Source of the DNA: Phycisphaerae bacterium
Lineage (GTDB): Bacteria; Planctomycetota; Phycisphaerae; Phycisphaerales; SM1A02
Reading direction: 5' to 3'
DNA length: 64,000 bases
Assembly (NCBI GenBank): GCA_002711415.1
Contig: PARI01000032.1
Coordinates: 22,861 to 86,860, forward strand
The notes below the pieces were generated by a model, which made no database searches, had not been told where the DNA came from, and worked only from the letters and a program-made list of their open reading frames with translations. A program made the position numbers and the translations under genes. This document shows positions 1-64,000 of this stretch, one piece after another; within the stretch, counting starts at the first letter, position 1; every line of letters begins with the position of its first letter.

Positions 1-593
1 GCGTGGTCTGCCTCGGCTGCTGCGGACACGTACATGTCCATGATCCCGCAGGGTGTTCCAGGGAACTCGTGCTCGGCCTTCTGTGTCAGCAGCGCGACCT
101 GAAGGGGGTCCAGGTCGACAGACGTCAGCGATGCAAGGGCGATCGCCGTGGACACCTCCAGCGCAGCGCTGCTGCTCAACCCGCCCCCGGCGGGGACCGT
201 CGATCCGATCGACATGTCCAGTTGCCCGATCTCGGTGCCGCGATCGAGAAACTGCCTGATGACACCGAGGGGATAGTTGGCGAATTTCACGGAGGGCGCC
301 GTCGTCGGACGCAACTGCCCATCGATGCGACCCGTGTACTCCAGGTTCATGTCCAGGCTCTGGATGATCGTCCCTTCACTGGAACGGCCAAGGGCAACCG
401 CGATGCCACGGTTGATCGCGATCGGGAGAACGTATCCCATGCAGTAGTCCGTGTGATCGCCGATGAGGTTCACCCGACCGGGTGCATACGCGACGACGTC
501 CGGCATCCTCCCGAAGCGTTCACGGAAACCCTCGCGAGTGGTGGTGGCCTGTTCCTCGGCCATATGCCGTTGTTGATTCGGTTCAGCCATCAT
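1..593 (-). CDS. galK: galactokinase, N-terminal part (cut by window edge)
   Basis: The minus-strand frame starting at an ATG at 593 runs off the left edge of the window after 197 codons. It would phosphorylate galactose at C1 in the Leloir pathway, in the cytoplasm. The galactokinase signature PGRVNLIGDHTDY lies at residues 38-50 and the GHMP-kinase ATP loop GGGLSSSAA at about 136-144. The GIMDMYVSA stretch near residue 183 corresponds to the family motif GIMDQ, with Met in place of the usual Gln. A second ATG directly follows the first, and another in-frame ATG lies at 563. The gene begins 4 bases after the stop of the upstream secreted-protein gene, so the two are probably co-transcribed. 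Another GHMP sugar kinase is the main alternative. Confidence 0.85.
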   Translation of the reverse strand, partial: MMAEPNQQRHMAEEQATTTREGFRERFGRMPDVVAYAPGRVNLIGDHTDYCMGYVLPIAINRGIAVALGRSSEGTIIQSLDMNLEYTGRIDGQLRPTTAPSVKFANYPLGVIRQFLDRGTEIGQLDMSIGSTVPAGGGLSSSAALEVSTAIALASLTSVDLDPLQVALLTQKAEHEFPGTPCGIMDMYVSAAAEADH

Positions 594-597
594 GACG

Positions 598-2007
598 TCA
601 CTGATCGATCTCCTGCCGCTGTTGCTCATCTTCCTCTTCCAACGGCTCCTGGTCCCAGTCACCCGGCAGCATGATCAGGTTCTGTCGGAGTTGGTGGAGT
701 CTCTCGAGCTTGAACCGGTTCGCATTGTTGGCTGCCCTGCTCGAGCGGAGGAAGTCTTCGATCTCGTCATGCAGTTCCTGGCCGTAGCCGACGATCACTC
801 CACGGATCGATCCAATCGCTCGTTCACAGGTCTCACGTCGCCTGATCATGATTTCGAGAACCTTCAGGTCGATCATGATCTCCACGATCGCCCGATCGAC
901 CTCGTCTATGGAACCCGTGGCGGACATCTTCGAATCCTCGAGTTCCACGGCGCTCTCGGCGAGACGAGCGAGTTTCCTGTCCGTCTCTTCAAGGATCATC
1001 GTGATCGCCTCTCGATCGGCCACGATCATGCACTTGTCCAGGATCTTCCGGCCCAGCTGGTCGAAGCGAAGCCGGTCTTCGTACAGGTCAGGATGAACCT
1101 CCTGGTTGTAGAGAGCCTGGAGGCGAGCCGCCTGCTCAGGAAGCAGTCGCTTCTTGATCGATGCGAGGAACTCCTGGTTCAGCCAGCGAAGCGGTTGATC
1201 CTGCTCGATGAACTCCGCATCGAGGTCAGCAAGCTGCTCATCAACCCTGTCCTGCTGGTCCCTGGGTGTGCCCAGTCTCCATCTCGGGCCGAGCTCGACG
1301 AGAAGGCGTGTCCTGTCCATCTGGATCCTCGTCCTGTTCCCGATGCGGACACGCATCGCCTCGATCACCTGTCGACGATATCTTGAAGGCAGTGGATCAA
1401 GCCTGGCTAGAAAATCCGGCTCGTCATTCACCCTCTTCACGAGTTGGAGCAGGTCCAGATCGGCACCCCTCAACAGGGCCCTGCCATGCAGGAGTTCCCG
1501 CTCGCGTTCGTACTTCAACTGCAGGAACTCCGGGTGCTTCTCAGGGTCGATCGTGGATTCAAGCGATCTGAAGAATGCCTGTTCGATCTCGCCGATCTCC
1601 CCATGCGCCGTGGACGAGGCCTCCATGAGCTCGATCAGCACAGGGGTGTAGACCGGATTCCATGTTTCATCGATCTCATTCCACTGCCAGGAGGATGCCC
1701 ACAGGTTCCGGATCAGGCGTCCCTGTTCAGAGTCAATCGACCTGAACTTGCTTGCATAGATCGACTGGGCGTCATTCAGTCGCAGGCGGTCCTCTTCATC
1801 AATGTTCAGCACATCGGCCCATTCACTGATTCTCGGGGCCTGGATCCTGCGGGGCATGAGCTCGCTTTGGATCTGCGACCGACGATCATGCCGGATGCGA
1901 TCCTCGAGGGATTCCTGTCCACCTTCGTCACCTGACTGACCGAGGCTGACGGCCGTCAACAACAGCAGGGGACAGGCGGCGCCACTCATGATCACCGATG
2001 CGTTCAT
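598..2007 (-). CDS. secreted, highly charged helical protein of unknown function
   Basis: This 469-residue protein has a short hydrophobic N-terminus ending near LGQSG, consistent with a signal peptide. The rest is rich in Glu, Arg, Leu and Asp, with long stretches that look helical and possibly coiled-coil. I recognise no catalytic motif or family. The ATG at 2007 is preceded by AAGGAT at good ribosome-binding distance. It lies head-to-head with the HAD phosphatase gene and immediately upstream of galK on the same strand. Similar long charged exported proteins are frequent in planctomycetes, but function cannot be inferred. Confidence 0.7.
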   Translation of the reverse strand: MNASVIMSGAACPLLLLTAVSLGQSGDEGGQESLEDRIRHDRRSQIQSELMPRRIQAPRISEWADVLNIDEEDRLRLNDAQSIYASKFRSIDSEQGRLIRNLWASSWQWNEIDETWNPVYTPVLIELMEASSTAHGEIGEIEQAFFRSLESTIDPEKHPEFLQLKYERERELLHGRALLRGADLDLLQLVKRVNDEPDFLARLDPLPSRYRRQVIEAMRVRIGNRTRIQMDRTRLLVELGPRWRLGTPRDQQDRVDEQLADLDAEFIEQDQPLRWLNQEFLASIKKRLLPEQAARLQALYNQEVHPDLYEDRLRFDQLGRKILDKCMIVADREAITMILEETDRKLARLAESAVELEDSKMSATGSIDEVDRAIVEIMIDLKVLEIMIRRRETCERAIGSIRGVIVGYGQELHDEIEDFLRSSRAANNANRFKLERLHQLRQNLIMLPGDWDQEPLEEEDEQQRQEIDQ

Positions 2008-2129
2008 CGACGGATCCTTTCTCGTGGAGGTCAGGGGAATCCACGCCCCTCCCTCATCAGTCTATACGTTCGATTCGTCCGACGGCACTGTGCTATCCTG
2101 ACCATCAGGATGCCTTTCGGAGGTTCAGC

Positions 2130-2852
2130 GTGAAACTGGCCGTTTTCGACATCGACGGAACATTGTGCCGGACTTCCAGGGTGGACGACCTCTGTCTCCA
2201 GGAGGCTGTTGCAGCCACCTGGGGCATTCATGACATGCCAACCGACTGGGGGTCATACACCCATTCCACCGACCGGGCGATCACCTCGGATCTCTTCAGG
2301 ATGAAGTTCTCGAGGGATCCTTCGCCAGATGATCTTGAAGTGGTCAGATCCGAGTTCATGTCCCGCCTGATGCATTGGGCGGACACGGATCCCGCCTTGT
2401 TCCAATCGACTCCCGGAGCCGGACTGATGTTGTCGAGTATCAGTGATCATGGTTGGATGCCCGCGATCGCCACCGGAGGCTGGAGAAGTTCCGCTCTGAT
2501 GAAACTGGGCCGTTGCGGGCTTGATGCCGATTCCATTCCCGCCGCGTTCGCCGATGATGCGATGCCTCGCAGCAGGATCGTCGAGATCGCATGCGGGAGA
2601 GCACTCGAGATCCACCGGGTCGAGTCATTCGACCAGATCGTGTATGTTGGGGATGGCTTGTGGGACATGAAGGCCGCCGAGGAATGCCGCATCGGGTTCC
2701 TGGCGATCGCCGCCGGCGAACGAGCCGACCTGTTCCGCGATACGGGCCGATGTGACGTTCTTCCTGATTTCCAGGACTTGGACGCATTCGTCAGCGGCAT
2801 CGAGAACGCATGTTCGATGGCCCGGGATCGTACAAGGAGTCGAATGAAATGA
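2130..2852 (+). CDS. HAD-superfamily hydrolase (phosphatase)
   Basis: This 240-residue cytoplasmic protein begins VKLAVFDIDGT, the HAD motif I with the nucleophile Asp at residue 7 and the acid/base Asp at 9. Motif IV is visible as GDGLWDMKAA near residue 175. The helical insertion after motif I resembles the C1-cap phosphoglycolate-phosphatase type. The substrate cannot be told from sequence. I chose the GTG at 2130 because GGAGG lies 6 bases upstream and the homology starts exactly there; the open frame itself extends further upstream. The stop overlaps the start of the LemA gene in an ATGA. Confidence 0.85.
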   Translation: MKLAVFDIDGTLCRTSRVDDLCLQEAVAATWGIHDMPTDWGSYTHSTDRAITSDLFRMKFSRDPSPDDLEVVRSEFMSRLMHWADTDPALFQSTPGAGLMLSSISDHGWMPAIATGGWRSSALMKLGRCGLDADSIPAAFADDAMPRSRIVEIACGRALEIHRVESFDQIVYVGDGLWDMKAAEECRIGFLAIAAGERADLFRDTGRCDVLPDFQDLDAFVSGIENACSMARDRTRSRMK

Positions 2853-3427
2853 TCACTCCAGTCATCATCACCATCCTGATCGTCGTCGCGGTCCTGGTCC
2901 TCTTTGTCGTCTGCATCGGGATCATGATGTACAACCGGCTCGTCCGACTGAAGATCTCCGCGGAGAAGTCGTGGGCCGATGTCGATGTAGAGCTCAAGCG
3001 ACGCCACGACCTGGTGCCGAACCTTGTTGAGACGGTCAAGGGCTACGCCTCGCACGAGAAGGAGACTCTCGAATCGGTCGTCAAGGCCAGGGCGGCGGCC
3101 GTTGATGCAGGAAGTGTCGGGGAGGCGAGCCTTGCCGAAGGTCTCCTGTCCCAGGCGCTGGGGCGACTCCTGGCCGTGGTCGAGGCCTACCCGGACCTGA
3201 AGGCCAACACCAACTTCATGCAGCTCCAGGGCGAACTCGTCCAGACGGAGAACCGGATCAGCACATCGAGGCAGGCCCACAACGGCAGCGCACGGCAGTT
3301 CAACGAGTATTCCTCGGTGTTTCCTTCCAACATCGTTGCCGGATTCTTTCGGTTCGATCAGCTGGACTACTTCGAGCTCAAGGATGAAGCGGCTCGGGAG
3401 GCGCCCAAGGTCCAGTTCTCCAGCTGA
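2849..3427 (+). CDS. lemA: LemA family membrane protein
   Basis: This 192-residue protein has one N-terminal transmembrane helix at about residues 4-24, followed by the LemA helical domain with the hallmark YNRLVRLK, a W-A-D-V-D-V-E-L-K-R-R-D-L-V-P-N-L-V pattern, and R-I-S-T-S-R-Q close to the C-terminus. LemA proteins are membrane-anchored helical proteins of uncertain role. The ATG at 2849 overlaps the HAD stop codon and has AAGGAG 9 bases upstream. LemA genes often sit beside TPM-domain genes, but none is present here. Confidence 0.88.
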   Translation: MITPVIITILIVVAVLVLFVVCIGIMMYNRLVRLKISAEKSWADVDVELKRRHDLVPNLVETVKGYASHEKETLESVVKARAAAVDAGSVGEASLAEGLLSQALGRLLAVVEAYPDLKANTNFMQLQGELVQTENRISTSRQAHNGSARQFNEYSSVFPSNIVAGFFRFDQLDYFELKDEAAREAPKVQFSS

Positions 3428-3479
3428 TCCCTGTTCAGGATCATTCTTCCAGGATCAATTTCCAGGAACCCCAAGGCAG

Positions 3480-4502
3480 ATGGCAAGAGAACGCGTCGTA
3501 TCAGCTGAATCACAGGAACTGGATGGTGAACGGTCTGCGCACTCGTTGCGGCCAGCCCGGATGGACGACTACATCGGCCAGTCGGATCTGCTCGAGCGAC
3601 TGCGGATCGCCCTCGAGGCAGTCCAGCAGAGGAAGGAATCGATGGAGCACGTGCTGCTGCATGGTCCTCCCGGCCTCGGCAAGACGACGCTTGCACATGT
3701 CATCGCCTCCGAGATGGGTTCTCGCGCCTACATCACGAGCGGACCCGCTCTGAGCAAGGCCGGTGACCTGATGGGCACCCTGACCAAGATGGAATCCAGG
3801 GACGTGCTCTTCATCGATGAGATTCATCGCCTGCCTCCCGCCGTCGAGGAGTACATCTATCCCGCCATGGAGGATTTCAAGGTCGACTTCACCGTCGACA
3901 GCGGGATGCATGCCAAGGTGATCTCCGTCGGGCTCAAGCCGTTCACGTTGATCGGGGCGACCACCCGGGCAGGGCTTCTCAGCCATGCCCTGCGCAGCAG
4001 GTTCGGTATCTCGCATCACCTGGACTTCTACGACGAGGAGGACCTGGTTCGCATCCTGCTTCGTGCCTCCGATCTCCTGGCCATGGGTTCTTTCGATGGA
4101 GAGGTCGCAAGCCTGCTGGCATCCAGAAGCCGGGGGACACCCCGGGTCGCTCTTCGGCTTCTGAGGCGAGTCAGGGATTTCGCCCAGGTCCGTTCAAGGG
4201 GCGCCGTCACCCAAGAGGTCGTGACCGATGCCCTTTCCCTTGAAGGGGTCGATCAACTCGGATTGGACGAACTGGACAGGAAGTACCTGGCGACCCTCGT
4301 GGATCCGTACGACGGCGGGCCGGTCGGTCTAGAGGCGATCGCCGCGACGATGGGGGATGACGCCGGGACCCTTGAGGATGTCGTGGAGCCCTACCTGCTT
4401 CAGCTGGGGTTCCTGGCGAGAACCCGGCAGGGCAGGCGCCTGACGACTCGAGGAGCAGACCATCTCGGGATCAGCCTCGATACGGGTGATGACACCGACT
4501 GA
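3480..4502 (+). CDS. ruvB: Holliday junction branch-migration helicase RuvB
   Basis: This 340-residue AAA+ motor drives branch migration of Holliday junctions with RuvA and hands them to RuvC. Walker A GPPGLGKTT is at residues 62-70, Walker B FIDEIH at 111-116 and sensor 1 GATTRAG at 159-165. The C-terminal winged-helix domain has the usual family length. The ATG at 3480 is preceded by AAGG. The gene follows lemA by 52 bases. Neither ruvA nor ruvC is nearby, so the common ruvCAB cluster is split in this genome. Confidence 0.95.
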   Translation: MARERVVSAESQELDGERSAHSLRPARMDDYIGQSDLLERLRIALEAVQQRKESMEHVLLHGPPGLGKTTLAHVIASEMGSRAYITSGPALSKAGDLMGTLTKMESRDVLFIDEIHRLPPAVEEYIYPAMEDFKVDFTVDSGMHAKVISVGLKPFTLIGATTRAGLLSHALRSRFGISHHLDFYDEEDLVRILLRASDLLAMGSFDGEVASLLASRSRGTPRVALRLLRRVRDFAQVRSRGAVTQEVVTDALSLEGVDQLGLDELDRKYLATLVDPYDGGPVGLEAIAATMGDDAGTLEDVVEPYLLQLGFLARTRQGRRLTTRGADHLGISLDTGDDTD

Positions 4503-4510
4503 GTCGTCGA

Positions 4511-7500
4511 CTATGGCTGGTTGAACCGGTTCCTGACGACCGATGGAGAGCTCGAGTCCAGGTTGAAACTGAACTTGGCGCCGACCGACGTCTCCTGCTC
4601 GATGTTGTCGTATCGGAATCGGATCCCGAACTCGAAGTCGGGGAATGTCCGTGTCAGCTGAGCGTTGAACGCCCGGAAATCCTTTTGGCGCAGGTCATAT
4701 TGCGGGTAGACGTTCAACTCGTACTTGGGTCCGACCTGGTACCTCAGGCCGAGTTGGAGCAGTTCGGTCTCGCTCGGTTCGATGTACCTGTACTCGACGT
4801 ATGTCATCGTATCGGGTGAGTGGTTCATCTCCACGCCGGCAGAGCCCCGTGACAGCTTCTTGTCGTCCGTGATCCAGATGCCGCTGCCGGTGAGGTTGAA
4901 GGTGTTGCTCAGCGCCCAGATGCCGCTTCCATAGAGATGGTTGCCCCACTGGGACAGCTCCGGCCGCCACTTGTAGAAGCGAGGCGTCGGACTCGAAACG
5001 TACTGGAGGTCGTTGGGTCTGGTCCACTGGCCGTCGGATGAGTTGAAGACTCCTCCGAAGTCGATCGTCAGGAGATCGACAGTCGACCATGCCCCTGGCC
5101 CGCCCCGCTTGGTCTGGAATGTCTGCTTCAGCCCGGCCTGTACGGCCGCGGCTCCGCTGATCCCCTCGATCTCCTGGTCGTAGACTGGCAGGTTGCCGTT
5201 TCCGGTCGAGTTGTATCCGTACCAGACCATGGCGTTGGGTTCGATGATGTGCCTGATCCTGTTGATGTCCAGGAAGAGGTTCTGGATGCCGTTGTATTCC
5301 CTCACCATCTGCGTGCTGAAGCGAGTGCCTGCAGCCGCAAGGACCCGGGTCGACTGGCTCTCCTCGCTGTATGCATCGAACTCGTTCTTGTACCAGTGGC
5401 TCAAGGACAGTGAACCGAATGGAACGATGTTGAAGTTCCAGATGTCCAGGGGGACGCTGAGCTCCTGTCTCGTGTGTAGCCGGTAGACCCAGTTCTCCCG
5501 GTACCCGGCCTGCTCATATGCCTCGGGAATCTGGGTGTTGTTCCTGACGGGCACCGGTCCGATGTTGGAACCGAACGCCTGGCTCCTGATGCCCAGTTCA
5601 TTCGGGGTCCCTCTCGTGGGCAGCAGTTGCATCGCGGTCAGGCCATACTCGCTGGACCAGGACACCGTGTCCTTGAAGAAGGAGTCGCCATACCTTCGAT
5701 ACGTCAGGTCCGGCGCCTTATTCACGACGTACGGCCTGCTTGCCAGCCGATAGGAGTTGGATATGAACGAATTCAGGTCGTAGCTCAGCAGCGCCGCCAA
5801 CGCGGAGTTGCCTGACTGGTTCTTGATGTAGGCGCTCGTTTCGAACATCCTTCTCTTGTAGAACCAGTCCTGCCTCCACGTGCTCATGTACGTCGGGTCG
5901 CTGATGTAGGAGACCTGTCCCTGGAGCAGGAGGTCCGCGCCCGATCGCGTGCTCGCATCCGCCAGCACGTACCCTCTCAGGCCGTTCTGAATCTCGACTT
6001 CCCGTCCGGTCGAGGTCTTCTCGTTCCCGCCGGTGTCCCACAGTCCGTACATCTGGAGGTTGGCGCGGGTCCTTCTTTGGTTGTAGGTGAACCGGCTGCC
6101 GACACCGACGCCTCGCTGTGAATATCCGTCGATCTCGAGGTCGGCATCCATGCCTTCCGGTGCATCGATGCCGAGGAGTTGGAATAGCCCCCATCGACTC
6201 TCCACCTCGACGCCTCGCTCATCGGAGTAGCCTGCGCCGATCGATCGAAGAGGAATCTCGTCGGCATCCCCCGAGTAGTACGGCCAGTAGAAGAAGGGAA
6301 GTCGTCCGGCTCGAAGCGTGACGTTGCGAGCCTTGACATGCGTGTCACCACCATCCGGTGGTTCGGTGATCGTGACCCGCCCGGCGCCGATGGAGAGGTG
6401 TGGCGTGAAGAACTCGCTCCGTGAGATCGTGGTGTTCTCCGCCTTCCACTCGTTTGCGGCGACCTGGCGCATCTCGCTGGCTCTTGCGTACAGCGGATTG
6501 TTCCTGAGGTTCCTCGGGTAGGTTCGAAGAAGGGCGTCCAGGATGATCGCCTGGTCCCGCTCGATGTCGTAGTAGATCTCGCGACCCCTGACCATGTAGC
6601 GAGGATCCTCCACCACCACGTTCCCGGCAAGGTAGATTCCGGTGACGTTGGAGGAATCGACCTGCCTCGTGCCCTGCCTGATGTCCGCGAGCGTTCCTTC
6701 CTTCAACAGGAGCACGCCACGATCAGCGGTCATCTTCATCGATGCGAACTCGTCCACGGAACTGTTGGAGTAGTAGTCAAGCAGCAGTGACCGGGTCATG
6801 ATGATCGAGTCGGTTCCCTCGTCGATCAGAATGTCATCGGAATGAAAGCCGATGATTCCATCGGGCCGAAAAATCGGCATCGGATCACCTGTGGCCGATT
6901 GCGGCATGTTGAGGACCTGCGGCATCTCCTGAAGCTGCATGTCCGTCAGTGCGCCTGAGCCACCTGGAACCAGCGGTGGTTCCGGCTTGCTCACGGGTTC
7001 CTGCATCAACGGCTGTGTTCTCAGTTCCGGTCGTTCGGCGACCAGTTTCCTGAGGTAGTTTGCGAGCCTGCGCCGACCCTCGACGAGCACCTTGCCATTT
7101 CGGACGGGATCATCCTCGAAGATGATCGCATCAAGCCTGACCTTGCCCATGGTGCTCGCTGTGACGAGCAGGTCGTTGCCCTCGACTCCGAGTCCGGCTC
7201 GCCTGGTCGGTTCGGCCACCTCGAGAAAGAAGATCGCCACCTGGGTGATCAAACCCTTCTCCGAGGGAAGGCGGTTGATCCAGACCTGGGCCTCGTTGGA
7301 GGAGAAGGCGTAGCTGGCAAGATCGATCGTCACGTTGCCCCGGAGTATCAGTCTCTGGGTGTCATCAACCTTCCATGACTGAACGGTGCTCGCAGACATC
7401 GACAGGTCGCCATCGACTGGAAGGATCGGCAGTACGAAGCCTCCAAGCCTGTTCCCGTCTATGGGCACCTCTCTAGTCGCCTGATCCGGGGCGGTGATGC

Positions 7501-7696
7501 GCTGTCGTGATGCGTTCTCCTCCTGGACCCGGGGGGAGACAGCGGCGACTGAAGCCGGCCGGACAACCGTGCCGAGCAGTGCCATGCACAGGATCCAGGT
7601 CCCGATGATTCGAGTACTGTGACGATCTGCTGCGACCAATGGCCACCTCACGCCGAGGCGAGCAGGAACCCTGGAGGATCGGAGCGTCCGTTGCAC
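4511..7696 (-). CDS. lptD: LPS-assembly outer-membrane protein LptD-like
   Basis: This 1061-residue exported protein has a hydrophobic signal around residues 30-52, then an OstA/LptA-like beta-jellyroll region and a long C-terminal beta-barrel of alternating aromatic and polar strands ending near FSFNLDSS. The family landmark LPFFYWPYYSGD lies near residue 470. LptD inserts lipopolysaccharide into the outer leaflet of the outer membrane, so the cell should have an LPS-type outer membrane. A GTG start at 7696 sits 6 bases from a strong -10 element, suggesting a leaderless message. It lies 46 bases downstream of the UbiA-type gene on the same strand and converges with ruvB. Confidence 0.85.
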   Translation of the reverse strand: MQRTLRSSRVPARLGVRWPLVAADRHSTRIIGTWILCMALLGTVVRPASVAAVSPRVQEENASRQRITAPDQATREVPIDGNRLGGFVLPILPVDGDLSMSASTVQSWKVDDTQRLILRGNVTIDLASYAFSSNEAQVWINRLPSEKGLITQVAIFFLEVAEPTRRAGLGVEGNDLLVTASTMGKVRLDAIIFEDDPVRNGKVLVEGRRRLANYLRKLVAERPELRTQPLMQEPVSKPEPPLVPGGSGALTDMQLQEMPQVLNMPQSATGDPMPIFRPDGIIGFHSDDILIDEGTDSIIMTRSLLLDYYSNSSVDEFASMKMTADRGVLLLKEGTLADIRQGTRQVDSSNVTGIYLAGNVVVEDPRYMVRGREIYYDIERDQAIILDALLRTYPRNLRNNPLYARASEMRQVAANEWKAENTTISRSEFFTPHLSIGAGRVTITEPPDGGDTHVKARNVTLRAGRLPFFYWPYYSGDADEIPLRSIGAGYSDERGVEVESRWGLFQLLGIDAPEGMDADLEIDGYSQRGVGVGSRFTYNQRRTRANLQMYGLWDTGGNEKTSTGREVEIQNGLRGYVLADASTRSGADLLLQGQVSYISDPTYMSTWRQDWFYKRRMFETSAYIKNQSGNSALAALLSYDLNSFISNSYRLASRPYVVNKAPDLTYRRYGDSFFKDTVSWSSEYGLTAMQLLPTRGTPNELGIRSQAFGSNIGPVPVRNNTQIPEAYEQAGYRENWVYRLHTRQELSVPLDIWNFNIVPFGSLSLSHWYKNEFDAYSEESQSTRVLAAAGTRFSTQMVREYNGIQNLFLDINRIRHIIEPNAMVWYGYNSTGNGNLPVYDQEIEGISGAAAVQAGLKQTFQTKRGGPGAWSTVDLLTIDFGGVFNSSDGQWTRPNDLQYVSSPTPRFYKWRPELSQWGNHLYGSGIWALSNTFNLTGSGIWITDDKKLSRGSAGVEMNHSPDTMTYVEYRYIEPSETELLQLGLRYQVGPKYELNVYPQYDLRQKDFRAFNAQLTRTFPDFEFGIRFRYDNIEQETSVGAKFSFNLDSSSPSVVRNRFNQP

Positions 7697-7702
7697 GCGA
7701 TG

Positions 7703-7731
7703 ATCATAGGAAAAGCCCGTGGGTCCGGCAA
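7703..7731 (-). promoter_or_regulatory. sigma70-type promoter of lptD
   Basis: Read on the minus strand, TTGCCG is separated by 17 bases from TATGAT, which ends only 6 bases before the GTG start of lptD. With a normal -10 to +1 distance, transcription would begin at or next to the start codon. The same TTGCCG with a 17-base spacer occurs at metK. Confidence 0.6.
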
Positions 7732-7742
7732 CGATGCGGGGA

Positions 7743-8717
7743 TCAGCCCCGGTAGGAGATCTCTCTCGTTCCGTGTCCGTAGACTTCCTTGATCAGCGTC
7801 ATCACGATGAACCCGCTGATCGCGACGACGAACAGCAGCAGGGCCTGCCTGCCAAGGTCGACGGCGAGCAACCAGGCGGCACCATACAGGCACTGCCACA
7901 TTGCCCCGTATCGCTGGAGCTTTTCCCCGAGATTCCGACCCGAGGATCGGGTCGACTTCCAGTAGACGACCATGAAGAAGCCCATCACGGCCAGGAGTGG
8001 CCACGCGATTCCGCGGATTCCGGTGGCCATGGGCCAGAACCGCCCGTCTTCTGCGGAGATCCATCCATATCCGAGCACGAGTGCCGAGCTGGCGACCCAT
8101 CCAAGGACCAGGATCACGACCGACTTCGCGTTCAGCATGGGTCTCTTGTTGTCGAGGATGTGCACTGCGATGCCGATCCCCATGGCGTGAGTCATGATGA
8201 GCCAGACCGGGATCGTGAACTCAAGCGAGTGGTTCGGGATCATCATGTGAACGGCATGCACGAGGCCGATGGTCAGCAGGCCGATGGCGGGCACATGCTT
8301 GCCGGCGGCGTTGTAGAAGAGGATGCCGGTAGCGGTCATCAGGGTCAGGATCAACGCCGCCTCTCCCATGATGATGGAGAAGAGGATCGCGACCATCAGT
8401 GCGGAGATCGCCATCACCACGACCTGACCCCCCCTGATCCTTCCTGCGGGAATCGGTCTCTGGGGACTGAATGCGCTGTCATGTCGTGCGTCCAGCAGAT
8501 CGTTCAGCGACGCTCCGTAGGCGAACAGTCCGATCGCGACGACGAGTCCCGCCGTCAACGCCAGCCAGAGTGGAAGTGAGCAGATCTGCAGCTCGGCATA
8601 CTCCGGTCTCGCCCGTGTATAGAGGATGACGAACCAGACATCGCTCACCGCACCCAGAGCCATGGTCAGGCGGGTCAGTTCGAAGGCGGTCAGGATTCGA
8701 AGCAGGTGTTCTCGCAC
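7743..8717 (-). CDS. UbiA-family prenyltransferase (membrane)
   Basis: This 324-residue polytopic membrane protein with about eight or nine hydrophobic segments belongs to the UbiA family, which transfers prenyl chains to aromatic or related acceptors. The first Asp-rich motif NDLLDARHD is at residues 72-80, followed by R-P-I-P-A-G, the usual family continuation. The second motif is atypical, DNKRPMLNAK, rather than a canonical DxxxD. The acceptor is unknown. A role in menaquinone synthesis is possible because mqnE is in the window, but that is inference. The GTG start at 8717 has a GATACC -10-like element 8 bases upstream. The gene is followed by lptD on the same strand. Confidence 0.8.
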   Translation of the reverse strand: MREHLLRILTAFELTRLTMALGAVSDVWFVILYTRARPEYAELQICSLPLWLALTAGLVVAIGLFAYGASLNDLLDARHDSAFSPQRPIPAGRIRGGQVVVMAISALMVAILFSIIMGEAALILTLMTATGILFYNAAGKHVPAIGLLTIGLVHAVHMMIPNHSLEFTIPVWLIMTHAMGIGIAVHILDNKRPMLNAKSVVILVLGWVASSALVLGYGWISAEDGRFWPMATGIRGIAWPLLAVMGFFMVVYWKSTRSSGRNLGEKLQRYGAMWQCLYGAAWLLAVDLGRQALLLFVVAISGFIVMTLIKEVYGHGTREISYRG

Positions 8718-8725
8718 GTCCGGAT

Positions 8726-8731
8726 GGTATC
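8726..8731 (-). promoter_or_regulatory. putative -10 element of the UbiA-family gene
   Basis: GATACC on the minus strand ends 8 bases before the GTG start. No convincing -35 is seen at 16-18 bases. It is listed because the spacing matches other genes here that appear to lack a leader. Confidence 0.3.
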
Positions 8732-8823
8732 TTCGTCATCCGGATGCGCGAAGACGTCGTCCACATTGCCCTTGCTCCTGCCGCCACGTAGGATGCACGG
8801 TCTGGAATCAACAGGAACCAGGC

Positions 8824-9300
8824 ATGAAAGACGCTGACGAGAGAATTCCGGACGCCAGGGGGCTTCGCATGGGGATCGTGGTCAGTTCGTACCACGGCAG
8901 CATCACCAATGCGCTGCTTGAAGGTGCTCGTGAAGGATTCACGGAGGCCGGTGGCGTTATGGACGATCTGGTCGTGATCGAATCGCCCGGTGCGTTCGAG
9001 CTGACCACGATCGCCGCGACCCTCGCTGATCGAAGCGACATCGATGGTGTCGTGGCACTTGGATGCGTCATCACGGGGGAGACCCGTCATGACCGGTACA
9101 TCTGCCAGGCGGTTGCCGAGGGTCTGACGCATGTCGGCATCAACACTCGCAAGCCGGTCGCGTTCGGCGTCCTCACATGCCAGGTCATGGAACAGGCGAT
9201 GGACAGGTCCGGAGGCGACAAGGGGAACAAGGGTCGGGAGGCCATGCATGCTGCGGTCTTCGCCCACCATGCGATCAGGCAGGCCGGAGGCGGATCATGA
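8824..9300 (+). CDS. ribH: 6,7-dimethyl-8-ribityllumazine synthase
   Basis: This 158-residue enzyme condenses 5-amino-6-ribitylamino-uracil with dihydroxybutanone phosphate in the penultimate step of riboflavin synthesis. Visible family motifs are SPGAFELTTIA, ALGCVITGETRHDRYIC with the catalytic His in RHDRY, and AFGVLTCQVMEQA followed by the phosphate-contacting G-G-D-K-G-N-K-G. The ATG at 8824 has AGGAA about 6 bases upstream. Its stop overlaps nusB in an ATGA. ribH-nusB coupling is a common arrangement across bacteria. Confidence 0.95.
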   Translation: MKDADERIPDARGLRMGIVVSSYHGSITNALLEGAREGFTEAGGVMDDLVVIESPGAFELTTIAATLADRSDIDGVVALGCVITGETRHDRYICQAVAEGLTHVGINTRKPVAFGVLTCQVMEQAMDRSGGDKGNKGREAMHAAVFAHHAIRQAGGGS

Positions 9301-9746
9301 CCAGGCAGCGGGATGTTCGAAGTTGCGCCCTCCAGGTCATGTACCAGCTCGATGCGGGCCTCGATCCTGCTGCTGAGCCGACGAGGAAGGCCCTGCTGGA
9401 TTCCCTCGAGGAGTCACCGGGCGATGCCTCGATCCATGCCGATGCGGTCGGCCTGGGACTGGATGCATGGTCCAACCATGACGAGGCCGACAAGGCCGTC
9501 GCCGACCTCGCGCCTGAATGGCCCACGTACCGTCAGCCGATGATCGATCGAAACCTCCTGCGTCTTGCGATCCACGAGATCCGGCATGCCGGAACCCCGC
9601 CAAAGGTCGCGGTGAACGAGGCGGTGGAACTGGCGAAGTTGTATGGTTCCGAGCAGACACCGATGTTCATCAACGGCATTCTCGATCGGATCCTCAAGGC
9701 GCACCTTGGCGATCAGCAACTCATGATCGAAGGAACGGAAGACTAG
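9297..9746 (+). CDS. nusB: transcription antitermination factor NusB
   Basis: This 149-residue all-helical protein works with NusE at boxA in rRNA antitermination. The start RQRDVRSCALQVMYQLD and the C-terminal sequence A-V-N-E-A-V-E-L-A-K-L-Y-G-S, then F-I-N-G-I-L-D, are typical of NusB. The ATG at 9297 overlaps the ribH stop. Its stop codon is TAG, one of several in the window that show amber is an ordinary stop in this genome. ftsY begins 3 bases later. Confidence 0.93.
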   Translation: MTRQRDVRSCALQVMYQLDAGLDPAAEPTRKALLDSLEESPGDASIHADAVGLGLDAWSNHDEADKAVADLAPEWPTYRQPMIDRNLLRLAIHEIRHAGTPPKVAVNEAVELAKLYGSEQTPMFINGILDRILKAHLGDQQLMIEGTED

Positions 9747-9749
9747 CCG

Positions 9750-10667
9750 ATGGGCCTGTTCAAATCCGCGATCTCTGCAATGCGGCGTGGTCTCCGGCGG
9801 ACCCGGGACGCCCTCGGCAAGCCCCTGGGCGGACTGCTCAGTGGCCGCCAGTTGAGTGATGAGCTGATCGACGAGGTCGAAACCTGCCTTCTTGGTGCGG
9901 ATGTCGGCGTCGCCGCTACGGAGGAGATCGTCAAGGAGCTGCGCAATGAGTTCAAGGCCGGGCGACTTCGTCGCGGTGACGATGCGATCGAGTTCCTCCG
10001 TGAACATCTCAAGGCACGCTGGTCCTGCGGTTCGGTCGAGCTTGTTGACACGACGGCCAGACCCTCGGTGATCCTCGTTGTCGGCATCAATGGGGCGGGT
10101 AAGACGACGAGCATCGCCAAGATCGCATGGAGCCTGAAGCAGCAGGGGCTCGATGTCCTGGTCGCCGCAGCGGATACCTTCAGGGCGGGCGCCGTCGAGC
10201 AGTTGGCCATCTGGGCCGACCGGATCGGTGTTGACCTGGTCCGCGGATCCAGCGGGGCCGACCCGGCCTCCGTGGCATTCGATGCGGCCGAGGCCGCGGT
10301 CTCAAGGCAGTCCGATGTCCTCGTGGTCGATACCGCGGGCAGGCTCCATACCCAGGACGACCTGATGCGCCAGCTCACCAAGATCCGGGATGTGCTGGCC
10401 CGAAAGATCCCCGGAGCTCCCCACGAGGTCCTCCTCGTCCTCGACGCGACCAGTGGACAGAACGCGATCGCCCAGGCCGGAATCTTCAAGGAGTCGGTCG
10501 ATATCACTGGCATCTTCCTTGCCAAGCTCGACGGTACGGCTCGCGGTGGTGTCGTGGTCGCGATCCATGATCAGCTGGACATACCCGTCAAGCTCATCGG
10601 GCTCGGGGAACGCCCGGAGGATGTCGAGCCGTTCGATCCGGGATCCTTCATCGATTCAATGTTCTGA
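9750..10667 (+). CDS. ftsY: signal recognition particle receptor FtsY
   Basis: This 305-residue SRP-family GTPase docks ribosome-nascent chain-SRP complexes to the membrane. After a short N-terminal helical N domain without a long acidic A domain come the P-loop GINGAGKTT at residues 112-120, AADTFRAGAVEQL near 141, DTAGRLHTQDDLM near 195, and AKLDGTARGG near 257, where the family usually has TKLDG. The C-terminus GLGERPEDVEPFDP is diagnostic. It forms one operon with ribH and nusB. Confidence 0.95.
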   Translation: MGLFKSAISAMRRGLRRTRDALGKPLGGLLSGRQLSDELIDEVETCLLGADVGVAATEEIVKELRNEFKAGRLRRGDDAIEFLREHLKARWSCGSVELVDTTARPSVILVVGINGAGKTTSIAKIAWSLKQQGLDVLVAAADTFRAGAVEQLAIWADRIGVDLVRGSSGADPASVAFDAAEAAVSRQSDVLVVDTAGRLHTQDDLMRQLTKIRDVLARKIPGAPHEVLLVLDATSGQNAIAQAGIFKESVDITGIFLAKLDGTARGGVVVAIHDQLDIPVKLIGLGERPEDVEPFDPGSFIDSMF

Positions 10668-10692
10668 TCCGGTTCGACGGGGACTGTCATCG

Positions 10693-10724
10693 GATCCAGT
10701 GGCCGCAGGCAGGATCGGATTTTT
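10693..10724 (+). terminator. possible rho-independent terminator after ftsY
   Basis: GATCC at 10693-10697 and GGATC at 10712-10716 can pair, and the stem is followed after a few bases by a run of five T. The stem is short, so this is tentative. Confidence 0.3.
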
Positions 10725-10777
10725 CATGTCATGACCCACATGAACCCGTTAGAATGGAGTGCCTAGGACTCCTGCAC

Positions 10778-11416
10778 ATGGTCAAGCAACCACTCACGAA
10801 AACGCTTCGATCGGCAACCGACCGTGGATTCACATTGGTCGAGATGATCGTCGTCATCGGCGTCGTGACCATTCTGATCGGGATCCTCGTGCCCTCGCTC
10901 ACGGTCTTCAGGGCCGAATCGAATTCGACATCCTGTCTGAGCAATCTCAGGCAGTTTCACCTGGCCATCGAGTCCTACCGCCAGATCAACCAGGGACTGC
11001 TCCCGTTCGCCCTCCCGTTGCCTGCAGCATCCGAAGAGGGGCCTGAGGGTGGCTTGAACGAGGTCCTCTCCGGGTACGTCGAGCCCGACTGTGACTGCTG
11101 GCTCTGCGCCGCGGATCTTGAGGCCGACTCGCTGCAGACCGGTACGAGCTACCTCTATCTTCCCGGCCTGCTCATGCTGAGCCCCCAGGTCCAGATGCAG
11201 CTTCCACCGTTGAACGATCCCTCGACATCGCCGATGATGAGAATGCAGTTGGCATCACGCCCGGTGACCAAGCTGCTGGATGATGACGGCGGACGCACAC
11301 TGCCGGTTCTCCTGGACAGCCAGGATCGGCATGACTACGGAACACGCCAGCCTCGCAACGGGCTCTACATCGATGGGAGTGCCCGGATCCTGACCGAACC
11401 GGTGGAGACTGAATGA
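10778..11416 (+). CDS. prepilin-type N-terminal cleavage/methylation domain protein
   Basis: This protein of about 212 residues has the type IV pilin / type II secretion pseudopilin signature: a basic leader, then GFTLVEMIVVIGVVTIL, so cleavage is expected after the Gly with methylation of the new Phe. One N-terminal transmembrane helix is followed by a periplasmic domain with four Cys near residues 83-105. Planctomycetes encode many such pseudopilin-like proteins, often without pilus genes nearby, as here. I chose the ATG at 10778 because AGGA precedes it; an in-frame ATG at 10754 is possible. Its stop overlaps the next gene in an ATGA. Confidence 0.75.
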   Translation: MVKQPLTKTLRSATDRGFTLVEMIVVIGVVTILIGILVPSLTVFRAESNSTSCLSNLRQFHLAIESYRQINQGLLPFALPLPAASEEGPEGGLNEVLSGYVEPDCDCWLCAADLEADSLQTGTSYLYLPGLLMLSPQVQMQLPPLNDPSTSPMMRMQLASRPVTKLLDDDGGRTLPVLLDSQDRHDYGTRQPRNGLYIDGSARILTEPVETE

Positions 11417-12123
11417 CTTTCACGCGCGTCGATCTGATGGATTGGTTCACCGAGAAGCGGAGCACTCTGGGCATGTCGCTTGCCGCAGCGATCCTGCTCG
11501 CGGCGATCTTCGGAGTCGGCTACTGGTGGCTGGTCGTTCGATGGAAGCCTCCGCCAAGCATCTTCGATGATCCTGTGGATGATGTGCTCGGCTACCTCGC
11601 GATCGATGACTTCAGCCAGATGCCGCTGGAAGATCGCATGGCGTTCCTGCTGGAGTTCTCGGATCGCTTCAGGGGGATGGAACAGACCGATTCCGCGGCC
11701 ATGGCCGCGTTCCTGGCCGGTGTGAGCGGGCCTGCACGCGAGCAGATGACCCAGAACGCACGCGTGCTTGCCAAGGACATCCTTGTCGATGGGGCCGAGA
11801 CCTACATGAACCTGCCGGAATCCGAGCGTGCTGCCTTCATGGATGAGTGGACGGTCAAGTGGATGAGGATGGGTGGACGCCTGACCGATGGGGAGGAGGA
11901 CGAGCGAACCGATGAGGAGATGCTCACGGACATGCGGGAGGATGCACGCGAGGGTGAGCAGGACCGTGATGATCGACGGTCCGGTTTCCCGACGCTGACC
12001 CAGACCAACGCCGCTGGTTTTCTGGGTTTCTGGCAGTCCGAGGTCGAGGTGGCCGCTTCGCCCAAGGAGCAGGGGCAGATCCTACGATTCATGGTCGACC
12101 TCAGGAAGCATTTCGCCCAGTAG
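11413..12123 (+). CDS. single-pass membrane protein of unknown function
   Basis: This 236-residue protein has one transmembrane helix at about residues 20-42, then an acidic soluble domain. That domain carries a highly charged segment around residues 158-190 rich in Glu, Asp and Arg. I do not recognise a family. It starts inside the stop codon of the pseudopilin gene, so the two are probably translationally coupled and may act together at the envelope. The stop codon is TAG. Confidence 0.65.
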   Translation: MTFTRVDLMDWFTEKRSTLGMSLAAAILLAAIFGVGYWWLVVRWKPPPSIFDDPVDDVLGYLAIDDFSQMPLEDRMAFLLEFSDRFRGMEQTDSAAMAAFLAGVSGPAREQMTQNARVLAKDILVDGAETYMNLPESERAAFMDEWTVKWMRMGGRLTDGEEDERTDEEMLTDMREDAREGEQDRDDRRSGFPTLTQTNAAGFLGFWQSEVEVAASPKEQGQILRFMVDLRKHFAQ

Positions 12124-12245
12124 CACGCCTCCCTCTGCAGGTATCCGGTGACTTCCGATTGGCCTCCAGGTGGCGTCTTCAGGTGCCATGTTCTCAGACC
12201 ACATGCTCCCAAGCCATTGTCTATGCCCGACTTAATGCCGTCATA

Positions 12246-12274
12246 TTGAAGACGTGGCTCTGAATTGATACAAT
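12246..12274 (+). promoter_or_regulatory. sigma70-type promoter of folC
   Basis: TTGAAG, a 17-base spacer and TACAAT lie directly before the folC ATG at 12284, leaving 9 bases between the -10 and the start codon. The -35 sits in the right arm of an 8-base inverted repeat whose left arm CGTCTTCA lies near 12174-12181. The rest of the 160-base gap after 12123 shows no gene. Confidence 0.6.
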
Positions 12275-12283
12275 GTACCTCTT

Positions 12284-13720
12284 ATGAAGAAAGCCAAGAA
12301 TTCACGGTCGAAGGCGGGATCACGATCATCCAAGTCCTCGACCGTTTTCAAGAATTACACCGATGCAGTGCGATTCCTCCTCGAGTTGACCAACTGGGAG
12401 GTTGTCCGTGTCGTGCGAAAGAACACGCCTCCCTTCAAGCTGAACAGGATCAAGGCGCTGCTTGACGGGCTTGGAAACCCCCAGAACCAGATCAAGTTCG
12501 TCCACATCGCCGGTACCAATGGCAAGGGATCCACCGTGGCGATGCTGTCGTCCATGCTTCAGTCATGCGGCTACACGATCGGCACCTTCACGAGTCCCCA
12601 CCTCACCGACATCCGCGAGCGGATCCAGGTCAACGGGAACATGATCTCGCGAGCCGAGTTCCTTTCCATGGCCAACATCATTGCCGACGAGGCTCGCTCA
12701 CAGGGCATCGAAGAGGAACTGACCTTCTTCGAGGCCATGACCGCCATGGCATTCCAGTATTTCGCCGACCAGGCGATCGACTTGGCCCTGATCGAGACCG
12801 GCATGGGCGGCAGGCTCGACTGCACCAACGTGATCACGCCAATCCTGTCGATGATCACCCAGATCGACCTGGATCACACGAGCGTGCTCGGATCGACTCT
12901 TCCAGAGATCGCCCGCGAAAAGGCCGGCATTCTCAAGAAGGAGGTCCCCTCGCTGATGTTCACGCAGGGCGCGGAGGTCGAGGACGTGATCAGGGAGGTC
13001 GCCGAGAAGGTCGGCTCCCCGCTCCAGGTCGTGAACAAGGACATCGAGTTCAGCAGCCGGTTCTGCGCGACACCCGACCTTGGCCCACACACCCGTGTCT
13101 GCCTCTACAGCCGCACGACCCGCCTCGAGCACCTGCCGGTTCCACTGCCGGGCGAACATCAGGCGAGCAACTGCGGACTGGCCCTCGCGGCTATCGACAT
13201 CCTCAAGTCCAACGGCTTCGACTGTCCCGAGAACCAGCTCACGGACGGCCTCGCCTCGACGGTCTCTCCTGGTCGGATGACGATCGCATGGCAGAGGCCC
13301 CAGACTCTCCTGGACGGTGCGCACAATCCAAGTTCGCTCAAGGCGCTGATGCGATGCATCGGGGCGCATGTTCCCTATGACTCCATGATCTGCATCTTCG
13401 GGTGCTGCATGGACAAGGATGTGGATGCCATGCTCGAGCAGATCAACCTCGGTGCCGACAAGGTCATCTTCACACGCGCCACGTTGAACCCTCGAGCTGC
13501 ATGCCCCGAGGAACTCCAGAAGAGGTTTTCGGAGATCAGCGGCAAGATGAGCCAGGTGGCCAACAATCTCGAAGCCGCCCTCGACCTCGCTGGACGAGCC
13601 GTGACCCGGGAGGACCTCATCTGTATCACGGGCAGCTTCTATCTTGTCGGTGAGGCCCTGAAGTTCTTCCAGGCGCGTGAACGTCGCGAGCTCACCTCCC
13701 AGGTGCCATCCTACGCCTGA
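12284..13720 (+). CDS. folC: folylpolyglutamate synthase / dihydrofolate synthase
   Basis: This 478-residue Mur-ligase-family enzyme adds glutamate to dihydropteroate and/or to folates. The P-loop AGTNGKGST is at residues 76-84, then TSPHLTDIRERI, ETGMGGRLDCTN and QIDLDHTSVLGSTL, all FolC hallmarks. A 20-residue basic Ser/Lys-rich extension precedes the conserved start YTDAVRFL. Length is slightly above the usual 420-450. It has its own promoter. Another folate gene, pabB, lies 7 kb away. Confidence 0.93.
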   Translation: MKKAKNSRSKAGSRSSKSSTVFKNYTDAVRFLLELTNWEVVRVVRKNTPPFKLNRIKALLDGLGNPQNQIKFVHIAGTNGKGSTVAMLSSMLQSCGYTIGTFTSPHLTDIRERIQVNGNMISRAEFLSMANIIADEARSQGIEEELTFFEAMTAMAFQYFADQAIDLALIETGMGGRLDCTNVITPILSMITQIDLDHTSVLGSTLPEIAREKAGILKKEVPSLMFTQGAEVEDVIREVAEKVGSPLQVVNKDIEFSSRFCATPDLGPHTRVCLYSRTTRLEHLPVPLPGEHQASNCGLALAAIDILKSNGFDCPENQLTDGLASTVSPGRMTIAWQRPQTLLDGAHNPSSLKALMRCIGAHVPYDSMICIFGCCMDKDVDAMLEQINLGADKVIFTRATLNPRAACPEELQKRFSEISGKMSQVANNLEAALDLAGRAVTREDLICITGSFYLVGEALKFFQARERRELTSQVPSYA

Positions 13721-13743
13721 GTTCCCGTCGACCCTGTCAACGG

Positions 13744-13773
13744 TTTACATCCACCATCAGAAGGTCATATGCT
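13744..13773 (+). promoter_or_regulatory. putative promoter of leuS
   Basis: TTTACA and TATGCT are separated by 18 bases, about 40 bases before the leuS start. Transcription would begin near 13780, giving a leader of about 30 bases that contains an 8-codon open frame from 13790 to 13816 overlapping the leuS start. Confidence 0.4.
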
Positions 13774-13812
13774 GTTGATCGATACCAGCATGACCCGTTC
13801 CGTTTCATTTCG

Positions 13813-16668
13813 ATGACCAAAATGTCCGCCAACTCCGACCAGGTTGTATCCCACAAGTACACGGCATCGCTCGCCGCCGAGATCGAGTTGAAGTGGCAGT
13901 CCCACTGGGAGGACGACAAGTCCTTCAGGGCGCTTAATCCAGGCGACCCCGGATTCTCGCCCGAGATGCCGAAGTTCTACTGTCTCGACATGTTTCCCTA
14001 TCCATCGGGAGAGGGTCTGCACGTTGGTCATCCGGAGGGGTACACCGGCAGCGATATCATCTCCAGGTTCAAGCTGATGAAGGGGTGCAACGTGCTGCAC
14101 CCGATGGGATTCGATGCCTTCGGTCTGCCCGCTGAACAGTACGCCGTCGCGACCAACGTCCATCCCGCCGTGACGACCGCCAAGGCCACCGAGGTCTTCA
14201 GGTCCCAGTTGAAGAGGTTCGGTTTCGCCTACGACTGGAGTCGGGAGTTCTCGACCACCGATCCGGACTACTACCGCTGGACCCAGTGGATCTGGCTCAA
14301 GGCCTATGACTCTTGGTTCGATCAGGAACTCCAGAAGGCCAGGCCGATCAGTGAACTGGTCGATGGACTCGATTCCGGCGACATCGTGATCGATGAAGGT
14401 CCGGGCTGGTCCGAGATGAATCAGCAGCAGAGGCGAGAATACGTCGATTCGCGCAGGCTGGCCTACCTTGGCGAACAGGTCGTCAACTGGTGCCCCGCCC
14501 TTGGCACGGTCCTGGCCAACGAGGAGGTCATCGATGGTCGCAGTGAGCGAGGCGGCCATCCGGTCAGGCGAATGTCATTGCGACAGTGGATGTTCAGGAT
14601 CCGGGAGTATGCCGACCGCCTGCTCGAGGACCTGTCGTTGATCGACTGGCCGGAATCCACACGGCAGATGCAGACCGAGTGGATCGGCAGGAGCGAGGGC
14701 GGCGAGCTGAACTTCACCCTTGATTCCCCGGTCCGGGACATCGAGTCACTTGAGGTGTTCACGACGCGACCCGACACCGTGTTCGGTGCGACGTACATGG
14801 TCGTGGCGCCCGAGCATCCACTTGTCGAGGCACTGCTCGAAGTGGACGGCGCGACTGATCGATTCCGTGAGTACGTCATGCAGGCCAGGAACAGGTCGGA
14901 CGTGGATCGCATGATCGAGTCGAGGGAGAAGACCGGGGTCGACACGGGCGTCTTCGCCATCAACCCGGCGACCGGTCAGCCGATTCCGGTGTTCGTCGCC
15001 GACTATGTCCTGATGGGATATGGAACCGGTGCGATCATGGCGGTGCCTGCCCATGATGCGCGGGATCACGAGTTCGCCAGGACGTTCGGCCTGGACATCA
15101 CGCGAGTCGTCGATGGTCCCGGCGATGTCCAGGAGCAGGCGTACACGGAACCAGGCGTCGCCATGAACTCGTCCAACGACGACATCTCGCTGGACGGACT
15201 CGGGACCGATGAGGCCTGCACGAGGATGCTCGACTGGTTCGAACGCAACGGGAAGGGGGCCAGGCGGGTCAACTACCGGCTTCGTGACTGGTTGTTCAGT
15301 CGCCAGCGGTACTGGGGTGAGCCGTTCCCGATCGTCTTCGACGAGGATGGGAACCACTACCCGGTCAGCGAGGAACACCTCCCCGTCCTCCTTCCCGAGA
15401 TGGATGACTTCAAGCCGGTCGAGTCCGACACCCCGATGCCGCCACTGGGCCGTGCAACCGACTGGGTCGCGACCACGGCAGGAGAGGCTGGAGTGAGTCC
15501 GGATCTTCTTCCGCCGGACACGCCGGTCCGTCGTGAGACCAATACGATGCCCAACTGGGCAGGATCCTGCTGGTACTACCTCAGGTACATCGATCCGCAC
15601 AACCAGGAACGACTCGTCGATCCCGAGGCCGAGCGATACTGGATGCTGTCCAACCGGTCCGGTGACGGACCGTCGCGCACGACGGCGGCCGGCGAGGACT
15701 TCGACGCCGACCAGTTCCATGTCGGTGGAGTCGATCTCTATGTCGGTGGGGCCGAGCATGCGGTCCTGCACCTGCTCTACGCCCGATTCTGGCACAAGAT
15801 CCTCTTCGATCGTGGATACGTCAGCACGCCGGAGCCCGTCGGCAGGCTCTTCCACCAGGGCATGATCCTCGCTTTCGCCTACCAGCGTGATGACAAGTCG
15901 CTGGTTCCGGTCGACCAGGTCCGGCAGGACGAGGACGAGTCATGGGTGGAGATCGAGACCGGTCGTGAAGTCAGCCAGGTCGTCGCGAAGATGAGCAAGT
16001 CGCTCAGGAATGTTGTCAATCCCGATGACGTCATCAACGAGTACGGTGTGGACACCCTGCGCCTGTATCTGATGTACATGGGACCGCTTGATGCCACGAA
16101 GCCATGGAACACCCGGGACATCAAGGGCATCCATCGGTTCCTGCAACGGGTCTGGAGGCTCGCGATCGACGAGGAGTCCGGGGCGATCGTCACGATCGAG
16201 CAGGCTGATGAACAGGTCGAGCGCATGCTGCATGCGACCATCAAGAAGGTCGATGGCGACATACCGAAGCTGGCATTCAACACCGCGATCGCATCCATGA
16301 TCGAACTGGTCAACAAGGCCACCGGCCCTGGGATGACCTCCGACCAGTTGTCCCGCTTTACGCGAGTGCTGGCGCCGTTCGCTCCACACCTCGCAGAGGA
16401 GATCTGGAGCCGCATCGGTGAGACCGGTTGCATTTCACACGCGGAATTCCCGTCGTGGGATGAAACGATGCTGGCCAGTGACCAGGTCGAGATTCCCATC
16501 CAGGTCAAGGGGAAGATCAAGGCCCGGATCCTGGTCGCCTCCGATGCCGACCAGGAGACTCTGGAGCGACTCGCCCTCGAGAACGAGCAGATCATCGCGA
16601 TACTCGACGGGAACCAGCCACGGAAGGTCATTGTCGTTCCTGGTCGAATGATCAACATCGTCCCATGA
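13813..16668 (+). CDS. leuS: leucine--tRNA ligase
   Basis: This 951-residue class I aminoacyl-tRNA synthetase charges tRNA-Leu. The HIGH-type motif is HVGHPEG near residue 72 and the KMSKS motif is AKMSKSLRNVVNPDD near residue 726. An editing CP1 domain with TTRPDTVFGATYMVV is near residue 316, and an anticodon-binding C-terminus follows. The protein is longer than E. coli LeuS (860), mainly through insertions between the CP1 domain and KMSKS. ATG codons at 13813 and 13822 are both possible starts. The stop overlaps the next small gene in an ATGA. Confidence 0.96.
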   Translation: MTKMSANSDQVVSHKYTASLAAEIELKWQSHWEDDKSFRALNPGDPGFSPEMPKFYCLDMFPYPSGEGLHVGHPEGYTGSDIISRFKLMKGCNVLHPMGFDAFGLPAEQYAVATNVHPAVTTAKATEVFRSQLKRFGFAYDWSREFSTTDPDYYRWTQWIWLKAYDSWFDQELQKARPISELVDGLDSGDIVIDEGPGWSEMNQQQRREYVDSRRLAYLGEQVVNWCPALGTVLANEEVIDGRSERGGHPVRRMSLRQWMFRIREYADRLLEDLSLIDWPESTRQMQTEWIGRSEGGELNFTLDSPVRDIESLEVFTTRPDTVFGATYMVVAPEHPLVEALLEVDGATDRFREYVMQARNRSDVDRMIESREKTGVDTGVFAINPATGQPIPVFVADYVLMGYGTGAIMAVPAHDARDHEFARTFGLDITRVVDGPGDVQEQAYTEPGVAMNSSNDDISLDGLGTDEACTRMLDWFERNGKGARRVNYRLRDWLFSRQRYWGEPFPIVFDEDGNHYPVSEEHLPVLLPEMDDFKPVESDTPMPPLGRATDWVATTAGEAGVSPDLLPPDTPVRRETNTMPNWAGSCWYYLRYIDPHNQERLVDPEAERYWMLSNRSGDGPSRTTAAGEDFDADQFHVGGVDLYVGGAEHAVLHLLYARFWHKILFDRGYVSTPEPVGRLFHQGMILAFAYQRDDKSLVPVDQVRQDEDESWVEIETGREVSQVVAKMSKSLRNVVNPDDVINEYGVDTLRLYLMYMGPLDATKPWNTRDIKGIHRFLQRVWRLAIDEESGAIVTIEQADEQVERMLHATIKKVDGDIPKLAFNTAIASMIELVNKATGPGMTSDQLSRFTRVLAPFAPHLAEEIWSRIGETGCISHAEFPSWDETMLASDQVEIPIQVKGKIKARILVASDADQETLERLALENEQIIAILDGNQPRKVIVVPGRMINIVP

Positions 16669-16997
16669 ACCATTCCGAGGATGAATCCCGCTGGGTCGTG
16701 CTTCACCGTACCGACGACCTGCAATTACTCAACTCGATCCTCGTCTCCTGTCGATCGATGGATTTTCCCGCTCGAGTCAGGGAATTGGAGCAGTCGGAGG
16801 AGCATGTACTGGAGGTTCACCGCGAGGACCTCGAGTGCCTCCAGCCCGACCTGGAGCACCTGATCGGAGAACAGGTGGAGTTCGACGCGGTCGTCCGCCG
16901 GCGGCAGGTCGCCGAGCGTCGCTTCATACAAGGGGTTCTTGGTCTGATGATCCTCCTGGGGCTCATGTACCTTGTGTGGCAGTTCCTGCTGACGTGA
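16665..16997 (+). CDS. small membrane protein, possibly DUF2007-like
   Basis: This 110-residue protein is coupled to leuS by an ATGA overlap. The N-terminal region (VVLHRTDDLQLLNSILVSC onward) resembles the ferredoxin-like fold of DUF2007, a putative signal-transducing domain, but only weakly. One transmembrane helix occupies about residues 90-108. A clearer DUF2007-like gene with a C-terminal membrane helix lies at 18423. Confidence 0.6.
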   Translation: MNHSEDESRWVVLHRTDDLQLLNSILVSCRSMDFPARVRELEQSEEHVLEVHREDLECLQPDLEHLIGEQVEFDAVVRRRQVAERRFIQGVLGLMILLGLMYLVWQFLLT

Positions 16998-17028
16998 GGT
17001 CAAATAAACGATGACTTTTTCGGCAAGG

Positions 17029-17058
17029 CCGACACCATGGTTCGGTTTCGGGGATACT
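17029..17058 (+). promoter_or_regulatory. putative promoter of the DUF2314-like gene
   Basis: CCGACA, an 18-base spacer and GATACT end 10 bases before the ATG at 17069, which has no ribosome-binding site. The -35 matches the consensus only in its last four bases. Confidence 0.35.
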
Positions 17059-17068
17059 TGACCTTCGA

Positions 17069-18430
17069 ATGAGCGATCAAGGCGATCATCCACTCCCGAT
17101 CCATGACCCCGATGCCGATCCGTGGAAGATGACCGAGGCCGAGCCGGCGACGATCGTCGGCCTCTGGCCTGGCGACGAGCCTCCAACCAGGACGGAGGTC
17201 CTTGCTGGGCTGGCCGGTTCTGCCGGGTTCGATGAATCATCGGTCGAGGAACTCCAGCCTCAGGACTCGATGCTCTGGGCGTTCACACAGAACGATGTCC
17301 TGCCCAACGGCCTGATCATCTGGGCCGAGCCGGCCCAGAACGTCGGCCCCGAGGACGTGCCTGATCCAGAGTTCCTCCAGAACAAGTGGATCCTGGGCGC
17401 TTCAACGATCCTGCCACCAGATGCCTCATACGAGACGATGGTCGGACTCGTGCGGCTGCTGGCTGGTTCGTTCCCCGACGTGCCGGCGATCATCGACACG
17501 AACACCGGGATGTGGATCCTTCGAGCCGACCTGGACGAGTTGTTCCTTGCCGACCAGCCATGCCCGCCCGAGGACCTGCTCTGGAGGGTGCATGTCGTGA
17601 GCACGGTCGAATCGATCGAGGAGGCCGATCAACTGTGGCTGTACACGACAGGACTGCATCGCTGCTGGAGACCGGAACTTGAGCTGATCGGAATTCCAGG
17701 ACCGCTCCTGCAGCCAGGCCTGGAGCTGATCGGTGGGATTGCCAGCAGGATCCTCCTGGATCCCTTGCCGGAGCCTGGCAAGGTCGAGAAGATCGGCCAT
17801 GAGATCGACGTGTGCTTCCAACCGTGGCAGGTCATCGCTGATTCACTCGAGGGGAACCAGCTCGGGACCGAGGAGGACAGGGCCAACTTCAATGGCGGCA
17901 GTCCACTGGAGGGTGTTCGCGCCGTCATCTGTGACCCGGTTCCTACAGGGGTTTACCGGAAGTCATGGACCTGGCCGAAGCTCGCCCTGGAGAGGATCGA
18001 TAGGGGAGAGGGCGCCGTCTACATGACCGAGCATGCGACCCAGCTCCTGTCCCGCCTGGCACAGCAGACGTGGTACCGGTTCGCGACCGCCTTCATCAAC
18101 ATGCGTGACTGGATCGCATCGAGGAATCAGCGGAACGAGGACCAGCCCGAGGTCATCTTCCTCGTCAAGGCGGCCTTCGACACGGACACGGCCGAACACC
18201 GTGAGCATCTATGGTTCCAGATTGACGCGGTTGAGGGGGATCATGCCAGCGGTGTACTGCTTCATTCACCACTCTCTGTCAAGAGTGTCCAGGAGAACTC
18301 CCGGGCAAGGCTGGACCTGCCGCAGGTGACCGACTGGCGTGTCTGGCTGGGAGGTGTACCGTATTCACCCTCGTCAGCGAAAGCCATGATGCACGCCGTT
18401 GACAGGATCAGGGAGCAACCGGATGAATGA
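17069..18430 (+). CDS. two-part soluble protein with C-terminal DUF2314-like domain
   Basis: This 453-residue cytoplasmic protein has no signal peptide or membrane segment. The C-terminal 120 residues (FLVKAAFDTDTAEHREHLWF, then loss-of-charge strands and DWRVWLGG) resemble DUF2314, whose hallmark is FxVKxxF...EHxWx. The N-terminal 300 residues resemble DUF4026-type regions that accompany it in other bacteria; this is a weak match from memory. The function of both is unknown. The next gene overlaps its stop by 8 bases, so the pair is coupled. Confidence 0.65.
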   Translation: MSDQGDHPLPIHDPDADPWKMTEAEPATIVGLWPGDEPPTRTEVLAGLAGSAGFDESSVEELQPQDSMLWAFTQNDVLPNGLIIWAEPAQNVGPEDVPDPEFLQNKWILGASTILPPDASYETMVGLVRLLAGSFPDVPAIIDTNTGMWILRADLDELFLADQPCPPEDLLWRVHVVSTVESIEEADQLWLYTTGLHRCWRPELELIGIPGPLLQPGLELIGGIASRILLDPLPEPGKVEKIGHEIDVCFQPWQVIADSLEGNQLGTEEDRANFNGGSPLEGVRAVICDPVPTGVYRKSWTWPKLALERIDRGEGAVYMTEHATQLLSRLAQQTWYRFATAFINMRDWIASRNQRNEDQPEVIFLVKAAFDTDTAEHREHLWFQIDAVEGDHASGVLLHSPLSVKSVQENSRARLDLPQVTDWRVWLGGVPYSPSSAKAMMHAVDRIREQPDE

Positions 18431-18830
18431 TGGTGACACGCTGGAAACGTTGCTGAAAGTCCGTTCAGCCTTCGAGGCAGAGTCGATCGTCGCGTTGCTT
18501 GCTGATGCCGGCATCGAGGCCCACGTGTTCGACATCGCCGACATCGGGATACCCCTCGGGCTGAACCCGACCGCGGCGCGTGTTCCGATCCAGGTTCCCG
18601 CCGGCCGGATCGAGGAGGCGAGGAAGGCGATCGAGGAAGCTCGGCTGGAAGCGAGCACGATCGACTGGTCGACGATCGATGTCGGACCGACTCCCGGTGA
18701 TATCGATCGCGTGCTCGCTGTCGCCCATCGGCAGCACGCCGTGTCGAAGGTCCTTGCCGCCTTGGGCTGGCTGGTTGCGGTCGCATGCCTGCTCCTTGGG
18801 GTCATCGCGATCGTGTTGATGTTTACCTGA
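18423..18830 (+). CDS. DUF2007-like domain membrane protein
   Basis: This 135-residue protein opens with a DUF2007-like fold (LLKVRSAFEAESIVALLADA, then VPIQVPAGRIEEARKAI). That fold is a ferredoxin-like module proposed to bind signalling partners. It ends in one transmembrane helix at about residues 112-133. I chose the ATG at 18423 because GGAG precedes it and it overlaps the previous stop by 8 bases. It is probably co-expressed with the DUF2314-like gene. Confidence 0.72.
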   Translation: MNDGDTLETLLKVRSAFEAESIVALLADAGIEAHVFDIADIGIPLGLNPTAARVPIQVPAGRIEEARKAIEEARLEASTIDWSTIDVGPTPGDIDRVLAVAHRQHAVSKVLAALGWLVAVACLLLGVIAIVLMFT

Positions 18831-18880
18831 GTGCGATCGCCCGGATGCGGTCGTATATCCTGGATCTCCCGGAGGTGCGA

Positions 18881-19345
18881 ATGAGACTGTTTCTTGTTTC
18901 CATCATGTTGCTTCACCTGGCCATGGCCACGGGCTGTGGGTACACGATCCACGGCCGGGTCATCGAGAGCGATTTCAGTTCCGCCTCGTTCGTCCGTGAC
19001 GGGGACCAGGGACTCGTCGACTCCACGTACAGTCGCGGGATGCAGGGTGCCAGGGTGCGGCTCTACCGTGATCCGGGTTCGCTCGGCAAGCGGCTTGTCG
19101 AGGAGGTCTCGACTGATTCCAGGGGCTGGTTCACCATGACGGTTGGCGAATTCGGTGCCGGTTGGATGGTTGAGAAATGGGAGGTGGAGGCGGTGATGCC
19201 AGGGTCGGCCGCCATGAGCCAGCTGGTCACGCTTCCCCAGAAGCCGGGTGATCGCGTGCTCCTGATCAATCTGGCCCCGGGCAACGGTCTTGACCAGTTC
19301 GAGGACCGCAATGATCCCTATCAGGACTACCTCAAGTATCGCTAG
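18881..19345 (+). CDS. lipoprotein with carboxypeptidase-regulatory-like fold
   Basis: This 154-residue protein has a lipoprotein signal peptide with the lipobox M-A-T-G-C, so Cys19 would be lipidated. The remainder (HGRVIESD, GARVRLYRD, DSRGWFTMTVGEFGAG) has the rhythm of CarboxypepD_reg or transthyretin-like beta-sandwiches. I chose the ATG at 18881 because GGAGG lies 5 bases upstream. The role is unknown. The stop is TAG. Confidence 0.7.
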   Translation: MRLFLVSIMLLHLAMATGCGYTIHGRVIESDFSSASFVRDGDQGLVDSTYSRGMQGARVRLYRDPGSLGKRLVEEVSTDSRGWFTMTVGEFGAGWMVEKWEVEAVMPGSAAMSQLVTLPQKPGDRVLLINLAPGNGLDQFEDRNDPYQDYLKYR

Positions 19346-19379
19346 GCTCCTCCCGGTGTCAGCGCCGGATGGTCTTTTC

Positions 19380-20099
19380 ATGAACACGGTTCCCCATGAC
19401 AACCCTGACTGGAATCCCCGCGATGCACTCGAGACCTCGAGGCAGCTCGACGGAATTCGCCGGGTGAGATCCGAGGCCGGATCGGCCATCGACCTTGGGT
19501 GCGGCACGGGTCGGATTCTCGTGCCCCTGGCCCAGAGCGGGATGAGAATCCTCGGCATCGATCGTGATCACGAGGCGATCGAGCAATGCCGCAACGCCGT
19601 ACCGGACAGCGGGGGCGCTAGTTTCCTCGTCGCGGATTTTCTCGGCCCCGGAGGATTGGCAACGATTGAACCCGAAACGACCGACCTCGTGCTCTGCCTT
19701 GGCAACACGGTCATGCTACTGCTCGAGCATGAGAGCCTGCATCGACTGTTCGCCATGGTGCGACGTGTCCTTCAGCCCGGCGGGGTGTTCATCATCGATG
19801 ACTTCTCGATCGAGGCTGAACACGAGATCGAATCCGGGAACTGGCAGGATGGGGTCTCCGAGGACGGTTCGATACAGTTCTCATGGATCGATCCCGGGTC
19901 CGTTTTCTGTATCCGGCACGGATCCGATGTTGATCCGGACCGTCCACCACACGAGGGGGACCAGCCGATGAGGGCCTGGACCACAGATGAGCTTCGCTCG
20001 ATGGCGAAGGAGGTCGGACTGGGCCTGGAACATCTGCCCGAGCATGGGCTGTTCTGCATGACCATCGAGCCCGGGGCTCCGCCCGATCAGGTATCCTGA
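19380..20099 (+). CDS. class I SAM-dependent methyltransferase
   Basis: This 239-residue cytoplasmic protein has motif I AIDLGCGTGRILVPLAQSG near residue 37, then acidic motif II LGIDRDHEAI and a motif IV-like stretch, D-L-V-L-C-L-G-N-T. These define a Rossmann-fold methyltransferase. The substrate is not evident. The ATG at 19380 gives the best start for homology, though no clear ribosome-binding site is seen. It lies 34 bases after the lipoprotein gene. Confidence 0.82.
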   Translation: MNTVPHDNPDWNPRDALETSRQLDGIRRVRSEAGSAIDLGCGTGRILVPLAQSGMRILGIDRDHEAIEQCRNAVPDSGGASFLVADFLGPGGLATIEPETTDLVLCLGNTVMLLLEHESLHRLFAMVRRVLQPGGVFIIDDFSIEAEHEIESGNWQDGVSEDGSIQFSWIDPGSVFCIRHGSDVDPDRPPHEGDQPMRAWTTDELRSMAKEVGLGLEHLPEHGLFCMTIEPGAPPDQVS

Positions 20100-20139
20100 A
20101 AGCACATCTTCTTGCACAGGTTGAATCGAGGACAGACAC

Positions 20140-21021
20140 GTGCCTGCATCACGCTCAAGAACCCATGAATGGAAAAGATCCCTTCAACAGATCTACGATC
20201 GAGGGGGTGCCCTGGAGATCGCGATCGCAAAGCCTGAGCAGGTCGGCGATGTCGAGGAGGGTATCGAATCACCCGAGCTCCATGCAGGGACGGCCGACCT
20301 GGTCTGGAGAGTCAAGATTCTCGATCTCAATGAAACCGAGATCACCGTCGAGGCTCCGATGACCCTCGGGCGGAACATCGCCATCGAGGACGGCATTCAA
20401 CTGGTTGGGGCGATGACGATCGGGCAGAACAGGTGGATGTTCAAGACCACGAACCTCGGGACGACCACGGCGGGTTCACGCAACGTCACGGCCCTGAGGC
20501 TCGCAGTCCCCGATGGCGTTCGTCGCTGCAAGCGAACCCACGGCAGGTACGACGCCCAGGGACTCAACTTCCCCAAGGCCCAGTTGTGGCCGTTGCTTGA
20601 TCCGAAGTCCGTGATTCCCATAGAGCGAGCCATGGAACTCGCTTTCCAGGCGTTATGTCGGGGAGAAGCCGTTGACGCGGCAACGCTGGAGACCGAATCC
20701 ACCAGGCCTTCGATCGGACCCGGTTTTGAGGCGACGCTGATGAACATCGGCGGCGGTGGTATCGGTGTCCAGGTCACATCCGATGACGCCGCTGCACTGG
20801 GGCGTCACCGCGTGTTCTGGGTCAGGTTCGATCTTGAGCCGGTCATGAGCGTCCCACTCGTCGCCACGGGCAAGGTGGTTCACACTCACATTGATTCGGC
20901 CCAGAGGACCTATGCAGGTATCGCGTTCGATTTCTCATTCAATTCGAACCACCAGGACGTGATCATCGACCAGATCGCGATGTACATCAGGTTGCAGCAG
21001 GAACAGCAGCACTCCGGCTGA
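20140..21021 (+). CDS. PilZ-domain protein, YcgR-like
   Basis: This 293-residue cytoplasmic protein shows the two-domain layout of YcgR-type c-di-GMP effectors: an N-terminal beta-barrel (about residues 50-120) and a C-terminal PilZ domain. The PilZ arginine motif is R-R-C-K-R near residue 127 and the second motif is NIGGGGIGV near residue 202, where the family has D/NxSxxG. The missing Ser may weaken c-di-GMP binding. The start is GTG with GAGGA 9 bases upstream. Its 3' end overlaps the convergent pabB gene by 35 bases. Confidence 0.7.
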   Translation: MPASRSRTHEWKRSLQQIYDRGGALEIAIAKPEQVGDVEEGIESPELHAGTADLVWRVKILDLNETEITVEAPMTLGRNIAIEDGIQLVGAMTIGQNRWMFKTTNLGTTTAGSRNVTALRLAVPDGVRRCKRTHGRYDAQGLNFPKAQLWPLLDPKSVIPIERAMELAFQALCRGEAVDAATLETESTRPSIGPGFEATLMNIGGGGIGVQVTSDDAAALGRHRVFWVRFDLEPVMSVPLVATGKVVHTHIDSAQRTYAGIAFDFSFNSNHQDVIIDQIAMYIRLQQEQQHSG

Positions 21022-22393
21022 GGTCACGTTCCTGGTCTACCGGGTCGCTGAAGCGATCGAGTACGGCGCACTTGTCCATGCTCTCCACGTACTCCAGTGC
21101 CGGGTCCGAATCCGAGACGATTCCGCATCCTGCCGCGTAACTGAATCGACACGAATCGTCCGAGACCCGACACGCCTCGAGCAGGAGGGTCCGGATCGCG
21201 ACGCTGAGCGTGGAGTGTCCGCAGTTGGAGAAGAACCCGATCGAGCCGCACCAAGGCCCCCTCTGGAATCCCTCCAGTTGATCGATCACCTGCATCGCCC
21301 TGATCTTCGGGGCACCGGTCACTGATCCGGGTGGGAAGGACGCGTTCAGCAACTCGGATATCGAGCAGCCTGCCGGAAGCCTGCCCAGGATCTCGGCTGA
21401 TGCGTGCATGATCGTGGGATGGTGCTCGATGTCTCGCTCCGACACGACGCGGATTGATCCCGGCGTGCAGCACCGACCAAGGTCGTTCCGCATCAGGTCG
21501 ATGATCATGTTCAACTCGGCCCGGTCCTTGGGTGATTCATGGAGCTCGGTCTCGCATCCGGCTTCCGACCGGGTTCCCTTGATGGGGCATGTCGTGACTT
21601 CGCCGCCGGCGTTGACATCGAGGAATAGCTCCGGGCTGAGCGAGAGGACTGCCCGGTCACCGGGCAGTTCAAGGTAGGCCCCGAACCGGGCGGGGGCGGT
21701 ACTCAGTGCCCTGGTCGCGATCGACCTCGGCCCAGCCTTGACTTCACCCCGGGTCATGTGGCCGATGTTTGCCTGGAAGAGGTCGCCCTCGTGGATCAGT
21801 TCGATGACCTTCCGGATCGAGGTCATGTAGCTTTCCGCGTCCGGGGTCACCGCACAACGACCGATCGGATCTCCATTGGTCGCCGGGGACGTGCTCGAGG
21901 CAAGGATCGATTCGAGCAGTGGCCACTGCCGGCGGTCCCCGACCAGCAGCCACTGTCCCGCGAGGTTGTCATGCACGAGTGCGGAGTCGATCCGTGCCAT
22001 CTCGATGAGCCCTGATCCGGCCTGTTCCTTGGAGCCCTCGGGCACCGAGCGACCGCTGGGCTCGAACAGGAAGCCCAGTTCGTAGGCGAGCATGCCGATC
22101 CATCCGCCATGGAATGGTGATCGATCGGACATGTCCCGGTGGTCCGCACGTCCAGGCTGGATGATGTCCAGTATCTCGGCGACCCGCTTTCCATCACCAG
22201 CATCCCGTCGTGATACGCAGCGGTACTCCGACGGAATGCCGAGGATCGACCAGCGGTTCCATCGTGCGTTTCCCGGGGAGGAGAACAGCCCGACCAGGGG
22301 CTGGTCTTCAGGCCACGCGCCGGGAAGCCATGCCGGCACGGCATCGCTGGCGATCTCCTTGATGTGGTTGCTCTCCGGCATCCTGTCCATCAT
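20987..22393 (-). CDS. pabB: aminodeoxychorismate synthase component I (PabB/TrpE family)
   Basis: This 468-residue chorismate-binding enzyme converts chorismate and ammonia to aminodeoxychorismate for folate synthesis. Motifs visible are GDLFQANIG, PIKGTRSEAG, KDRAELNMIIDLMRNDLGR and PPGSVTGAPKIRAM, where the last two are the chorismate/Mg site. PIKGTR fits PabB better than TrpE, which usually has P-I-A-G-T. The glutamine amidotransferase partner is not nearby. The start ATGATG at 22393 has AAGGTG upstream. It diverges from ppdK. Confidence 0.88.
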   Translation of the reverse strand: MMDRMPESNHIKEIASDAVPAWLPGAWPEDQPLVGLFSSPGNARWNRWSILGIPSEYRCVSRRDAGDGKRVAEILDIIQPGRADHRDMSDRSPFHGGWIGMLAYELGFLFEPSGRSVPEGSKEQAGSGLIEMARIDSALVHDNLAGQWLLVGDRRQWPLLESILASSTSPATNGDPIGRCAVTPDAESYMTSIRKVIELIHEGDLFQANIGHMTRGEVKAGPRSIATRALSTAPARFGAYLELPGDRAVLSLSPELFLDVNAGGEVTTCPIKGTRSEAGCETELHESPKDRAELNMIIDLMRNDLGRCCTPGSIRVVSERDIEHHPTIMHASAEILGRLPAGCSISELLNASFPPGSVTGAPKIRAMQVIDQLEGFQRGPWCGSIGFFSNCGHSTLSVAIRTLLLEACRVSDDSCRFSYAAGCGIVSDSDPALEYVESMDKCAVLDRFSDPVDQERDLSRSAAVPAAT

Positions 22394-22508
22394 AGAACAC
22401 CTTGCTCACCCGCACCGCCGGCACGCTGATACACTGCTGCGACGACGTCGGTGCACGTGTCGCCCCCGGCGGTCCAGCCACGAACCCAGGACTCGAAAGG
22501 CCCCAACC

Positions 22509-25082
22509 ATGCCAACACGAACAGGAACCCGTCCTCGCAGGAACTCGACCAGCCGTCGGAAGACCTCGCCCAAGAGGCGGAGTGGTTCTGGTTCCACGAA
22601 GATGTGCTACTACTTCGGCAAGACGAGGACCGATGGCAAGGTCACCCAGAAGCAGTTGCTTGGTGGCAAGGGCGCGAACCTGTCCGAGATGACCTCGATC
22701 GGTCTCCCGGTACCGCCGGGATTCACGATCACGACCAGCACGTGTGCCGAGTACGAGTCCGCCGGAAACCGCATGCCTTCGGGCCTCATGGACCAGGTCA
22801 AGAGGAACATCGGGTTGCTCGAGAAGGAGACTGGCAAGCGGTTCGGGGATGCGTCCAATCCATTGCTGGTGTCTGTCCGCAGCGGTGCCGCCGTGTCGAT
22901 GCCCGGCATGATGGATACCGTCCTGAACCTCGGCCTGACGGACAAGGTCACCAAGGGTCTTGGAGAACTGACATCCAACGATCGCTTTGCATTCGATGCC
23001 TATCGAAGACTGATCAACATGTTCGGGGATGTCGTGATGGGTGTTGATCACCATCACTTCGAAGCGGTATTCGACCGGATCAAGAGGAAGTACAAGGTCA
23101 AGCTGGACACCGATGTCCCGACTCGAGGCCTGCAGGAACTCTGCACCGAGTACAAGAAGGTCTACAGGAAGCACGTGGGCGCGGCGTTCCCCCAGGATCC
23201 GATGAAGCAGTTGCAGCTGGCCATCGAGGCCGTCTTCAAGAGCTGGAACAAGCCGACCGCCATCAGCTATCGGCAGATCAACGAGATCTCCGGCCTGGTT
23301 GGAACCGCGGTCAACGTGCAATCGATGGTCTACGGCAACATGGGCGATGATTCAGGAACCGGTGTCGCCTTCACGAGGAATCCGTCCACCGGAGAGAACA
23401 TCTTCTACGGCGAGTTCCTGATCAACGCGCAGGGTGAGGATGTCGTCGCTGGCATCAGGACCCCGCAACCTCTGGACAACCTCGCCGACTGGAATCCCGG
23501 TGTCGACCGGCAGCTCCGAGCGGTTCGCAGGAAGCTCGAGCGTCACTACCGGGACATGCAGGACATCGAGTTCACGATTGAGAAGGGCAAGCTCTACATG
23601 CTCCAGACCCGCAGCGGGAAGAGGACCGGCGCTGCAGCGGTCAGAATCGCATGCGAGATGGTCAAGGAGAAGCTGATCAACCGCAAGACGGCCCTGCTGC
23701 GGATCCCGGCGAACGATCTCGTTCAACTGCTCCTTCCCAGCTTCAACCCGGCGGCCAAGAAGAAGGCCCAGATCCTGGCCACCGGGCTTCCAGCATCACC
23801 CGGCGCCGCCAGCGGCTCCCCGGCCTTCACCGCCGAGGAGGCGGTCAAGCGGTCCAAGGCAGGCGAATCCGTGATCCTCGTCCGCAAGGAGACGTCCCCC
23901 GAGGATGTCGATGGCATGCACGTTGCCGCCGGAATTCTCACGTCGACCGGCGGCATGACCTCGCATGCGGCCGTGGTCGCCCGTGGATGGGGCAAGTGCT
24001 GTGTTGCCGGTGCCGGTTCCGTCGTGATCGACCCGAAGGCGGGCACGTTCATGATCGGCAAGAGGAAGTTCAGCCGGAAGAGCGTGATCTCGATCGATGG
24101 CTCCACCGGCGAGGTCATGGAGGGACACGTCGATCGCATCATTCCCGACAAGATCTCCGGTGATTTCGCACAGGTGATGAAGTGGTCGGATGATTTTGCG
24201 AAGCTCAAGGTCCGGACCAATGCCGACACGCCCGCCGATTCGAGGCGTGCCCGCGATTTCGGTGCGGTCGGGATCGGGCTCTGCAGGACGGAACACATGT
24301 TCTTCGAGGGGGATCGAATCAGCGCGATGCGACAGATGATCCTCGCCGAGGACGAGAAGAATCGCTGCAAGGCTCTGAAGAAGCTGCTTCCGTACCAGAG
24401 GAAGGACTTCGTCGGGATCTTCACGGCCATGAAGGGACTCCCGGTCACGATCCGACTGCTGGATCCGCCGCTGCACGAGTTCCTTCCGCATGACGAGGCC
24501 TCGCAGCGATCGCTCGCAAGGCAGCTCGGTGTACCTCTGAGGGCGGTCCGTGAGCGAGTGCAGGGGCTGCACGAGATGAACCCCATGCTCGGGCACCGTG
24601 GTTGCCGGCTGGCCGTGACCTACAACGAGATCCTCGACATGCAGGTCACCGCGATCGTCGAGGCGGCGATCGCCTGTCGCCGCAAGAGGATCGAGGCCAT
24701 GCCCGAGATCATGATCCCGCTCGTGGGCACGAGTCATGAACTCCGCATGCTGCGCGAACTCACGATACAGACCATCGAGCGAGTCAAGGCCGCGAAGAAG
24801 TTCAACGGACGGCTCCCGATCCCGGTCGGAACCATGATCGAGATCCCTCGCGCGGCCCTGACCGCCGACAAGGTCGCTGATCATGCGGACTTCTTCTCCT
24901 TCGGAACCAACGATCTCACGCAGATGACCTACGGCTTCAGTCGTGATGATGTCAACTCGTTCCTGCCCGAGTACATCGAGGCGGGGATCCTCGAGAAGGA
25001 TCCATTTGAGGCGATCGACGTTCCGGGTGTCGGCCAGCTGGTTGAAACGGCTGTCCACAAGGGGCGGTCGACCAATCCGTAG
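22509..25082 (+). CDS. ppdK: pyruvate phosphate dikinase, ended by an in-frame amber codon
   Basis: The enzyme interconverts pyruvate, ATP and phosphate with phosphoenolpyruvate, AMP and diphosphate. The N-terminal ATP-grasp region (GGKGANLSEM near residue 53), the phosphohistidine domain (GGMTSHAAVVARGWGKCC near residue 480) and most of the PEP/pyruvate barrel are intact. Translation stops at a TAG (25080-25082) after 857 codons, just before the conserved [11 protein letters not shown] with the catalytic Cys. The same frame then continues for 47 codons to a normal end. The ATG at 22509 has AAAGG upstream and adds a basic 31-residue extension; the family-typical start would be Met32 (22602). 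Confidence 0.92.
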   Translation: MPTRTGTRPRRNSTSRRKTSPKRRSGSGSTKMCYYFGKTRTDGKVTQKQLLGGKGANLSEMTSIGLPVPPGFTITTSTCAEYESAGNRMPSGLMDQVKRNIGLLEKETGKRFGDASNPLLVSVRSGAAVSMPGMMDTVLNLGLTDKVTKGLGELTSNDRFAFDAYRRLINMFGDVVMGVDHHHFEAVFDRIKRKYKVKLDTDVPTRGLQELCTEYKKVYRKHVGAAFPQDPMKQLQLAIEAVFKSWNKPTAISYRQINEISGLVGTAVNVQSMVYGNMGDDSGTGVAFTRNPSTGENIFYGEFLINAQGEDVVAGIRTPQPLDNLADWNPGVDRQLRAVRRKLERHYRDMQDIEFTIEKGKLYMLQTRSGKRTGAAAVRIACEMVKEKLINRKTALLRIPANDLVQLLLPSFNPAAKKKAQILATGLPASPGAASGSPAFTAEEAVKRSKAGESVILVRKETSPEDVDGMHVAAGILTSTGGMTSHAAVVARGWGKCCVAGAGSVVIDPKAGTFMIGKRKFSRKSVISIDGSTGEVMEGHVDRIIPDKISGDFAQVMKWSDDFAKLKVRTNADTPADSRRARDFGAVGIGLCRTEHMFFEGDRISAMRQMILAEDEKNRCKALKKLLPYQRKDFVGIFTAMKGLPVTIRLLDPPLHEFLPHDEASQRSLARQLGVPLRAVRERVQGLHEMNPMLGHRGCRLAVTYNEILDMQVTAIVEAAIACRRKRIEAMPEIMIPLVGTSHELRMLRELTIQTIERVKAAKKFNGRLPIPVGTMIEIPRAALTADKVADHADFFSFGTNDLTQMTYGFSRDDVNSFLPEYIEAGILEKDPFEAIDVPGVGQLVETAVHKGRSTNP

Positions 25083-25226
25083 CTCAAGCTCGGCATCTGT
25101 GGTGAGCATGGTGGAGAGCCCTCGTCCATCCACTTCTTCCACGAGGTCGGCCTGGAGTACGTGAGCTGCTCCCCGTTCAGGGTCCCGGTCGCCCGACTGG
25201 TCGCCGCTCAGGCGGCGCTCCAGTGA
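25083..25226 (+). pseudogene. C-terminal 47 codons of pyruvate phosphate dikinase beyond the amber codon
   Basis: In the same frame as ppdK, these codons read [11 protein letters not shown], then [14 protein letters not shown] and AAQAALQ, the exact conserved end of the family, closing with TGA at 25224-25226. The segment holds the catalytic Cys of the GICGEHGG motif. Without reading through the TAG, the dikinase would lack it. The TGA overlaps the GTG start of the next gene, as expected of an intact operon. A single C-to-T change from a CAG codon would explain the stop. Confidence 0.9.
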
Positions 25227-26107
25227 TCAAGGGTGATGCGGGGCTCGTGCTGTGCGGCTGCCTGATCGCATGCGCTTTCGTGGCTATGCATGGTTGCGCT
25301 GCAGGTGACAAGCGTCCCTGGTTGGATGTCAATCCATCGATCATCAGGAACACCGTTCCGATCGAGCATCCTCCATCGACCTACGACTGCAGGTTCACGC
25401 CGATACCTCCTCGCCTCGATGGCCGACTCGACCGTGGCGCATGGATTCTCGCCGACTGGACCCGGCCCTTCACGGACATCCAGGGTCCCTCGATGCCGCT
25501 GCCACGTTTCGAGACCAGGGTGAAGATGCTCTGGGATTCCAGCTGTCTCTACATCGGCGCATGGCTTGAGGAGCCCCATCTCTGGGCGACCTATGGCACC
25601 CGTGACATGATCGTCTACCACGAGAACAACTTCGAGGTCTTCATAGATCCTGATGGGGATTCCATGGAGTACTACGAGATCGAGATCAACGTGCTCGGAA
25701 CCGTGCTGGACCTCTACCTCGACAAGGCCTATCGAAACGGTGGCTCTGCTCGTCTCGAGTGGGACGCCGAGGGTCTCCGTACGGCGATACGCGTCGATGG
25801 CACCGTGAACGAAGGCGGTGACACCGATGCGGGGTGGATCGTCGAGTTGGCGATTCCCTGGGAGGATCTTGCTCCCCCGGATTCGATCAAGCCGGAATAC
25901 ACCGAGCGGTGGCGTGGTGGAATGCCACCGAGAATCGGCGAACAGTGGCGAATCAACTTCTCACGTGTCCAGTGGAGGACTCGAGTGCAGGACCGTGGCT
26001 ACATCAAGGAGCCCGGTGTTCCCGAGGACAACTGGACCTGGACACCGCAATGGGAGATCAACATGCATGTTCCTCAGCACTGGGGTTTCGTGAGGTTCCT
26101 TCGATGA
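25223..26107 (+). CDS. lipoprotein with CBM9/DOMON-like domain
   Basis: This 294-residue protein has a signal peptide with the lipobox-like V-A-M-H-G-C, so it is probably lipidated at about Cys25. The body has the carbohydrate-binding family 9-like pattern: [13 protein letters not shown], then [40 protein letters not shown] and W-I-V-E-L-A-I-P-W. Such domains bind sugars or haem-like ligands in outer-membrane or extracellular proteins. The GTG start at 25223 overlaps the true ppdK terminus. The stop overlaps the PhoD-like gene start. Confidence 0.78.
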
Positions 26108-27402
26108 TCACTCGTCTTCTCATCTCGATCATCCTTTCATCCTGCCTGCCATGGCATGCATGCGCCGATCAACTGGTCAACGGGCCGATGGTCGGCCATG
26201 TCTCCAGCGATTCGGTGCGTATCTGGGCCAGGGCCGGCGAATCAGGGACCTGGACCCTCACCCTGCGATCCGGTGACCATGTGCTGACCGGAACCAACGA
26301 AGCCGATTCCAGAGATGACCACTGCTTCGTCATCGAGGTGGGGGGGCTCCGGCCCGACACCGAGTACGCGTATGAATTGACCGGCCCCGATGGGCGTTCA
26401 TTCACCTTGCCCAGCCAGACAGTGAGAACCGCTCCTTCGGATTCGACGACCCGTCCCATCAGGATCGCGTTCGGGTCATGCGCTCGCGAGGACGACCATA
26501 CGTCGCGAACGTGGGCTCTGTTGAAGAAGCAGGATCCGGACCTGGTCGTCCTGCTCGGGGATACGCCGTACATCGACACCACCGATCTTCAGAAGCAGCG
26601 ATCACGGCGGAACGTGTTCAACGGATTCGATCCAAAGCAGGCCGTCTCCGTGAACACGCCGACCTATTTCACATGGGATGACCATGACTTCGGCAGGAAC
26701 GACACCGATGGCACCATGCCCGGCAAGAGTGTGTCAAGGAAGGCGTTCATCGAGTACACCGCCAACCCGGGTTACGGTGACGGCACCGAGGGCATCTACA
26801 CCAGCTTCAGGCATGGCCCGGTCGAGATATTCCTGCTGGACACACGATACTTCGCGAGGACGGAGGAATCCGGATTCAAGGACGGGGCACCGTCACTGCT
26901 CGGCTCCAAGCAGTGGGACTGGCTCCGGAAGAGCCTGTCCGATTCCACGGCTCCCTTCAAGGTCATCGCCTCCGGAATGATCTTCAACGATGCTGTTCGT
27001 CCACTGAAGACCGATTTCTGGGGGGCCTATCCTCACGAGCGTGATGCGCTTTTCAGCTTCATCGGCGAGAACCGAATCGAGGGCGTGATCCTCGTTGCCG
27101 GTGACATTCACAGGTCGAGGGTCGTCATCCATGACAGTGCGGACCTGGTCGGGTACCCGCTCACCGAGTTGATCACGTCGCCGATGCACTCGTCCGTGAT
27201 CGAGTCGGCCAACGCGTTTCATCCGGGTCTGGTCAAGGACATGGGGGAACCACGAAGCCATCTCGTGCTCGAGCTGGACTGCACTGGTGATTCGCCGGTC
27301 GCGATCGCGCGGTTCATGCAGGATCCGAAGGGTGTGCTGTTCCGGCACGAGGTTGATCTTCCTGCTCCCGGTGCACGAAAAGAGCCCGCCGCCTCCCCTT
27401 GA
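26104..27402 (+). CDS. PhoD-like alkaline phosphatase/phosphodiesterase
   Basis: This 432-residue exported protein has a signal peptide at residues 1-21, then a Fn3-like N-terminal PhoD_N domain and a calcineurin-like metallophosphoesterase domain. Metal-site motifs visible are FGSCAREDD, VLLGDTPYID, FTWDDHDFGRND and VAGDIHRSR. PhoD enzymes hydrolyse phosphate mono- and diesters outside the cytoplasm to gain phosphate. The ATG at 26104 overlaps the preceding stop in an ATGA, coupling it to the CBM9-like lipoprotein. It converges tightly with the HIT gene. Confidence 0.88.
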   Translation: MITRLLISIILSSCLPWHACADQLVNGPMVGHVSSDSVRIWARAGESGTWTLTLRSGDHVLTGTNEADSRDDHCFVIEVGGLRPDTEYAYELTGPDGRSFTLPSQTVRTAPSDSTTRPIRIAFGSCAREDDHTSRTWALLKKQDPDLVVLLGDTPYIDTTDLQKQRSRRNVFNGFDPKQAVSVNTPTYFTWDDHDFGRNDTDGTMPGKSVSRKAFIEYTANPGYGDGTEGIYTSFRHGPVEIFLLDTRYFARTEESGFKDGAPSLLGSKQWDWLRKSLSDSTAPFKVIASGMIFNDAVRPLKTDFWGAYPHERDALFSFIGENRIEGVILVAGDIHRSRVVIHDSADLVGYPLTELITSPMHSSVIESANAFHPGLVKDMGEPRSHLVLELDCTGDSPVAIARFMQDPKGVLFRHEVDLPAPGARKEPAASP

Positions 27403-27828
27403 TCACGCGATGTCGAGTTCGCTTCGAAGCATCTGGGCGAGCCGTGCCCCGTGCTCGTGGTCGAATTCCCGGGGGTTCCAGGCCATTCCGAGCCCGGCAT
27501 CATCCTTGCTCCTGGGAATGACGTGAAAATGCACGTGCTGGACCTCCTGGTGCGCCGCCGGCCCGTTGTTCTGGAGGATGTTGTAGTCGCTGCATCCTGT
27601 CACGGCCATGATCGCCCGGCAGATGCGTGGGAGGACCCGGCCCAGCGCTGCCGCGGAGTCGTCGGACAGCGCGTCGATCCTGGCCGCCCGCTCCCTGGGG
27701 ATCACCAGTGCATGGCCCTCCGAGAGCGGTCCGATGTCGAGAAAGGCCAGCACATGTTCATCCTCGTAGATCCGGTGGCATGGGATCTCTCCCGAGAGGA
27801 TGCCGTCGAAGATCGTGGTGTCGTCCAT
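27403..27828 (-). CDS. HIT-family nucleotide hydrolase/transferase
   Basis: This 141-residue cytoplasmic protein has the histidine triad HVHFHVIPR near residue 99 and the leading motif FLDIGPLSEGHALVIP. HIT proteins of this Hint-like branch hydrolyse adenosine phosphoramidates or related nucleotides. Length is normal. The ATG at 27828 lies 6 bases from a TAGAGT -10 element, so the mRNA may be leaderless. It is divergent from nadC. Confidence 0.9.
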   Translation of the reverse strand: MDDTTIFDGILSGEIPCHRIYEDEHVLAFLDIGPLSEGHALVIPRERAARIDALSDDSAAALGRVLPRICRAIMAVTGCSDYNILQNNGPAAHQEVQHVHFHVIPRSKDDAGLGMAWNPREFDHEHGARLAQMLRSELDIA

Positions 27829-27834
27829 GCGAAC

Positions 27835-27864
27835 ACTCTAGAGCAGAATCCCGACACCGTACAA
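27835..27864 (-). promoter_or_regulatory. putative promoter of the HIT gene
   Basis: On the minus strand, TTGTAC and TAGAGT are separated by 18 bases, and the -10 ends 6 bases before the ATG. No ribosome-binding sequence fits in between. Confidence 0.45.
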
Positions 27865-27899
27865 CCATGGTCGAATACACTGCTCCAAGGCAGTATCCG

Positions 27900-28826
27900 A
27901 TGAAACGACCCGAGTACAACTCGCTTCCACTTGACGCACTCTTCCAGGCCATGATGAGCGAGGAGGAGCTGCTGCGAATCATCGATTCGATGCTGGCCGA
28001 GGATCTCGGCGACGACGGGGACGTCACTTCCGAGTCGATGGAACTCGGATCAAGGACCGCCATGGGGGACATCGTTTCGAGGGAGTCCGGGGTCATCGCA
28101 GGAATTCCGATGGTCATGGCGATCATCGAGCGGGCCGATGCGACCATCCGTGTCGAGGCGAGCATCTCGGACGGGGACCGTTGTTCCCCGGGCCAGCCGA
28201 TCATGTCGTTCAGCGGTGAGCTGGCCGACATTCTCATGCTTGAGCGCTCCATGCTGAACATACTTGGGCAGTTGTCCGCAGTCGCGACGATGACCAGGAG
28301 TTTCGTTGATGCCGTCTCCGGCACGTCGGCATGCATATGCGACACGCGCAAGACGATCCCGGGCATCAGGCGTCTGCAGAAGTACGCCGTCAGGTGCGGT
28401 GGAGGACTGATGCACCGCATCGGGCTGTTCGATGCGGTCCTGGTCAAGGACAACCATCTCAAGGCCGTGCCGCCTGATCAGCTTGCGGGTGGAATCGCCA
28501 GGATCGCCGCGCAGGCACGCGAGAAGTTCCAGCCGTCCTTCATAGAGGTGGAGGTCGATGATCTCGAGCAGTTGCAGCAGGTGCTCGAGCTGGAGCCCGG
28601 TGTGGTGGACATCGTCCTTCTGGACAACATGGAACCAGCCACCATGAGGAAGGCCGTGTCCATGCGCGATGCGGCTGCATGCAGTCCCGCCTTCGAGGCA
28701 TCCGGTGGAATCACGCTCGAGACGGTGAGGGATGTCGCCATGACCGGTGTTGAACGGATCGCCATCGGCGCGCTGACCCATTCAAGTGGATGCCTGGATA
28801 TCGGCCTGGACGTGCGCGATGAGTGA
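27900..28826 (+). CDS. nadC: nicotinate-nucleotide pyrophosphorylase (carboxylating)
   Basis: This 308-residue enzyme forms nicotinate mononucleotide from quinolinate and PRPP in de novo NAD synthesis. Family motifs are DLGDDGDVTSES, ERSMLNILGQLSAVATMT, DTRKTIPGIRRLQKYAVRCG, HRIGLFDAVLVKDNH and E-A-S-G-G-I-T. I chose the ATG at 27900 because AAGG precedes it; an in-frame ATG at 27867 would add 11 residues. nadA and nadB are not in the window. The stop overlaps birA by 8 bases. Confidence 0.94.
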   Translation: MKRPEYNSLPLDALFQAMMSEEELLRIIDSMLAEDLGDDGDVTSESMELGSRTAMGDIVSRESGVIAGIPMVMAIIERADATIRVEASISDGDRCSPGQPIMSFSGELADILMLERSMLNILGQLSAVATMTRSFVDAVSGTSACICDTRKTIPGIRRLQKYAVRCGGGLMHRIGLFDAVLVKDNHLKAVPPDQLAGGIARIAAQAREKFQPSFIEVEVDDLEQLQQVLELEPGVVDIVLLDNMEPATMRKAVSMRDAAACSPAFEASGGITLETVRDVAMTGVERIAIGALTHSSGCLDIGLDVRDE

Positions 28827-29595
28827 GAAACGGGAACTTCGTCACTGGCCTGATCGGCTCGAAGACGTGCTCAGGCACGAGTGCATGCTTCTCGAGGATG
28901 TCCACGTGCTGCAGGAGACCGACTCGACCCAGGATGCCGCCAGGAGGTTCGGCTCCCGTCCCGGGGAGGTCGTCACCGCCTGGAGGCAGATTCGAGGACG
29001 GGGGCGTTCCGGTCGCTCCTGGGCGGACACGGGTGAGGACGGTATCGCCGTGACCATCTGCATCGGCAGCATCCCGGCCGATCACCTCATGATCGTCTCC
29101 GCGGTCGCCACGGCCGAGGCAATCGAGCAGTACCTGCATGCGGAGGTCGGGATCAAGTGGCCCAATGACATCATCATCAACGGGCGGAAGGTCGCTGGAA
29201 TTCTCATTGAGCAGCACGACGACGTCGCCCTGGTCGGTATCGGAATCAACGTGAGCCAGGATCGGTGGGATCCCGAACTGGAGAATGTCGCGATCAGCCT
29301 GCATCAACTGGGGCTGGAGGTCGACCGACTCTCCCTGCTCGGAAGCCTGTTGATCTCCATTGATCGGAACCTCCAGAAGGAGTACGACGTTCTCTCATTG
29401 TCCTATGCCCGACGTGACGCCCTGGTGGGTCAGCGGGCCAGGTTCAGGACACCGGCTGGCGACCTGGAGGGGGAGGTTCTGGAGGTCGATCCCCGAAGTC
29501 ACATCCGGTTGAGATGCGACATGGACCTGCACATGCTGCCCATAGCAACGTGTACCCTCCTGGAATGGCATCCCCGAACAGGCACGGACGAATGA
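28819..29595 (+). CDS. birA: biotin--[acetyl-CoA-carboxylase] ligase
   Basis: This 258-residue ligase attaches biotin to the carrier protein of biotin-dependent carboxylases. Motifs are QETDSTQDAARR, GRGRSGRSWADT (the biotinyl-AMP loop) and IKWPNDIIINGRKVAGILIE. The N-terminal DNA-binding domain of bifunctional BirA is absent, so it is a monofunctional ligase rather than a repressor. It overlaps nadC by 8 bases and its stop overlaps the next gene in an ATGA. Confidence 0.93.
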   Translation: MSEKRELRHWPDRLEDVLRHECMLLEDVHVLQETDSTQDAARRFGSRPGEVVTAWRQIRGRGRSGRSWADTGEDGIAVTICIGSIPADHLMIVSAVATAEAIEQYLHAEVGIKWPNDIIINGRKVAGILIEQHDDVALVGIGINVSQDRWDPELENVAISLHQLGLEVDRLSLLGSLLISIDRNLQKEYDVLSLSYARRDALVGQRARFRTPAGDLEGEVLEVDPRSHIRLRCDMDLHMLPIATCTLLEWHPRTGTDE

Positions 29596-30326
29596 GCACC
29601 TCGATTCCTGCCCTTCCGTGGTATCCTCGTTTCATGCACTTCTTGCTGGCGATCCTGTTCTTCGCGACCGCCGCCTCCGCCCAGGAGTCGGTGTTCGACG
29701 ATCGTCCGATCATCTATGACGAGGGTGTCAGCGACGTCAACACACTGTCACGCAGCCTCAGGATCCTGCCGGAAGGACTCGATCTCAGCGGGGGATTCCG
29801 CCGCGTGTACCAGGTGCCCGGTCGGATGGATCTGCTCATGCGATCCAATGGAGGGCTGCACGCGATCTTCAACGAGTCCGTCTACATGCGATCCAAGAAC
29901 GGGATCGATGTGCCTGTCCCGCCGGACACGATCTTCTTCATCGGGAACCCGAATCCACTGATTCATTCGATCATCCCGGGCGCGCCCGATCACCTTGCTG
30001 CCGGGCCGATGTCTCCCGGTGTCGTCGATCCACGCACCCGTCAGGATCAGCCTCGGCCGGGGCGGATCGATTCTGGATTGGAATCTCCAGCGATGGTGCC
30101 ATCAACAGCACCAGGATCGCCCATCGAGGAGTCGTCCATCGGCACGGGTCTGGTTCGCGCCGGGTTCTCGTTCCAGGAGTCGACCACTACCGCGGCCGCC
30201 GAACCAATGCCGAGGATCCTGACGGATCCCGTCTACAGGGATGGTCGAGTCCGTGACTTGCTGAACCGAGCTGCTCGCAGCGCCATCGCACAGGAGTCCG
30301 GGTCGCCTATTCGAACAGGTCCATGA
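29592..30326 (+). CDS. secreted protein of unknown function
   Basis: This 244-residue protein has a signal peptide (FLLAILFFATAASAQ, cleavage near residue 29), followed by a soluble domain of about 110 residues and a Pro/Ser/Thr-rich, probably disordered second half. No family is recognised. The ATG at 29592 overlaps the birA stop; a second in-frame ATG at 29634 starts immediately before the hydrophobic core and is a good alternative. The last 20 bases overlap the convergent deiodinase-like gene. Confidence 0.6.
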   Translation: MSTSIPALPWYPRFMHFLLAILFFATAASAQESVFDDRPIIYDEGVSDVNTLSRSLRILPEGLDLSGGFRRVYQVPGRMDLLMRSNGGLHAIFNESVYMRSKNGIDVPVPPDTIFFIGNPNPLIHSIIPGAPDHLAAGPMSPGVVDPRTRQDQPRPGRIDSGLESPAMVPSTAPGSPIEESSIGTGLVRAGFSFQESTTTAAAEPMPRILTDPVYRDGRVRDLLNRAARSAIAQESGSPIRTGP

Positions 30327-30990
30327 CCTCGTTCAACGGCTTCTTCCTGATCTTCGGAACAAGGCACTTCTCGGCCGGATAGCCGACGGGAATGATCATG
30401 TACGGTCTCTCGTGTTCCGACCTGTTCAGAATCTTCTGCAGGAACCGCATCGGGTTTGGCGTGTGCGTGAGCGTCGCCAGGCCTGCGGCATGAGCCGCGG
30501 CCAGGAAGAACCCTGTCGCGATGCCCACTGACTCGTTGACGTAGTAGACCTTGTCTGAAAATGGTTCCCCCCGATCATCCTTCATCAGCTTGAAGATGAT
30601 GATCAGCCACGGGGCCTCCTCCAGAAACGGCTTGTGCGGATCGGTTCCCAGTGGAAGCAGATCCTGCTTCCATGTCTCGCTCGCCCTCGTCTCGTAGAAG
30701 GCCTGCTCCTCCTGCTCGGCGGCGAGGCGGATCTCCCGCTTCAGCTCGGGATTGCTGATCGCGACGAACTTCCATGGCTGCTTCTTCGCACCGCTGGGAG
30801 CCGTTGAAGCCGCGGCTACGAGCTGCCTGATCGTCTCGGCGCTGACGTTCCTGGTGCTGAAATGCCGTACCGATCGTCGTGTCCTGATCGCATCATGCCA
30901 TCCACGCGCAGCGGCTTCGCTGTCCTGCTGCTGCCAGGACCAGTCAAGCTGCTCTTGAATGGGTCCAGGGATGTCCTTGCTCGAGCTCAT
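30307..30990 (-). CDS. nitroreductase-fold flavoprotein, iodotyrosine deiodinase-like
   Basis: This 227-residue cytoplasmic FMN protein shows RRSVRHFSTRNV near residue 38 and TAPSGAKKQPWKFVAISNPE near residue 64, the FMN-binding start of nitroreductases. The E-E-Q-A-F-Y-E-T-R...W-K-Q-D-L-L-P-L-G-T segment, followed by FLEEAPWLIIIFK, matches the active-site lid of the iodotyrosine deiodinase branch. In such enzymes it covers halotyrosine. The actual substrate in bacteria is uncertain. It is coupled by an ATGA overlap to the lipoprotein gene upstream. Confidence 0.8.
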   Translation of the reverse strand: MSSSKDIPGPIQEQLDWSWQQQDSEAAARGWHDAIRTRRSVRHFSTRNVSAETIRQLVAAASTAPSGAKKQPWKFVAISNPELKREIRLAAEQEEQAFYETRASETWKQDLLPLGTDPHKPFLEEAPWLIIIFKLMKDDRGEPFSDKVYYVNESVGIATGFFLAAAHAAGLATLTHTPNPMRFLQKILNRSEHERPYMIIPVGYPAEKCLVPKIRKKPLNEVMDLFE

Positions 30991-31343
30991 TGCCCGCTGC
31001 CGTAGTCATTGGTCCGATCGAAACTGCCATCCGGCTTGTAGAACGTCCAGACCCCGACTCGCTTGTTGTTCCGGTACTGACCTTCCCGCTGCAGCTGCCC
31101 ATGCTTGTAGTAGGCCCGTGCCTTGCCGTTCCTGGCGTACATGCCGTCCTCGTTCGGACGCATCTCGTACCAGAAGTCGACCTGCTCGGTGCCTTCCCAG
31201 TAGGACTGCATGACCCTGACCTGATCATCGACGACGGGCTCCTCCTGTACTCCAGGGCTCGATCCACCATCGCACCCGAAGAGGAACGATGCCACGAGGA
31301 GGCAACTGGTCAGGAGAGTCGTTCGCGGCATTGGCTGGTTCAT
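30987..31343 (-). CDS. small lipoprotein with MORN-like strand repeats
   Basis: This 118-residue protein has the lipobox L-F-G-C, predicting lipidation near Cys24. The C-terminal half (ARAYYKHGQLQREGQYRNNK, then VGVWTFYKPDGS) resembles the YwqK/MORN-like repeats of antitoxin-type or surface proteins. The ATG at 31343 has GAGGTGAT at good distance. The following deiodinase-like gene overlaps its stop. The leader contains a 6-base inverted repeat, ACGCCC/GGGCGT, at 31366-31383. Confidence 0.7.
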   Translation of the reverse strand: MNQPMPRTTLLTSCLLVASFLFGCDGGSSPGVQEEPVVDDQVRVMQSYWEGTEQVDFWYEMRPNEDGMYARNGKARAYYKHGQLQREGQYRNNKRVGVWTFYKPDGSFDRTNDYGSGQ

Positions 31344-31518
31344 GGGATATCACCTCGTCTTTGCTACGCCCGGACGGGGGCGTCCAGGTGCCTGAAGGTA
31401 TCAGCATGATTCCACGAGCGTCCAGTCATCGCCAGTTTTTCACACCGGCGAGGAGCGCCACGTCAATGTTCCGGGCGTACCCTCCGGTCCTGTGAGAGCA
31501 TCCTCGTCGGTCCTGGCA

Positions 31519-31557
31519 CGATTTCCAGCGGCAATTTATCGCCATGGCTGGAAATCG
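31519..31557. repeat. 11-base perfect inverted repeat upstream of the secreted-protein/ParA operon
   Basis: CGATTTCCAGC at 31519-31529 is repeated inverted as GCTGGAAATCG at 31547-31557, around a 17-base AT-rich centre. It lies 62 bases before the GTG at 31620. There is no T-run on either side, so an operator or a 5' RNA hairpin is more likely than a terminator. The rest of the gap 31344-31618 shows no gene. Confidence 0.55.
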
Positions 31558-31619
31558 GTGCGCCGAAAGGGGACACTACTGGATCGCCCGTTCGCCATCC
31601 GATCCCCAGGGTTCAAGCC

Positions 31620-33377
31620 GTGCTCAAGACAAGACTCCTGATTCTCGCTCTCGCGTGCGCCGTCCCGGCATCCGCGATTCATGGTCAGGAGACCGAGAAG
31701 CCTCAGCCTGAAGAGGATCGTGGTCGTGTCTTCGCTCGTCTCGTCGAGCCCCTGGCCATCAGGGGCAGCGTCCTCGTGATTCCACTGGTCATCGAGCCTG
31801 GCCCGGCACTGTCCGATGTTGATGCAAACCTTGTGCTCGAGGACGGGCAGGTTCTCAATGGTCACATCTGCACGCTCCGGTTCGATGGCCAGGGGGCCTG
31901 TGATGAGTGGCTGCTGCAGGAGCAGCGTGTTCACCTCGAGCCCATCAGCCTCGGCGAGATCGTCCGGGAGGGTCCGGCCATCGAGTGCCTTCTCGTCTGC
32001 GACATGCCTGTAGAGATCGATGGTTCGATCGAGTTCATGGGAGGGCGACTGAATCCGAAATGGGTCGGTCCTCTTTCTCGTCCAACTCGATCCGATAGCG
32101 GGACCATGGAGGCGGCTCAGCAGGAACGACGAGACGACATGACCGCGGCCGACCACTTTCGCACGGTCCTGGCTGCTCGCGATCGAGGTGAACAGGAGCC
32201 ACTGCCTCCAGGCAACCTTCAGACCATGCTCCTGGCACGACATCGTTCCGACCTGTGGCTCTGGGGACTGTCGAGGGTCGAGCAGGCAAGCCCCGGGGTT
32301 GCTGCAGAACTTCGCGAACGTCTCACCGCCCGATGCCTCGACCTCGACCTGCCGTCCGGTGGCCCGATTCCATGCTGGATCAGCAGCCCCGAGGATCTCC
32401 AGGTCCTGCTTGGCCTGATCACCGATCCGGCTCGTGAGCCGGGTGAATGCATGAACGCCGCCTATTCATGGCTCTTGGCGAGGAGTCCGCTCCTGTCATG
32501 GCCGGTCGAGAGCGATGCCAAGCAGATCAGTATCAGGCTGGCCAACTCCACCATCGCGCCGGTCGTCACCCGTATGACGTGGGTCGAGAACGACCAGGTC
32601 CCGATCGCGGTCGAGGTCCCCGCCAACTCGATCAAGACGATCTCCCTCCAGCGACCGGATCGACCACCGACACTCGTCTCGAGCTCGACCGAGGGCATCA
32701 AGGTCGATCGCCTCCTCATCGAGTGCAATGGTGTTCGTGAACACCTCGATTTCGTCATGGAACCATACATCGTGACACCACCCGGATTCAACTTCGGGGC
32801 GTTCGTTGCGCCACTTCAACTCGAGGATGTCGAGACCGGTTCGAGGGTCCCGATTCCGCAGGAGCGACTGACCACCGGACAGCTGAGGCTTCGGTCGGGA
32901 CGATGGGAGCTCTACTTCGAGTGTCACACGCCGGGTGAACTCGGTGATACTGGGCCGGATCGCCTGAGGATATTCCTCGGTTCACCCGATGATCCGTCCA
33001 ACGTCATCCAGGTCGACCGGGATGGAACGCTCACGCATGTCCTGGGAATCCAGCCAGCCAGTGATCCGTTCGAGGTTTCATGCACAGGTTTCCAGGATCA
33101 CTGGCGATGCCGCATCGTGCTTCCGCGGTCGTGGATGCCGGTGGCCCAGGGCCGGATCGGGCCGGGGACCCTGCAGCTCGGCCTGATGCGCATCGAGCCC
33201 GATGGCCGTTGGCAGACAGCTGGTTACGCCCGGGCACCCTGGCAGGCGATCCCGTCAACCTTTGATCTGGACATCGACCAGTGGCGGACGATCAGGGAGG
33301 AGTCCATATCCTCCGGAAGGCGACTGGGAACATCAGGCCGTCGAGGACTTCTGCCCGTATACTCAACGCATGACTGA
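31620..33377 (+). CDS. secreted protein of unknown function
   Basis: This 585-residue protein has a signal peptide (LLILALACAVPASAIHGQ, cleavage near residue 23). The body is a mix of beta-rich and helical regions with several Cys. I recognise no family. The start is GTG at 31620; no strong ribosome-binding site is visible. The gene overlaps the ParA gene by 8 bases (33370-33377), so an exported protein is translationally coupled to a cytoplasmic ATPase. That is unusual and suggests a shared envelope-related process. Confidence 0.65.
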   Translation: MLKTRLLILALACAVPASAIHGQETEKPQPEEDRGRVFARLVEPLAIRGSVLVIPLVIEPGPALSDVDANLVLEDGQVLNGHICTLRFDGQGACDEWLLQEQRVHLEPISLGEIVREGPAIECLLVCDMPVEIDGSIEFMGGRLNPKWVGPLSRPTRSDSGTMEAAQQERRDDMTAADHFRTVLAARDRGEQEPLPPGNLQTMLLARHRSDLWLWGLSRVEQASPGVAAELRERLTARCLDLDLPSGGPIPCWISSPEDLQVLLGLITDPAREPGECMNAAYSWLLARSPLLSWPVESDAKQISIRLANSTIAPVVTRMTWVENDQVPIAVEVPANSIKTISLQRPDRPPTLVSSSTEGIKVDRLLIECNGVREHLDFVMEPYIVTPPGFNFGAFVAPLQLEDVETGSRVPIPQERLTTGQLRLRSGRWELYFECHTPGELGDTGPDRLRIFLGSPDDPSNVIQVDRDGTLTHVLGIQPASDPFEVSCTGFQDHWRCRIVLPRSWMPVAQGRIGPGTLQLGLMRIEPDGRWQTAGYARAPWQAIPSTFDLDIDQWRTIREESISSGRRLGTSGRRGLLPVYSTHD

Positions 33378-34371
33378 AGTCGGCAATACGGCATCCGGAC
33401 CGGTCCACCTCCCCAGGTCTCGTCGGGTGGCCATGCTCAACCAGAAGGGTGGCGTGGGCAAGACGACTTCCACGGTGAATCTGGGGCACGGGCTGGCACG
33501 AGCCGGCTACCGGGTCTGTCTCGTGGATCTTGATCCACAGGGACATCTGTCGCTTCACCTGGCGATCGAGACCGATCAGCTCGAGGCGACCGCATACCAG
33601 CTCCTGGTCGATGACGACTGCTCGATCGAGCAGGTGATCGTTCCGGCACGTGAACGCCTCGACTGCATTCCATCGACCGTTGACCTTGCTGCGGCTGAAA
33701 GTGAGCTCGCTGATCATCCTGACAGGAACTCGATCCTGCGTCACAAGTTCGCCCCGGTGTCGGACCGGTACGACATCATCCTGATCGACTGTCCTCCGGG
33801 TCTCGGACTCCTGACGCTCAATGCGATGTGCCTGGTCGACGAGATCATCGTTCCGATGCAGGCCCACTTCCTCGCCATGCAGGGTGTCGGAAAGCTGATG
33901 GAAACCGTGTGGCGTGTCAGCTCGGGGGTGAACCCCGACCTGAAGCTTGGTGGGATTCTCCTCTGCATGCACGAGACCCAGAGCATCCACTCCCGCAACG
34001 TGGTCAGTGAACTCGAGGCCTTCTTCGAGGATGCTCGACAGAGCGACTCCCCATGGTCCGGTACGCGGCTGCTTCATCCCCCGATCCGCAGGAATATCAA
34101 GCTGGCCGAAGCGCCGAGCTTCGGACAGACGATCTTCGACTACGACCCGGACTGCCGAGGGGCGAAGGACTACCAGGGCGTCGTCGAGTCGCTTCTGTCC
34201 GGCTGGTGCTCCAATGACAAGTCTCCGGTGGTGGTGCAGGCCGATTCCGAGGCCGACAAGCCCGCTCAGGATCAAGTCGAACAGGTGGTCTCCAGCGGTC
34301 TGCAGGCTTCGGTTCCTGCCAGCAAGGACGACGAGTCGACCACTGGCGGAAACAGCGAGGGGGCCGGCTGA
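33370..34371 (+). CDS. ParA/Soj-family ATPase
   Basis: This 333-residue protein has the deviant Walker A KGGVGKTT near residue 22, switch I VDLDPQGHLS near 49 and the Walker B-like DCPPGLGLLT near 138. These features define the ParA/MinD superfamily that positions DNA or protein cargo. The C-terminal 55 residues are acidic and low-complexity. No ParB gene or clear parS site is nearby, so it may be an orphan ParA that positions a non-chromosomal cargo. Its neighbours are a secreted protein and a VanZ-like membrane protein. Confidence 0.88.
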   Translation: MTEVGNTASGPVHLPRSRRVAMLNQKGGVGKTTSTVNLGHGLARAGYRVCLVDLDPQGHLSLHLAIETDQLEATAYQLLVDDDCSIEQVIVPARERLDCIPSTVDLAAAESELADHPDRNSILRHKFAPVSDRYDIILIDCPPGLGLLTLNAMCLVDEIIVPMQAHFLAMQGVGKLMETVWRVSSGVNPDLKLGGILLCMHETQSIHSRNVVSELEAFFEDARQSDSPWSGTRLLHPPIRRNIKLAEAPSFGQTIFDYDPDCRGAKDYQGVVESLLSGWCSNDKSPVVVQADSEADKPAQDQVEQVVSSGLQASVPASKDDESTTGGNSEGAG

Positions 34372-34388
34372 ATCCTGTTGCAACCGAG

Positions 34389-35375
34389 ATGGACGCATCC
34401 AGATACGAACTGAAGATGTGGAGGCTGCTCTTTGTGATCTACGCGATCATGCTGGAGGTCGGCATCCACCTGCCCCGGCTCGATTTCGACAGTGGCGACT
34501 ATCCGGGTCCCGACAAGTCGATGCACCTGATGGCCTACAGCGGACTCGCGCTGTTGCTCTGGCTCACGCGTTGGATTCGATCCGTGGAACTGCTCGGCGT
34601 CATCCTGTTCGCCTGGGTCGTCTTCGATGAACTGACCCAGGCCATTCCGGGTCTGGAACGATCGATCTCCATGATGGACGCGGTCGCTGGATGGATCGGA
34701 TCACTCCTGACCATCATGTTCATCCTTGCCAGCAAGCCGGTGGGGGAGAGCCTCTCCCGGTCCAGGCGATCCGGATACGAGATGGCGTTCCACCAGGCGC
34801 TCTCCAAGGGCACCAACTGGCTCATGCTCGCGGTGTCAGGCGCACTTGGAGCGGTGGTGATGATGCCCGTGTTCATTCTCGTGTCAGGGACCTTCAGTGA
34901 TCCTAATCCCTACCAGGCCGGGATGATCGGCATCGGGGTCGGTGCCGGACTTGCCAGCGGAGCGGGACTGCTTGCCGCGATGCGGCACCAGGTCGTATCA
35001 AGTCCGGATGATCGATTCAGTGTCCTCATGTCGGGAACGATGCCTGTCTCCGAGTTCCTTTCACTGATTTTCGTTCCCGTCATCGTCTGTCTACTGATTC
35101 TGGCGATCCCCATCATCCCCTTCGTCCTCATGACGTCATACATCGGAGTCCTCTCCGCCGTGCCTCGTGACATGATCACCAACATCGATCTGCTCTATCT
35201 CGGGATGATCAGCTCCCTATGCCTCTACTGGTCGAGGCAGCGCATCGCCGCACGGTACGATCGATCGCATATGGACTGCATCCGTTGTGGCCATGACATC
35301 CGGCATGTGCGCCTGGAGCATGGCGAGGGCCGCTGTCCTGAATGCGGTACGAGCTTCGTTCAGCCCGGCAGTTGA
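34389..35375 (+). CDS. VanZ-like membrane protein with C-terminal zinc ribbon
   Basis: This 328-residue protein starts with a VanZ-like region of three or four membrane helices carrying the pattern DKSMHLMAYSGLALL and a later DELTQAIPGL, typical of the domain. More helices follow (about residues 137-290), then a cytoplasmic zinc ribbon, C-I-R-C-G...C-P-E-C-G, at about residues 296-322. VanZ-like proteins are linked to envelope and glycopeptide resistance, but their chemistry is unknown. It lies 17 bases after the ParA gene and is probably in the same operon. Confidence 0.75.
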   Translation: MDASRYELKMWRLLFVIYAIMLEVGIHLPRLDFDSGDYPGPDKSMHLMAYSGLALLLWLTRWIRSVELLGVILFAWVVFDELTQAIPGLERSISMMDAVAGWIGSLLTIMFILASKPVGESLSRSRRSGYEMAFHQALSKGTNWLMLAVSGALGAVVMMPVFILVSGTFSDPNPYQAGMIGIGVGAGLASGAGLLAAMRHQVVSSPDDRFSVLMSGTMPVSEFLSLIFVPVIVCLLILAIPIIPFVLMTSYIGVLSAVPRDMITNIDLLYLGMISSLCLYWSRQRIAARYDRSHMDCIRCGHDIRHVRLEHGEGRCPECGTSFVQPGS

Positions 35376-35378
35376 ACA

Positions 35379-35771
35379 TCAGCCCTTCTCGGGCATGGAG
35401 ACCCTGATCACTCCGGTGGACATCTGGGGGTCGAGCTGATTCTTCAGGATCACGACCTCGCACTCGCGTCGACCCTTCTGGAACAAGCCAACGGCCTTGA
35501 TCTTCCCGCCGTTGACCGACTGGATCCTCCACCCGTTGTCGGAGAACCGATCTCGCATGATCCGCATGCGCCGGATCGCGTCATCGACCCGTCCCTTGTA
35601 GACGAGCTTCCCCTCGGTGATCATCCCGCCGGACTGCTCAAGATCAAGCACGGAACGTTCCTCCATGCTTGGAATGTTCGGCAGATCGGTCTCGAGGACC
35701 CTCTGCTCGGCCGTGCTGCACCCCGATGCGACCATGAAACAGGCGGCCAGGATCAGTTGGATGAGTTTCAT
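35379..35771 (-). CDS. small lipoprotein of unknown function
   Basis: This 130-residue protein has the lipobox V-A-S-G-C with lipidation expected at Cys18. The mature domain is a short alpha/beta unit with many basic residues (DDAIRRMRIMRDRFSDNGW). No family is recognised. GGAG precedes the ATG at 35771. It is divergent from murJ and converges with the VanZ-like gene. Confidence 0.65.
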   Translation of the reverse strand: MKLIQLILAACFMVASGCSTAEQRVLETDLPNIPSMEERSVLDLEQSGGMITEGKLVYKGRVDDAIRRMRIMRDRFSDNGWRIQSVNGGKIKAVGLFQKGRRECEVVILKNQLDPQMSTGVIRVSMPEKG

Positions 35772-35839
35772 GTCGAAGCTCCGTCGCTGAGTCAGGTGGA
35801 GTCTACAACAAACAAATCCAACATGACATCCGGCCGGGG

Positions 35840-35867
35840 TTGCAAGCGGGAACAGGAGCCCGATACT
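35840..35867 (+). promoter_or_regulatory. putative promoter of murJ
   Basis: TTGCAA, 16 bases and GATACT, with the -10 ending 8 bases before the murJ ATG at 35876. No ribosome-binding site is seen, again suggesting a very short or absent leader. Confidence 0.4.
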
Positions 35868-35875
35868 GCAGCCTC

Positions 35876-37465
35876 ATGGGACGCTCCTTCGAATCAAACG
35901 CGCGGCTGGTCACCATGCTGACGTTCCTCAGCCGCATTGCCGGTCTCGGAAGGGATGCCGTCCTCAGCCGTGTCTTCGGTGTCGGTGGAATGATGGACTC
36001 CTTCTGGTTCGCGTTCATGATTCCGAACCTCTTTCGTCGCCTCTTCGGAGAGGGGGCGCTCGCCTCCGCCTTCCTGCCGGTCTACACCGAGCTGCATGCG
36101 AGCGATCCGGGTGCGGCCCGGATGCTTGCCGGACGCGTCCTGGCGATCCTGGTCACCCTGCTGGGCAGCATCATGCTGGTCGGGGAGTTGATTCTCCTGC
36201 TGATCCATGTTTCGGGAATCAGTGATCCACTTGGGATCAAGCTGCTGATGATCATGCTCCCCTACATGCCGCTCGTCTGCATCGTCGCCTTCCTCGGATC
36301 CATGCTTCACGTCCACCGGAAGTTCGGTCCGACCGCATCCGTTCCGATCATCCTGAATCTGTGCATCATCATCGCCTCCATGCCGGCCCTTCTCTCGCTG
36401 GTGGGTTTCTGGTCACTGGATCCCCGGAAGGGAATCATGATTGTCGCCCTTGGCGTGACCGTCGCAGGCGTGATCCAGCTCGCCTGGTCGTACATGGCCC
36501 TCGGACGAGGTCAGTTCAGCCTCGGTTCCTCGGATGACGACTCGGTCAGCGATTCGATCAGGAGGATCATCCGGCAGATGCTGCCGATGGTGCTCGGGCT
36601 CGGCGTGCTGCAGTTGAACATCTTCATCGACGGCTTGATCGCGAGCTATCCGACGTGGATCGGCCCGGAGATATTCGGCATCGAGTACCCGCTTCAGCAG
36701 GGTGCGATGTCCTCGCTCGCCTATGCGCAAAGACTGTACGAGTTCCCGCTCGGGGTCTTCGGGATCGCCATTGCGACGGCGATCTTCCCCGAACTGGCAT
36801 CGGCGAAGGGAACTCCCGAGTCGTTCAGGTCGATGCTCCGGAGAGGATTGCGGCTGGTCATGTTCATCGGTCTCCCGGCCAGCGTCGGGCTCTTCCTCGT
36901 GAGCCGCCCGTTGACCGCTGTCATCTACCAGGGTGGGGATTTCGATGCTGAGGACACCATGCGTGTCTCGCGCATCCTGCTCGCCTACGCACCCGCGATC
37001 TGGTCCTACTCGATGGTTCACCTTCTCACGAGGGCGTTCTACGCCCGTGGTGAATCGATGGCCCCGGTCAAGGTCGCGGTCTCGGTCGTGATCCTGAACC
37101 TCGTACTGAACCTCATCCTGATCTGGACACCCCTGAAGGTCGCCGGACTCGCCGTTTCGACCGCGATCTGTTCGATCATCCAGTGCGGGATCCTGCTGGC
37201 GATGATCAGTGGCAGGCTCCGGTCAACGATCGATGTCTCGGTGATCTGGAGCTGGTTCAGAAGCCTCCTGCTTGCAGCGATCATGTCTGTGGCCGTCATG
37301 CTGGTCGGTGGACTGTTCAGCCGCATGGACACCTGGTGGGATGCCTGCATGCTGCTGGTGGCTTCGGTGGTTACGGGTGGTGTCGTCTACTCGGCGGGCG
37401 CCGGTCTGCTGGGCATGCCTGAACTCGGCTGGAGCACGGGAATGAAGAGGAGGTCAGCGGTCTGA
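35876..37465 (+). CDS. murJ: lipid II flippase MurJ
   Basis: This 529-residue polytopic membrane protein of the MVF family flips the peptidoglycan precursor lipid II across the inner membrane. The N-terminus ARLVTMLTFLSRIAGLGRD and the stretches FGEGALASAFLPVYTEL and LPLGVFGIAIAT-like (EFPLGVFGIAIATAIFPELA) are family landmarks, and about 14 hydrophobic segments are visible. Its presence supports peptidoglycan synthesis in this organism. The ATG at 35876 matches the family start; an upstream ATG is out of frame. Confidence 0.93.
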   Translation: MGRSFESNARLVTMLTFLSRIAGLGRDAVLSRVFGVGGMMDSFWFAFMIPNLFRRLFGEGALASAFLPVYTELHASDPGAARMLAGRVLAILVTLLGSIMLVGELILLLIHVSGISDPLGIKLLMIMLPYMPLVCIVAFLGSMLHVHRKFGPTASVPIILNLCIIIASMPALLSLVGFWSLDPRKGIMIVALGVTVAGVIQLAWSYMALGRGQFSLGSSDDDSVSDSIRRIIRQMLPMVLGLGVLQLNIFIDGLIASYPTWIGPEIFGIEYPLQQGAMSSLAYAQRLYEFPLGVFGIAIATAIFPELASAKGTPESFRSMLRRGLRLVMFIGLPASVGLFLVSRPLTAVIYQGGDFDAEDTMRVSRILLAYAPAIWSYSMVHLLTRAFYARGESMAPVKVAVSVVILNLVLNLILIWTPLKVAGLAVSTAICSIIQCGILLAMISGRLRSTIDVSVIWSWFRSLLLAAIMSVAVMLVGGLFSRMDTWWDACMLLVASVVTGGVVYSAGAGLLGMPELGWSTGMKRRSAV

Positions 37466-37479
37466 TTTTCGCTTGTTGA

Positions 37480-38781
37480 TCAGTCCCGGACCGACCAGGA
37501 ACTGCCTTCCCTGTACACCCGTCGGTAGAGCGTGTCCCGCTCAACGGGCTCGAATCCGGCTTCACGTATCGCCCGGTGCAGATCATGGGCCGAGTGTTCC
37601 TGGTGCGTGCCCGCATCGTTCAGCTTCGTGATGTCGTACCAGACCACGGTTCCATCGATGTCGTCTGCTCCGTTCTGGAGCATGAACTCAGCCATCTCGA
37701 TCGACTGCATGATCCAGAAGGCCTTCACGTGGGGGAAGTTGTCCAGCATGAGCCTGGTCACCGCGAGCATCCGGAGGTTCTCGAGACCGGTCGGTCCGTG
37801 CAGGTACTCCAGCTTGCTCTTGTCGGGGAAGAATGGCAGCGGAATGATGGCCTGGTAGTAGCCTCCATCGAGTCCGTCCGCTCCGACACGGGGAAGTCGA
37901 TCCTTCTGGTACAGATCGTTCACTCCGGTCAGCACGACCTTTCCATCATCGACCGGAATTGATTGGGCCTCCGCCCACGACAGCAGGGCGCGATCCTGTT
38001 CCGTGCGGAGCAGTTCCAGGTGTCCCAGTCGTTCTCGTGGGCGTTCCACGTGTCCGTACAGCATCGTCGCGTTCGTGTTGAGGCCCAATTCATGCGCGAT
38101 CCTGTGGACATCAAGCCACTGGTCGGATCGGATCTTGCCCTTGAACGCCTCGTCATGGACGCGGTCGTCGAAGACCTCGGCACCTCCACCGGGCAGCGAG
38201 CCGAGCCCAGCCTTTCGGAGTTCGACAAGGACCTGGCGGATGCCGTCCACGCCATCCCGGCCCCTACCCGAGATCCGGGCCAGGTGGACGATCTCGACCG
38301 CCGTGAACGCCTTCACATGGATTTCCGGCGCCTGGTCTCGGATCGTATTCAGCATGTCGATGTAGTAATCGAACTTCAGCCATGGATGAAGGCCTCCCAC
38401 GATGTGCATCTCGGTCGCCCCGGCAGCTGAAGCCTCCACCGCTTCCCTGCGAATCTCATCAAGGGAATGCTCGTACGCCCCTTCCTCGTCCTTCTTGCGA
38501 TGGAAGGCGCAGAAGGAACAGGACAGGGCACACACGTTGGAATAGTTCAGGTGGCGGTTCACGTTGTACCACGCGATATCACCATGTATCCGCCGCCTGA
38601 CCCGATCGGCCAAGGAGCAGACACCATGGATGTCATCAGTCTCCATCAGGAGCGAACCATCCTCCAGGTCCAGTCGCCTGCCGCCGTCCACGAGCTCGAG
38701 GAGCCGCTCCAGGCGAGCGTCCTTGAAGCGAAGGCCCCGATCGAATCGCGTTTCGGGCTGGTTGTCTGTGATCGTGGTCAT
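37480..38781 (-). CDS. mqnE: aminodeoxyfutalosine synthase (radical SAM)
   Basis: This 433-residue radical SAM enzyme joins 3-[(1-carboxyvinyl)oxy]benzoate to SAM in the futalosine route to menaquinone. The cluster motif CALSCSFCAF (CxxxCxxC) is near residue 86, with IVGGLHPWLKFDYY, LPGGGAEVFDDRV and NATMLYGHVERPRERLGHLE following as in MqnE. About 40 residues are inserted between the H-L-E-L-L-R-T segment and IIPLPFFPDKS relative to usual MqnE. The ATG at 38781 has GAGGAA upstream; an ATG 15 codons further upstream is less likely. Other mqn genes are not in the window. Confidence 0.85.
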   Translation of the reverse strand: MTTITDNQPETRFDRGLRFKDARLERLLELVDGGRRLDLEDGSLLMETDDIHGVCSLADRVRRRIHGDIAWYNVNRHLNYSNVCALSCSFCAFHRKKDEEGAYEHSLDEIRREAVEASAAGATEMHIVGGLHPWLKFDYYIDMLNTIRDQAPEIHVKAFTAVEIVHLARISGRGRDGVDGIRQVLVELRKAGLGSLPGGGAEVFDDRVHDEAFKGKIRSDQWLDVHRIAHELGLNTNATMLYGHVERPRERLGHLELLRTEQDRALLSWAEAQSIPVDDGKVVLTGVNDLYQKDRLPRVGADGLDGGYYQAIIPLPFFPDKSKLEYLHGPTGLENLRMLAVTRLMLDNFPHVKAFWIMQSIEMAEFMLQNGADDIDGTVVWYDITKLNDAGTHQEHSAHDLHRAIREAGFEPVERDTLYRRVYREGSSWSVRD

Positions 38782-38997
38782 CGTGATGGGTGTTCCTCGC
38801 CCCGGGTTACACAGTCTAGCGGGCACTTCGTATGCAGGCGATCCTCTATCTGGTCCGATATCAGGGAAGGATGAGAATTCTTCCGGGTCCGTCCGGAATT
38901 GCGGGCCATTGTGATCGGTGCAGGCTTCAGTGGCCGTTTCAGTTGCCCGATATGCTCGCGGGAGGCGGTGACCCAGACGTGTTTCGAGGCCATTTCA

Positions 38998-41265
38998 ATG
39001 GACGAAAAAGCTACCCGCCCAGACGACACTTCACTTGAAGACATCACGCAGGATTCGACGGGACAGGACTCCGGTTCGACCGAGCAGGGGGGGAGTCCTG
39101 ATGCGATCCTCGACCTGATCGCCGATGTCGAGACGCAGCTGAACCGAATGCGTTCGGCCAGCAGCAAGAACCAGGACAAGATCACCAGTCTCCAGGAACA
39201 GGCGGATCAGCTCGACAGCAGCGAGCAGGAACTCAAGCAGCTCCACGATTCGATCCGCCATCAGCAGGAGCAACTGCAGTCCAGGCAGGACCAGGTCCGC
39301 CAGTCCGAGGAGGAACTCCAGGACAGGAAGCAGGCCGTCGAGCAGATCGAGGCGGGTCTTGACCAGAAACGAGAGCAGCAGGAAGCCCGTTCCGAGCAAC
39401 TCGGCGAGCTCGAACAGGCTCTTGCCGAACGGTCCGGAGAACTCGAGTCGATGCAGCAGGAGATCAACGAGAAGTCCCTGCAGCTGGATGCCAGGCATCA
39501 GGAGATCGAGAACGCTTGCAGGAAACTGGAGGAGTTGAAGCAGCAGGAGACCACCCGGGTCGAGGAACTGTCCGTCGAGCGAGATGCCCTTGCAGGCAGA
39601 CTCGAATCCATGAAGGTGGACCTGGATGCCGCAGGCGAGAAGAACTCGGTGCTTTCCGGCAGGCTTGACGGACTGGTGAGCGAGCATGGGGAGGTCGTGT
39701 CGAAGCTGGAACAGGCCGAGGCCCGTGAACAGGAGTTCGATCAGCGAATCGAATCGCTCCAGGGCGAACTGGTCGAGCAGGGCGAGCAGTCCTCCCGGCT
39801 GACCGAGGAGCTTGCAGAGTCTGATCGACAGCGAGAGATTGATCGAGGTGAAATCGACGAGTACAGGCAGCGGCTCGAGTTGACCAGCAGCAAGCTGGCC
39901 GAGTTCGCCGCGTTGATCAGTAAGCAGGCGCCCCAGATGGAACAGGGGGCCGCGGCCATTGCGGAGGTCGCCGGTCTCAAGCGACAACTGCAGCGGCAGG
40001 AGGAGCAGATCAGCAGCCTGCGGAACTCGTCCGATCCGGATGTCCTGAATCAGCGGGATGAACGGATCGATGAACTGACCACGGCACTCAGAGAGGCCCG
40101 GGGGCAGGCAGCCACCGGGGCCGCATCGGAGGAACTCGCATCGCGTGACGAGACGATCCAGCGATTACGGGATCGCATCGGCTCACTCCAGGAGGAGATC
40201 CACAGGCTCACGGCCCAGGTGGAGTCGGCCAGCAGTGATGAAGGGACCGACCATGCCAGGCTCGACGCTGCCCAGGCGAGGATCATGGAGCTGGAGACTC
40301 TCGTGGACACGCTTCGTGCCGCCGGGAACAAGCAGGATGAGGAGGTCGGCTCGATCATTGCACAGAAGGCCGAGGCTCTGGCCGATGCGGCCAACCACCT
40401 CGCCCAGCGCAAGAGAAGGCTGGTTCGTCTTCACAGGGAGATCCGCCGCAGGAAGGACGGTGGAACCAGCGATGTGAACCCGACTTACTCGGAGCAGGTT
40501 CTCCAGTTGCAGCAGCAGCGGGAGCAGCTCGGACAGGTCAAGGAATTCCTGGTCAAGTCTGAGGAGCAATTGATGCGTCGATGGGCCAGGCCCCGCTCGC
40601 TGGTCGTGGCAATCTGGCTGGTGCTGGTCATTGGCGGACTCGCTGTTGGAAGCTACTTCGCCACCGGGTACTTCATGCCATCCGATTCAGTAGCGTTCAT
40701 CGACATCAATGCCGAGATCCCTCAGGGATCGTCCGGTGATCTGGACGAGGAGGCCTGGCGACAATGGCACCAGCAGCGACTGGAGAGCCCCGTGTTCCTC
40801 CAGGAGGTCGCGAGAAGACTGCAGTCGCGGCGTATTGACGGCTTTCATGACATTGACCGGCTGTCGGCGCATCTTGATTCGAATATGGGCATCGATTTCA
40901 ACGGTCCCGGTTCGATGCGCCTGAGCCTTGCAGGGCAGGGTTCTCGCGTCGTCGAGTCGATGCTCGACACCATCGCCAGCACCCTGATCGTCGACTCGCG
41001 TCGCCACGCCTCGACCCGACCCGGTGCGGCAAACGCCGTCATCTCCGGTTCCAGGGAGGAGCCTGGACGAACCGCCTATGCGACGACGCTGAAGGCTGGG
41101 TTCGATGCGGAACACCTCGCCCGTGCGGGACTGGTCCTGGCGGTCTCGGCCATCGGCTTCTTCATGATCGTCGGACTCGTCCACGGACGGCTCGTGAGGT
41201 CACGCAGGCTGTTCGACCAGCTGAACTCCTCGGCCTACGAGGACCAGTCGCTGCCCCCGATCTGA
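38998..41265 (+). CDS. bitopic coiled-coil membrane protein
   Basis: This 755-residue protein is unusually rich in Gln, Glu and Leu. Residues about 35-525 form nearly continuous predicted coiled coil and lack a signal peptide. A transmembrane helix (LVVAIWLVLVIGGLAVGSYF) follows at about 533-555, then an extracytoplasmic domain of about 145 residues and a second helix (LARAGLVLAVSAIGFFMIVG) at about 702-724. The double-helix hairpin around a periplasmic domain recalls Wzz/chain-length determinants, but the giant cytoplasmic coil does not. The ATG at 38998 is preceded by no strong ribosome site. The divergent region 38782-38997 shows only a 6-base hairpin at 38881-38898. Confidence 0.75.
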   Translation: MDEKATRPDDTSLEDITQDSTGQDSGSTEQGGSPDAILDLIADVETQLNRMRSASSKNQDKITSLQEQADQLDSSEQELKQLHDSIRHQQEQLQSRQDQVRQSEEELQDRKQAVEQIEAGLDQKREQQEARSEQLGELEQALAERSGELESMQQEINEKSLQLDARHQEIENACRKLEELKQQETTRVEELSVERDALAGRLESMKVDLDAAGEKNSVLSGRLDGLVSEHGEVVSKLEQAEAREQEFDQRIESLQGELVEQGEQSSRLTEELAESDRQREIDRGEIDEYRQRLELTSSKLAEFAALISKQAPQMEQGAAAIAEVAGLKRQLQRQEEQISSLRNSSDPDVLNQRDERIDELTTALREARGQAATGAASEELASRDETIQRLRDRIGSLQEEIHRLTAQVESASSDEGTDHARLDAAQARIMELETLVDTLRAAGNKQDEEVGSIIAQKAEALADAANHLAQRKRRLVRLHREIRRRKDGGTSDVNPTYSEQVLQLQQQREQLGQVKEFLVKSEEQLMRRWARPRSLVVAIWLVLVIGGLAVGSYFATGYFMPSDSVAFIDINAEIPQGSSGDLDEEAWRQWHQQRLESPVFLQEVARRLQSRRIDGFHDIDRLSAHLDSNMGIDFNGPGSMRLSLAGQGSRVVESMLDTIASTLIVDSRRHASTRPGAANAVISGSREEPGRTAYATTLKAGFDAEHLARAGLVLAVSAIGFFMIVGLVHGRLVRSRRLFDQLNSSAYEDQSLPPI

Positions 41266-41408
41266 GGCAACCGCTCCAGGGTTGATCTGTACCGGATGCG
41301 CGGGGTGCGCCGTCACGGCTATTTTCCAATCGACTCGATCAGCGCCAAGGGGGTTCTGGAATCGACCGATCTCCATCAGGTCACCCGATTGCAAGCCGGA
41401 ATCCAGTC

Positions 41409-41633
41409 ATGGTCAGCAACATCAGGTCATTCAAGCTCGTGGGCTCGTTCGAGGAACTCCAGGTCGATCTGCACGTTTCCCGAAGGGAAATCGAGAAGGG
41501 GCATCCTGATGAATCCCATGACATGGTGCTGGATCAACTGGAACTGGTCGACCGTCGCATGCAGTCACTGGCCAGGGCCCTCAACTGTCTCGGCCACTTT
41601 GATGACGGTGATGATGCTCCTGATGCTGCATAA
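41409..41633 (+). CDS. small hypothetical protein
   Basis: This 74-residue frame encodes a charged, probably helical protein (SFEELQVDLHVSRREIEKG, later LDQLELVDRRMQSLARALN). It has the codon bias of neighbouring genes but lacks a convincing ribosome-binding site and any known family. It is followed by a T-rich stretch. It could be a real small protein or chance. Confidence 0.4.
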   Translation: MVSNIRSFKLVGSFEELQVDLHVSRREIEKGHPDESHDMVLDQLELVDRRMQSLARALNCLGHFDDGDDAPDAA

Positions 41634-41677
41634 TCGCTGAAATGCGGCTTCGCGGTATCGTTGGAGCCCTTTTTTCT

Positions 41678-41705
41678 TTGATCTGGTCCGGATGACGACT
41701 ACAGT
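41678..41705 (+). promoter_or_regulatory. putative promoter of the dockerin-tailed nuclease-like gene
   Basis: TTGATC, 16 bases and TACAGT. Transcription would begin near 41712, exactly where a 19-base palindrome starts. Confidence 0.4.
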
Positions 41706-41711
41706 TGTCTT

Positions 41712-41730
41712 GTACCTGACGTGCAGGTAC
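41712..41730. repeat. perfect palindrome GTACCTG-5-CAGGTAC
   Basis: Seven bases, GTACCTG, are repeated inverted around ACGTG. It overlaps the predicted transcription start, 34 bases before the ATG at 41765. It could be a repressor operator or a hairpin at the 5' end of the mRNA. Confidence 0.55.
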
Positions 41731-41764
41731 GGCTCCTCCCAACAGGTCAAGAACCGCCCCTCCC

Positions 41765-43627
41765 ATGCAAGAACAGCCATCTCTTCTCACCAGGATATGC
41801 ATCGCATCACTGCTGCTGCTTCCACTGGCAATCGTCCCGGACGCCCTGGGGCAGCTCAGGATCAGCAGCTACAACATCGCCCATTTCAACGGTGACCAGG
41901 ATGCGTTCCGGCACGTGCTTGAAGCACTTCACTCCGATGACATCATCGGGTTCTCGCAGCCGTGTGACATCATGATCTTCCAGGAGGTTCGCGAGGAGAA
42001 CATCGTCGATCTCCAGGCGAACATCGATGCAGCCGCGCCGCGTGGAATCGTGTACACGATGGCCACGTTCACATCGGGAGGCGGCGAGGACTTCGCCGGG
42101 GGCGGACAGGCATACTTCTACCGATCCGATCGCATCGCCGAGATCCCCACGAGCCACCTGGACATCTCCACGGGGGCGAACAGGGACACTGATCGATGGC
42201 TCTTCAGGATGCTGGCCTATTCATCCACCGATGCATACTTCTTCATCTACAGCTCCCACCTCAAGGCCGGTACCGGTTCCTCCAACGAGGCCGATCGGAA
42301 CGATGGCGTGAACCTGGTGAGGAACAATGCGGACGCCCTTCCGGCTGGAAGCAACATCATCTACGTCGGGGACATGAACTTCTATTCCAACAACGAGGAC
42401 GGATACCAGGCCTTTATCGCAGCCGGCGGGCAGGGCCAGGCGATCGATCCCTATGGAACAGGCTCCTGGGGCGGTTCATCCAACGCCATCAAGCACACGC
42501 AGTCGCCTCGAGACGTGAGCGGTGGAGGACTGATTGGCGGTGGATGTGATGATCGGTTCGATTTCCACATGCCCAACATCAAGATGTTCGACGGCAACGG
42601 ACTGTCCATGATCGATGGATCCTGTAGAGCCGTCGGCAACGATGGGGTGCATTACGACGACGCGATCAATGACGGTACGAACACATATCTGTCCAACACT
42701 GCGGAATCCAACGCCCTCGCCGACGCGCTGTTCCAGGCAAGCGACCATCTTCCGGTACTCGTCGAGTACCAGGTTCCTGCCGTGATGACGGCGTTTGCAC
42801 CCTCGGATTTCGGCCGCGTGATCGTCGGGGCCGAGCACTTCGTCGATGTCTACGTCAAGAACATCGCCGAGCACGTGGATCCGATCGGTGTCGACGAGCT
42901 CGAGTTCACCGCCACGGGCCAGGACGGCATCACGGGCAGCCTGTCGTCCACGGCGCCACTGGACCCCGATTTCGTCATCGTCCAACTTCCGGTGGACACG
43001 TCGGCCTCGGCGCTCGTCAACGGCACCGTCCAGCTTCAGGCGACGAGCGAAGCCACGCAGAATTCGGAATGGTCGCTCTCGGTGGCTGGCGAGGTGCTTG
43101 ATCACGCGGTCCCGTCGTTCTCCGGCAAGCGGGAAATCACGATGCTTGAATCCGTGATCTCCATCGAGCCAGGTGATCTGGGGCTGTTCAAGATCCCAAT
43201 CCACAACTTCCAGTATGACATGCTCCAGGCGGAACTCGATGTCATCTCGATCGAAGGACTCGCTGGCTTCTTCTACTCGGCGGCTCCCTTGCCGACCGGC
43301 ATCGACGATTCGCCCGGGACACTCCAGATCGGTTTCGATTCCGACGGGCTTCCAGACGGCGAGTACTCGATCACCGTTGACGTGAACGTGTCCGATGAGC
43401 CGCTGCCCGGTGCCGGGCAGGGCCAACTGCAACTGGACCTGGTCGTCAACGTCGGGTCCGCCGGATGTCCGTTCGACCTTGATTCGAGCGGGGTTGTCGA
43501 TGGAGCGGATCTCGCGTTGTTCCTCGGCCAGTGGAACCAGGATGGCTCGGCCGACTTCAGTGGCAACGGTGTCGTTGATGGCGAGGATCTGGCGATGCTC
43601 CTCGGTGCGTGGGGTTCGGGTTGCTGA
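41765..43627 (+). CDS. secreted endonuclease/exonuclease/phosphatase-like protein with dockerin-like tail
   Basis: This 620-residue protein has a signal peptide ([16 protein letters not shown], cleavage near residue 29). An endonuclease/exonuclease/phosphatase fold follows: [13 protein letters not shown], then [12 protein letters not shown] with the catalytic Glu, [10 protein letters not shown] and [10 protein letters not shown] with the terminal Asp-His pair. A beta-sandwich region (about 345-560) comes next, and then two calcium-loop repeats, [20 protein letters not shown] and [20 protein letters not shown], at the C-terminus. It probably cleaves nucleic acid or phosphodiesters outside the cell. 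The following gene overlaps its stop. Confidence 0.8.
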
Positions 43628-44478
43628 TGAACAGCGCCAGCATGAAAATCCGTCTGCTCGCGATGATGTTCTCGATGACGGCCATCAATAATCTGGCTGC
43701 TGACACCGTGACGCTTACCTCCGATCGTGACAACACGCTCATCCAGCCACAGGAGGCCGGCGATGCGCTGAGCCTCGGTTCGGCGTTCAACATGTATGCG
43801 GGCAGGGTCGGATCCAATGCCGGCCAGACCCTGCGTCGGGGACTCCTGCGATTCGACATCGCTGCCGTGGTTCCATCCGGAGCCACGATCCAGTCCGTGC
43901 AGCTGACCCTTCACATGTCACAGACGGTCACCGGGTACCAGTCCATCAACCTTCATCGCATGAACGCGGACTGGGGCGAGGAGGACTCGTTCAGTTTCGG
44001 TGGAGGTGGCGCACCAGCCGAGGTCGGCGATGCCACGTGGACTCATGCGTTCTGGCCGAGGATCCCATGGCAGCAGGACGGTGGTGATTTCCAGACAGAG
44101 GTGTCCGGAACCAAGCTCGTCGGAAGTGCTGGTTACTACACGTGGGACAGTGCCGACATGATGGTCTGTGATGTCCAGGCCTGGCTGGATGATCCTTCAG
44201 CCAACCACGGCTGGATGGTGCGTGGCAACGAGACGACCTCGCAGGCCGTCAAGAGGTTCGATACACGAGAGGCATCGGAACCTTTCCGGCCGGAACTGGT
44301 CATCGAGTATGAACTCGAACAACTGAAGGCCGACCTGAACTCCGACGGCCAGGTCAATGGCATCGATCTCGGCATCCTCCTCGCACTGTGGGGACAGCGA
44401 GGGGTCGCCGACCTCGACGGAAGTGGTATTGTTGACGGCATCGACCTTGGTATTCTCCTCGCCGAGTGGACGATCTGA
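43627..44478 (+). CDS. secreted DNRLRE-type protein with dockerin-like tail
   Basis: This 283-residue protein has an N-terminal signal ([20 protein letters not shown]; its ATG at 43642 is an alternative start). Its domain follows the DNRLRE pattern: DNTLIQPQ, then [20 protein letters not shown] and ERFDTREA-like ([20 protein letters not shown]). Two calcium-loop repeats close the protein, [20 protein letters not shown] and [20 protein letters not shown]. It is coupled to the nuclease-like gene by a TGATG overlap, and both carry the same type of tail. Confidence 0.78.
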
Positions 44479-44611
44479 ACCCGAGCCGAATCACGTTCTA
44501 CTGTGTGATCGTCCAGAGCGATTGAATTCACGGCATGCAAGCAGACGGCGCCGTGCCTGATTGGGGCCGACGTCGTTCACTGCTCGTTCTGGAAGACGAA
44601 TTGTCGTCACG

Positions 44612-46591
44612 TCACTGGAGCGTTCCAGTGTTCTCCAGCATCGACCACAGCTGGAGTGATCCGGGCTCGACATCACCCCGTTCAATGGCCAGCGAGATCG
44701 TGAAGAAGGCGTTCATCTCCTGGCCCGTCAGCACCTGGAGCGTACTCACCATGAACAGCGCATCGGCGTTGCCGGGTGACTGGTGGGCCTCGATCGTCCA
44801 GTCATTGAGGATCTCGACCAGGATCGGATCGAGCTGTCGATGCTGGTTGACTGCAAGCAGTATCCGGGGATCTGCTGACACAGCTTGCCGGACCAGGGAC
44901 ACGCCTGATCCGAGTGGTCCACTTGCAGCGAGCGCGATGCCCGCACCGAGTCGGCTCTCGAACTCGTCCGGGAATGCCGTGTCCAGCTGCATGAACTGGT
45001 TCAATGCATCGTCAAAGCGGCGATCTGCAAGGGAGGACCATGCCATCGCTGGTGTCGGAAGCGTGGGGGGCTGTTCGATCCGGACCACCGGTGCCGGGGT
45101 CCAGGTGGTGTTCCAGACGAGGCATGTGCTTCGAAACGGGGAATACCAGCTCCAGTCGCACGGTCGTGCACATGGATACCAGCATGACCTCCACCAGTTC
45201 CACTGGAACGGGCCGCACCATCGCCAGCACGTGTCCGCGTTGAGACTGATGAAGAATCCGAACGATCCTCCGCAGTAGACCAGGTCGTATCCGCCTCCGC
45301 ACCATGCCCAGCTCGGAAGCCATCCGGGTGTCCAGCAGGGAGACCAGCATGGCTCATACCATGGGTTGCCCGGCACGTGCCCGGCGGTTCCACCACAGTA
45401 GTTGTAGTGCTCGTTGTACTGGTTGACCTCGATGATGATCGTCTCGGGCTGTGGACACGGCTCGTCATGACCAACTGGATCGATGTCATGGGTCGATGGT
45501 TCCCCCGGAACCTCGGGCTCATCATGGTCGTCGGGTTCGACCGGATCGCCGGAAGGGTCCTCCGACTCCGGTCCCGGCCCGTGGCCTTCCAGCCCGCTGG
45601 TCATCGAGCCTGGATCCGGCTTCGGCCCATTGGCTGGATCGGCGGCATGGTTCCTCTGCTTGCTCCCGTCCAGATCGATCTCCGGGACCGCGGTGCCGAT
45701 GTGCTTGTCAGCTTCCGGCAGTGGTTTCTTCGTCGTATCCGACCCCGGCCGGGGAGTCTTCTTCCCGGATCCATCCTTCACCGGATCGATATCCTGCCTC
45801 TTGCTCTGCTTGTCGTTGTTTGTCACCTCGTTCTTCGTCAACTGGTCGAATTCATCCCGGCTCATCTTGAACGATTCCCTGGCCTTCTTGATCGCATCGA
45901 CCTGATCACCGGCCTGCCCTGGTGCACTGGAGCCATGGATCCTCTTCAACGCCTGTTCCCGGAGTGATTGCTCGATGCTGCGAGCACGCTGTTCACGAGC
46001 TCGCTGCTCCGAGAGCTGCTTCTGTCTTCTCTGCAGTTCCCTGGCTCGTTCAATCAATCTTCGATGGCTGCTGGAACTGCTCGGGACGTTTTCGCGGGTC
46101 GGCGGAGTGATCCGCCCCGGGGACTGCCGGGAAGGTGTCCGTGAACTTCCGGCACTTGACGGCTTCCTGGTCGGTGTGGAGGGAGTCCTTGTCCTGGTCG
46201 GTTGCCTTGGTGCTGGTCGAGGACTTGCCGCCGGCTTGGTGGGTTGGGTGGGTCTCGGGGGTGGGGCGGCCTTCCGGCTTGGGGTGGGCTTGCTCGGCCT
46301 GCTCGCTGGAGGAGGGCTGGCTGCAGGTCTTGATCGCGATGGTGGCGTGGCCTTCCTTGATGGAGCCGCCTTCCTGGGAGGAGTGGCCTTGCTGGGACTG
46401 CTCGCCGGTGGGGCCGCCTTCGGTTGTCTCGGTGTCGCGGATCGACCGGCCTTGCCGGAGGACTTCTGCTGACCGAGCGCATCATTGGAAGCAACGGCAA
46501 GGAACATGATCACCAGGAGTGACAGGATCCGGATCGGGGTGCCCGTGATCATGAGGCGATGTTGCCGTGTGGTCGGGTTCCAGTGGTTCAT
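44612..46591 (-). CDS. secreted protein with Pro/Lys-rich, Trp/Cys-rich and TPR-like regions
   Basis: This 659-residue protein has a signal peptide (IRILSLLVIMFLAVASNDALG, cleavage near residue 40). Residues about 45-165 are low-complexity Pro/Ala/Ser/Lys/Arg, like a histone-H1 tail. A charged helical region and an acidic Pro/Asp/Glu-rich linker follow. Next come about 109 residues with 16 Trp and 11 Cys, in patterns such as WYEPCWSPCWTPGW and W-W-R-S-C-W-Y-P-C. The C-terminal 150 residues look TPR-like. The ATG at 46591 has AGGAGA 6 bases upstream; an ATG 8 codons earlier lacks this. No family is recognised; a cell-surface structural role is plausible. The 133 bases to the convergent neighbour hold no gene. 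Confidence 0.75.
   Translation of the reverse strand: MNHWNPTTRQHRLMITGTPIRILSLLVIMFLAVASNDALGQQKSSGKAGRSATPRQPKAAPPASSPSKATPPRKAAPSRKATPPSRSRPAASPPPASRPSKPTPSRKAAPPPRPTQPTKPAASPRPAPRQPTRTRTPSTPTRKPSSAGSSRTPSRQSPGRITPPTRENVPSSSSSHRRLIERARELQRRQKQLSEQRAREQRARSIEQSLREQALKRIHGSSAPGQAGDQVDAIKKARESFKMSRDEFDQLTKNEVTNNDKQSKRQDIDPVKDGSGKKTPRPGSDTTKKPLPEADKHIGTAVPEIDLDGSKQRNHAADPANGPKPDPGSMTSGLEGHGPGPESEDPSGDPVEPDDHDEPEVPGEPSTHDIDPVGHDEPCPQPETIIIEVNQYNEHYNYCGGTAGHVPGNPWYEPCWSPCWTPGWLPSWAWCGGGYDLVYCGGSFGFFISLNADTCWRWCGPFQWNWWRSCWYPCARPCDWSWYSPFRSTCLVWNTTWTPAPVVRIEQPPTLPTPAMAWSSLADRRFDDALNQFMQLDTAFPDEFESRLGAGIALAASGPLGSGVSLVRQAVSADPRILLAVNQHRQLDPILVEILNDWTIEAHQSPGNADALFMVSTLQVLTGQEMNAFFTISLAIERGDVEPGSLQLWSMLENTGTLQ
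44613..44630 (-). terminator. hairpin at the end of the Trp/Cys-rich protein gene
   Basis: CACTGGA and TCCAGTG pair around a 4-base loop, overlapping the stop codon of the gene. No T-run follows, so termination is not certain. Confidence 0.3.
46096..46456 (-). repeat. low-complexity Pro/Ala/Ser/Lys/Arg coding repeat
   Basis: Within the Trp/Cys-rich protein gene, this segment encodes degenerate short repeats such as TPPRKAAPSRKATPPSR and PPPRPTQPTKPAA. The DNA is correspondingly repetitive and strongly biased, with long open frames on the opposite strand as a by-product. Confidence 0.75.
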
Positions 46592-46678
46592 GCGAATTCT
46601 CCTCTGTGCAATCAAACGAAACCCTCCAAGGGAAGGACAGCCACGGGAGAAGCTTGATTCCGGGAATTCGCGGTTTTC

Positions 46679-47326
46679 TCAGGGTGAATCCGTGTTCTCA
46701 TCACCCCCGGAGGTGGGGCTTGGCCGGTTCTCGATGTAACACCCGATCGGTTCAGTCCTTGCATTGGCCACCGGGCGACCCGCAGCGATCGCGAGGATCG
46801 CATCATGAAGTGAACGATCGCCCGGTTCAGCCCGCCTCATGCCCAGGCCCGTGTAGCGATCATCGATCCTGCCCGAGTAGACCACGTCCCCCTCGTTCGT
46901 GACGATGAACGCCTCCGGCGTCACCTGGGCATTCACGGCCTCGACCAGCCGGTGGTGGGGGTCCAGGATCACGGGCGTGGTGATGTTGAAGTCGCGGACA
47001 TGGCCCCGTACCCCCTTTGCCTGGAGGGTCGCATCAGGGTAGACCATGAACATTCTCATGTTCGCGTTCGAGGCCAGTTGGTCCAACCTCGCCAGTTCAG
47101 GCTGGTAGAAGTTGGCGATCGGACACTCCGGGGCGATGAACACGAGGACCATCGCCTTGACGCCAGGTTCACCAAGTGGGGTGCATCGGCCCTGATCCAG
47201 GGTGTGCAGTGGCGGGTTGGCTTGTAGGTCAATCGGGGAGTCCGGCTGGATGCTCGCCCCCGTGCCCTGGCATCCGCTCAGGCCTGCGATCGAACAGGCG
47301 AGGATGATGGGGGCGAGTCGCTTCAT
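46679..47326 (-). CDS. redoxin-domain lipoprotein
   Basis: This 215-residue protein has a lipoprotein signal with lipobox L-S-G-C (Cys17). The domain follows the planctomycete redoxin pattern: VLVFIAPECPIANFYQPELA with a single Cys in the active-site loop, F-M-V-Y-P-D, TPEAFIVTNEGDVVYSGRID, and a C-terminal TEPIGCYI. It is a thioredoxin-like fold on the outer side of the inner membrane, perhaps an electron or thiol carrier. I chose the ATG at 47326 because AAGGA lies 5 bases upstream and the signal peptide begins there. It starts 34 bases after tRNA-Cys on the same strand. Confidence 0.8.
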   Translation of the reverse strand: MKRLAPIILACSIAGLSGCQGTGASIQPDSPIDLQANPPLHTLDQGRCTPLGEPGVKAMVLVFIAPECPIANFYQPELARLDQLASNANMRMFMVYPDATLQAKGVRGHVRDFNITTPVILDPHHRLVEAVNAQVTPEAFIVTNEGDVVYSGRIDDRYTGLGMRRAEPGDRSLHDAILAIAAGRPVANARTEPIGCYIENRPSPTSGGDENTDSP

Positions 47327-47360
47327 GGCATCCTTCACGTGGTGTACCGGGGTGCCGGAA

Positions 47361-47434
47361 AGGCCGAGGTGGGATTCGAACCCACGAATCACGGATTTGC
47401 AATCCGTTCCCTTAGTCCACTTGGGTACTCGGCC
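47361..47434 (-). tRNA. tRNA-Cys (anticodon GCA)
   Basis: On the minus strand the 74-base sequence folds as a cloverleaf: acceptor GGCCGAG with CTCGGCC and discriminator U, anticodon stem ACGGA/TCCGT with loop TTGCAAA giving GCA, and T-arm GTGGG-TTCGAAT-CCCAC. Discriminator U and anticodon GCA identify tRNA-Cys. The 3' CCA is not encoded. It is followed after 34 bases by the redoxin lipoprotein gene on the same strand. Confidence 0.95.
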
Positions 47435-47444
47435 GTGCTTGGAC

Positions 47445-47473
47445 ATGGTGACACAGGCTTGCGGGGGAGTCAA
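47445..47473 (-). promoter_or_regulatory. putative promoter of tRNA-Cys
   Basis: On the minus strand, TTGACT and CACCAT are separated by 17 bases; the start of transcription would fall just before the tRNA. The -35 is strong and the -10 weak. Confidence 0.35.
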
Positions 47474-47564
47474 TCAAACGCTGACTCGAATCCATGCCAC
47501 AGGCCGATGTAGACAGTACCATGTGGCTGGTTGATTCCCGGATGCCTGATTCAGTGGAGCAACG

Positions 47565-48461
47565 ATGGACATTATTCGAATGAAATCCGTTTTTGTCACG
47601 ATGGTGATGTCCATCTCCTGCTTCCTGTCCGTCACCGATAACGCGACTGGTGACTCATCGAATGACACGTGGCCACCGACCCCGACCCTGGTTCACGTGG
47701 AAGTCGAAGGTCGCCCGCCCCTGCTGCGGGAGGGCGGCTTCATCGTACAGGCAGAGGGAACCGTCAGGCAGGTCCTGCCAGGTGGGTACTGGGTCTTCGT
47801 TCCGGACAACTCCCCGTCCAACCAGCCAGCGATGGAGATCATCATCCTGCCATCAGCTCCATTGCAGGACATCGTCAACGCGATGCAGAGCCCCGATCCA
47901 CCCGAAAGGTTCGAAATGACCGGCCAGGTGCTTCGATCGGAGGATCGCAACTTCCTGCTCCCCTCGCTGGCTCCCCCGATCAGGGAGTTCCAGCCACAGG
48001 TCCAGATCGATGAGGTGGAGACCGTCGAGGTCGAAACCTCCACCGAGTTCGAAGACGATCCCTTCGCGGATGCTTCGATCGATATCGAGCAGCGCCTTGA
48101 ACAGCGAATTCAGAGTGTGCCGACCAGCACGGATCGCGGCGATCCGACGCGTCCCCTGATGAGCAACACCAGCCGCTCAGACCTGCCCTCGAGAATCGTC
48201 TCCCGACGGGGTCACATCATCCGGGATCCTGATTCCGGCACGTGGCGTTTCGTCTTCGAGACCCGGGGATTCACCAGCCATGAGCCGGACCTCGAGTTGC
48301 TGCCGAGTTCATTCGTCATGCCGTTGGTGAAGATGGTCCGCCAGTGGGATCAGCCTCGGGCGGTCCTGGTATCCGGGCAGGTGACCTTCTTCCAGGAACG
48401 AGGCTACCTGTTGCTGGATTCCTACACGATTCCAAAGGCTGGTGTGGGTCTTGGCCCCTGA
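47565..48461 (+). CDS. secreted protein of unknown function
   Basis: This 298-residue protein has an N-terminal signal (SVFVTMVMSISCFLSVTDNA) and two similar beta-rich halves. Each half ends in a stretch where a strand pair surrounds a LLPS or LPS motif: FIVQAEGTVRQV...FLLPS and IVSRRGHIIRD...GYLLLDS. An internal duplication of an OB-like fold is possible. No family is recognised. The ATG at 47565 has GGAG upstream; the ATG at 47580 is an alternative. Confidence 0.62.
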   Translation: MDIIRMKSVFVTMVMSISCFLSVTDNATGDSSNDTWPPTPTLVHVEVEGRPPLLREGGFIVQAEGTVRQVLPGGYWVFVPDNSPSNQPAMEIIILPSAPLQDIVNAMQSPDPPERFEMTGQVLRSEDRNFLLPSLAPPIREFQPQVQIDEVETVEVETSTEFEDDPFADASIDIEQRLEQRIQSVPTSTDRGDPTRPLMSNTSRSDLPSRIVSRRGHIIRDPDSGTWRFVFETRGFTSHEPDLELLPSSFVMPLVKMVRQWDQPRAVLVSGQVTFFQERGYLLLDSYTIPKAGVGLGP

Positions 48462-48468
48462 TCCAGGC

Positions 48469-48660
48469 ATGGACAAGGAAGCCCCGGACAGGACGCCCGT
48501 GCAGCCGGTCGCTCGATGTCACTGGTGTGGAAGACCAAGGCAGATCGTCCATGTCCATGGACATGGGCAGTGCGCCCACTGTGGGACCAACAGCCTCCCA
48601 TGCTGTGACGGCGATTCGGGATGCGAAGACGATTCCGGTCCGATCAGTCGTTCGCTGTGA
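48469..48660 (+). CDS. small zinc-ribbon protein
   Basis: This 63-residue protein has a Cys pair ARCHWCGR and a second pair CAHCGTN, giving CxxC-x14-CxxC, and a further C-C near the end. This is the layout of a small zinc ribbon. It starts 7 bases after the preceding gene; a GTG at 48442 in the same frame is possible. The last 17 bases overlap the convergent cyclophilin gene. Confidence 0.5.
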   Translation: MDKEAPDRTPVQPVARCHWCGRPRQIVHVHGHGQCAHCGTNSLPCCDGDSGCEDDSGPISRSL

Positions 48661-49117
48661 CCTTGGTCATCCTGGGTGGATTCGCGGGCATCCCCGAGAC
48701 GTCATCGACCTCGACACCCGCGATCTTCTCCACGACATCCATCCCGTCGGTGACGCGACCGAAGTTCGTGTACTGGTTGTCCAGGTGACGACAGTGCTCT
48801 CTGGTCAGGCAGACGAAGAACTGGCTGCCAGCGGAGTTGGGATCACTCGACCTCGCCATCGAAAGTGAACCGGGCTGGGGCTCCCGATCATTGAACTCCG
48901 CGTCGATCTGCCATCCAGGTCCACCAGTGCCATCCCCCTTGGGGCAGCCGCCCTGGATCACGAAACCCGGGATGATCCTGTGGAAGCTGAGACCGTCGAA
49001 ATACCCGTCTTTCGCAAGCTTAAGGAAGTTCTCGACATGTCCTGGAGCCACGTCATCGAAGAGTTCCACCTCGATGGTGCCCATGTCGGTCTCGATGGTT
49101 GCGGTCGGATATGCCAT
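48644..49117 (-). CDS. cyclophilin-type peptidyl-prolyl isomerase
   Basis: This 157-residue cytoplasmic enzyme speeds cis/trans isomerisation at proline during folding. The family signature FHRIIPGFVIQGGCPKGDGT is near residue 45, followed by SMARSSDPNSAGSQFFVCL and the hydrophobic pocket residues. No signal peptide is present. The ATG at 49117 has AAGGAGAAG upstream and an extended -10 element (TGGTATAAA) further back. A second, secreted cyclophilin gene lies directly upstream on the same strand. Confidence 0.93.
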   Translation of the reverse strand: MAYPTATIETDMGTIEVELFDDVAPGHVENFLKLAKDGYFDGLSFHRIIPGFVIQGGCPKGDGTGGPGWQIDAEFNDREPQPGSLSMARSSDPNSAGSQFFVCLTREHCRHLDNQYTNFGRVTDGMDVVEKIAGVEVDDVSGMPANPPRMTKVTAND

Positions 49118-49158
49118 GACTTCTCCTTCGTGGTGTCGGGTTCGGATCGTGATTGATC

Positions 49159-49164
49159 TTTATA
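49159..49164 (-). promoter_or_regulatory. extended -10 element of the cytoplasmic cyclophilin gene
   Basis: TATAAA preceded by TG at the extended -10 position, on the minus strand. TTGACC lies 21 bases further upstream, a long spacing, so the -35 is doubtful. Confidence 0.4.
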
Positions 49165-49187
49165 CCACCGCGGAGGTTCCCGCGTGG

Positions 49188-50288
49188 TCAACGTGGCATG
49201 CGTCCCTGTTCCGGATCCCTTGGTGGAGCCAGCAGCGGATCACGCACCCTGGCGGCGATCCTGGGGATGCCGGGCTTGAACGGTTCGGCGGGCACCAACG
49301 AGGCCTTGCGTACGACCGGGGGCTCGGCCGGCCGCCCCGCCACCGGATCGCTGATTCTGCTTTCGGCGATGGTGAGAATCGGTTCGACGCCATCGATCGC
49401 CCATCCGAACCCGCAGTACTGTCCGTCCAGCCTCCGGGTGCCCATCCGGGAGAGACAGATGAAGTACTGGGTGCCGGCTGAATCCGGATCGTCCTCCCTG
49501 GCCATCGAGATCACCCCGAAATCATGCATCAGGCCGCTGGGTTCCATCGGGATCGTGCCACCTGTGCCACCATCTCCACGTCCCGTGGGATCTCCTCCCT
49601 GAATGACGAACGGGTGTCCACTTCGATCGATGTGCACGACCCGGTGAAAGATCGTCTCGTCGTAGAAGCCCTCCTCGACGAGTTTCGTGAAATGCCATGC
49701 CGTGCGAGGTGCGTGTTCCGGTGCCATGGCCAACCGGATGTCGCCGGCGCTGGTTTCCATGACCACGTCCATTTCGGGATAGACATGCAGGCCGCTGCGA
49801 GCGACCCTGTGTGCCGGCTTCCAGGAATCGCTCTCCTGGATCGACTCGCGTTGGATTCCCTCGTACAGCCGGTCGCCCCATCCGACGATCTTCGTGTACG
49901 ACCTTCCGTCCGGTCGACGTTCCTGAACCGTCCTCATCGTCGGTCGATCGAGGAGTGGGACCACGACCAGCGGTGAGCCCATCGGCTGTCCGTCGACCAC
50001 CAGCTGCAGCCAGGCCGCCTGGTCCAGTGACCAGATTCCCGGAAGCCGCTCGCCGAGTTCGATCTGCCCGCTGGTGACGTTCTCGATCCTTTCAAGGGTC
50101 TTGCCATCGCTGTCCAGGAGCAGCAGGCTCGCCCCTTCTGCCGCCTGTGGGAGGGTGATGTCGACCTGCATGGAGCGGCCCTGTCCGACCCACTGCCTGG
50201 TCGGGGCGAGGCTCGCCTCCGCATCCGAAGCCGTTGCGGGTACACAGGTCAACGCGAGGCACAGCAGATGGCATGTGAACTTGAGCAA
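49188..50288 (-). CDS. secreted cyclophilin-type isomerase with N-terminal extension
   Basis: This 366-residue protein has a signal peptide (TCHLLCLALTCVPATAS), then about 150 residues of unknown beta-rich domain, then a cyclophilin domain. The domain shows FHRVVHIDRSGHPFVIQGGD and SMAREDDPDSAGTQYFICL. It should act on proteins in the periplasm. The Arg of the signature is retained. It lies 70 bases upstream of the cytoplasmic cyclophilin and divergent from gatB. Confidence 0.85.
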   Translation of the reverse strand: MLKFTCHLLCLALTCVPATASDAEASLAPTRQWVGQGRSMQVDITLPQAAEGASLLLLDSDGKTLERIENVTSGQIELGERLPGIWSLDQAAWLQLVVDGQPMGSPLVVVPLLDRPTMRTVQERRPDGRSYTKIVGWGDRLYEGIQRESIQESDSWKPAHRVARSGLHVYPEMDVVMETSAGDIRLAMAPEHAPRTAWHFTKLVEEGFYDETIFHRVVHIDRSGHPFVIQGGDPTGRGDGGTGGTIPMEPSGLMHDFGVISMAREDDPDSAGTQYFICLSRMGTRRLDGQYCGFGWAIDGVEPILTIAESRISDPVAGRPAEPPVVRKASLVPAEPFKPGIPRIAARVRDPLLAPPRDPEQGRMPR

Positions 50289-50341
50289 GTCGGAATCTCC
50301 CTGGAGCGGTCATGGGCCGCAGCATTCCCTATCATTGCACC

Positions 50342-51880
50342 ATGCCCGAAGGAGAAACTCAACAGGTTCGAGACACGAGGCTGATCATCGGCATGGAGGT
50401 CCACGTCGAGCTGGCGACACGGACCAAGATGTTCACCCGGACACCCAACCTGGCCCACCCCGAGTACTACGACAGTGATCCGAACACCTTGGTCGATCCG
50501 GTCGTCGCAGCCCTGCCGGGCACGCTGCCAGTGATGAACCAGCGAGCGGTCGAGATGTCCATGATGGTCGGCCTGGCGCTCAACTGCACGATCTCGAGCT
50601 TCAGCAAGTGGGATCGCAAGAACTACTACTACCCCGATCTGCCCAAGGGATACCAGATCAGCCAGTACGATCTCCCGCTCTGTATCAATGGTGCGATCGA
50701 GATCCCTGGTTCCGAAGGCGGGAACCGTCGGATCGGCATCATCAGGGCGCATCTCGAGGAGGACACCGGAAAGCTCGGTCACGAGCTGCCCGGTGGTGCC
50801 ACCTATGATGGCTCACTCGTCGATCTGAATCGCGCGGGGACACCTCTGCTCGAGATCGTCACCGAGCCTGATTTCGACAACGCGGACGACGTGGTCACCT
50901 TCTGCCACGAGCTCCGGAGCATCTGCCGGTTCCTCGGGGTCACCGAGGGCGTCATGCAGCGGGGGCACATGCGGTTCGAGCCGAACATCAACGTGGTGAT
51001 CCGTACCGAAGACGGGCAGGAGCATCGAACACCGGTCGTCGAGATCAAGAACCTGAACTCGTTCCGCGCCGTTCGTGGCGCAATCGAGCACGAGCGGGAC
51101 CGCCAGGTGCAGCAGTGGCTGGCTGATGGCAGGGTCATGGGCCCCGGGGCCAAGAGTACACGCGGCTGGGATGATCAGAAGCTGGTCACCGTCCTCCAGC
51201 GAGAGAAGGAGGATGCCCATGACTACAGGTACTTCCCGGAACCGGATCTGGTCCCCGTGGTGGTCGAGCAGGAATGGACCGACCAGGTCCGTGACTCCCT
51301 GCCCGAGCTGCCCCTCCAGCGGCGGCGGCGGTACGAGAGTGAACTCGGCCTTTCCGCCAAGGATGCACTCGCGATCGTCGACGACCGTTCGTTCTGCATG
51401 TTCTTCGAGGAGGCGACAAGCGAGGCAGCCTCCTCTGATGCGTTCTCCTCGATCGCCCAGGCCGCCGTCTCGTGCTCGAAGCTGCTGCTCAACGCCGTGG
51501 CCAAGAGGCTCAACGAGCTTCAGGTCGGCATCGATGAGCTTGGCATCACCCCGGCACAACTCGGTCAACTCGCCGTGCTTCGGCAGTCCGATTCAATCGG
51601 TCCGCAGTCGGTCGACCGGATGCTCCAGCTGATGCAGGAGACCGATCTCGCTGCCGAGGAGATCGCCAGGGAGCACGACATGCTGATCGTCATGGACAAG
51701 GGCGCAATGGACCAGTGGATCCAGGAGGCGATCGATGCGAATCCGCAGGCTGCGGACGACGTGCGGTCCGGCAAGATGGCTGCGATCGGCAGGCTCGTCG
51801 GCCACGTCATGAAGGCGAGCGGTGGTTCCGCCAATGCCAAGGAGGTCAACAGGATGCTCCAGGCCAGGTTGAGGAATTGA
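50342..51880 (+). CDS. gatB: aspartyl/glutamyl-tRNA amidotransferase subunit B
   Basis: This 512-residue subunit of GatCAB transamidates misacylated Glu-tRNA-Gln and/or Asp-tRNA-Asn. Motifs are IIGMEVHVELAT, KWDRKNYYYPDLPKGYQISQ (kinase-like core) and RGHMRFEPNINVVIR, and a C-terminal YqeY-like helical domain follows. Length is slightly above the usual 475-490. I chose the ATG at 50342 because it matches the family start. The hpt gene follows after 2 bases. gatA and gatC are elsewhere. Confidence 0.94.
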   Translation: MPEGETQQVRDTRLIIGMEVHVELATRTKMFTRTPNLAHPEYYDSDPNTLVDPVVAALPGTLPVMNQRAVEMSMMVGLALNCTISSFSKWDRKNYYYPDLPKGYQISQYDLPLCINGAIEIPGSEGGNRRIGIIRAHLEEDTGKLGHELPGGATYDGSLVDLNRAGTPLLEIVTEPDFDNADDVVTFCHELRSICRFLGVTEGVMQRGHMRFEPNINVVIRTEDGQEHRTPVVEIKNLNSFRAVRGAIEHERDRQVQQWLADGRVMGPGAKSTRGWDDQKLVTVLQREKEDAHDYRYFPEPDLVPVVVEQEWTDQVRDSLPELPLQRRRRYESELGLSAKDALAIVDDRSFCMFFEEATSEAASSDAFSSIAQAAVSCSKLLLNAVAKRLNELQVGIDELGITPAQLGQLAVLRQSDSIGPQSVDRMLQLMQETDLAAEEIAREHDMLIVMDKGAMDQWIQEAIDANPQAADDVRSGKMAAIGRLVGHVMKASGGSANAKEVNRMLQARLRN

Positions 51881-51882
51881 CA

Positions 51883-52425
51883 GTGCATGAAGACATCGAC
51901 CACATTCTCGTGACCCCGGAACAGATCGCTGATCGTGTTCATGAGATGGCTGCGCAGATCGAGGAGGATCTTGGCGACATCGCAACCGAGATCACGCTTG
52001 TCCCCGTTCTCACCGGAAGCATATTCTTTCTTGCTGATCTTGCCCGGTGCCTGACGCACAAGATTCGTATCGGTGTCGTGACCGTGAACAGCTATCCCGG
52101 CAAGTCGCTTTCGTCCCAGGGCGCGGTGATCGACGGGATCCTTCCGGACAACATCGAAGGGAGACATGTCCTGATCGTCGATGACATCCTCGATTCCGGC
52201 GGCACGCTCAGGCTTCTTCGAGAGAGCATCGCCCGGCAGTCTCCTGCATCGATCGCAGGATGCGTCCTGCTGCGAAAGAGCATTCCCTCCGCGATCGAGA
52301 CGCCATGCGAGTACATCGGCTTCGATATTCCCAACGAGTTCGTCGTCGGCTACGGCCTTGACTACGATGACTACTACAGGAACCTTCCATACATCGGAAC
52401 GCTTCGCAGGGATATCTTCTCATGA
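51883..52425 (+). CDS. hpt: hypoxanthine phosphoribosyltransferase
   Basis: This 180-residue purine-salvage enzyme transfers phosphoribosyl from PRPP to hypoxanthine or guanine. The PRPP motif is VLIVDDILDSGGTL near residue 92, and VPVLTGSIFFLADLARCL and VGYGLDYDDYYRNLPYIG match the family. I chose the GTG at 51883 because GAGGA lies 7 bases upstream; a TTG at 51877 in the same frame is too close to it. The stop overlaps the next gene in an ATGA. Confidence 0.92.
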   Translation: MHEDIDHILVTPEQIADRVHEMAAQIEEDLGDIATEITLVPVLTGSIFFLADLARCLTHKIRIGVVTVNSYPGKSLSSQGAVIDGILPDNIEGRHVLIVDDILDSGGTLRLLRESIARQSPASIAGCVLLRKSIPSAIETPCEYIGFDIPNEFVVGYGLDYDDYYRNLPYIGTLRRDIFS

Positions 52426-52985
52426 GCAGGCCATGCAGAACCAGCGTGCGGACATGCCAGTCCGATGTCGCCGCCGTTCCCGGCAGGGACCTGGCCCTGC
52501 TTTCAAGCATCGTCGGTGATGACGAGACCGTACTGCTGGCTGTTCGACCGAGTCCCTGGTACATCGTGCTCTCCTCCCTGGCGCTGCTTCTGCTGATCCT
52601 GGTCCTGACTCTCGGTCTGGCCTGGATGGCGAGACTGCCCTGGTTTCCCTGGTCGGATCACCAGGCGTTCGCGCTCGGGGTCATGGTGGGCTTCTTCGTG
52701 CTTGCATGGCGCAGCTTCGACTGGTTCAACCGCATGTACGTGCTGACCGATCGTCGCGTGATCTGCAGGCGCGGGGTCATTCGCGTCATCCTCTTCGAGG
52801 CACCACTGAAGAATATCCAGCACACGAGCATCGTCGTCATGGTCCGTGAGAGGATTCTCGGCCTCGGGACCATCGGGTTCGCCACCAGCGGCACCGGAAT
52901 CTTCGATACGTGGTGGGAATCGGTTCGAGAACCGTTCAAGGTCCATTCGATCGTGCTCGAGGCGATCGAGCGATACGGCCGCTGA
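52422..52985 (+). CDS. bacterial PH-domain (bPH2/YdbS-like) membrane protein
   Basis: This 187-residue protein has two transmembrane helices (about residues 46-68 and 80-97) followed by a PH-like domain with the marks DRRVICRRGVIRV, the hydrophobic repeat I-Q-H-T-S-I-V-V, and GLGTIGFATSG. It is typical of bPH2 proteins, whose role is unclear. It is coupled to hpt by an ATGA overlap. Confidence 0.78.
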   Translation: MSRPCRTSVRTCQSDVAAVPGRDLALLSSIVGDDETVLLAVRPSPWYIVLSSLALLLLILVLTLGLAWMARLPWFPWSDHQAFALGVMVGFFVLAWRSFDWFNRMYVLTDRRVICRRGVIRVILFEAPLKNIQHTSIVVMVRERILGLGTIGFATSGTGIFDTWWESVREPFKVHSIVLEAIERYGR

Positions 52986-52993
52986 GCAGGGGA

Positions 52994-53935
52994 TCAGCCA
53001 TTGCCGGCCGATTCAGAACCGAGGAAATCCGCGATCGAGATGCTGCCTTCCAGACGGAATTCATCGTCCGGCGGCATCAGGTTCAGTCGCCTGGATCCAT
53101 CCAGGACGATCACCAGGTACGCGAGTTGATCCTGGGTCTCGCCGACGATGATGCACTCATTCGCCTCGAAATCCCCCAACGCATTCTCGAGCACAGCCTG
53201 CGAGGAGAACACCCCGGTCGGTCGCCTGGTCTCCAGGCCGACCATCGTGCCGTTGCTGGTTGATGCGGCAACGTAGATGGCGATCAGGGCGAACAGCGTG
53301 AAGCAGATTGACAATGCCTGAAGCCAGGGTTGAACCGGGAGCCTCCAGGCCAGCACGATCCACAGGATCGCAGCGGTCAGTACGATCAGGTCGATCCCGG
53401 CAACGAGCGTGAGGCCATCGTGCCACGAGGTGAACCCGGTCATGTCCAGTGGCATCAACTGCGTGCGAAGGGAGCGAGAGAACACCGAGACCCATCCGAT
53501 GATCATGATCGCCGCAAAGCAGGATGCCACGGCGCCGATCCACGCGATTGGTGGGCCGGCCGGATCGGTCGACGTCCCGTCGACCGACCTCGTGCCGATG
53601 GCCGCCAGGCCTCCGGCCGGAAGGATGATCAGCAGGAAGCTGTAGAGCAGCCATGCAGGTTCCAGTGTTCCCGCATCGATGACCCTGTACGGTGCCTCGA
53701 TCAGGATCCTCATTCCGATGTCCAGGCCGACACCGGGTTCGGCGACCAGGCCGGGTATGCCGAGAACCTTCGCAAAACCCAGCCGGAACCCGATGAACCC
53801 GGCGAGCCAGATCGTCAGGAGAACGCATGCGACGATCCCACCGCCCGCGGCCAGTTGGACCCCCCATGACCGCCTCGTGCCGGCAGCACCCGGTTCGATC
53901 CTCGATGCAGACTGGTTCTTCTGGATCTGGTTCAT
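52994..53935 (-). CDS. polytopic membrane protein of unknown function
   Basis: This 313-residue protein has about five transmembrane helices (around residues 31-53, 93-113, 131-151, 177-197 and 207-226) and an acidic C-terminal soluble domain of about 85 residues. No family is recognised. It lies 36 bases downstream of dnaJ on the same strand and may share its transcript. Confidence 0.62.
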   Translation of the reverse strand: MNQIQKNQSASRIEPGAAGTRRSWGVQLAAGGGIVACVLLTIWLAGFIGFRLGFAKVLGIPGLVAEPGVGLDIGMRILIEAPYRVIDAGTLEPAWLLYSFLLIILPAGGLAAIGTRSVDGTSTDPAGPPIAWIGAVASCFAAIMIIGWVSVFSRSLRTQLMPLDMTGFTSWHDGLTLVAGIDLIVLTAAILWIVLAWRLPVQPWLQALSICFTLFALIAIYVAASTSNGTMVGLETRRPTGVFSSQAVLENALGDFEANECIIVGETQDQLAYLVIVLDGSRRLNLMPPDDEFRLEGSISIADFLGSESAGNG

Positions 53936-53971
53936 TCTTCTTTGCTCTTGCAGGAGATGCTACCAGTCGAC

Positions 53972-54931
53972 CTAGTCCTTGAACCAGGGTTCCCCAGCCC
54001 TCGGGTTCTTCAGCCGCTCACCCATCGATTCAAGCGCATCGACGTCCTTCTTGTCGAGGTCGTCCCTGTCTGGAGCCTCGATACGGATGATTGCGATGTA
54101 GTCGCCGGTTCGTCCCTTGCTGTCGGTGATTCCCTGACCCTTCACCCTGATCCGCCTGCCTGATGAGCAGCCGGCGGGCACCCTCACGTTGGCGGTGCCC
54201 GACAACAGCGGCACCTTGATCGACCCGCCGAGCGTGGCCTCCGTGATCGTGACCGGAATCTCGATCACCAGGTCGAGTCCTTCTTTCCTGAACCATGGGT
54301 GTGGTGCAATCCGCACCTTGATGATCATGTCACCGGCCGGTCCACCGAAGGCGCCCGGTCCGCCCTTGCCCTTGACCCTTAGCTTCGCGCCGTCGGAGAT
54401 CCCCTTGGGGATCTTTACGTCGATGGACTCCAGTTCACCGTCGGCGCTTCTCATCCTGACTGACTGGGTGCCGCCCTCCACCGCAGTCGTGAACGGGATG
54501 GTGATCTCGTGATCGATGTTGCCACCCTTGCTCGGTTGCTGGCGAGGCTGCTGGTACCCGCCTCCGAAAGGACCGGCGCCTGCTGACCTTCCACCACTGA
54601 AACCACCGCCGGAGAACATGTCACCGAAGATGCTCTCGAAGGTCTCGGGATCGACCTGGGACCAGGCGGCCGATTGTCCGGCGTGACCACCCGGATGCCC
54701 GGATGCCTGGGCCCCGGCGTGTCCGAACTGGTCGTACGCAGCGCGCTTCTCCTGATCGGAGAGTACGTCGTAGGCTTCCTGGATCTCGTTGAACTTCTCC
54801 GAGGCGTCATCTTCCTTGTTGATGTCGGGATGGTACTTGCGTGCCAGTTTCCGATGCGCAGCACGGATCTCGTCGGCGGATGCTCCGCGACTGATTCCGA
54901 GCACTTCGTAGTAATCCCGCGTTCCGGCCAT
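53972..54931 (-). CDS. DnaJ-class co-chaperone without zinc fingers (CbpA-like)
   Basis: This 319-residue protein has an N-terminal J domain with HPD at residues 34-36 and [16 protein letters not shown], then a Gly/Phe/Ser-rich linker (about 75-135). Two beta-sandwich substrate-binding domains follow, with [20 protein letters not shown] and [17 protein letters not shown] as landmarks. No CxxCxGxG zinc finger is present, so it is a DnaJB/CbpA type that activates DnaK. The ATG has AGAGGTGA upstream and a perfect TATAAT -10 further up. Confidence 0.92.
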
Positions 54932-54952
54932 CGAGTCACCTCTAGATCCCGG

Positions 54953-54958
54953 ATTATA
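54953..54958 (-). promoter_or_regulatory. -10 element of the dnaJ-like gene
   Basis: Perfect TATAAT on the minus strand, 21 bases before the ATG, leaving room for the AGAGGTGA ribosome site. TTGAAC lies 20 bases upstream, longer than ideal. Confidence 0.5.
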
Positions 54959-55029
54959 CGTTCTGGGCCGTGGTGTTTGTTCAATAGGGAGTGGTCAGTT
55001 CATGACCTGAATCGCTAGCATGTACTTTA

Positions 55030-57054
55030 ATGAAGAGCCAGGGCGGACAACCAGCAGTGCCCGGTGAAGGCGGCATGTCCCTTCCGATCATCCAGGAGGG
55101 TGGTGACAAGCAGCCGATCCGTCCCTCGAAGATGGGTTGGAAGAGGGCGATCGTGCTCGGTACGATCCAGTTGCTCATCATCGCCCACGTGATCCAGTGG
55201 CTCATCATGGGTACGACGATCTCGCCGGTCGAGCCATCCGAGGGCATGGAAACCGTGCGGGACGGGGTCATCACGGCCGGTTTCATATTCTTCGTCCTGG
55301 CACTGCTGTCGACACTGATCCTGGGCAGGTGGTTCTGCGGATGGGGGTGCCACGTCGTGATGCTCCAGGACGCCTGCGGCTGGCTCATGCGCAAGAGTGG
55401 CGTCCGACCGAAGCCGTTCAGGTCGAGGCTGCTGATGATCGCCCCGTTGCTTCTGGGGCTCTACATGTTCGTCTATCCGCTCTTCTACCGGTTTGCATGG
55501 CTTCCATTGATGGGCGCCGATTCCAACTGGCCCGGGTGGAGCATCGAGTTGACGACGACCAATTTCTGGAAGTCCTTTCCCGGGCTTCTTCTGGCAATTC
55601 CATTTCTCCTGGTGTGCGGATTCCTGACCGTCTACTTCCTCGGCAACAAGGGGTACTGCACCTATGCCTGTCCGTACGGAGGCTTCTTCGCACCCATTGA
55701 CGAGTTCGCTCCCGGTCGGATCGTCGTGAACGACTCCTGTGAACACTGTGGCCACTGCACTGCCGTGTGCACTTCGAACGTCCGTGTGCACGAGGAGGTG
55801 CGTGACTACGGGATGGTCGTCGATCCCGGCTGCATGAAGTGCATGGACTGCGTCAGCGTCTGCCCGAACGACGCCCTGTCATTCGGATTCGCTCGACCGG
55901 CTGCGGTCAAGAAGGCTCGCGTCGATAAGCCGTCGCAATCGCGCAAGTGGGACCTCAACTGGACCGAGGAGGTCGTTCTGGCGATCGCGGCGATCCTGGT
56001 CTTCTTCTCCGTGTACCAGGCATACCATCTTCAGCCGTTCCTGTTCGCATCAGGAACGACCGCCTGCATCATCTTCCTCTTCTGGAAGACCTGGGAGCTG
56101 GTCAAGGAACCCAACGTCCGTCTGAACCGCTGGCAGTTGAAGATCTCAGGTCGAATCCTTGGTTCCGGGTGGGTCGTGGGTCTCGTGTCCCTGCTGCTGC
56201 TGTTCCTCGTGATCGACACAGGCATGGCGAACAACTCCTACCGGATCGCCCGTGCATACGATGGTCGGGTACTCATTGACGAACGGGTCGTCTTCTCGAA
56301 TTCCCCGGTGATCCCGCAGCAGGCGATGCTGGACGACATCGACCGAGCAATCACCTGGTACAAGCGGGCCTCCGTCGTCGGCGAGGGTGGCTGGGCGCTG
56401 GTCCCGACCATGCAGCAGGAGATCGACCACCGGCTCGCCTGGCTCGAGGCATGCCGTGGTCGACTGGATGAATCGATGGCCTACCTGGAGAACAGCATGC
56501 GCCGGGGACCGACCGAGGCGGCGATCGCCGGTGTCGCCAGGCTCCACAGGGCGGCCGCACGAACAGGCACCGCCAGGCAGTGGTACCGGGACAACCTCGA
56601 AGAGGATCCGTCCATGAGCGGCGTTCGAAACGAGTACATCATGTGGCTCCAGGAAATTGGTGCAACCACCGAGGCGATCGAAGTCGCTCGCACAGGCATC
56701 GATATCGCCGGGAACGAGAACGACAGGCTTCTCTTCATGCGCCGTCTCTCGATCCTGCTCGCCGAGCGAGCTCTTCCCGGTGATGTCGAGGAGGCGATCG
56801 CACTGACCAGATCGACGATAGAGATGGACCCGGACAACCCATCGGCCTACAGGGCATTGGCCATGGCGGAGGCCATGGACAAGGACTACTCCGATGCCAT
56901 CGCCACGCTCCGGGCGGCGGTGGAACGCTGGCCCGAGGATCCGGCCCTGCACGAGGACCTCGCGAACATGCTCCGTGAAGCCGGGGAGAGCCTCATGGAG
57001 ATCGACCACCACATGCAGGAGGCCGAACGGCTCCGCCAGCAGATGAGGCCGTGA
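55030..57054 (+). CDS. NapH/CcoG-like polyferredoxin fused to TPR domain
   Basis: This 674-residue membrane protein has six or so transmembrane helices in its N-terminal 420 residues. Cys motifs RWFCGWGCH (near residue 98) and YCTYACPYG (near 212) belong to the NapH/NosR/CcoG type. Two ferredoxin sites, CEHCGHCTAVC and CMKCMDCVSVC, at about 236-280 should each bind a 4Fe-4S cluster. After helices near 310-410 comes an extracytoplasmic TPR-rich region of about 250 residues. Such proteins move electrons across the membrane; the partner is unknown. The TPR fusion is unusual. The short overlap with neighbours gives no operon hint. Confidence 0.82.
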   Translation: MKSQGGQPAVPGEGGMSLPIIQEGGDKQPIRPSKMGWKRAIVLGTIQLLIIAHVIQWLIMGTTISPVEPSEGMETVRDGVITAGFIFFVLALLSTLILGRWFCGWGCHVVMLQDACGWLMRKSGVRPKPFRSRLLMIAPLLLGLYMFVYPLFYRFAWLPLMGADSNWPGWSIELTTTNFWKSFPGLLLAIPFLLVCGFLTVYFLGNKGYCTYACPYGGFFAPIDEFAPGRIVVNDSCEHCGHCTAVCTSNVRVHEEVRDYGMVVDPGCMKCMDCVSVCPNDALSFGFARPAAVKKARVDKPSQSRKWDLNWTEEVVLAIAAILVFFSVYQAYHLQPFLFASGTTACIIFLFWKTWELVKEPNVRLNRWQLKISGRILGSGWVVGLVSLLLLFLVIDTGMANNSYRIARAYDGRVLIDERVVFSNSPVIPQQAMLDDIDRAITWYKRASVVGEGGWALVPTMQQEIDHRLAWLEACRGRLDESMAYLENSMRRGPTEAAIAGVARLHRAAARTGTARQWYRDNLEEDPSMSGVRNEYIMWLQEIGATTEAIEVARTGIDIAGNENDRLLFMRRLSILLAERALPGDVEEAIALTRSTIEMDPDNPSAYRALAMAEAMDKDYSDAIATLRAAVERWPEDPALHEDLANMLREAGESLMEIDHHMQEAERLRQQMRP

Positions 57055-57057
57055 GTG

Positions 57058-57525
57058 TCAGTTGGATTCGGCAGCGGTCTCGCGCTTGAACAACTCGTAC
57101 ATCTCTTCCGAGGTCTTGGCGCTGTACGCGGAGTTCCGGAATGATCCACTGGTCATCATCCGGCTGATCTTGCCAAGTGCCTGAATGTGATCGGCGATCC
57201 TGTTCTCCGGGGAGACCAGAAGCACGATCAACTGGACCGGCTGGTTGTCGATCGAATCGAAGTCAAGCGGCTCGGAGGGGCGGCCCACCGCTACGACGAG
57301 GTTGTCCAGATTACTGCACTTGCCGTGGGGGATCGCCAGGCCCTCGCTGATGCCGGTCGATCGCTGCGTCTCACGATCCCAGACGACTCGCTTGAGTTCC
57401 TCCGCATCGGAGATCTTCCCGGTGCTCGCAAGGACATCAACCAGTTCGTCGATCGCTTCTTGCTTGTTGCTCGCCTCGAGGGGGACCTTGATGGCGTCCG
57501 CAGAAAGAATGTCACATATGTCCAT
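57058..57525 (-). CDS. PTS EIIA (fructose/nitrogen type, PtsN-like)
   Basis: This 155-residue protein has the EIIA-Fru/Ntr fold with the phosphorylatable His in GISEGLAIPHGKC near residue 69. It probably acts as a regulatory phosphocarrier rather than a transporter part, since EIIB/C domains are absent. HPr and EI genes are not in the window. Its 3' end lies 3 bases from the end of the convergent polyferredoxin gene. Confidence 0.88.
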   Translation of the reverse strand: MDICDILSADAIKVPLEASNKQEAIDELVDVLASTGKISDAEELKRVVWDRETQRSTGISEGLAIPHGKCSNLDNLVVAVGRPSEPLDFDSIDNQPVQLIVLLVSPENRIADHIQALGKISRMMTSGSFRNSAYSAKTSEEMYELFKRETAAESN

Positions 57526-57607
57526 CGATTGTTCCAGTCACCGTGCTCTTGGCTGCGCGGGTGAGGCAGTTTACCACAACCACCTCGACGTCACTGCTCG
57601 CCCCTGA

Positions 57608-58933
57608 TCATGCCAGCAAGGCCGAGAACCCGCCATCCCTGTATCTGGTCGGGGGGTCCCCGGGCATTCCCTCGGGCATCCTGCTGTCCTGCTTGGTGAT
57701 GGTCATGCCGGTCTTCCGGCTGATCCATTCAGCCTGGAACTGGTTCTCCGCCGGCTCCAGGCTGCAGGTCACGTACTGCAGCCTTCCCCCTGTTCCGAGC
57801 AGCGGGATCGCCCGTTCAATGATCTCCTGCTGCAACTTGACCAGTTTCCGGGTCCTGTTTTTCGAGTAGCGATACCTCGCCTGGGAACGCCTGGGAATCA
57901 CACCGGTGTTCGAGCATGGCACATCCAGGAGGACCAGGTCGGCCTGGCCCTTGTACGCGTCGATTCGATCAAGCTCGATGACCTCGATCTGTTCCATGCC
58001 TGATGTCCGTTGCCTGAGCATGCCCATCCTGGCCCGATCGGTGTCGCCGGCGATGATCCTCGAGCCTGGGTGCATTGATGCGAGTTGGAGGGTCTTGGTG
58101 CCCTTGCCAGCGCACATGTCGATGATCAGGCCTGGTGACGCGTCCGCGGTCTGGAGCAGTGCGGTGGCGCTGCCGACGTCCTGGACCCTTGCGGTCGAAC
58201 CGGGCTTGATCGCCTCATTAATCGCCGATGCAGGTCCCGTCCAGGTCATCGCCCCGGCTTCCGGATGTTCGGTGGCGTGTGATCGATCGACGTGGTCCAT
58301 GTCGAGGTCCCATGCAACGATGGGGGGCAGGAGCAGGTCGTGGTAGCAGAAGGAGGCGGCCTGATCGTATCCATGGCTGGCGATCCAGCTTTCGACGAGG
58401 GGGTGGCAGTGGCTGGTTGACTGGACGAGGCCGATGACCGGATCAGGATCAAACACGTGGTCGGACAGTTCGATGAAGGTTCCATCATGGAGGGGAATGC
58501 ATGAGGTCGGCTCGCCGGGGTCCGAGGCCTGGCGCGTGCCCGTTCGCATGCCTGCGACCCGTCGAAGGACTGCGTTGACCATCTTGCCGGCCCCCGGACG
58601 GATCACCTGCTTGGCCCACTCGACCGATTCATCGATGACCGCGTGGTCAGGTATGCGGTCCAGCAGCAGCAGTTGCGCGGTGCCTCCAAGCAGCACACCC
58701 GTGAGCCTGGGCTCCAGCATGTCCAGCGGCTGGGACAGGCACGTGTTCAAGACCGTTGACAGGGTCAGCCATCGCCTGAGGACCGCCTGCTCGATCGCCA
58801 GCACGAGCGCGGCATCCCTCGGTTCCAGTCCCGTGGTGTCGACGCTGTCCAGTGAGAGGTCCGGAAATCGATCGGCCTGTTCACCGAGGTGCGCGTACAC
58901 GACGCTCCTCGCATTCTGGTGCGTGCTCACCAT
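57608..58933 (-). CDS. rsmB: 16S rRNA (cytosine-C5) methyltransferase RsmB-like
   Basis: This 441-residue protein has an N-terminal NusB-like helical domain and a C-terminal SAM-dependent domain with the cofactor site DMCAGKGTKTLQLAS near residue 269. The two catalytic Cys are in LDVPCSNTGVIPRR near residue 333 and YVTCSLEPAEN near residue 390. These are hallmarks of RsmB/NSUN m5C methyltransferases that modify 16S rRNA C967. A different m5C target is possible. It lies downstream of metK, which makes its cofactor, separated by a terminator-like hairpin. Confidence 0.88.
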   Translation of the reverse strand: MVSTHQNARSVVYAHLGEQADRFPDLSLDSVDTTGLEPRDAALVLAIEQAVLRRWLTLSTVLNTCLSQPLDMLEPRLTGVLLGGTAQLLLLDRIPDHAVIDESVEWAKQVIRPGAGKMVNAVLRRVAGMRTGTRQASDPGEPTSCIPLHDGTFIELSDHVFDPDPVIGLVQSTSHCHPLVESWIASHGYDQAASFCYHDLLLPPIVAWDLDMDHVDRSHATEHPEAGAMTWTGPASAINEAIKPGSTARVQDVGSATALLQTADASPGLIIDMCAGKGTKTLQLASMHPGSRIIAGDTDRARMGMLRQRTSGMEQIEVIELDRIDAYKGQADLVLLDVPCSNTGVIPRRSQARYRYSKNRTRKLVKLQQEIIERAIPLLGTGGRLQYVTCSLEPAENQFQAEWISRKTGMTITKQDSRMPEGMPGDPPTRYRDGGFSALLA

Positions 58934-58982
58934 GTTCGACCTCGTATCGCCGGTTCAAACGTTGCGGAGCCACGAATGAAGA

Positions 58983-59007
58983 ATCGCCCGGTTCTTGCCC
59001 GGGCGAT
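58983..59007 (-). terminator. rho-independent terminator after metK
   Basis: A perfect 9-base stem, ATCGCCCGG and CCGGGCGAT, surrounds a 7-base loop, 26 bases after the metK stop. Read on the minus strand it is followed by a T-rich stretch (TTCTTCATT), so it probably ends metK transcription before rsmB. Confidence 0.6.
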
Positions 59008-59033
59008 CGTTGAAGGGTTCATGGTCCCGTCGG

Positions 59034-60233
59034 TCATGCCGTCGTTGCCTGCATGGCGGCATTCTTCAGGGCGTCGACCTTGTCGGTCTTCTCCCAGGGG
59101 AAGGTGCCCTGTCCATCACTGTCGGCCATTCGGCCGAAGTGCCCGTGCATGGCCGTCGATCGATAGATCGGCTTGCGCAGTCCAAGGTGGTCGATGATGC
59201 CTCGAGGGGTCAGGTCGAAGTGCTCCCGGATCAATGAGGAGATCAGGTCCTCGTCGATCCGTGCGGTTCCCTGTGTGTCCACATGCACGGAGGTGGGCTC
59301 GCTGACACCGATTGCATAGCTCAACTGGACCTCGCACACATCCGCCAGGTCGGCGGCGACGACGTTCTTGGCGATGTAGCGGGCCATGTACGCGGCGGAA
59401 CGATCGACCTTGGTCGGGTCCTTGCCACTGAAGGCGCCGCCGCCGTGTCGTCCCCGGCCTCCGTAGGTGTCAACGATGATCTTTCGTCCGGTGAGGCCGC
59501 AGTCACCGTGGGGCCCACCGAGTTCAAACTTGCCGGTGGGGTTCACGTGGACCGTGATCTCATCGTTCCACCACTGCCCGAGTGTCGGCTTGATGATCTT
59601 CTCGATCACCTCCTCGGCGAGCTTGTCCTGATGGTCGTTCCAGGATGGCCCATGCTGGGTCGAGAGCACGACCGTGTCGACACGTACTGGCTTGAGCCCG
59701 TCGTACTCGATGGTCACCTGGCTCTTGGCATCCGGTCGCAGGTCCTTGATCTGCTCACCCTGCCTGACCTCGGCATGCTTCTCCACGAGTCGGTGGGACA
59801 GGTCGATCGGCAGCGGCATCAGGGAGTCGGTCTCGTTGCATGCGAATCCGAACATCATCCCCTGGTCGCCGGCGCCCTGCTCCGCGTGTGCTCCCTCACC
59901 CTCGTTGACTCCCTGTGCGATGTCCGGGCTCTGCTGGTCAAGCGAGACCAGGACGGCACAGCTTCGGCCATCAATCCCCTTGGCGGCATCGTCGTATCCG
60001 CATTCCAGGACCGTCTTTCGGACGATTTCGGAGATGTCGACGTATCCATTGCAGGTGACTTCACCGGCAACGACCGCCATTCCTGTCGTCACCATCGTCT
60101 CGCAGGCGACCCGAGCCTTGCTGTCGACTGTGAGCATGGCATCGAGGATTGCATCTGAAATCTGGTCGGCCAGCTTGTCTGGATGGCCCATGGAGACGCT
60201 TTCGGAGGTAAACAGGTAGGTGTTATTATTCAT
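59034..60233 (-). CDS. metK: S-adenosylmethionine synthetase
   Basis: This 399-residue enzyme makes SAM from methionine and ATP. Signatures are [20 protein letters not shown] at the N-terminus, [16 protein letters not shown] near residue 119 (methionine/ATP loop) and [19 protein letters not shown] near 262. Length is normal. The start ATG at 60233 has no clear ribosome site. A strong promoter lies about 75 bases upstream, and the leader shows no recognisable SAM riboswitch. Confidence 0.97.
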
Positions 60234-60306
60234 CTGGTGGGTTCCGGGGGTTGGAGCAGGCTGTGCTTGACTCGTTCATCCGATCAATGGAAATTCCAAG
60301 ACCAAC

Positions 60307-60335
60307 AGTATAAACCACGGCTTTTCAGGCGGCAA
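60307..60335 (-). promoter_or_regulatory. sigma70-type promoter of metK
   Basis: On the minus strand, TTGCCG and TATACT are separated by 17 bases. The predicted leader is about 65-70 bases long. Divergent from the subtilase promoter within the same 264-base intergenic region. Confidence 0.6.
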
Positions 60336-60414
60336 AGTCGACCCGCAGATTCGGTACAGGTCCTCCAGGGTCCGGTCCAGGTCGCTCGGATCGACTGGTC
60401 TTGCAGGTTGGTGC

Positions 60415-60442
60415 TTTTCACGGCCGATGCCGGTCCTATACT
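60415..60442 (+). promoter_or_regulatory. putative promoter of the subtilase gene
   Basis: TTTTCA, 16 bases and TATACT, about 55 bases before the start at 60498. The -10 is near-consensus and the -35 is weaker. Confidence 0.5.
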
Positions 60443-60497
60443 CCGAAAGGGGCTTCTCGGGTACCGTCCCGAGGCCTTGATGACGGAGGCGCGGACC

Positions 60498-62078
60498 ATG
60501 AATTGCAGAATGGGCGGGGGACTGATCATCCTGGTCGGGATTGGCCTGTCGCTGCTTCAGCCGGCACAGACCGCGTTGTCGCAGGGCGGCGGCATCGTGC
60601 CCGACGGCTTGGATGGCGGGCCAGTTCAGGAGGCTGACATCGTGCCGTCCGTGATCGTGAAGCTGCATGAGGGTGTCACGCTCGAACACCCTCGCCGCGG
60701 TTCGCCTTTTTTCAGCAGCGACAAGCCCGGCAGGCACCGCGGTTTCGACCGCCAGTCCCGCCAGTTGAACAGGGTCATGACGACGGTCGGTCTCGACCGG
60801 GTCTCCCCGGCGCTGATTCATCAGCCAGCCGACCGTGATCTTGCCAACCGGTTCGGTCTGGATCGCTACATCCGGTTCGACATCCCCGAAGGCATGGATC
60901 CAATCGATGTGGGGATGTTCCTGTCGCCGTTTGACCATGTGTTCGAATCGGTCGAAGTCGACGGTATCGGCATGATCGCCGATGACCTGCCCGCCGATCC
61001 ACACTTTCAATCGCAGTACGGGTTCCACAACACTGGACAGGTTCAGGGCGGGGAACCCGGGCTTGCAGGAGCGGACATCAATGCGGTCGAGGGCTGGAGC
61101 ATCACCACCGGCTCGGACGACATCCTGATCGCCATTCTTGATTCCGGGATCAATTCCCACGTCGATCTGGCGGGACGGATCGATTTCGGCTGGAACATAC
61201 CGGACAACGACGGTGACACCTCTGACGAGTGCAGCAATCACGGGACCCATGTCGCGGGACTGGCTGCGGCAGCAGGAGACAACGGGCTCGGCATCGCCGG
61301 TGTCGCATGGAACGTGCGCATACTGCCGGTCGTCGTTGTGGATGGATGCCAGGGGGTCGAGTCATGGGCTGCCGACGGACTCGTGTACGCGACCGATGCG
61401 GGTGCCGACGTCATCAACATGAGTCTCCAGTACTACACGGGCACGTCACTGCTCAGAGATGCCCTCCTCTATGCAGTCAGCAGCGACATCCCCGTGGTCG
61501 CCGCGGCCGGGAACATCGATGCCGGTGTCGCATACCCGGCGAAGTGGGCCGAGTCGGTCGCCGTTGCGGCAACCGATCACGTCGACCAGAAGTGGTGGGC
61601 GTCGAACTTCGGCAACGAGATCGATGTCGCCGCAGCCGGTTCCGACGTGATCAGTCTCTCGGGCACCGATTCGGTCCAGGTCAAGAGTGGTACGAGCATG
61701 GCGGCTCCACTCGTCTCGGGAACGTTCGCCCTGATGCGCTCGATGAACAACGACCTGTCATACGCTCTCGGGCGTTCGATACTCCAGTCGACTGCGATCG
61801 ACATCGGCCCGGCCGGTTTCGACATCGAGTTCGGATTCGGGCGGATCGATCTGGCCGCCTGCCTGCAGGCGGTCCAGGAGACGCTGCCATCACCGGCCGA
61901 TCTGAACGTTGATGGAGTCGTGGATGGGCTTGACCTGGGTATTCTCCTGGGCCAGTGGGGCCCCTGTGGTTCATGCGATCCGACGACCTGTCCTGCGGAC
62001 ATCGATGGGGATTGCACGGTGTCTGGCACCGACCTGGGCATCCTCCTTGCGGAGTGGTCAGCCGGGAAGCCCGCCTGA
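60498..62078 (+). CDS. secreted subtilisin-like serine protease with dockerin-like tail
   Basis: This 526-residue protein has a signal peptide (GGLIILVGIGLSLLQPAQTA, cleavage near residue 30), an N-terminal propeptide-like region and an S8 protease domain. The catalytic Asp is in AILDSGINSH (about 214), His in NHGTHVAGLAAA (about 250), Asn in the oxyanion AAAGN and Ser in KSGTSMAAPLVSG (about 400). Two calcium-loop repeats end the protein, DLNVDGVVDGLDLGILLGQW and [21 protein letters not shown] chose the ATG at 60498 because GGAGG lies 8 bases upstream; the ATG at 60480 is possible. Confidence 0.92.
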   Translation: MNCRMGGGLIILVGIGLSLLQPAQTALSQGGGIVPDGLDGGPVQEADIVPSVIVKLHEGVTLEHPRRGSPFFSSDKPGRHRGFDRQSRQLNRVMTTVGLDRVSPALIHQPADRDLANRFGLDRYIRFDIPEGMDPIDVGMFLSPFDHVFESVEVDGIGMIADDLPADPHFQSQYGFHNTGQVQGGEPGLAGADINAVEGWSITTGSDDILIAILDSGINSHVDLAGRIDFGWNIPDNDGDTSDECSNHGTHVAGLAAAAGDNGLGIAGVAWNVRILPVVVVDGCQGVESWAADGLVYATDAGADVINMSLQYYTGTSLLRDALLYAVSSDIPVVAAAGNIDAGVAYPAKWAESVAVAATDHVDQKWWASNFGNEIDVAAAGSDVISLSGTDSVQVKSGTSMAAPLVSGTFALMRSMNNDLSYALGRSILQSTAIDIGPAGFDIEFGFGRIDLAACLQAVQETLPSPADLNVDGVVDGLDLGILLGQWGPCGSCDPTTCPADIDGDCTVSGTDLGILLAEWSAGKPA

Positions 62079-62080
62079 GA

Positions 62081-62098
62081 CGGTTTGCCCGGAAACCG
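62081..62098 (+). terminator. hairpin after the subtilase gene
   Basis: CGGTTT and AAACCG pair around a 6-base loop, 3 bases after the stop codon. No T-run follows. Confidence 0.3.
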
Positions 62099-62167
62099 AT
62101 CAGCCCCGCCCTCTCCCAGTGACTAGAATCTACCCGTTCCATCGGTTCCTACAGGAGGATCGATCCT

Positions 62168-62656
62168 ATGGCAGTTCGCATGGCTCTCTCGAGGATCTTC
62201 ATCCGGGAGATGACCGACATGCAGATCATCGAGCTCAGCGAGGTCGATGGCCTGGGTCGTACGTTTCCGATCGTCATTGGTCTGCCCGAGGCCTTCGCCA
62301 TCGAGAGGCGGCTCAACGGCATCGAGATCCCCCGGCCCCAGACACATGACCTGCTTGCGAGCGGCATCAACCAGATGGGTGGCACGCTGACATCCATCGT
62401 CATCCACGATCTGGATGACGGAACCTACTACGCGAACCTGGTCATCGACCAGGACGGCGTGGAGCATGCCATAGATTCAAGGCCGTCTGACGCGATTGCA
62501 CTGGGCATCGCCAGCGGTGTTCCCATCTACGTTGCCGAGGAGGTGCTGGAGAGCGCCTGCGCCGATCCGATGCTCGATATCGACAACCTCGGAGATCCGA
62601 CCAGCGAGTTCGACATCGGCTTTGATGATGAGGAGGAACATGAGGACGATGGTTGA
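62168..62656 (+). CDS. bifunctional nuclease-family protein (DUF151)
   Basis: This 162-residue cytoplasmic protein has the conserved DUF151 core: LGRTFPIVIGLPEAFAIERR, PQTHDLLASGINQMG and DSRPSDAIALGI. Members have been reported to cleave both DNA and RNA, but the physiological role in bacteria is unclear. An acidic tail follows. AGGAGG lies 9 bases before the ATG at 62168, an excellent ribosome site. A TAGAAT -10-like element occurs near 62123-62128. Confidence 0.9.
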   Translation: MAVRMALSRIFIREMTDMQIIELSEVDGLGRTFPIVIGLPEAFAIERRLNGIEIPRPQTHDLLASGINQMGGTLTSIVIHDLDDGTYYANLVIDQDGVEHAIDSRPSDAIALGIASGVPIYVAEEVLESACADPMLDIDNLGDPTSEFDIGFDDEEEHEDDG

Positions 62657-62687
62657 TCATGGCTGATCGTCCCTGACCGGCCCACCA

Positions 62688-63977
62688 ATGATGTCAAGAT
62701 TGGATCAACAGCCAGAATGCCTTATCGAGGATCCGCTGCCGAAGAAGAAGATCCTCGAGGATGTTTCCATGGGTGGGCTGGTCAAGAGCCTTCCTGAGGA
62801 TTTCACCGTCGAGGAGGTTCCCCTTTACGAGCCCTGTGGCGATGGCGAGCACCTCTACCTCTGGGTCAGGAAGTACAACATGCCGCACACGGAGATGCGA
62901 TCGATCCTCCAGTCGCACTTCGGTGTCGGGCCCAAGTGTTTCGGTGCCGCAGGCATGAAGGACAAGGTTGCGGTCACGACCCAGATGGTCTCGATCCACC
63001 TGCCAGGCGGACCATTCGAGTATCCGCCCCTGGAGCATGATCGACTCCAGATCCTCGGTTCGAATCGTCATCTGAACAAGCTCCGGCGAGGTCACCTGAA
63101 GGGAAACAGATTCCACATCAGGGTCCGCCAGGTCGATCCGGTGAAGGTGACCACTGTCGCCGCTCGATTGAAGAAGCTGGAACAGGTCGGGATACCCGAT
63201 TACTACGGATACCAGCGATTCGGGTACAGGAGGAACAACCATGTGCTTGGATGCCACCTGGCCAACGGTCGTTTCGAGTCACTTGTCAGGGAACTGCTGG
63301 GCGCGACCGGGTCGAGCTATCCGGAGCAGCAGGAGGATGTCCGAAGGTTGTTCGACGCCGGTGACTATGCAGCTGCGCTTGATGGCTGGAGCAGTCGGAA
63401 CCAGGCCGAGCGAGCCGTCCTTCGTGGCTTGATCCGTGGTGATGACTGGGAGTCCTCCGTCATGTCGATTGAGCACCATACCCTGCGGTTCTGGCAGAGC
63501 GCGCTGCAATCGGCGATCTTCAATGACGTGCTGGACAAGCGGATCGATGAGGGGCAGCTCGCGTCACTCGTCGAGGGAGACATCGCGTGGAACGTCGTGG
63601 ACAAGTCCCTCACCCGGATCACTGCCGAGCACCTGGCTTCCGGTGATCTGGAGCAAAAGGTCCGCAATCTCGACCTCACCGCCACCGGGCCGATGTACGG
63701 ACCGAAGATGCTGTCGCCCACGGGAAGGCCGGGTCTGATCGAGGCCGAGTCCGTACTGCGAGGTGGGATCGACGACGGGACGTTCCAGCATGGCATCTTC
63801 AAGGACAACGGTGTCCGGCGTCCGTTTCGAATGATCATCCGTGACACGTCGATCAGTGCTGGTGTCGACAAGCACGGGGGGTACATCAGCGTGTGCTTCG
63901 AACTGCCCAAGGGCGGGTATGCCACCGTGGTCCTGGAGGAGCTTCTCGGGTCAGGGCTCGTGATGGGTCAGGGGTGA
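62688..63977 (+). CDS. truD: tRNA pseudouridine(13) synthase TruD
   Basis: This 429-residue enzyme converts uridine 13 of some tRNAs to pseudouridine. The catalytic motif GMKDK (Asp about residue 92) is preceded by CFGAAG, and the family motifs RGHLKGNRFHIRVR, NYYGYQRFG-like (DYYGYQRFGYRRNNHVLG) and a TRUD insert are present. Length matches the longer TruD branch. The gene follows the nuclease gene by 31 bases. The last 23 bases of the window hold nothing recognisable. Confidence 0.93.
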   Translation: MMSRLDQQPECLIEDPLPKKKILEDVSMGGLVKSLPEDFTVEEVPLYEPCGDGEHLYLWVRKYNMPHTEMRSILQSHFGVGPKCFGAAGMKDKVAVTTQMVSIHLPGGPFEYPPLEHDRLQILGSNRHLNKLRRGHLKGNRFHIRVRQVDPVKVTTVAARLKKLEQVGIPDYYGYQRFGYRRNNHVLGCHLANGRFESLVRELLGATGSSYPEQQEDVRRLFDAGDYAAALDGWSSRNQAERAVLRGLIRGDDWESSVMSIEHHTLRFWQSALQSAIFNDVLDKRIDEGQLASLVEGDIAWNVVDKSLTRITAEHLASGDLEQKVRNLDLTATGPMYGPKMLSPTGRPGLIEAESVLRGGIDDGTFQHGIFKDNGVRRPFRMIIRDTSISAGVDKHGGYISVCFELPKGGYATVVLEELLGSGLVMGQG

Positions 63978-64000
63978 AATGCGTCAGCAGGCCCCGCCCT

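Follow-up and report, generated by a model that had tools for sequence, protein, structure and literature searches.

An exported planctomycete protein that joins a proline- and lysine-rich tail to a stretch crowded with tryptophan and cysteine raises two questions, namely whether its middle part is a domain in its own right and what such a chain might do outside the cytoplasm. The protein is encoded by a minus-strand open reading frame of 659 amino acids with an ATG start, running from position 46591 to 44612 of a window of 64,000 nucleotides, by which we mean the whole stretch of DNA analysed here. A preliminary description made from the letters alone had guessed at a cross-linked surface or extracellular matrix protein. 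We therefore followed the protein, its relatives and its neighbouring genes through the order Phycisphaerales.

Architecture of the protein

The protein of this uncultured planctomycete is predicted from its sequence to be exported, with a likely signal cleavage near ALG/Q in the translation, and a hydrophobic stretch precedes the tail also in those relatives whose N-terminus is uncut. Both the Pro/Ala/Ser/Lys/Arg tail and the acidic linker that had been claimed are found in the translation (Table 1). The 302 residues between signal peptide and aromatic segment contain 16% Pro, 20% Lys plus Arg and 10% Asp plus Glu, giving a net charge of +28. Calling this tail H1-like is apt for its composition and fails as a statement of kinship, as a linker-histone match is absent and scans of the protein with Pfam and NCBIfam returned no histone family. 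A weak match to TIGR04526 over the low-complexity tail was rejected as compositional, and a sequence search of the PDB reached only the tail and the charged stretch, with weak matches at E above 0.6. Promoter and terminator scans stayed at chance level.

Table 1. Features of the gene and its two plus-strand neighbours in window coordinates.
Feature	Residues	Window position	Strand	Basis
Sec-type signal peptide and start codon, hydrophobic ILSLLVIMFLAVA	1-40	46472..46591	-	translation
Pro/Ser/Ala/Lys/Arg-rich disordered tail	41-175	46067..46471	-	composition
Arg/Glu/Gln-rich charged stretch, probably helical	176-222	45926..46066	-	translation, inference
Acidic Asp/Glu/Pro/Gly linker	300-382	45446..45694	-	translation
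Trp/Cys segment (16 Trp, 11 Cys)	383-501	45089..45445	-	sequence
PxWx tetrad run PCWS PCWT PGWL PSWA	414-431	45299..45352	-	sequence
Alternating strand-like motif SFGFFISL	443-450	45242..45265	-	sequence
C-terminal TPR domain, conserved folded core	510-659	44615..45064	-	AlphaFold and profile
Secreted DNRLRE/CBM96-like protein with dockerin pair, convergent neighbour		43609..44478	+	Pfam/NCBIfam scans
Secreted endonuclease/exonuclease/phosphatase-fold protein, GC-type dockerin above cut-off		41765..43627	+	Pfam/NCBIfam scans

For residues 514-658 AlphaFold (15 sequences) predicted nine helices at a pLDDT of about 95, and disorder was predicted everywhere outside this TPR domain, in the window protein as well as in a modelled relative. 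The structural neighbours in the PDB are TPR proteins, found at VIA-align Z scores of 8.6-10.0, which are middling for helical repeats by the tool's own scale. The TPR-like end noticed earlier is thereby borne out by a clear structure prediction and also by the hits of its homologues to several TPR models, with E values as low as 2.9e-12; the protein's own match to TPR_16 is weak (13.8 bits against a cut-off of 32.7, E 0.08). Against profile A1, which covers the TPR end in 14 rows with the window protein among them, it scores 175.8 bits, its shuffled versions reaching at most 9.7. The TPR domain is the conserved folded part of the protein, and the models predict a generic TPR fold for it.

Distribution across the Phycisphaerales

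A search for related loci with the window protein alone as query gave no match. Using its last 280 residues as query, matches were obtained in 18 of the 41 genomes searched, the window's own counted. Profile A1 detected 53 places at an E value of 1.7e-14 or better within the same family. Across Phycisphaerales, 61 of the 251 genomes sampled have a match with E no higher than 1e-12, and a few strong matches lie elsewhere in the phylum; weaker matches, probably ordinary TPR proteins, were left uncounted. The close relatives come mostly from metagenome assemblies of Phycisphaerales and Planctomycetota.

Almost all long members, from many genera, show the order signal peptide, tail, aromatic/Cys segment and TPR domain, and the window protein shares this layout, its TPR end matching A1. 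Since the homologues keep the same order of parts, we regard the frame as genuine; a spurious frame, which the preliminary description had tied to a lack of relatives, is ruled out by homologues in many genera with identical part order. A tail of 80 amino acids or more is measurable in 38 members, and its net charge is positive in every one (+7 to +74), W/Y/F/H/C making up 23-46% of the segment that follows. Short members of about 310-340 amino acids from other families of the order (L016, L019 and L020) have the TPR end without a tail and with few aromatic residues. Where the aromatic segment would be expected, ahead of the TPR domain, the relative at locus L011 (genome G039), which belongs to a different family of the order, has three Cys/His-rich repeats resembling one another (CRPDHRCHRHNCRYC, CRPGHRCGYSHCHFC and CRSDHRCGLVTCHTC). 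Neither the libraries searched nor the open-access literature yielded a published description of a family with such a combination; within those searches the combination is undescribed so far, and each of its elements is already of a known kind.

The Trp/Cys segment and its evolution

The 16 Trp and 11 Cys reported for about 109 residues (45098-45424, residues 390-498) were counted again and confirmed, all of them falling within residues 399-497, and the strings W-x-P-C-W (as WSPCW) and C-W-Y-P-C are both present. A near-identical PxWx string (ACWSPCWSPGWSSCWTPGW) occurs in genus g15 at locus L068. No characterised domain emerged for the segment when its sequence was searched against Pfam, NCBIfam and the PDB, so that a hit of the kind which the preliminary description had named as refuting did not occur. 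Modelled alone, the segment is predicted to be unfolded (pLDDT about 33, AlphaFold, 15 sequences), and in a modelled g49 relative it reaches a pLDDT of 22-35; as these values are so low, a fold search of the segment is not meaningful. The class of strand-like motifs represented by SFGFFISL is found in 47 of 57 members (shuffles: mean 13.5, maximum 22) with a pattern written after the sequences had been inspected, and the motif forms a low-confidence hairpin in the model of the g49 relative. CX3C spacings are mildly in excess, being seen four times in the window segment against 0.8 expected (p 0.006) and four times in the independent genus g11 (p 0.012), both values being uncorrected for the several spacings tried; none occur in g37, g15 and g6, and the excess is unclear outside the window and g11.

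The make-up of the segment depends on the clade: most members of the window's clade have a segment rich in Trp and Cys with hardly any His, those of the sister clades one rich in Tyr and His. In a tree of the TPR columns alone the window protein sits on a long branch and groups with Trp/Cys members of g11, g37, g15, g45, g16 and g49 in a clade of 23 rows, whose support of 91/97 lies below the starred level. The Trp/Cys state, defined by thresholds set after the data were seen, requires 2 changes on this tree, while 300 label shuffles require at least 13 (mean 17.8). Within g49, the mean identity over 78 pairs is 36.5% in the tail, 61.9% in the aromatic segment and 61.4% in the TPR domain, the segment thus being constrained about as much as the folded domain.

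Between genera the segment fades almost to composition. With profile A2, built on g16, g45 and g49, the window segment is equalled or bettered by 70 of 1000 shuffles. In pairwise comparison of the window segment, none of 300 shuffles is as good against L068 and L094 (both g15), one against L065 (g16), five against L078 (g49), and 13 and 12 against L010 and L072, respectively. One well-defined, family-wide Trp/Cys domain was rejected, as A2 finds only g45 and g49 in the class-wide sample and misses the window's own gene. Of the proposed Trp/Cys-rich domain there remains a segment that is fast-evolving, of clade-dependent make-up and not stable across the family. Because it is conserved within genera and fades between them, the segment is locally constrained and quickly drifting, with what appears to be weak residual homology.

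Neighbouring genes

The two dockerin-tailed secreted neighbours noticed earlier were recovered, one with a dockerin above the cut-off and the other, which carries a DNRLRE domain besides, with a dockerin that is below threshold and recognisable. The DNRLRE gene is convergent also in g16, g45 and g49, where it lies 8-460 bp from the end of the family gene and is 42-49% identical, and it is codirectional in g11; taken over all these neighbours the identity is 42-51%. The gene for the endonuclease/exonuclease/phosphatase-fold dockerin protein is the next but one in g16, g45 and g49 and stands adjacent, at 93 bp, in g6. As peptidyl-prolyl isomerases and GatB are syntenic too, part of this conservation is shared gene order. 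An obligatory partnership with the DNRLRE protein is not supported, as its relatives also occur in many genomes that lack this gene (86 of the 181 family genomes have one) and are unlinked in g15 and g37. Since such relatives are common without the family, a functional link is only suggested, and the linkage to the neighbour genes may be plain synteny. Elsewhere in the genome (G000:C32:5139-6176, minus strand, locus L144) a 1369-aa open frame matches cohesin twice, once over the cut-off and once weakly, so that the dockerins may have a partner, for which this frame is a possible candidate.

About 88 bp upstream of the start lies a codirectional, lipoprotein-like gene of thioredoxin fold (Redoxin/AhpC-TSA-like; 46679-47326, minus strand). 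A tRNA-Cys gene, the genome's only full match to this tRNA, shares the strand of the Cys-rich gene and precedes it by about 770 bp (47361-47434, minus strand). A tRNA-Cys near the homologue is also present in those syntenic loci of g6, g16, g45 and g49 that have enough upstream sequence; in some of them, namely L065, L069 and L082, it precedes the homologue by a few hundred bp in the same orientation. None was seen in the Tyr/His-clade loci examined. At L076 (g49), two tRNA-Cys genes on opposite strands (15073-15146, plus; 15561-15635, minus) lie within 600 bp of each other upstream of the homologue, the second with an unusual anticodon position. The proximity of tRNA-Cys may be plain synteny.

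Proposed function and alternatives

We tentatively propose that the protein is an exported structural cohesion protein of the envelope or extracellular matrix, a reading to which we give somewhat less than even chances. The cross-linked surface or matrix protein of the preliminary description is still the most likely reading, its location and cross-linking being putative. After Sec export, the net-positive Pro/Lys/Arg tail would touch acidic polymers such as surface glycans, LPS or extracellular DNA and also the aromatic side chains of adjacent copies. As a sticker region, the Trp/Cys segment would associate by stacking of aromatic rings, by cation-pi contacts and by a short beta pairing at SFGFFISL, and disulfides could lock it in an oxidising compartment, while the TPR domain would dock the chain onto an envelope partner protein. 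Export, the disordered positive tail, the constrained aromatic segment and the TPR fold are read from sequence and prediction; binding partners, disulfides and the cohesion itself are, like the location, what we infer beyond them.

In favour of cohesion we count the recurrent layout, the positive tail accompanied by an aromatic segment, the constraint within g49, the strand motif, the predicted disorder and the conserved dockerin neighbours. Protein envelopes of other planctomycetes have long been described as Pro- and Cys-rich and disulfide-stabilised (PMC3035269), and the Cys-rich YTV proteins linked to this were found in cell-wall preparations and reported only from Planctomycetales (PMC8567305); these envelopes, together with YTV not being found in 121 genomes of this order, are counted on the same side. 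Against cohesion we count the patchy Cys, the short members, the occurrence of the neighbours without the family, and the substrate dependence of Lys/aromatic adhesion, for which cohesion is documented, yet adhesion varies with the substrate and is weak on some inorganic surfaces (PMC7403305). Cys is high mainly in the Trp/Cys clade, and the L004 segment contains none. As several sister-clade members are almost Cys-free, disulfide cross-linking cannot be the shared mechanism.

The short members just mentioned also bear on a different reading, in which the TPR domain does the work, scaffolding or assisting assembly in the periplasm or at the outer membrane by binding a client or an envelope machine, and tail and aromatics do no more than anchor it to peptidoglycan or to lipids of the outer membrane. 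That the TPR domain alone is conserved order-wide, also in L016, L019 and L020 without tail and aromatics, and that its structural neighbours are generic TPR scaffolds, would fit such a role. It leaves unexplained the conservation of the aromatic segment within a genus, which is as strong as that of the TPR domain, and the consistency with which positive tail and aromatic segment go together, and we consider this role possible, if rather doubtful.

Two further explanations start from the chemistry of the disordered parts. Cys, His and Trp in CX3C groups might serve as ligands of copper, iron or zinc or undergo thiol cycling, the switch between Cys/Trp and His/Tyr then tracking the metal used. 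The CX3C excess in two genera, the His-rich sister clades, the Cys/His repeats of L011 and the thioredoxin-fold gene just upstream are in line with a metal or redox protein, but the clade has no fixed metal-site spacing (CX3C being absent in g37, g15 and g6), no known metal-binding domain is matched in Pfam or NCBIfam, and the most enriched residue, Trp, is seldom a metal binder, which makes this explanation distinctly improbable. Still less probable in our view is a nucleic-acid-binding matrix protein, whose H1-like tail would hold extracellular DNA under tuning by the neighbouring secreted nuclease-fold protein. The net-positive Pro/Ala/Lys/Arg tail and the conservation of the endonuclease/exonuclease/phosphatase-fold neighbour in g1, g6, g16, g45 and g49 point towards it; however, the neighbour's fold also includes phosphatases and lipid-active enzymes, the neighbour is absent at the g12, g3, g21 and g44 loci examined, and a histone-family match is absent.

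Taking the structural cohesion protein as our preferred reading, one may speculate that Phycisphaerales stabilise their envelope by a lineage-specific sticker protein that replaces the YTV wall proteins of other planctomycetes, forming a condensed layer held by disulfides and cation-pi contacts whose chemistry switches from clade to clade between Trp/Cys and Tyr/His, with charge layout and TPR anchor kept fixed. We regard this wider scenario as improbable in its full form. For Phycisphaerales, the family supplies a tangible candidate for a structural protein of envelope or matrix, with which the question becomes testable. It also offers a natural series in which the aromatic and thiol make-up of one segment varies by clade and the remaining plan is kept, which is useful for studying the evolution of disordered sticky segments.

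Comparison with known systems

Like generic TPR scaffolds (Pfam TPR clan; MamA and consensus TPR in the PDB), the protein is predicted to form helical TPR hairpins in its C-terminal 150 residues; none of these scaffolds was found with a tail and an aromatic/Cys segment, and the matches of the window protein to TPR models are weak. To linker histone H1 with its Lys/Pro/Ala tails, the resemblance lies in tail composition only, as the window protein is predicted to be exported, is without a histone domain, carries its tail N-terminal to the other modules and diverges fast there (36.5% within g49).

The YTV-domain wall proteins of Planctomycetales (PF07639) are likewise exported, Cys-rich and planctomycete, and represent a plausible functional analogue. 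The YTV repeat is absent from the window protein in the Pfam scan, and none was found in 121 Phycisphaerales genomes including the window's, the same search being positive in 9 of the 149 genomes covered across the phylum. By analogy only, mussel foot proteins and similar cationic-aromatic adhesives also combine Lys/Arg, aromatics and Cys in disordered chains; there is no homology to them, and in the protein described here the cationic and the aromatic residues are set in separate blocks and joined to a folded TPR domain.
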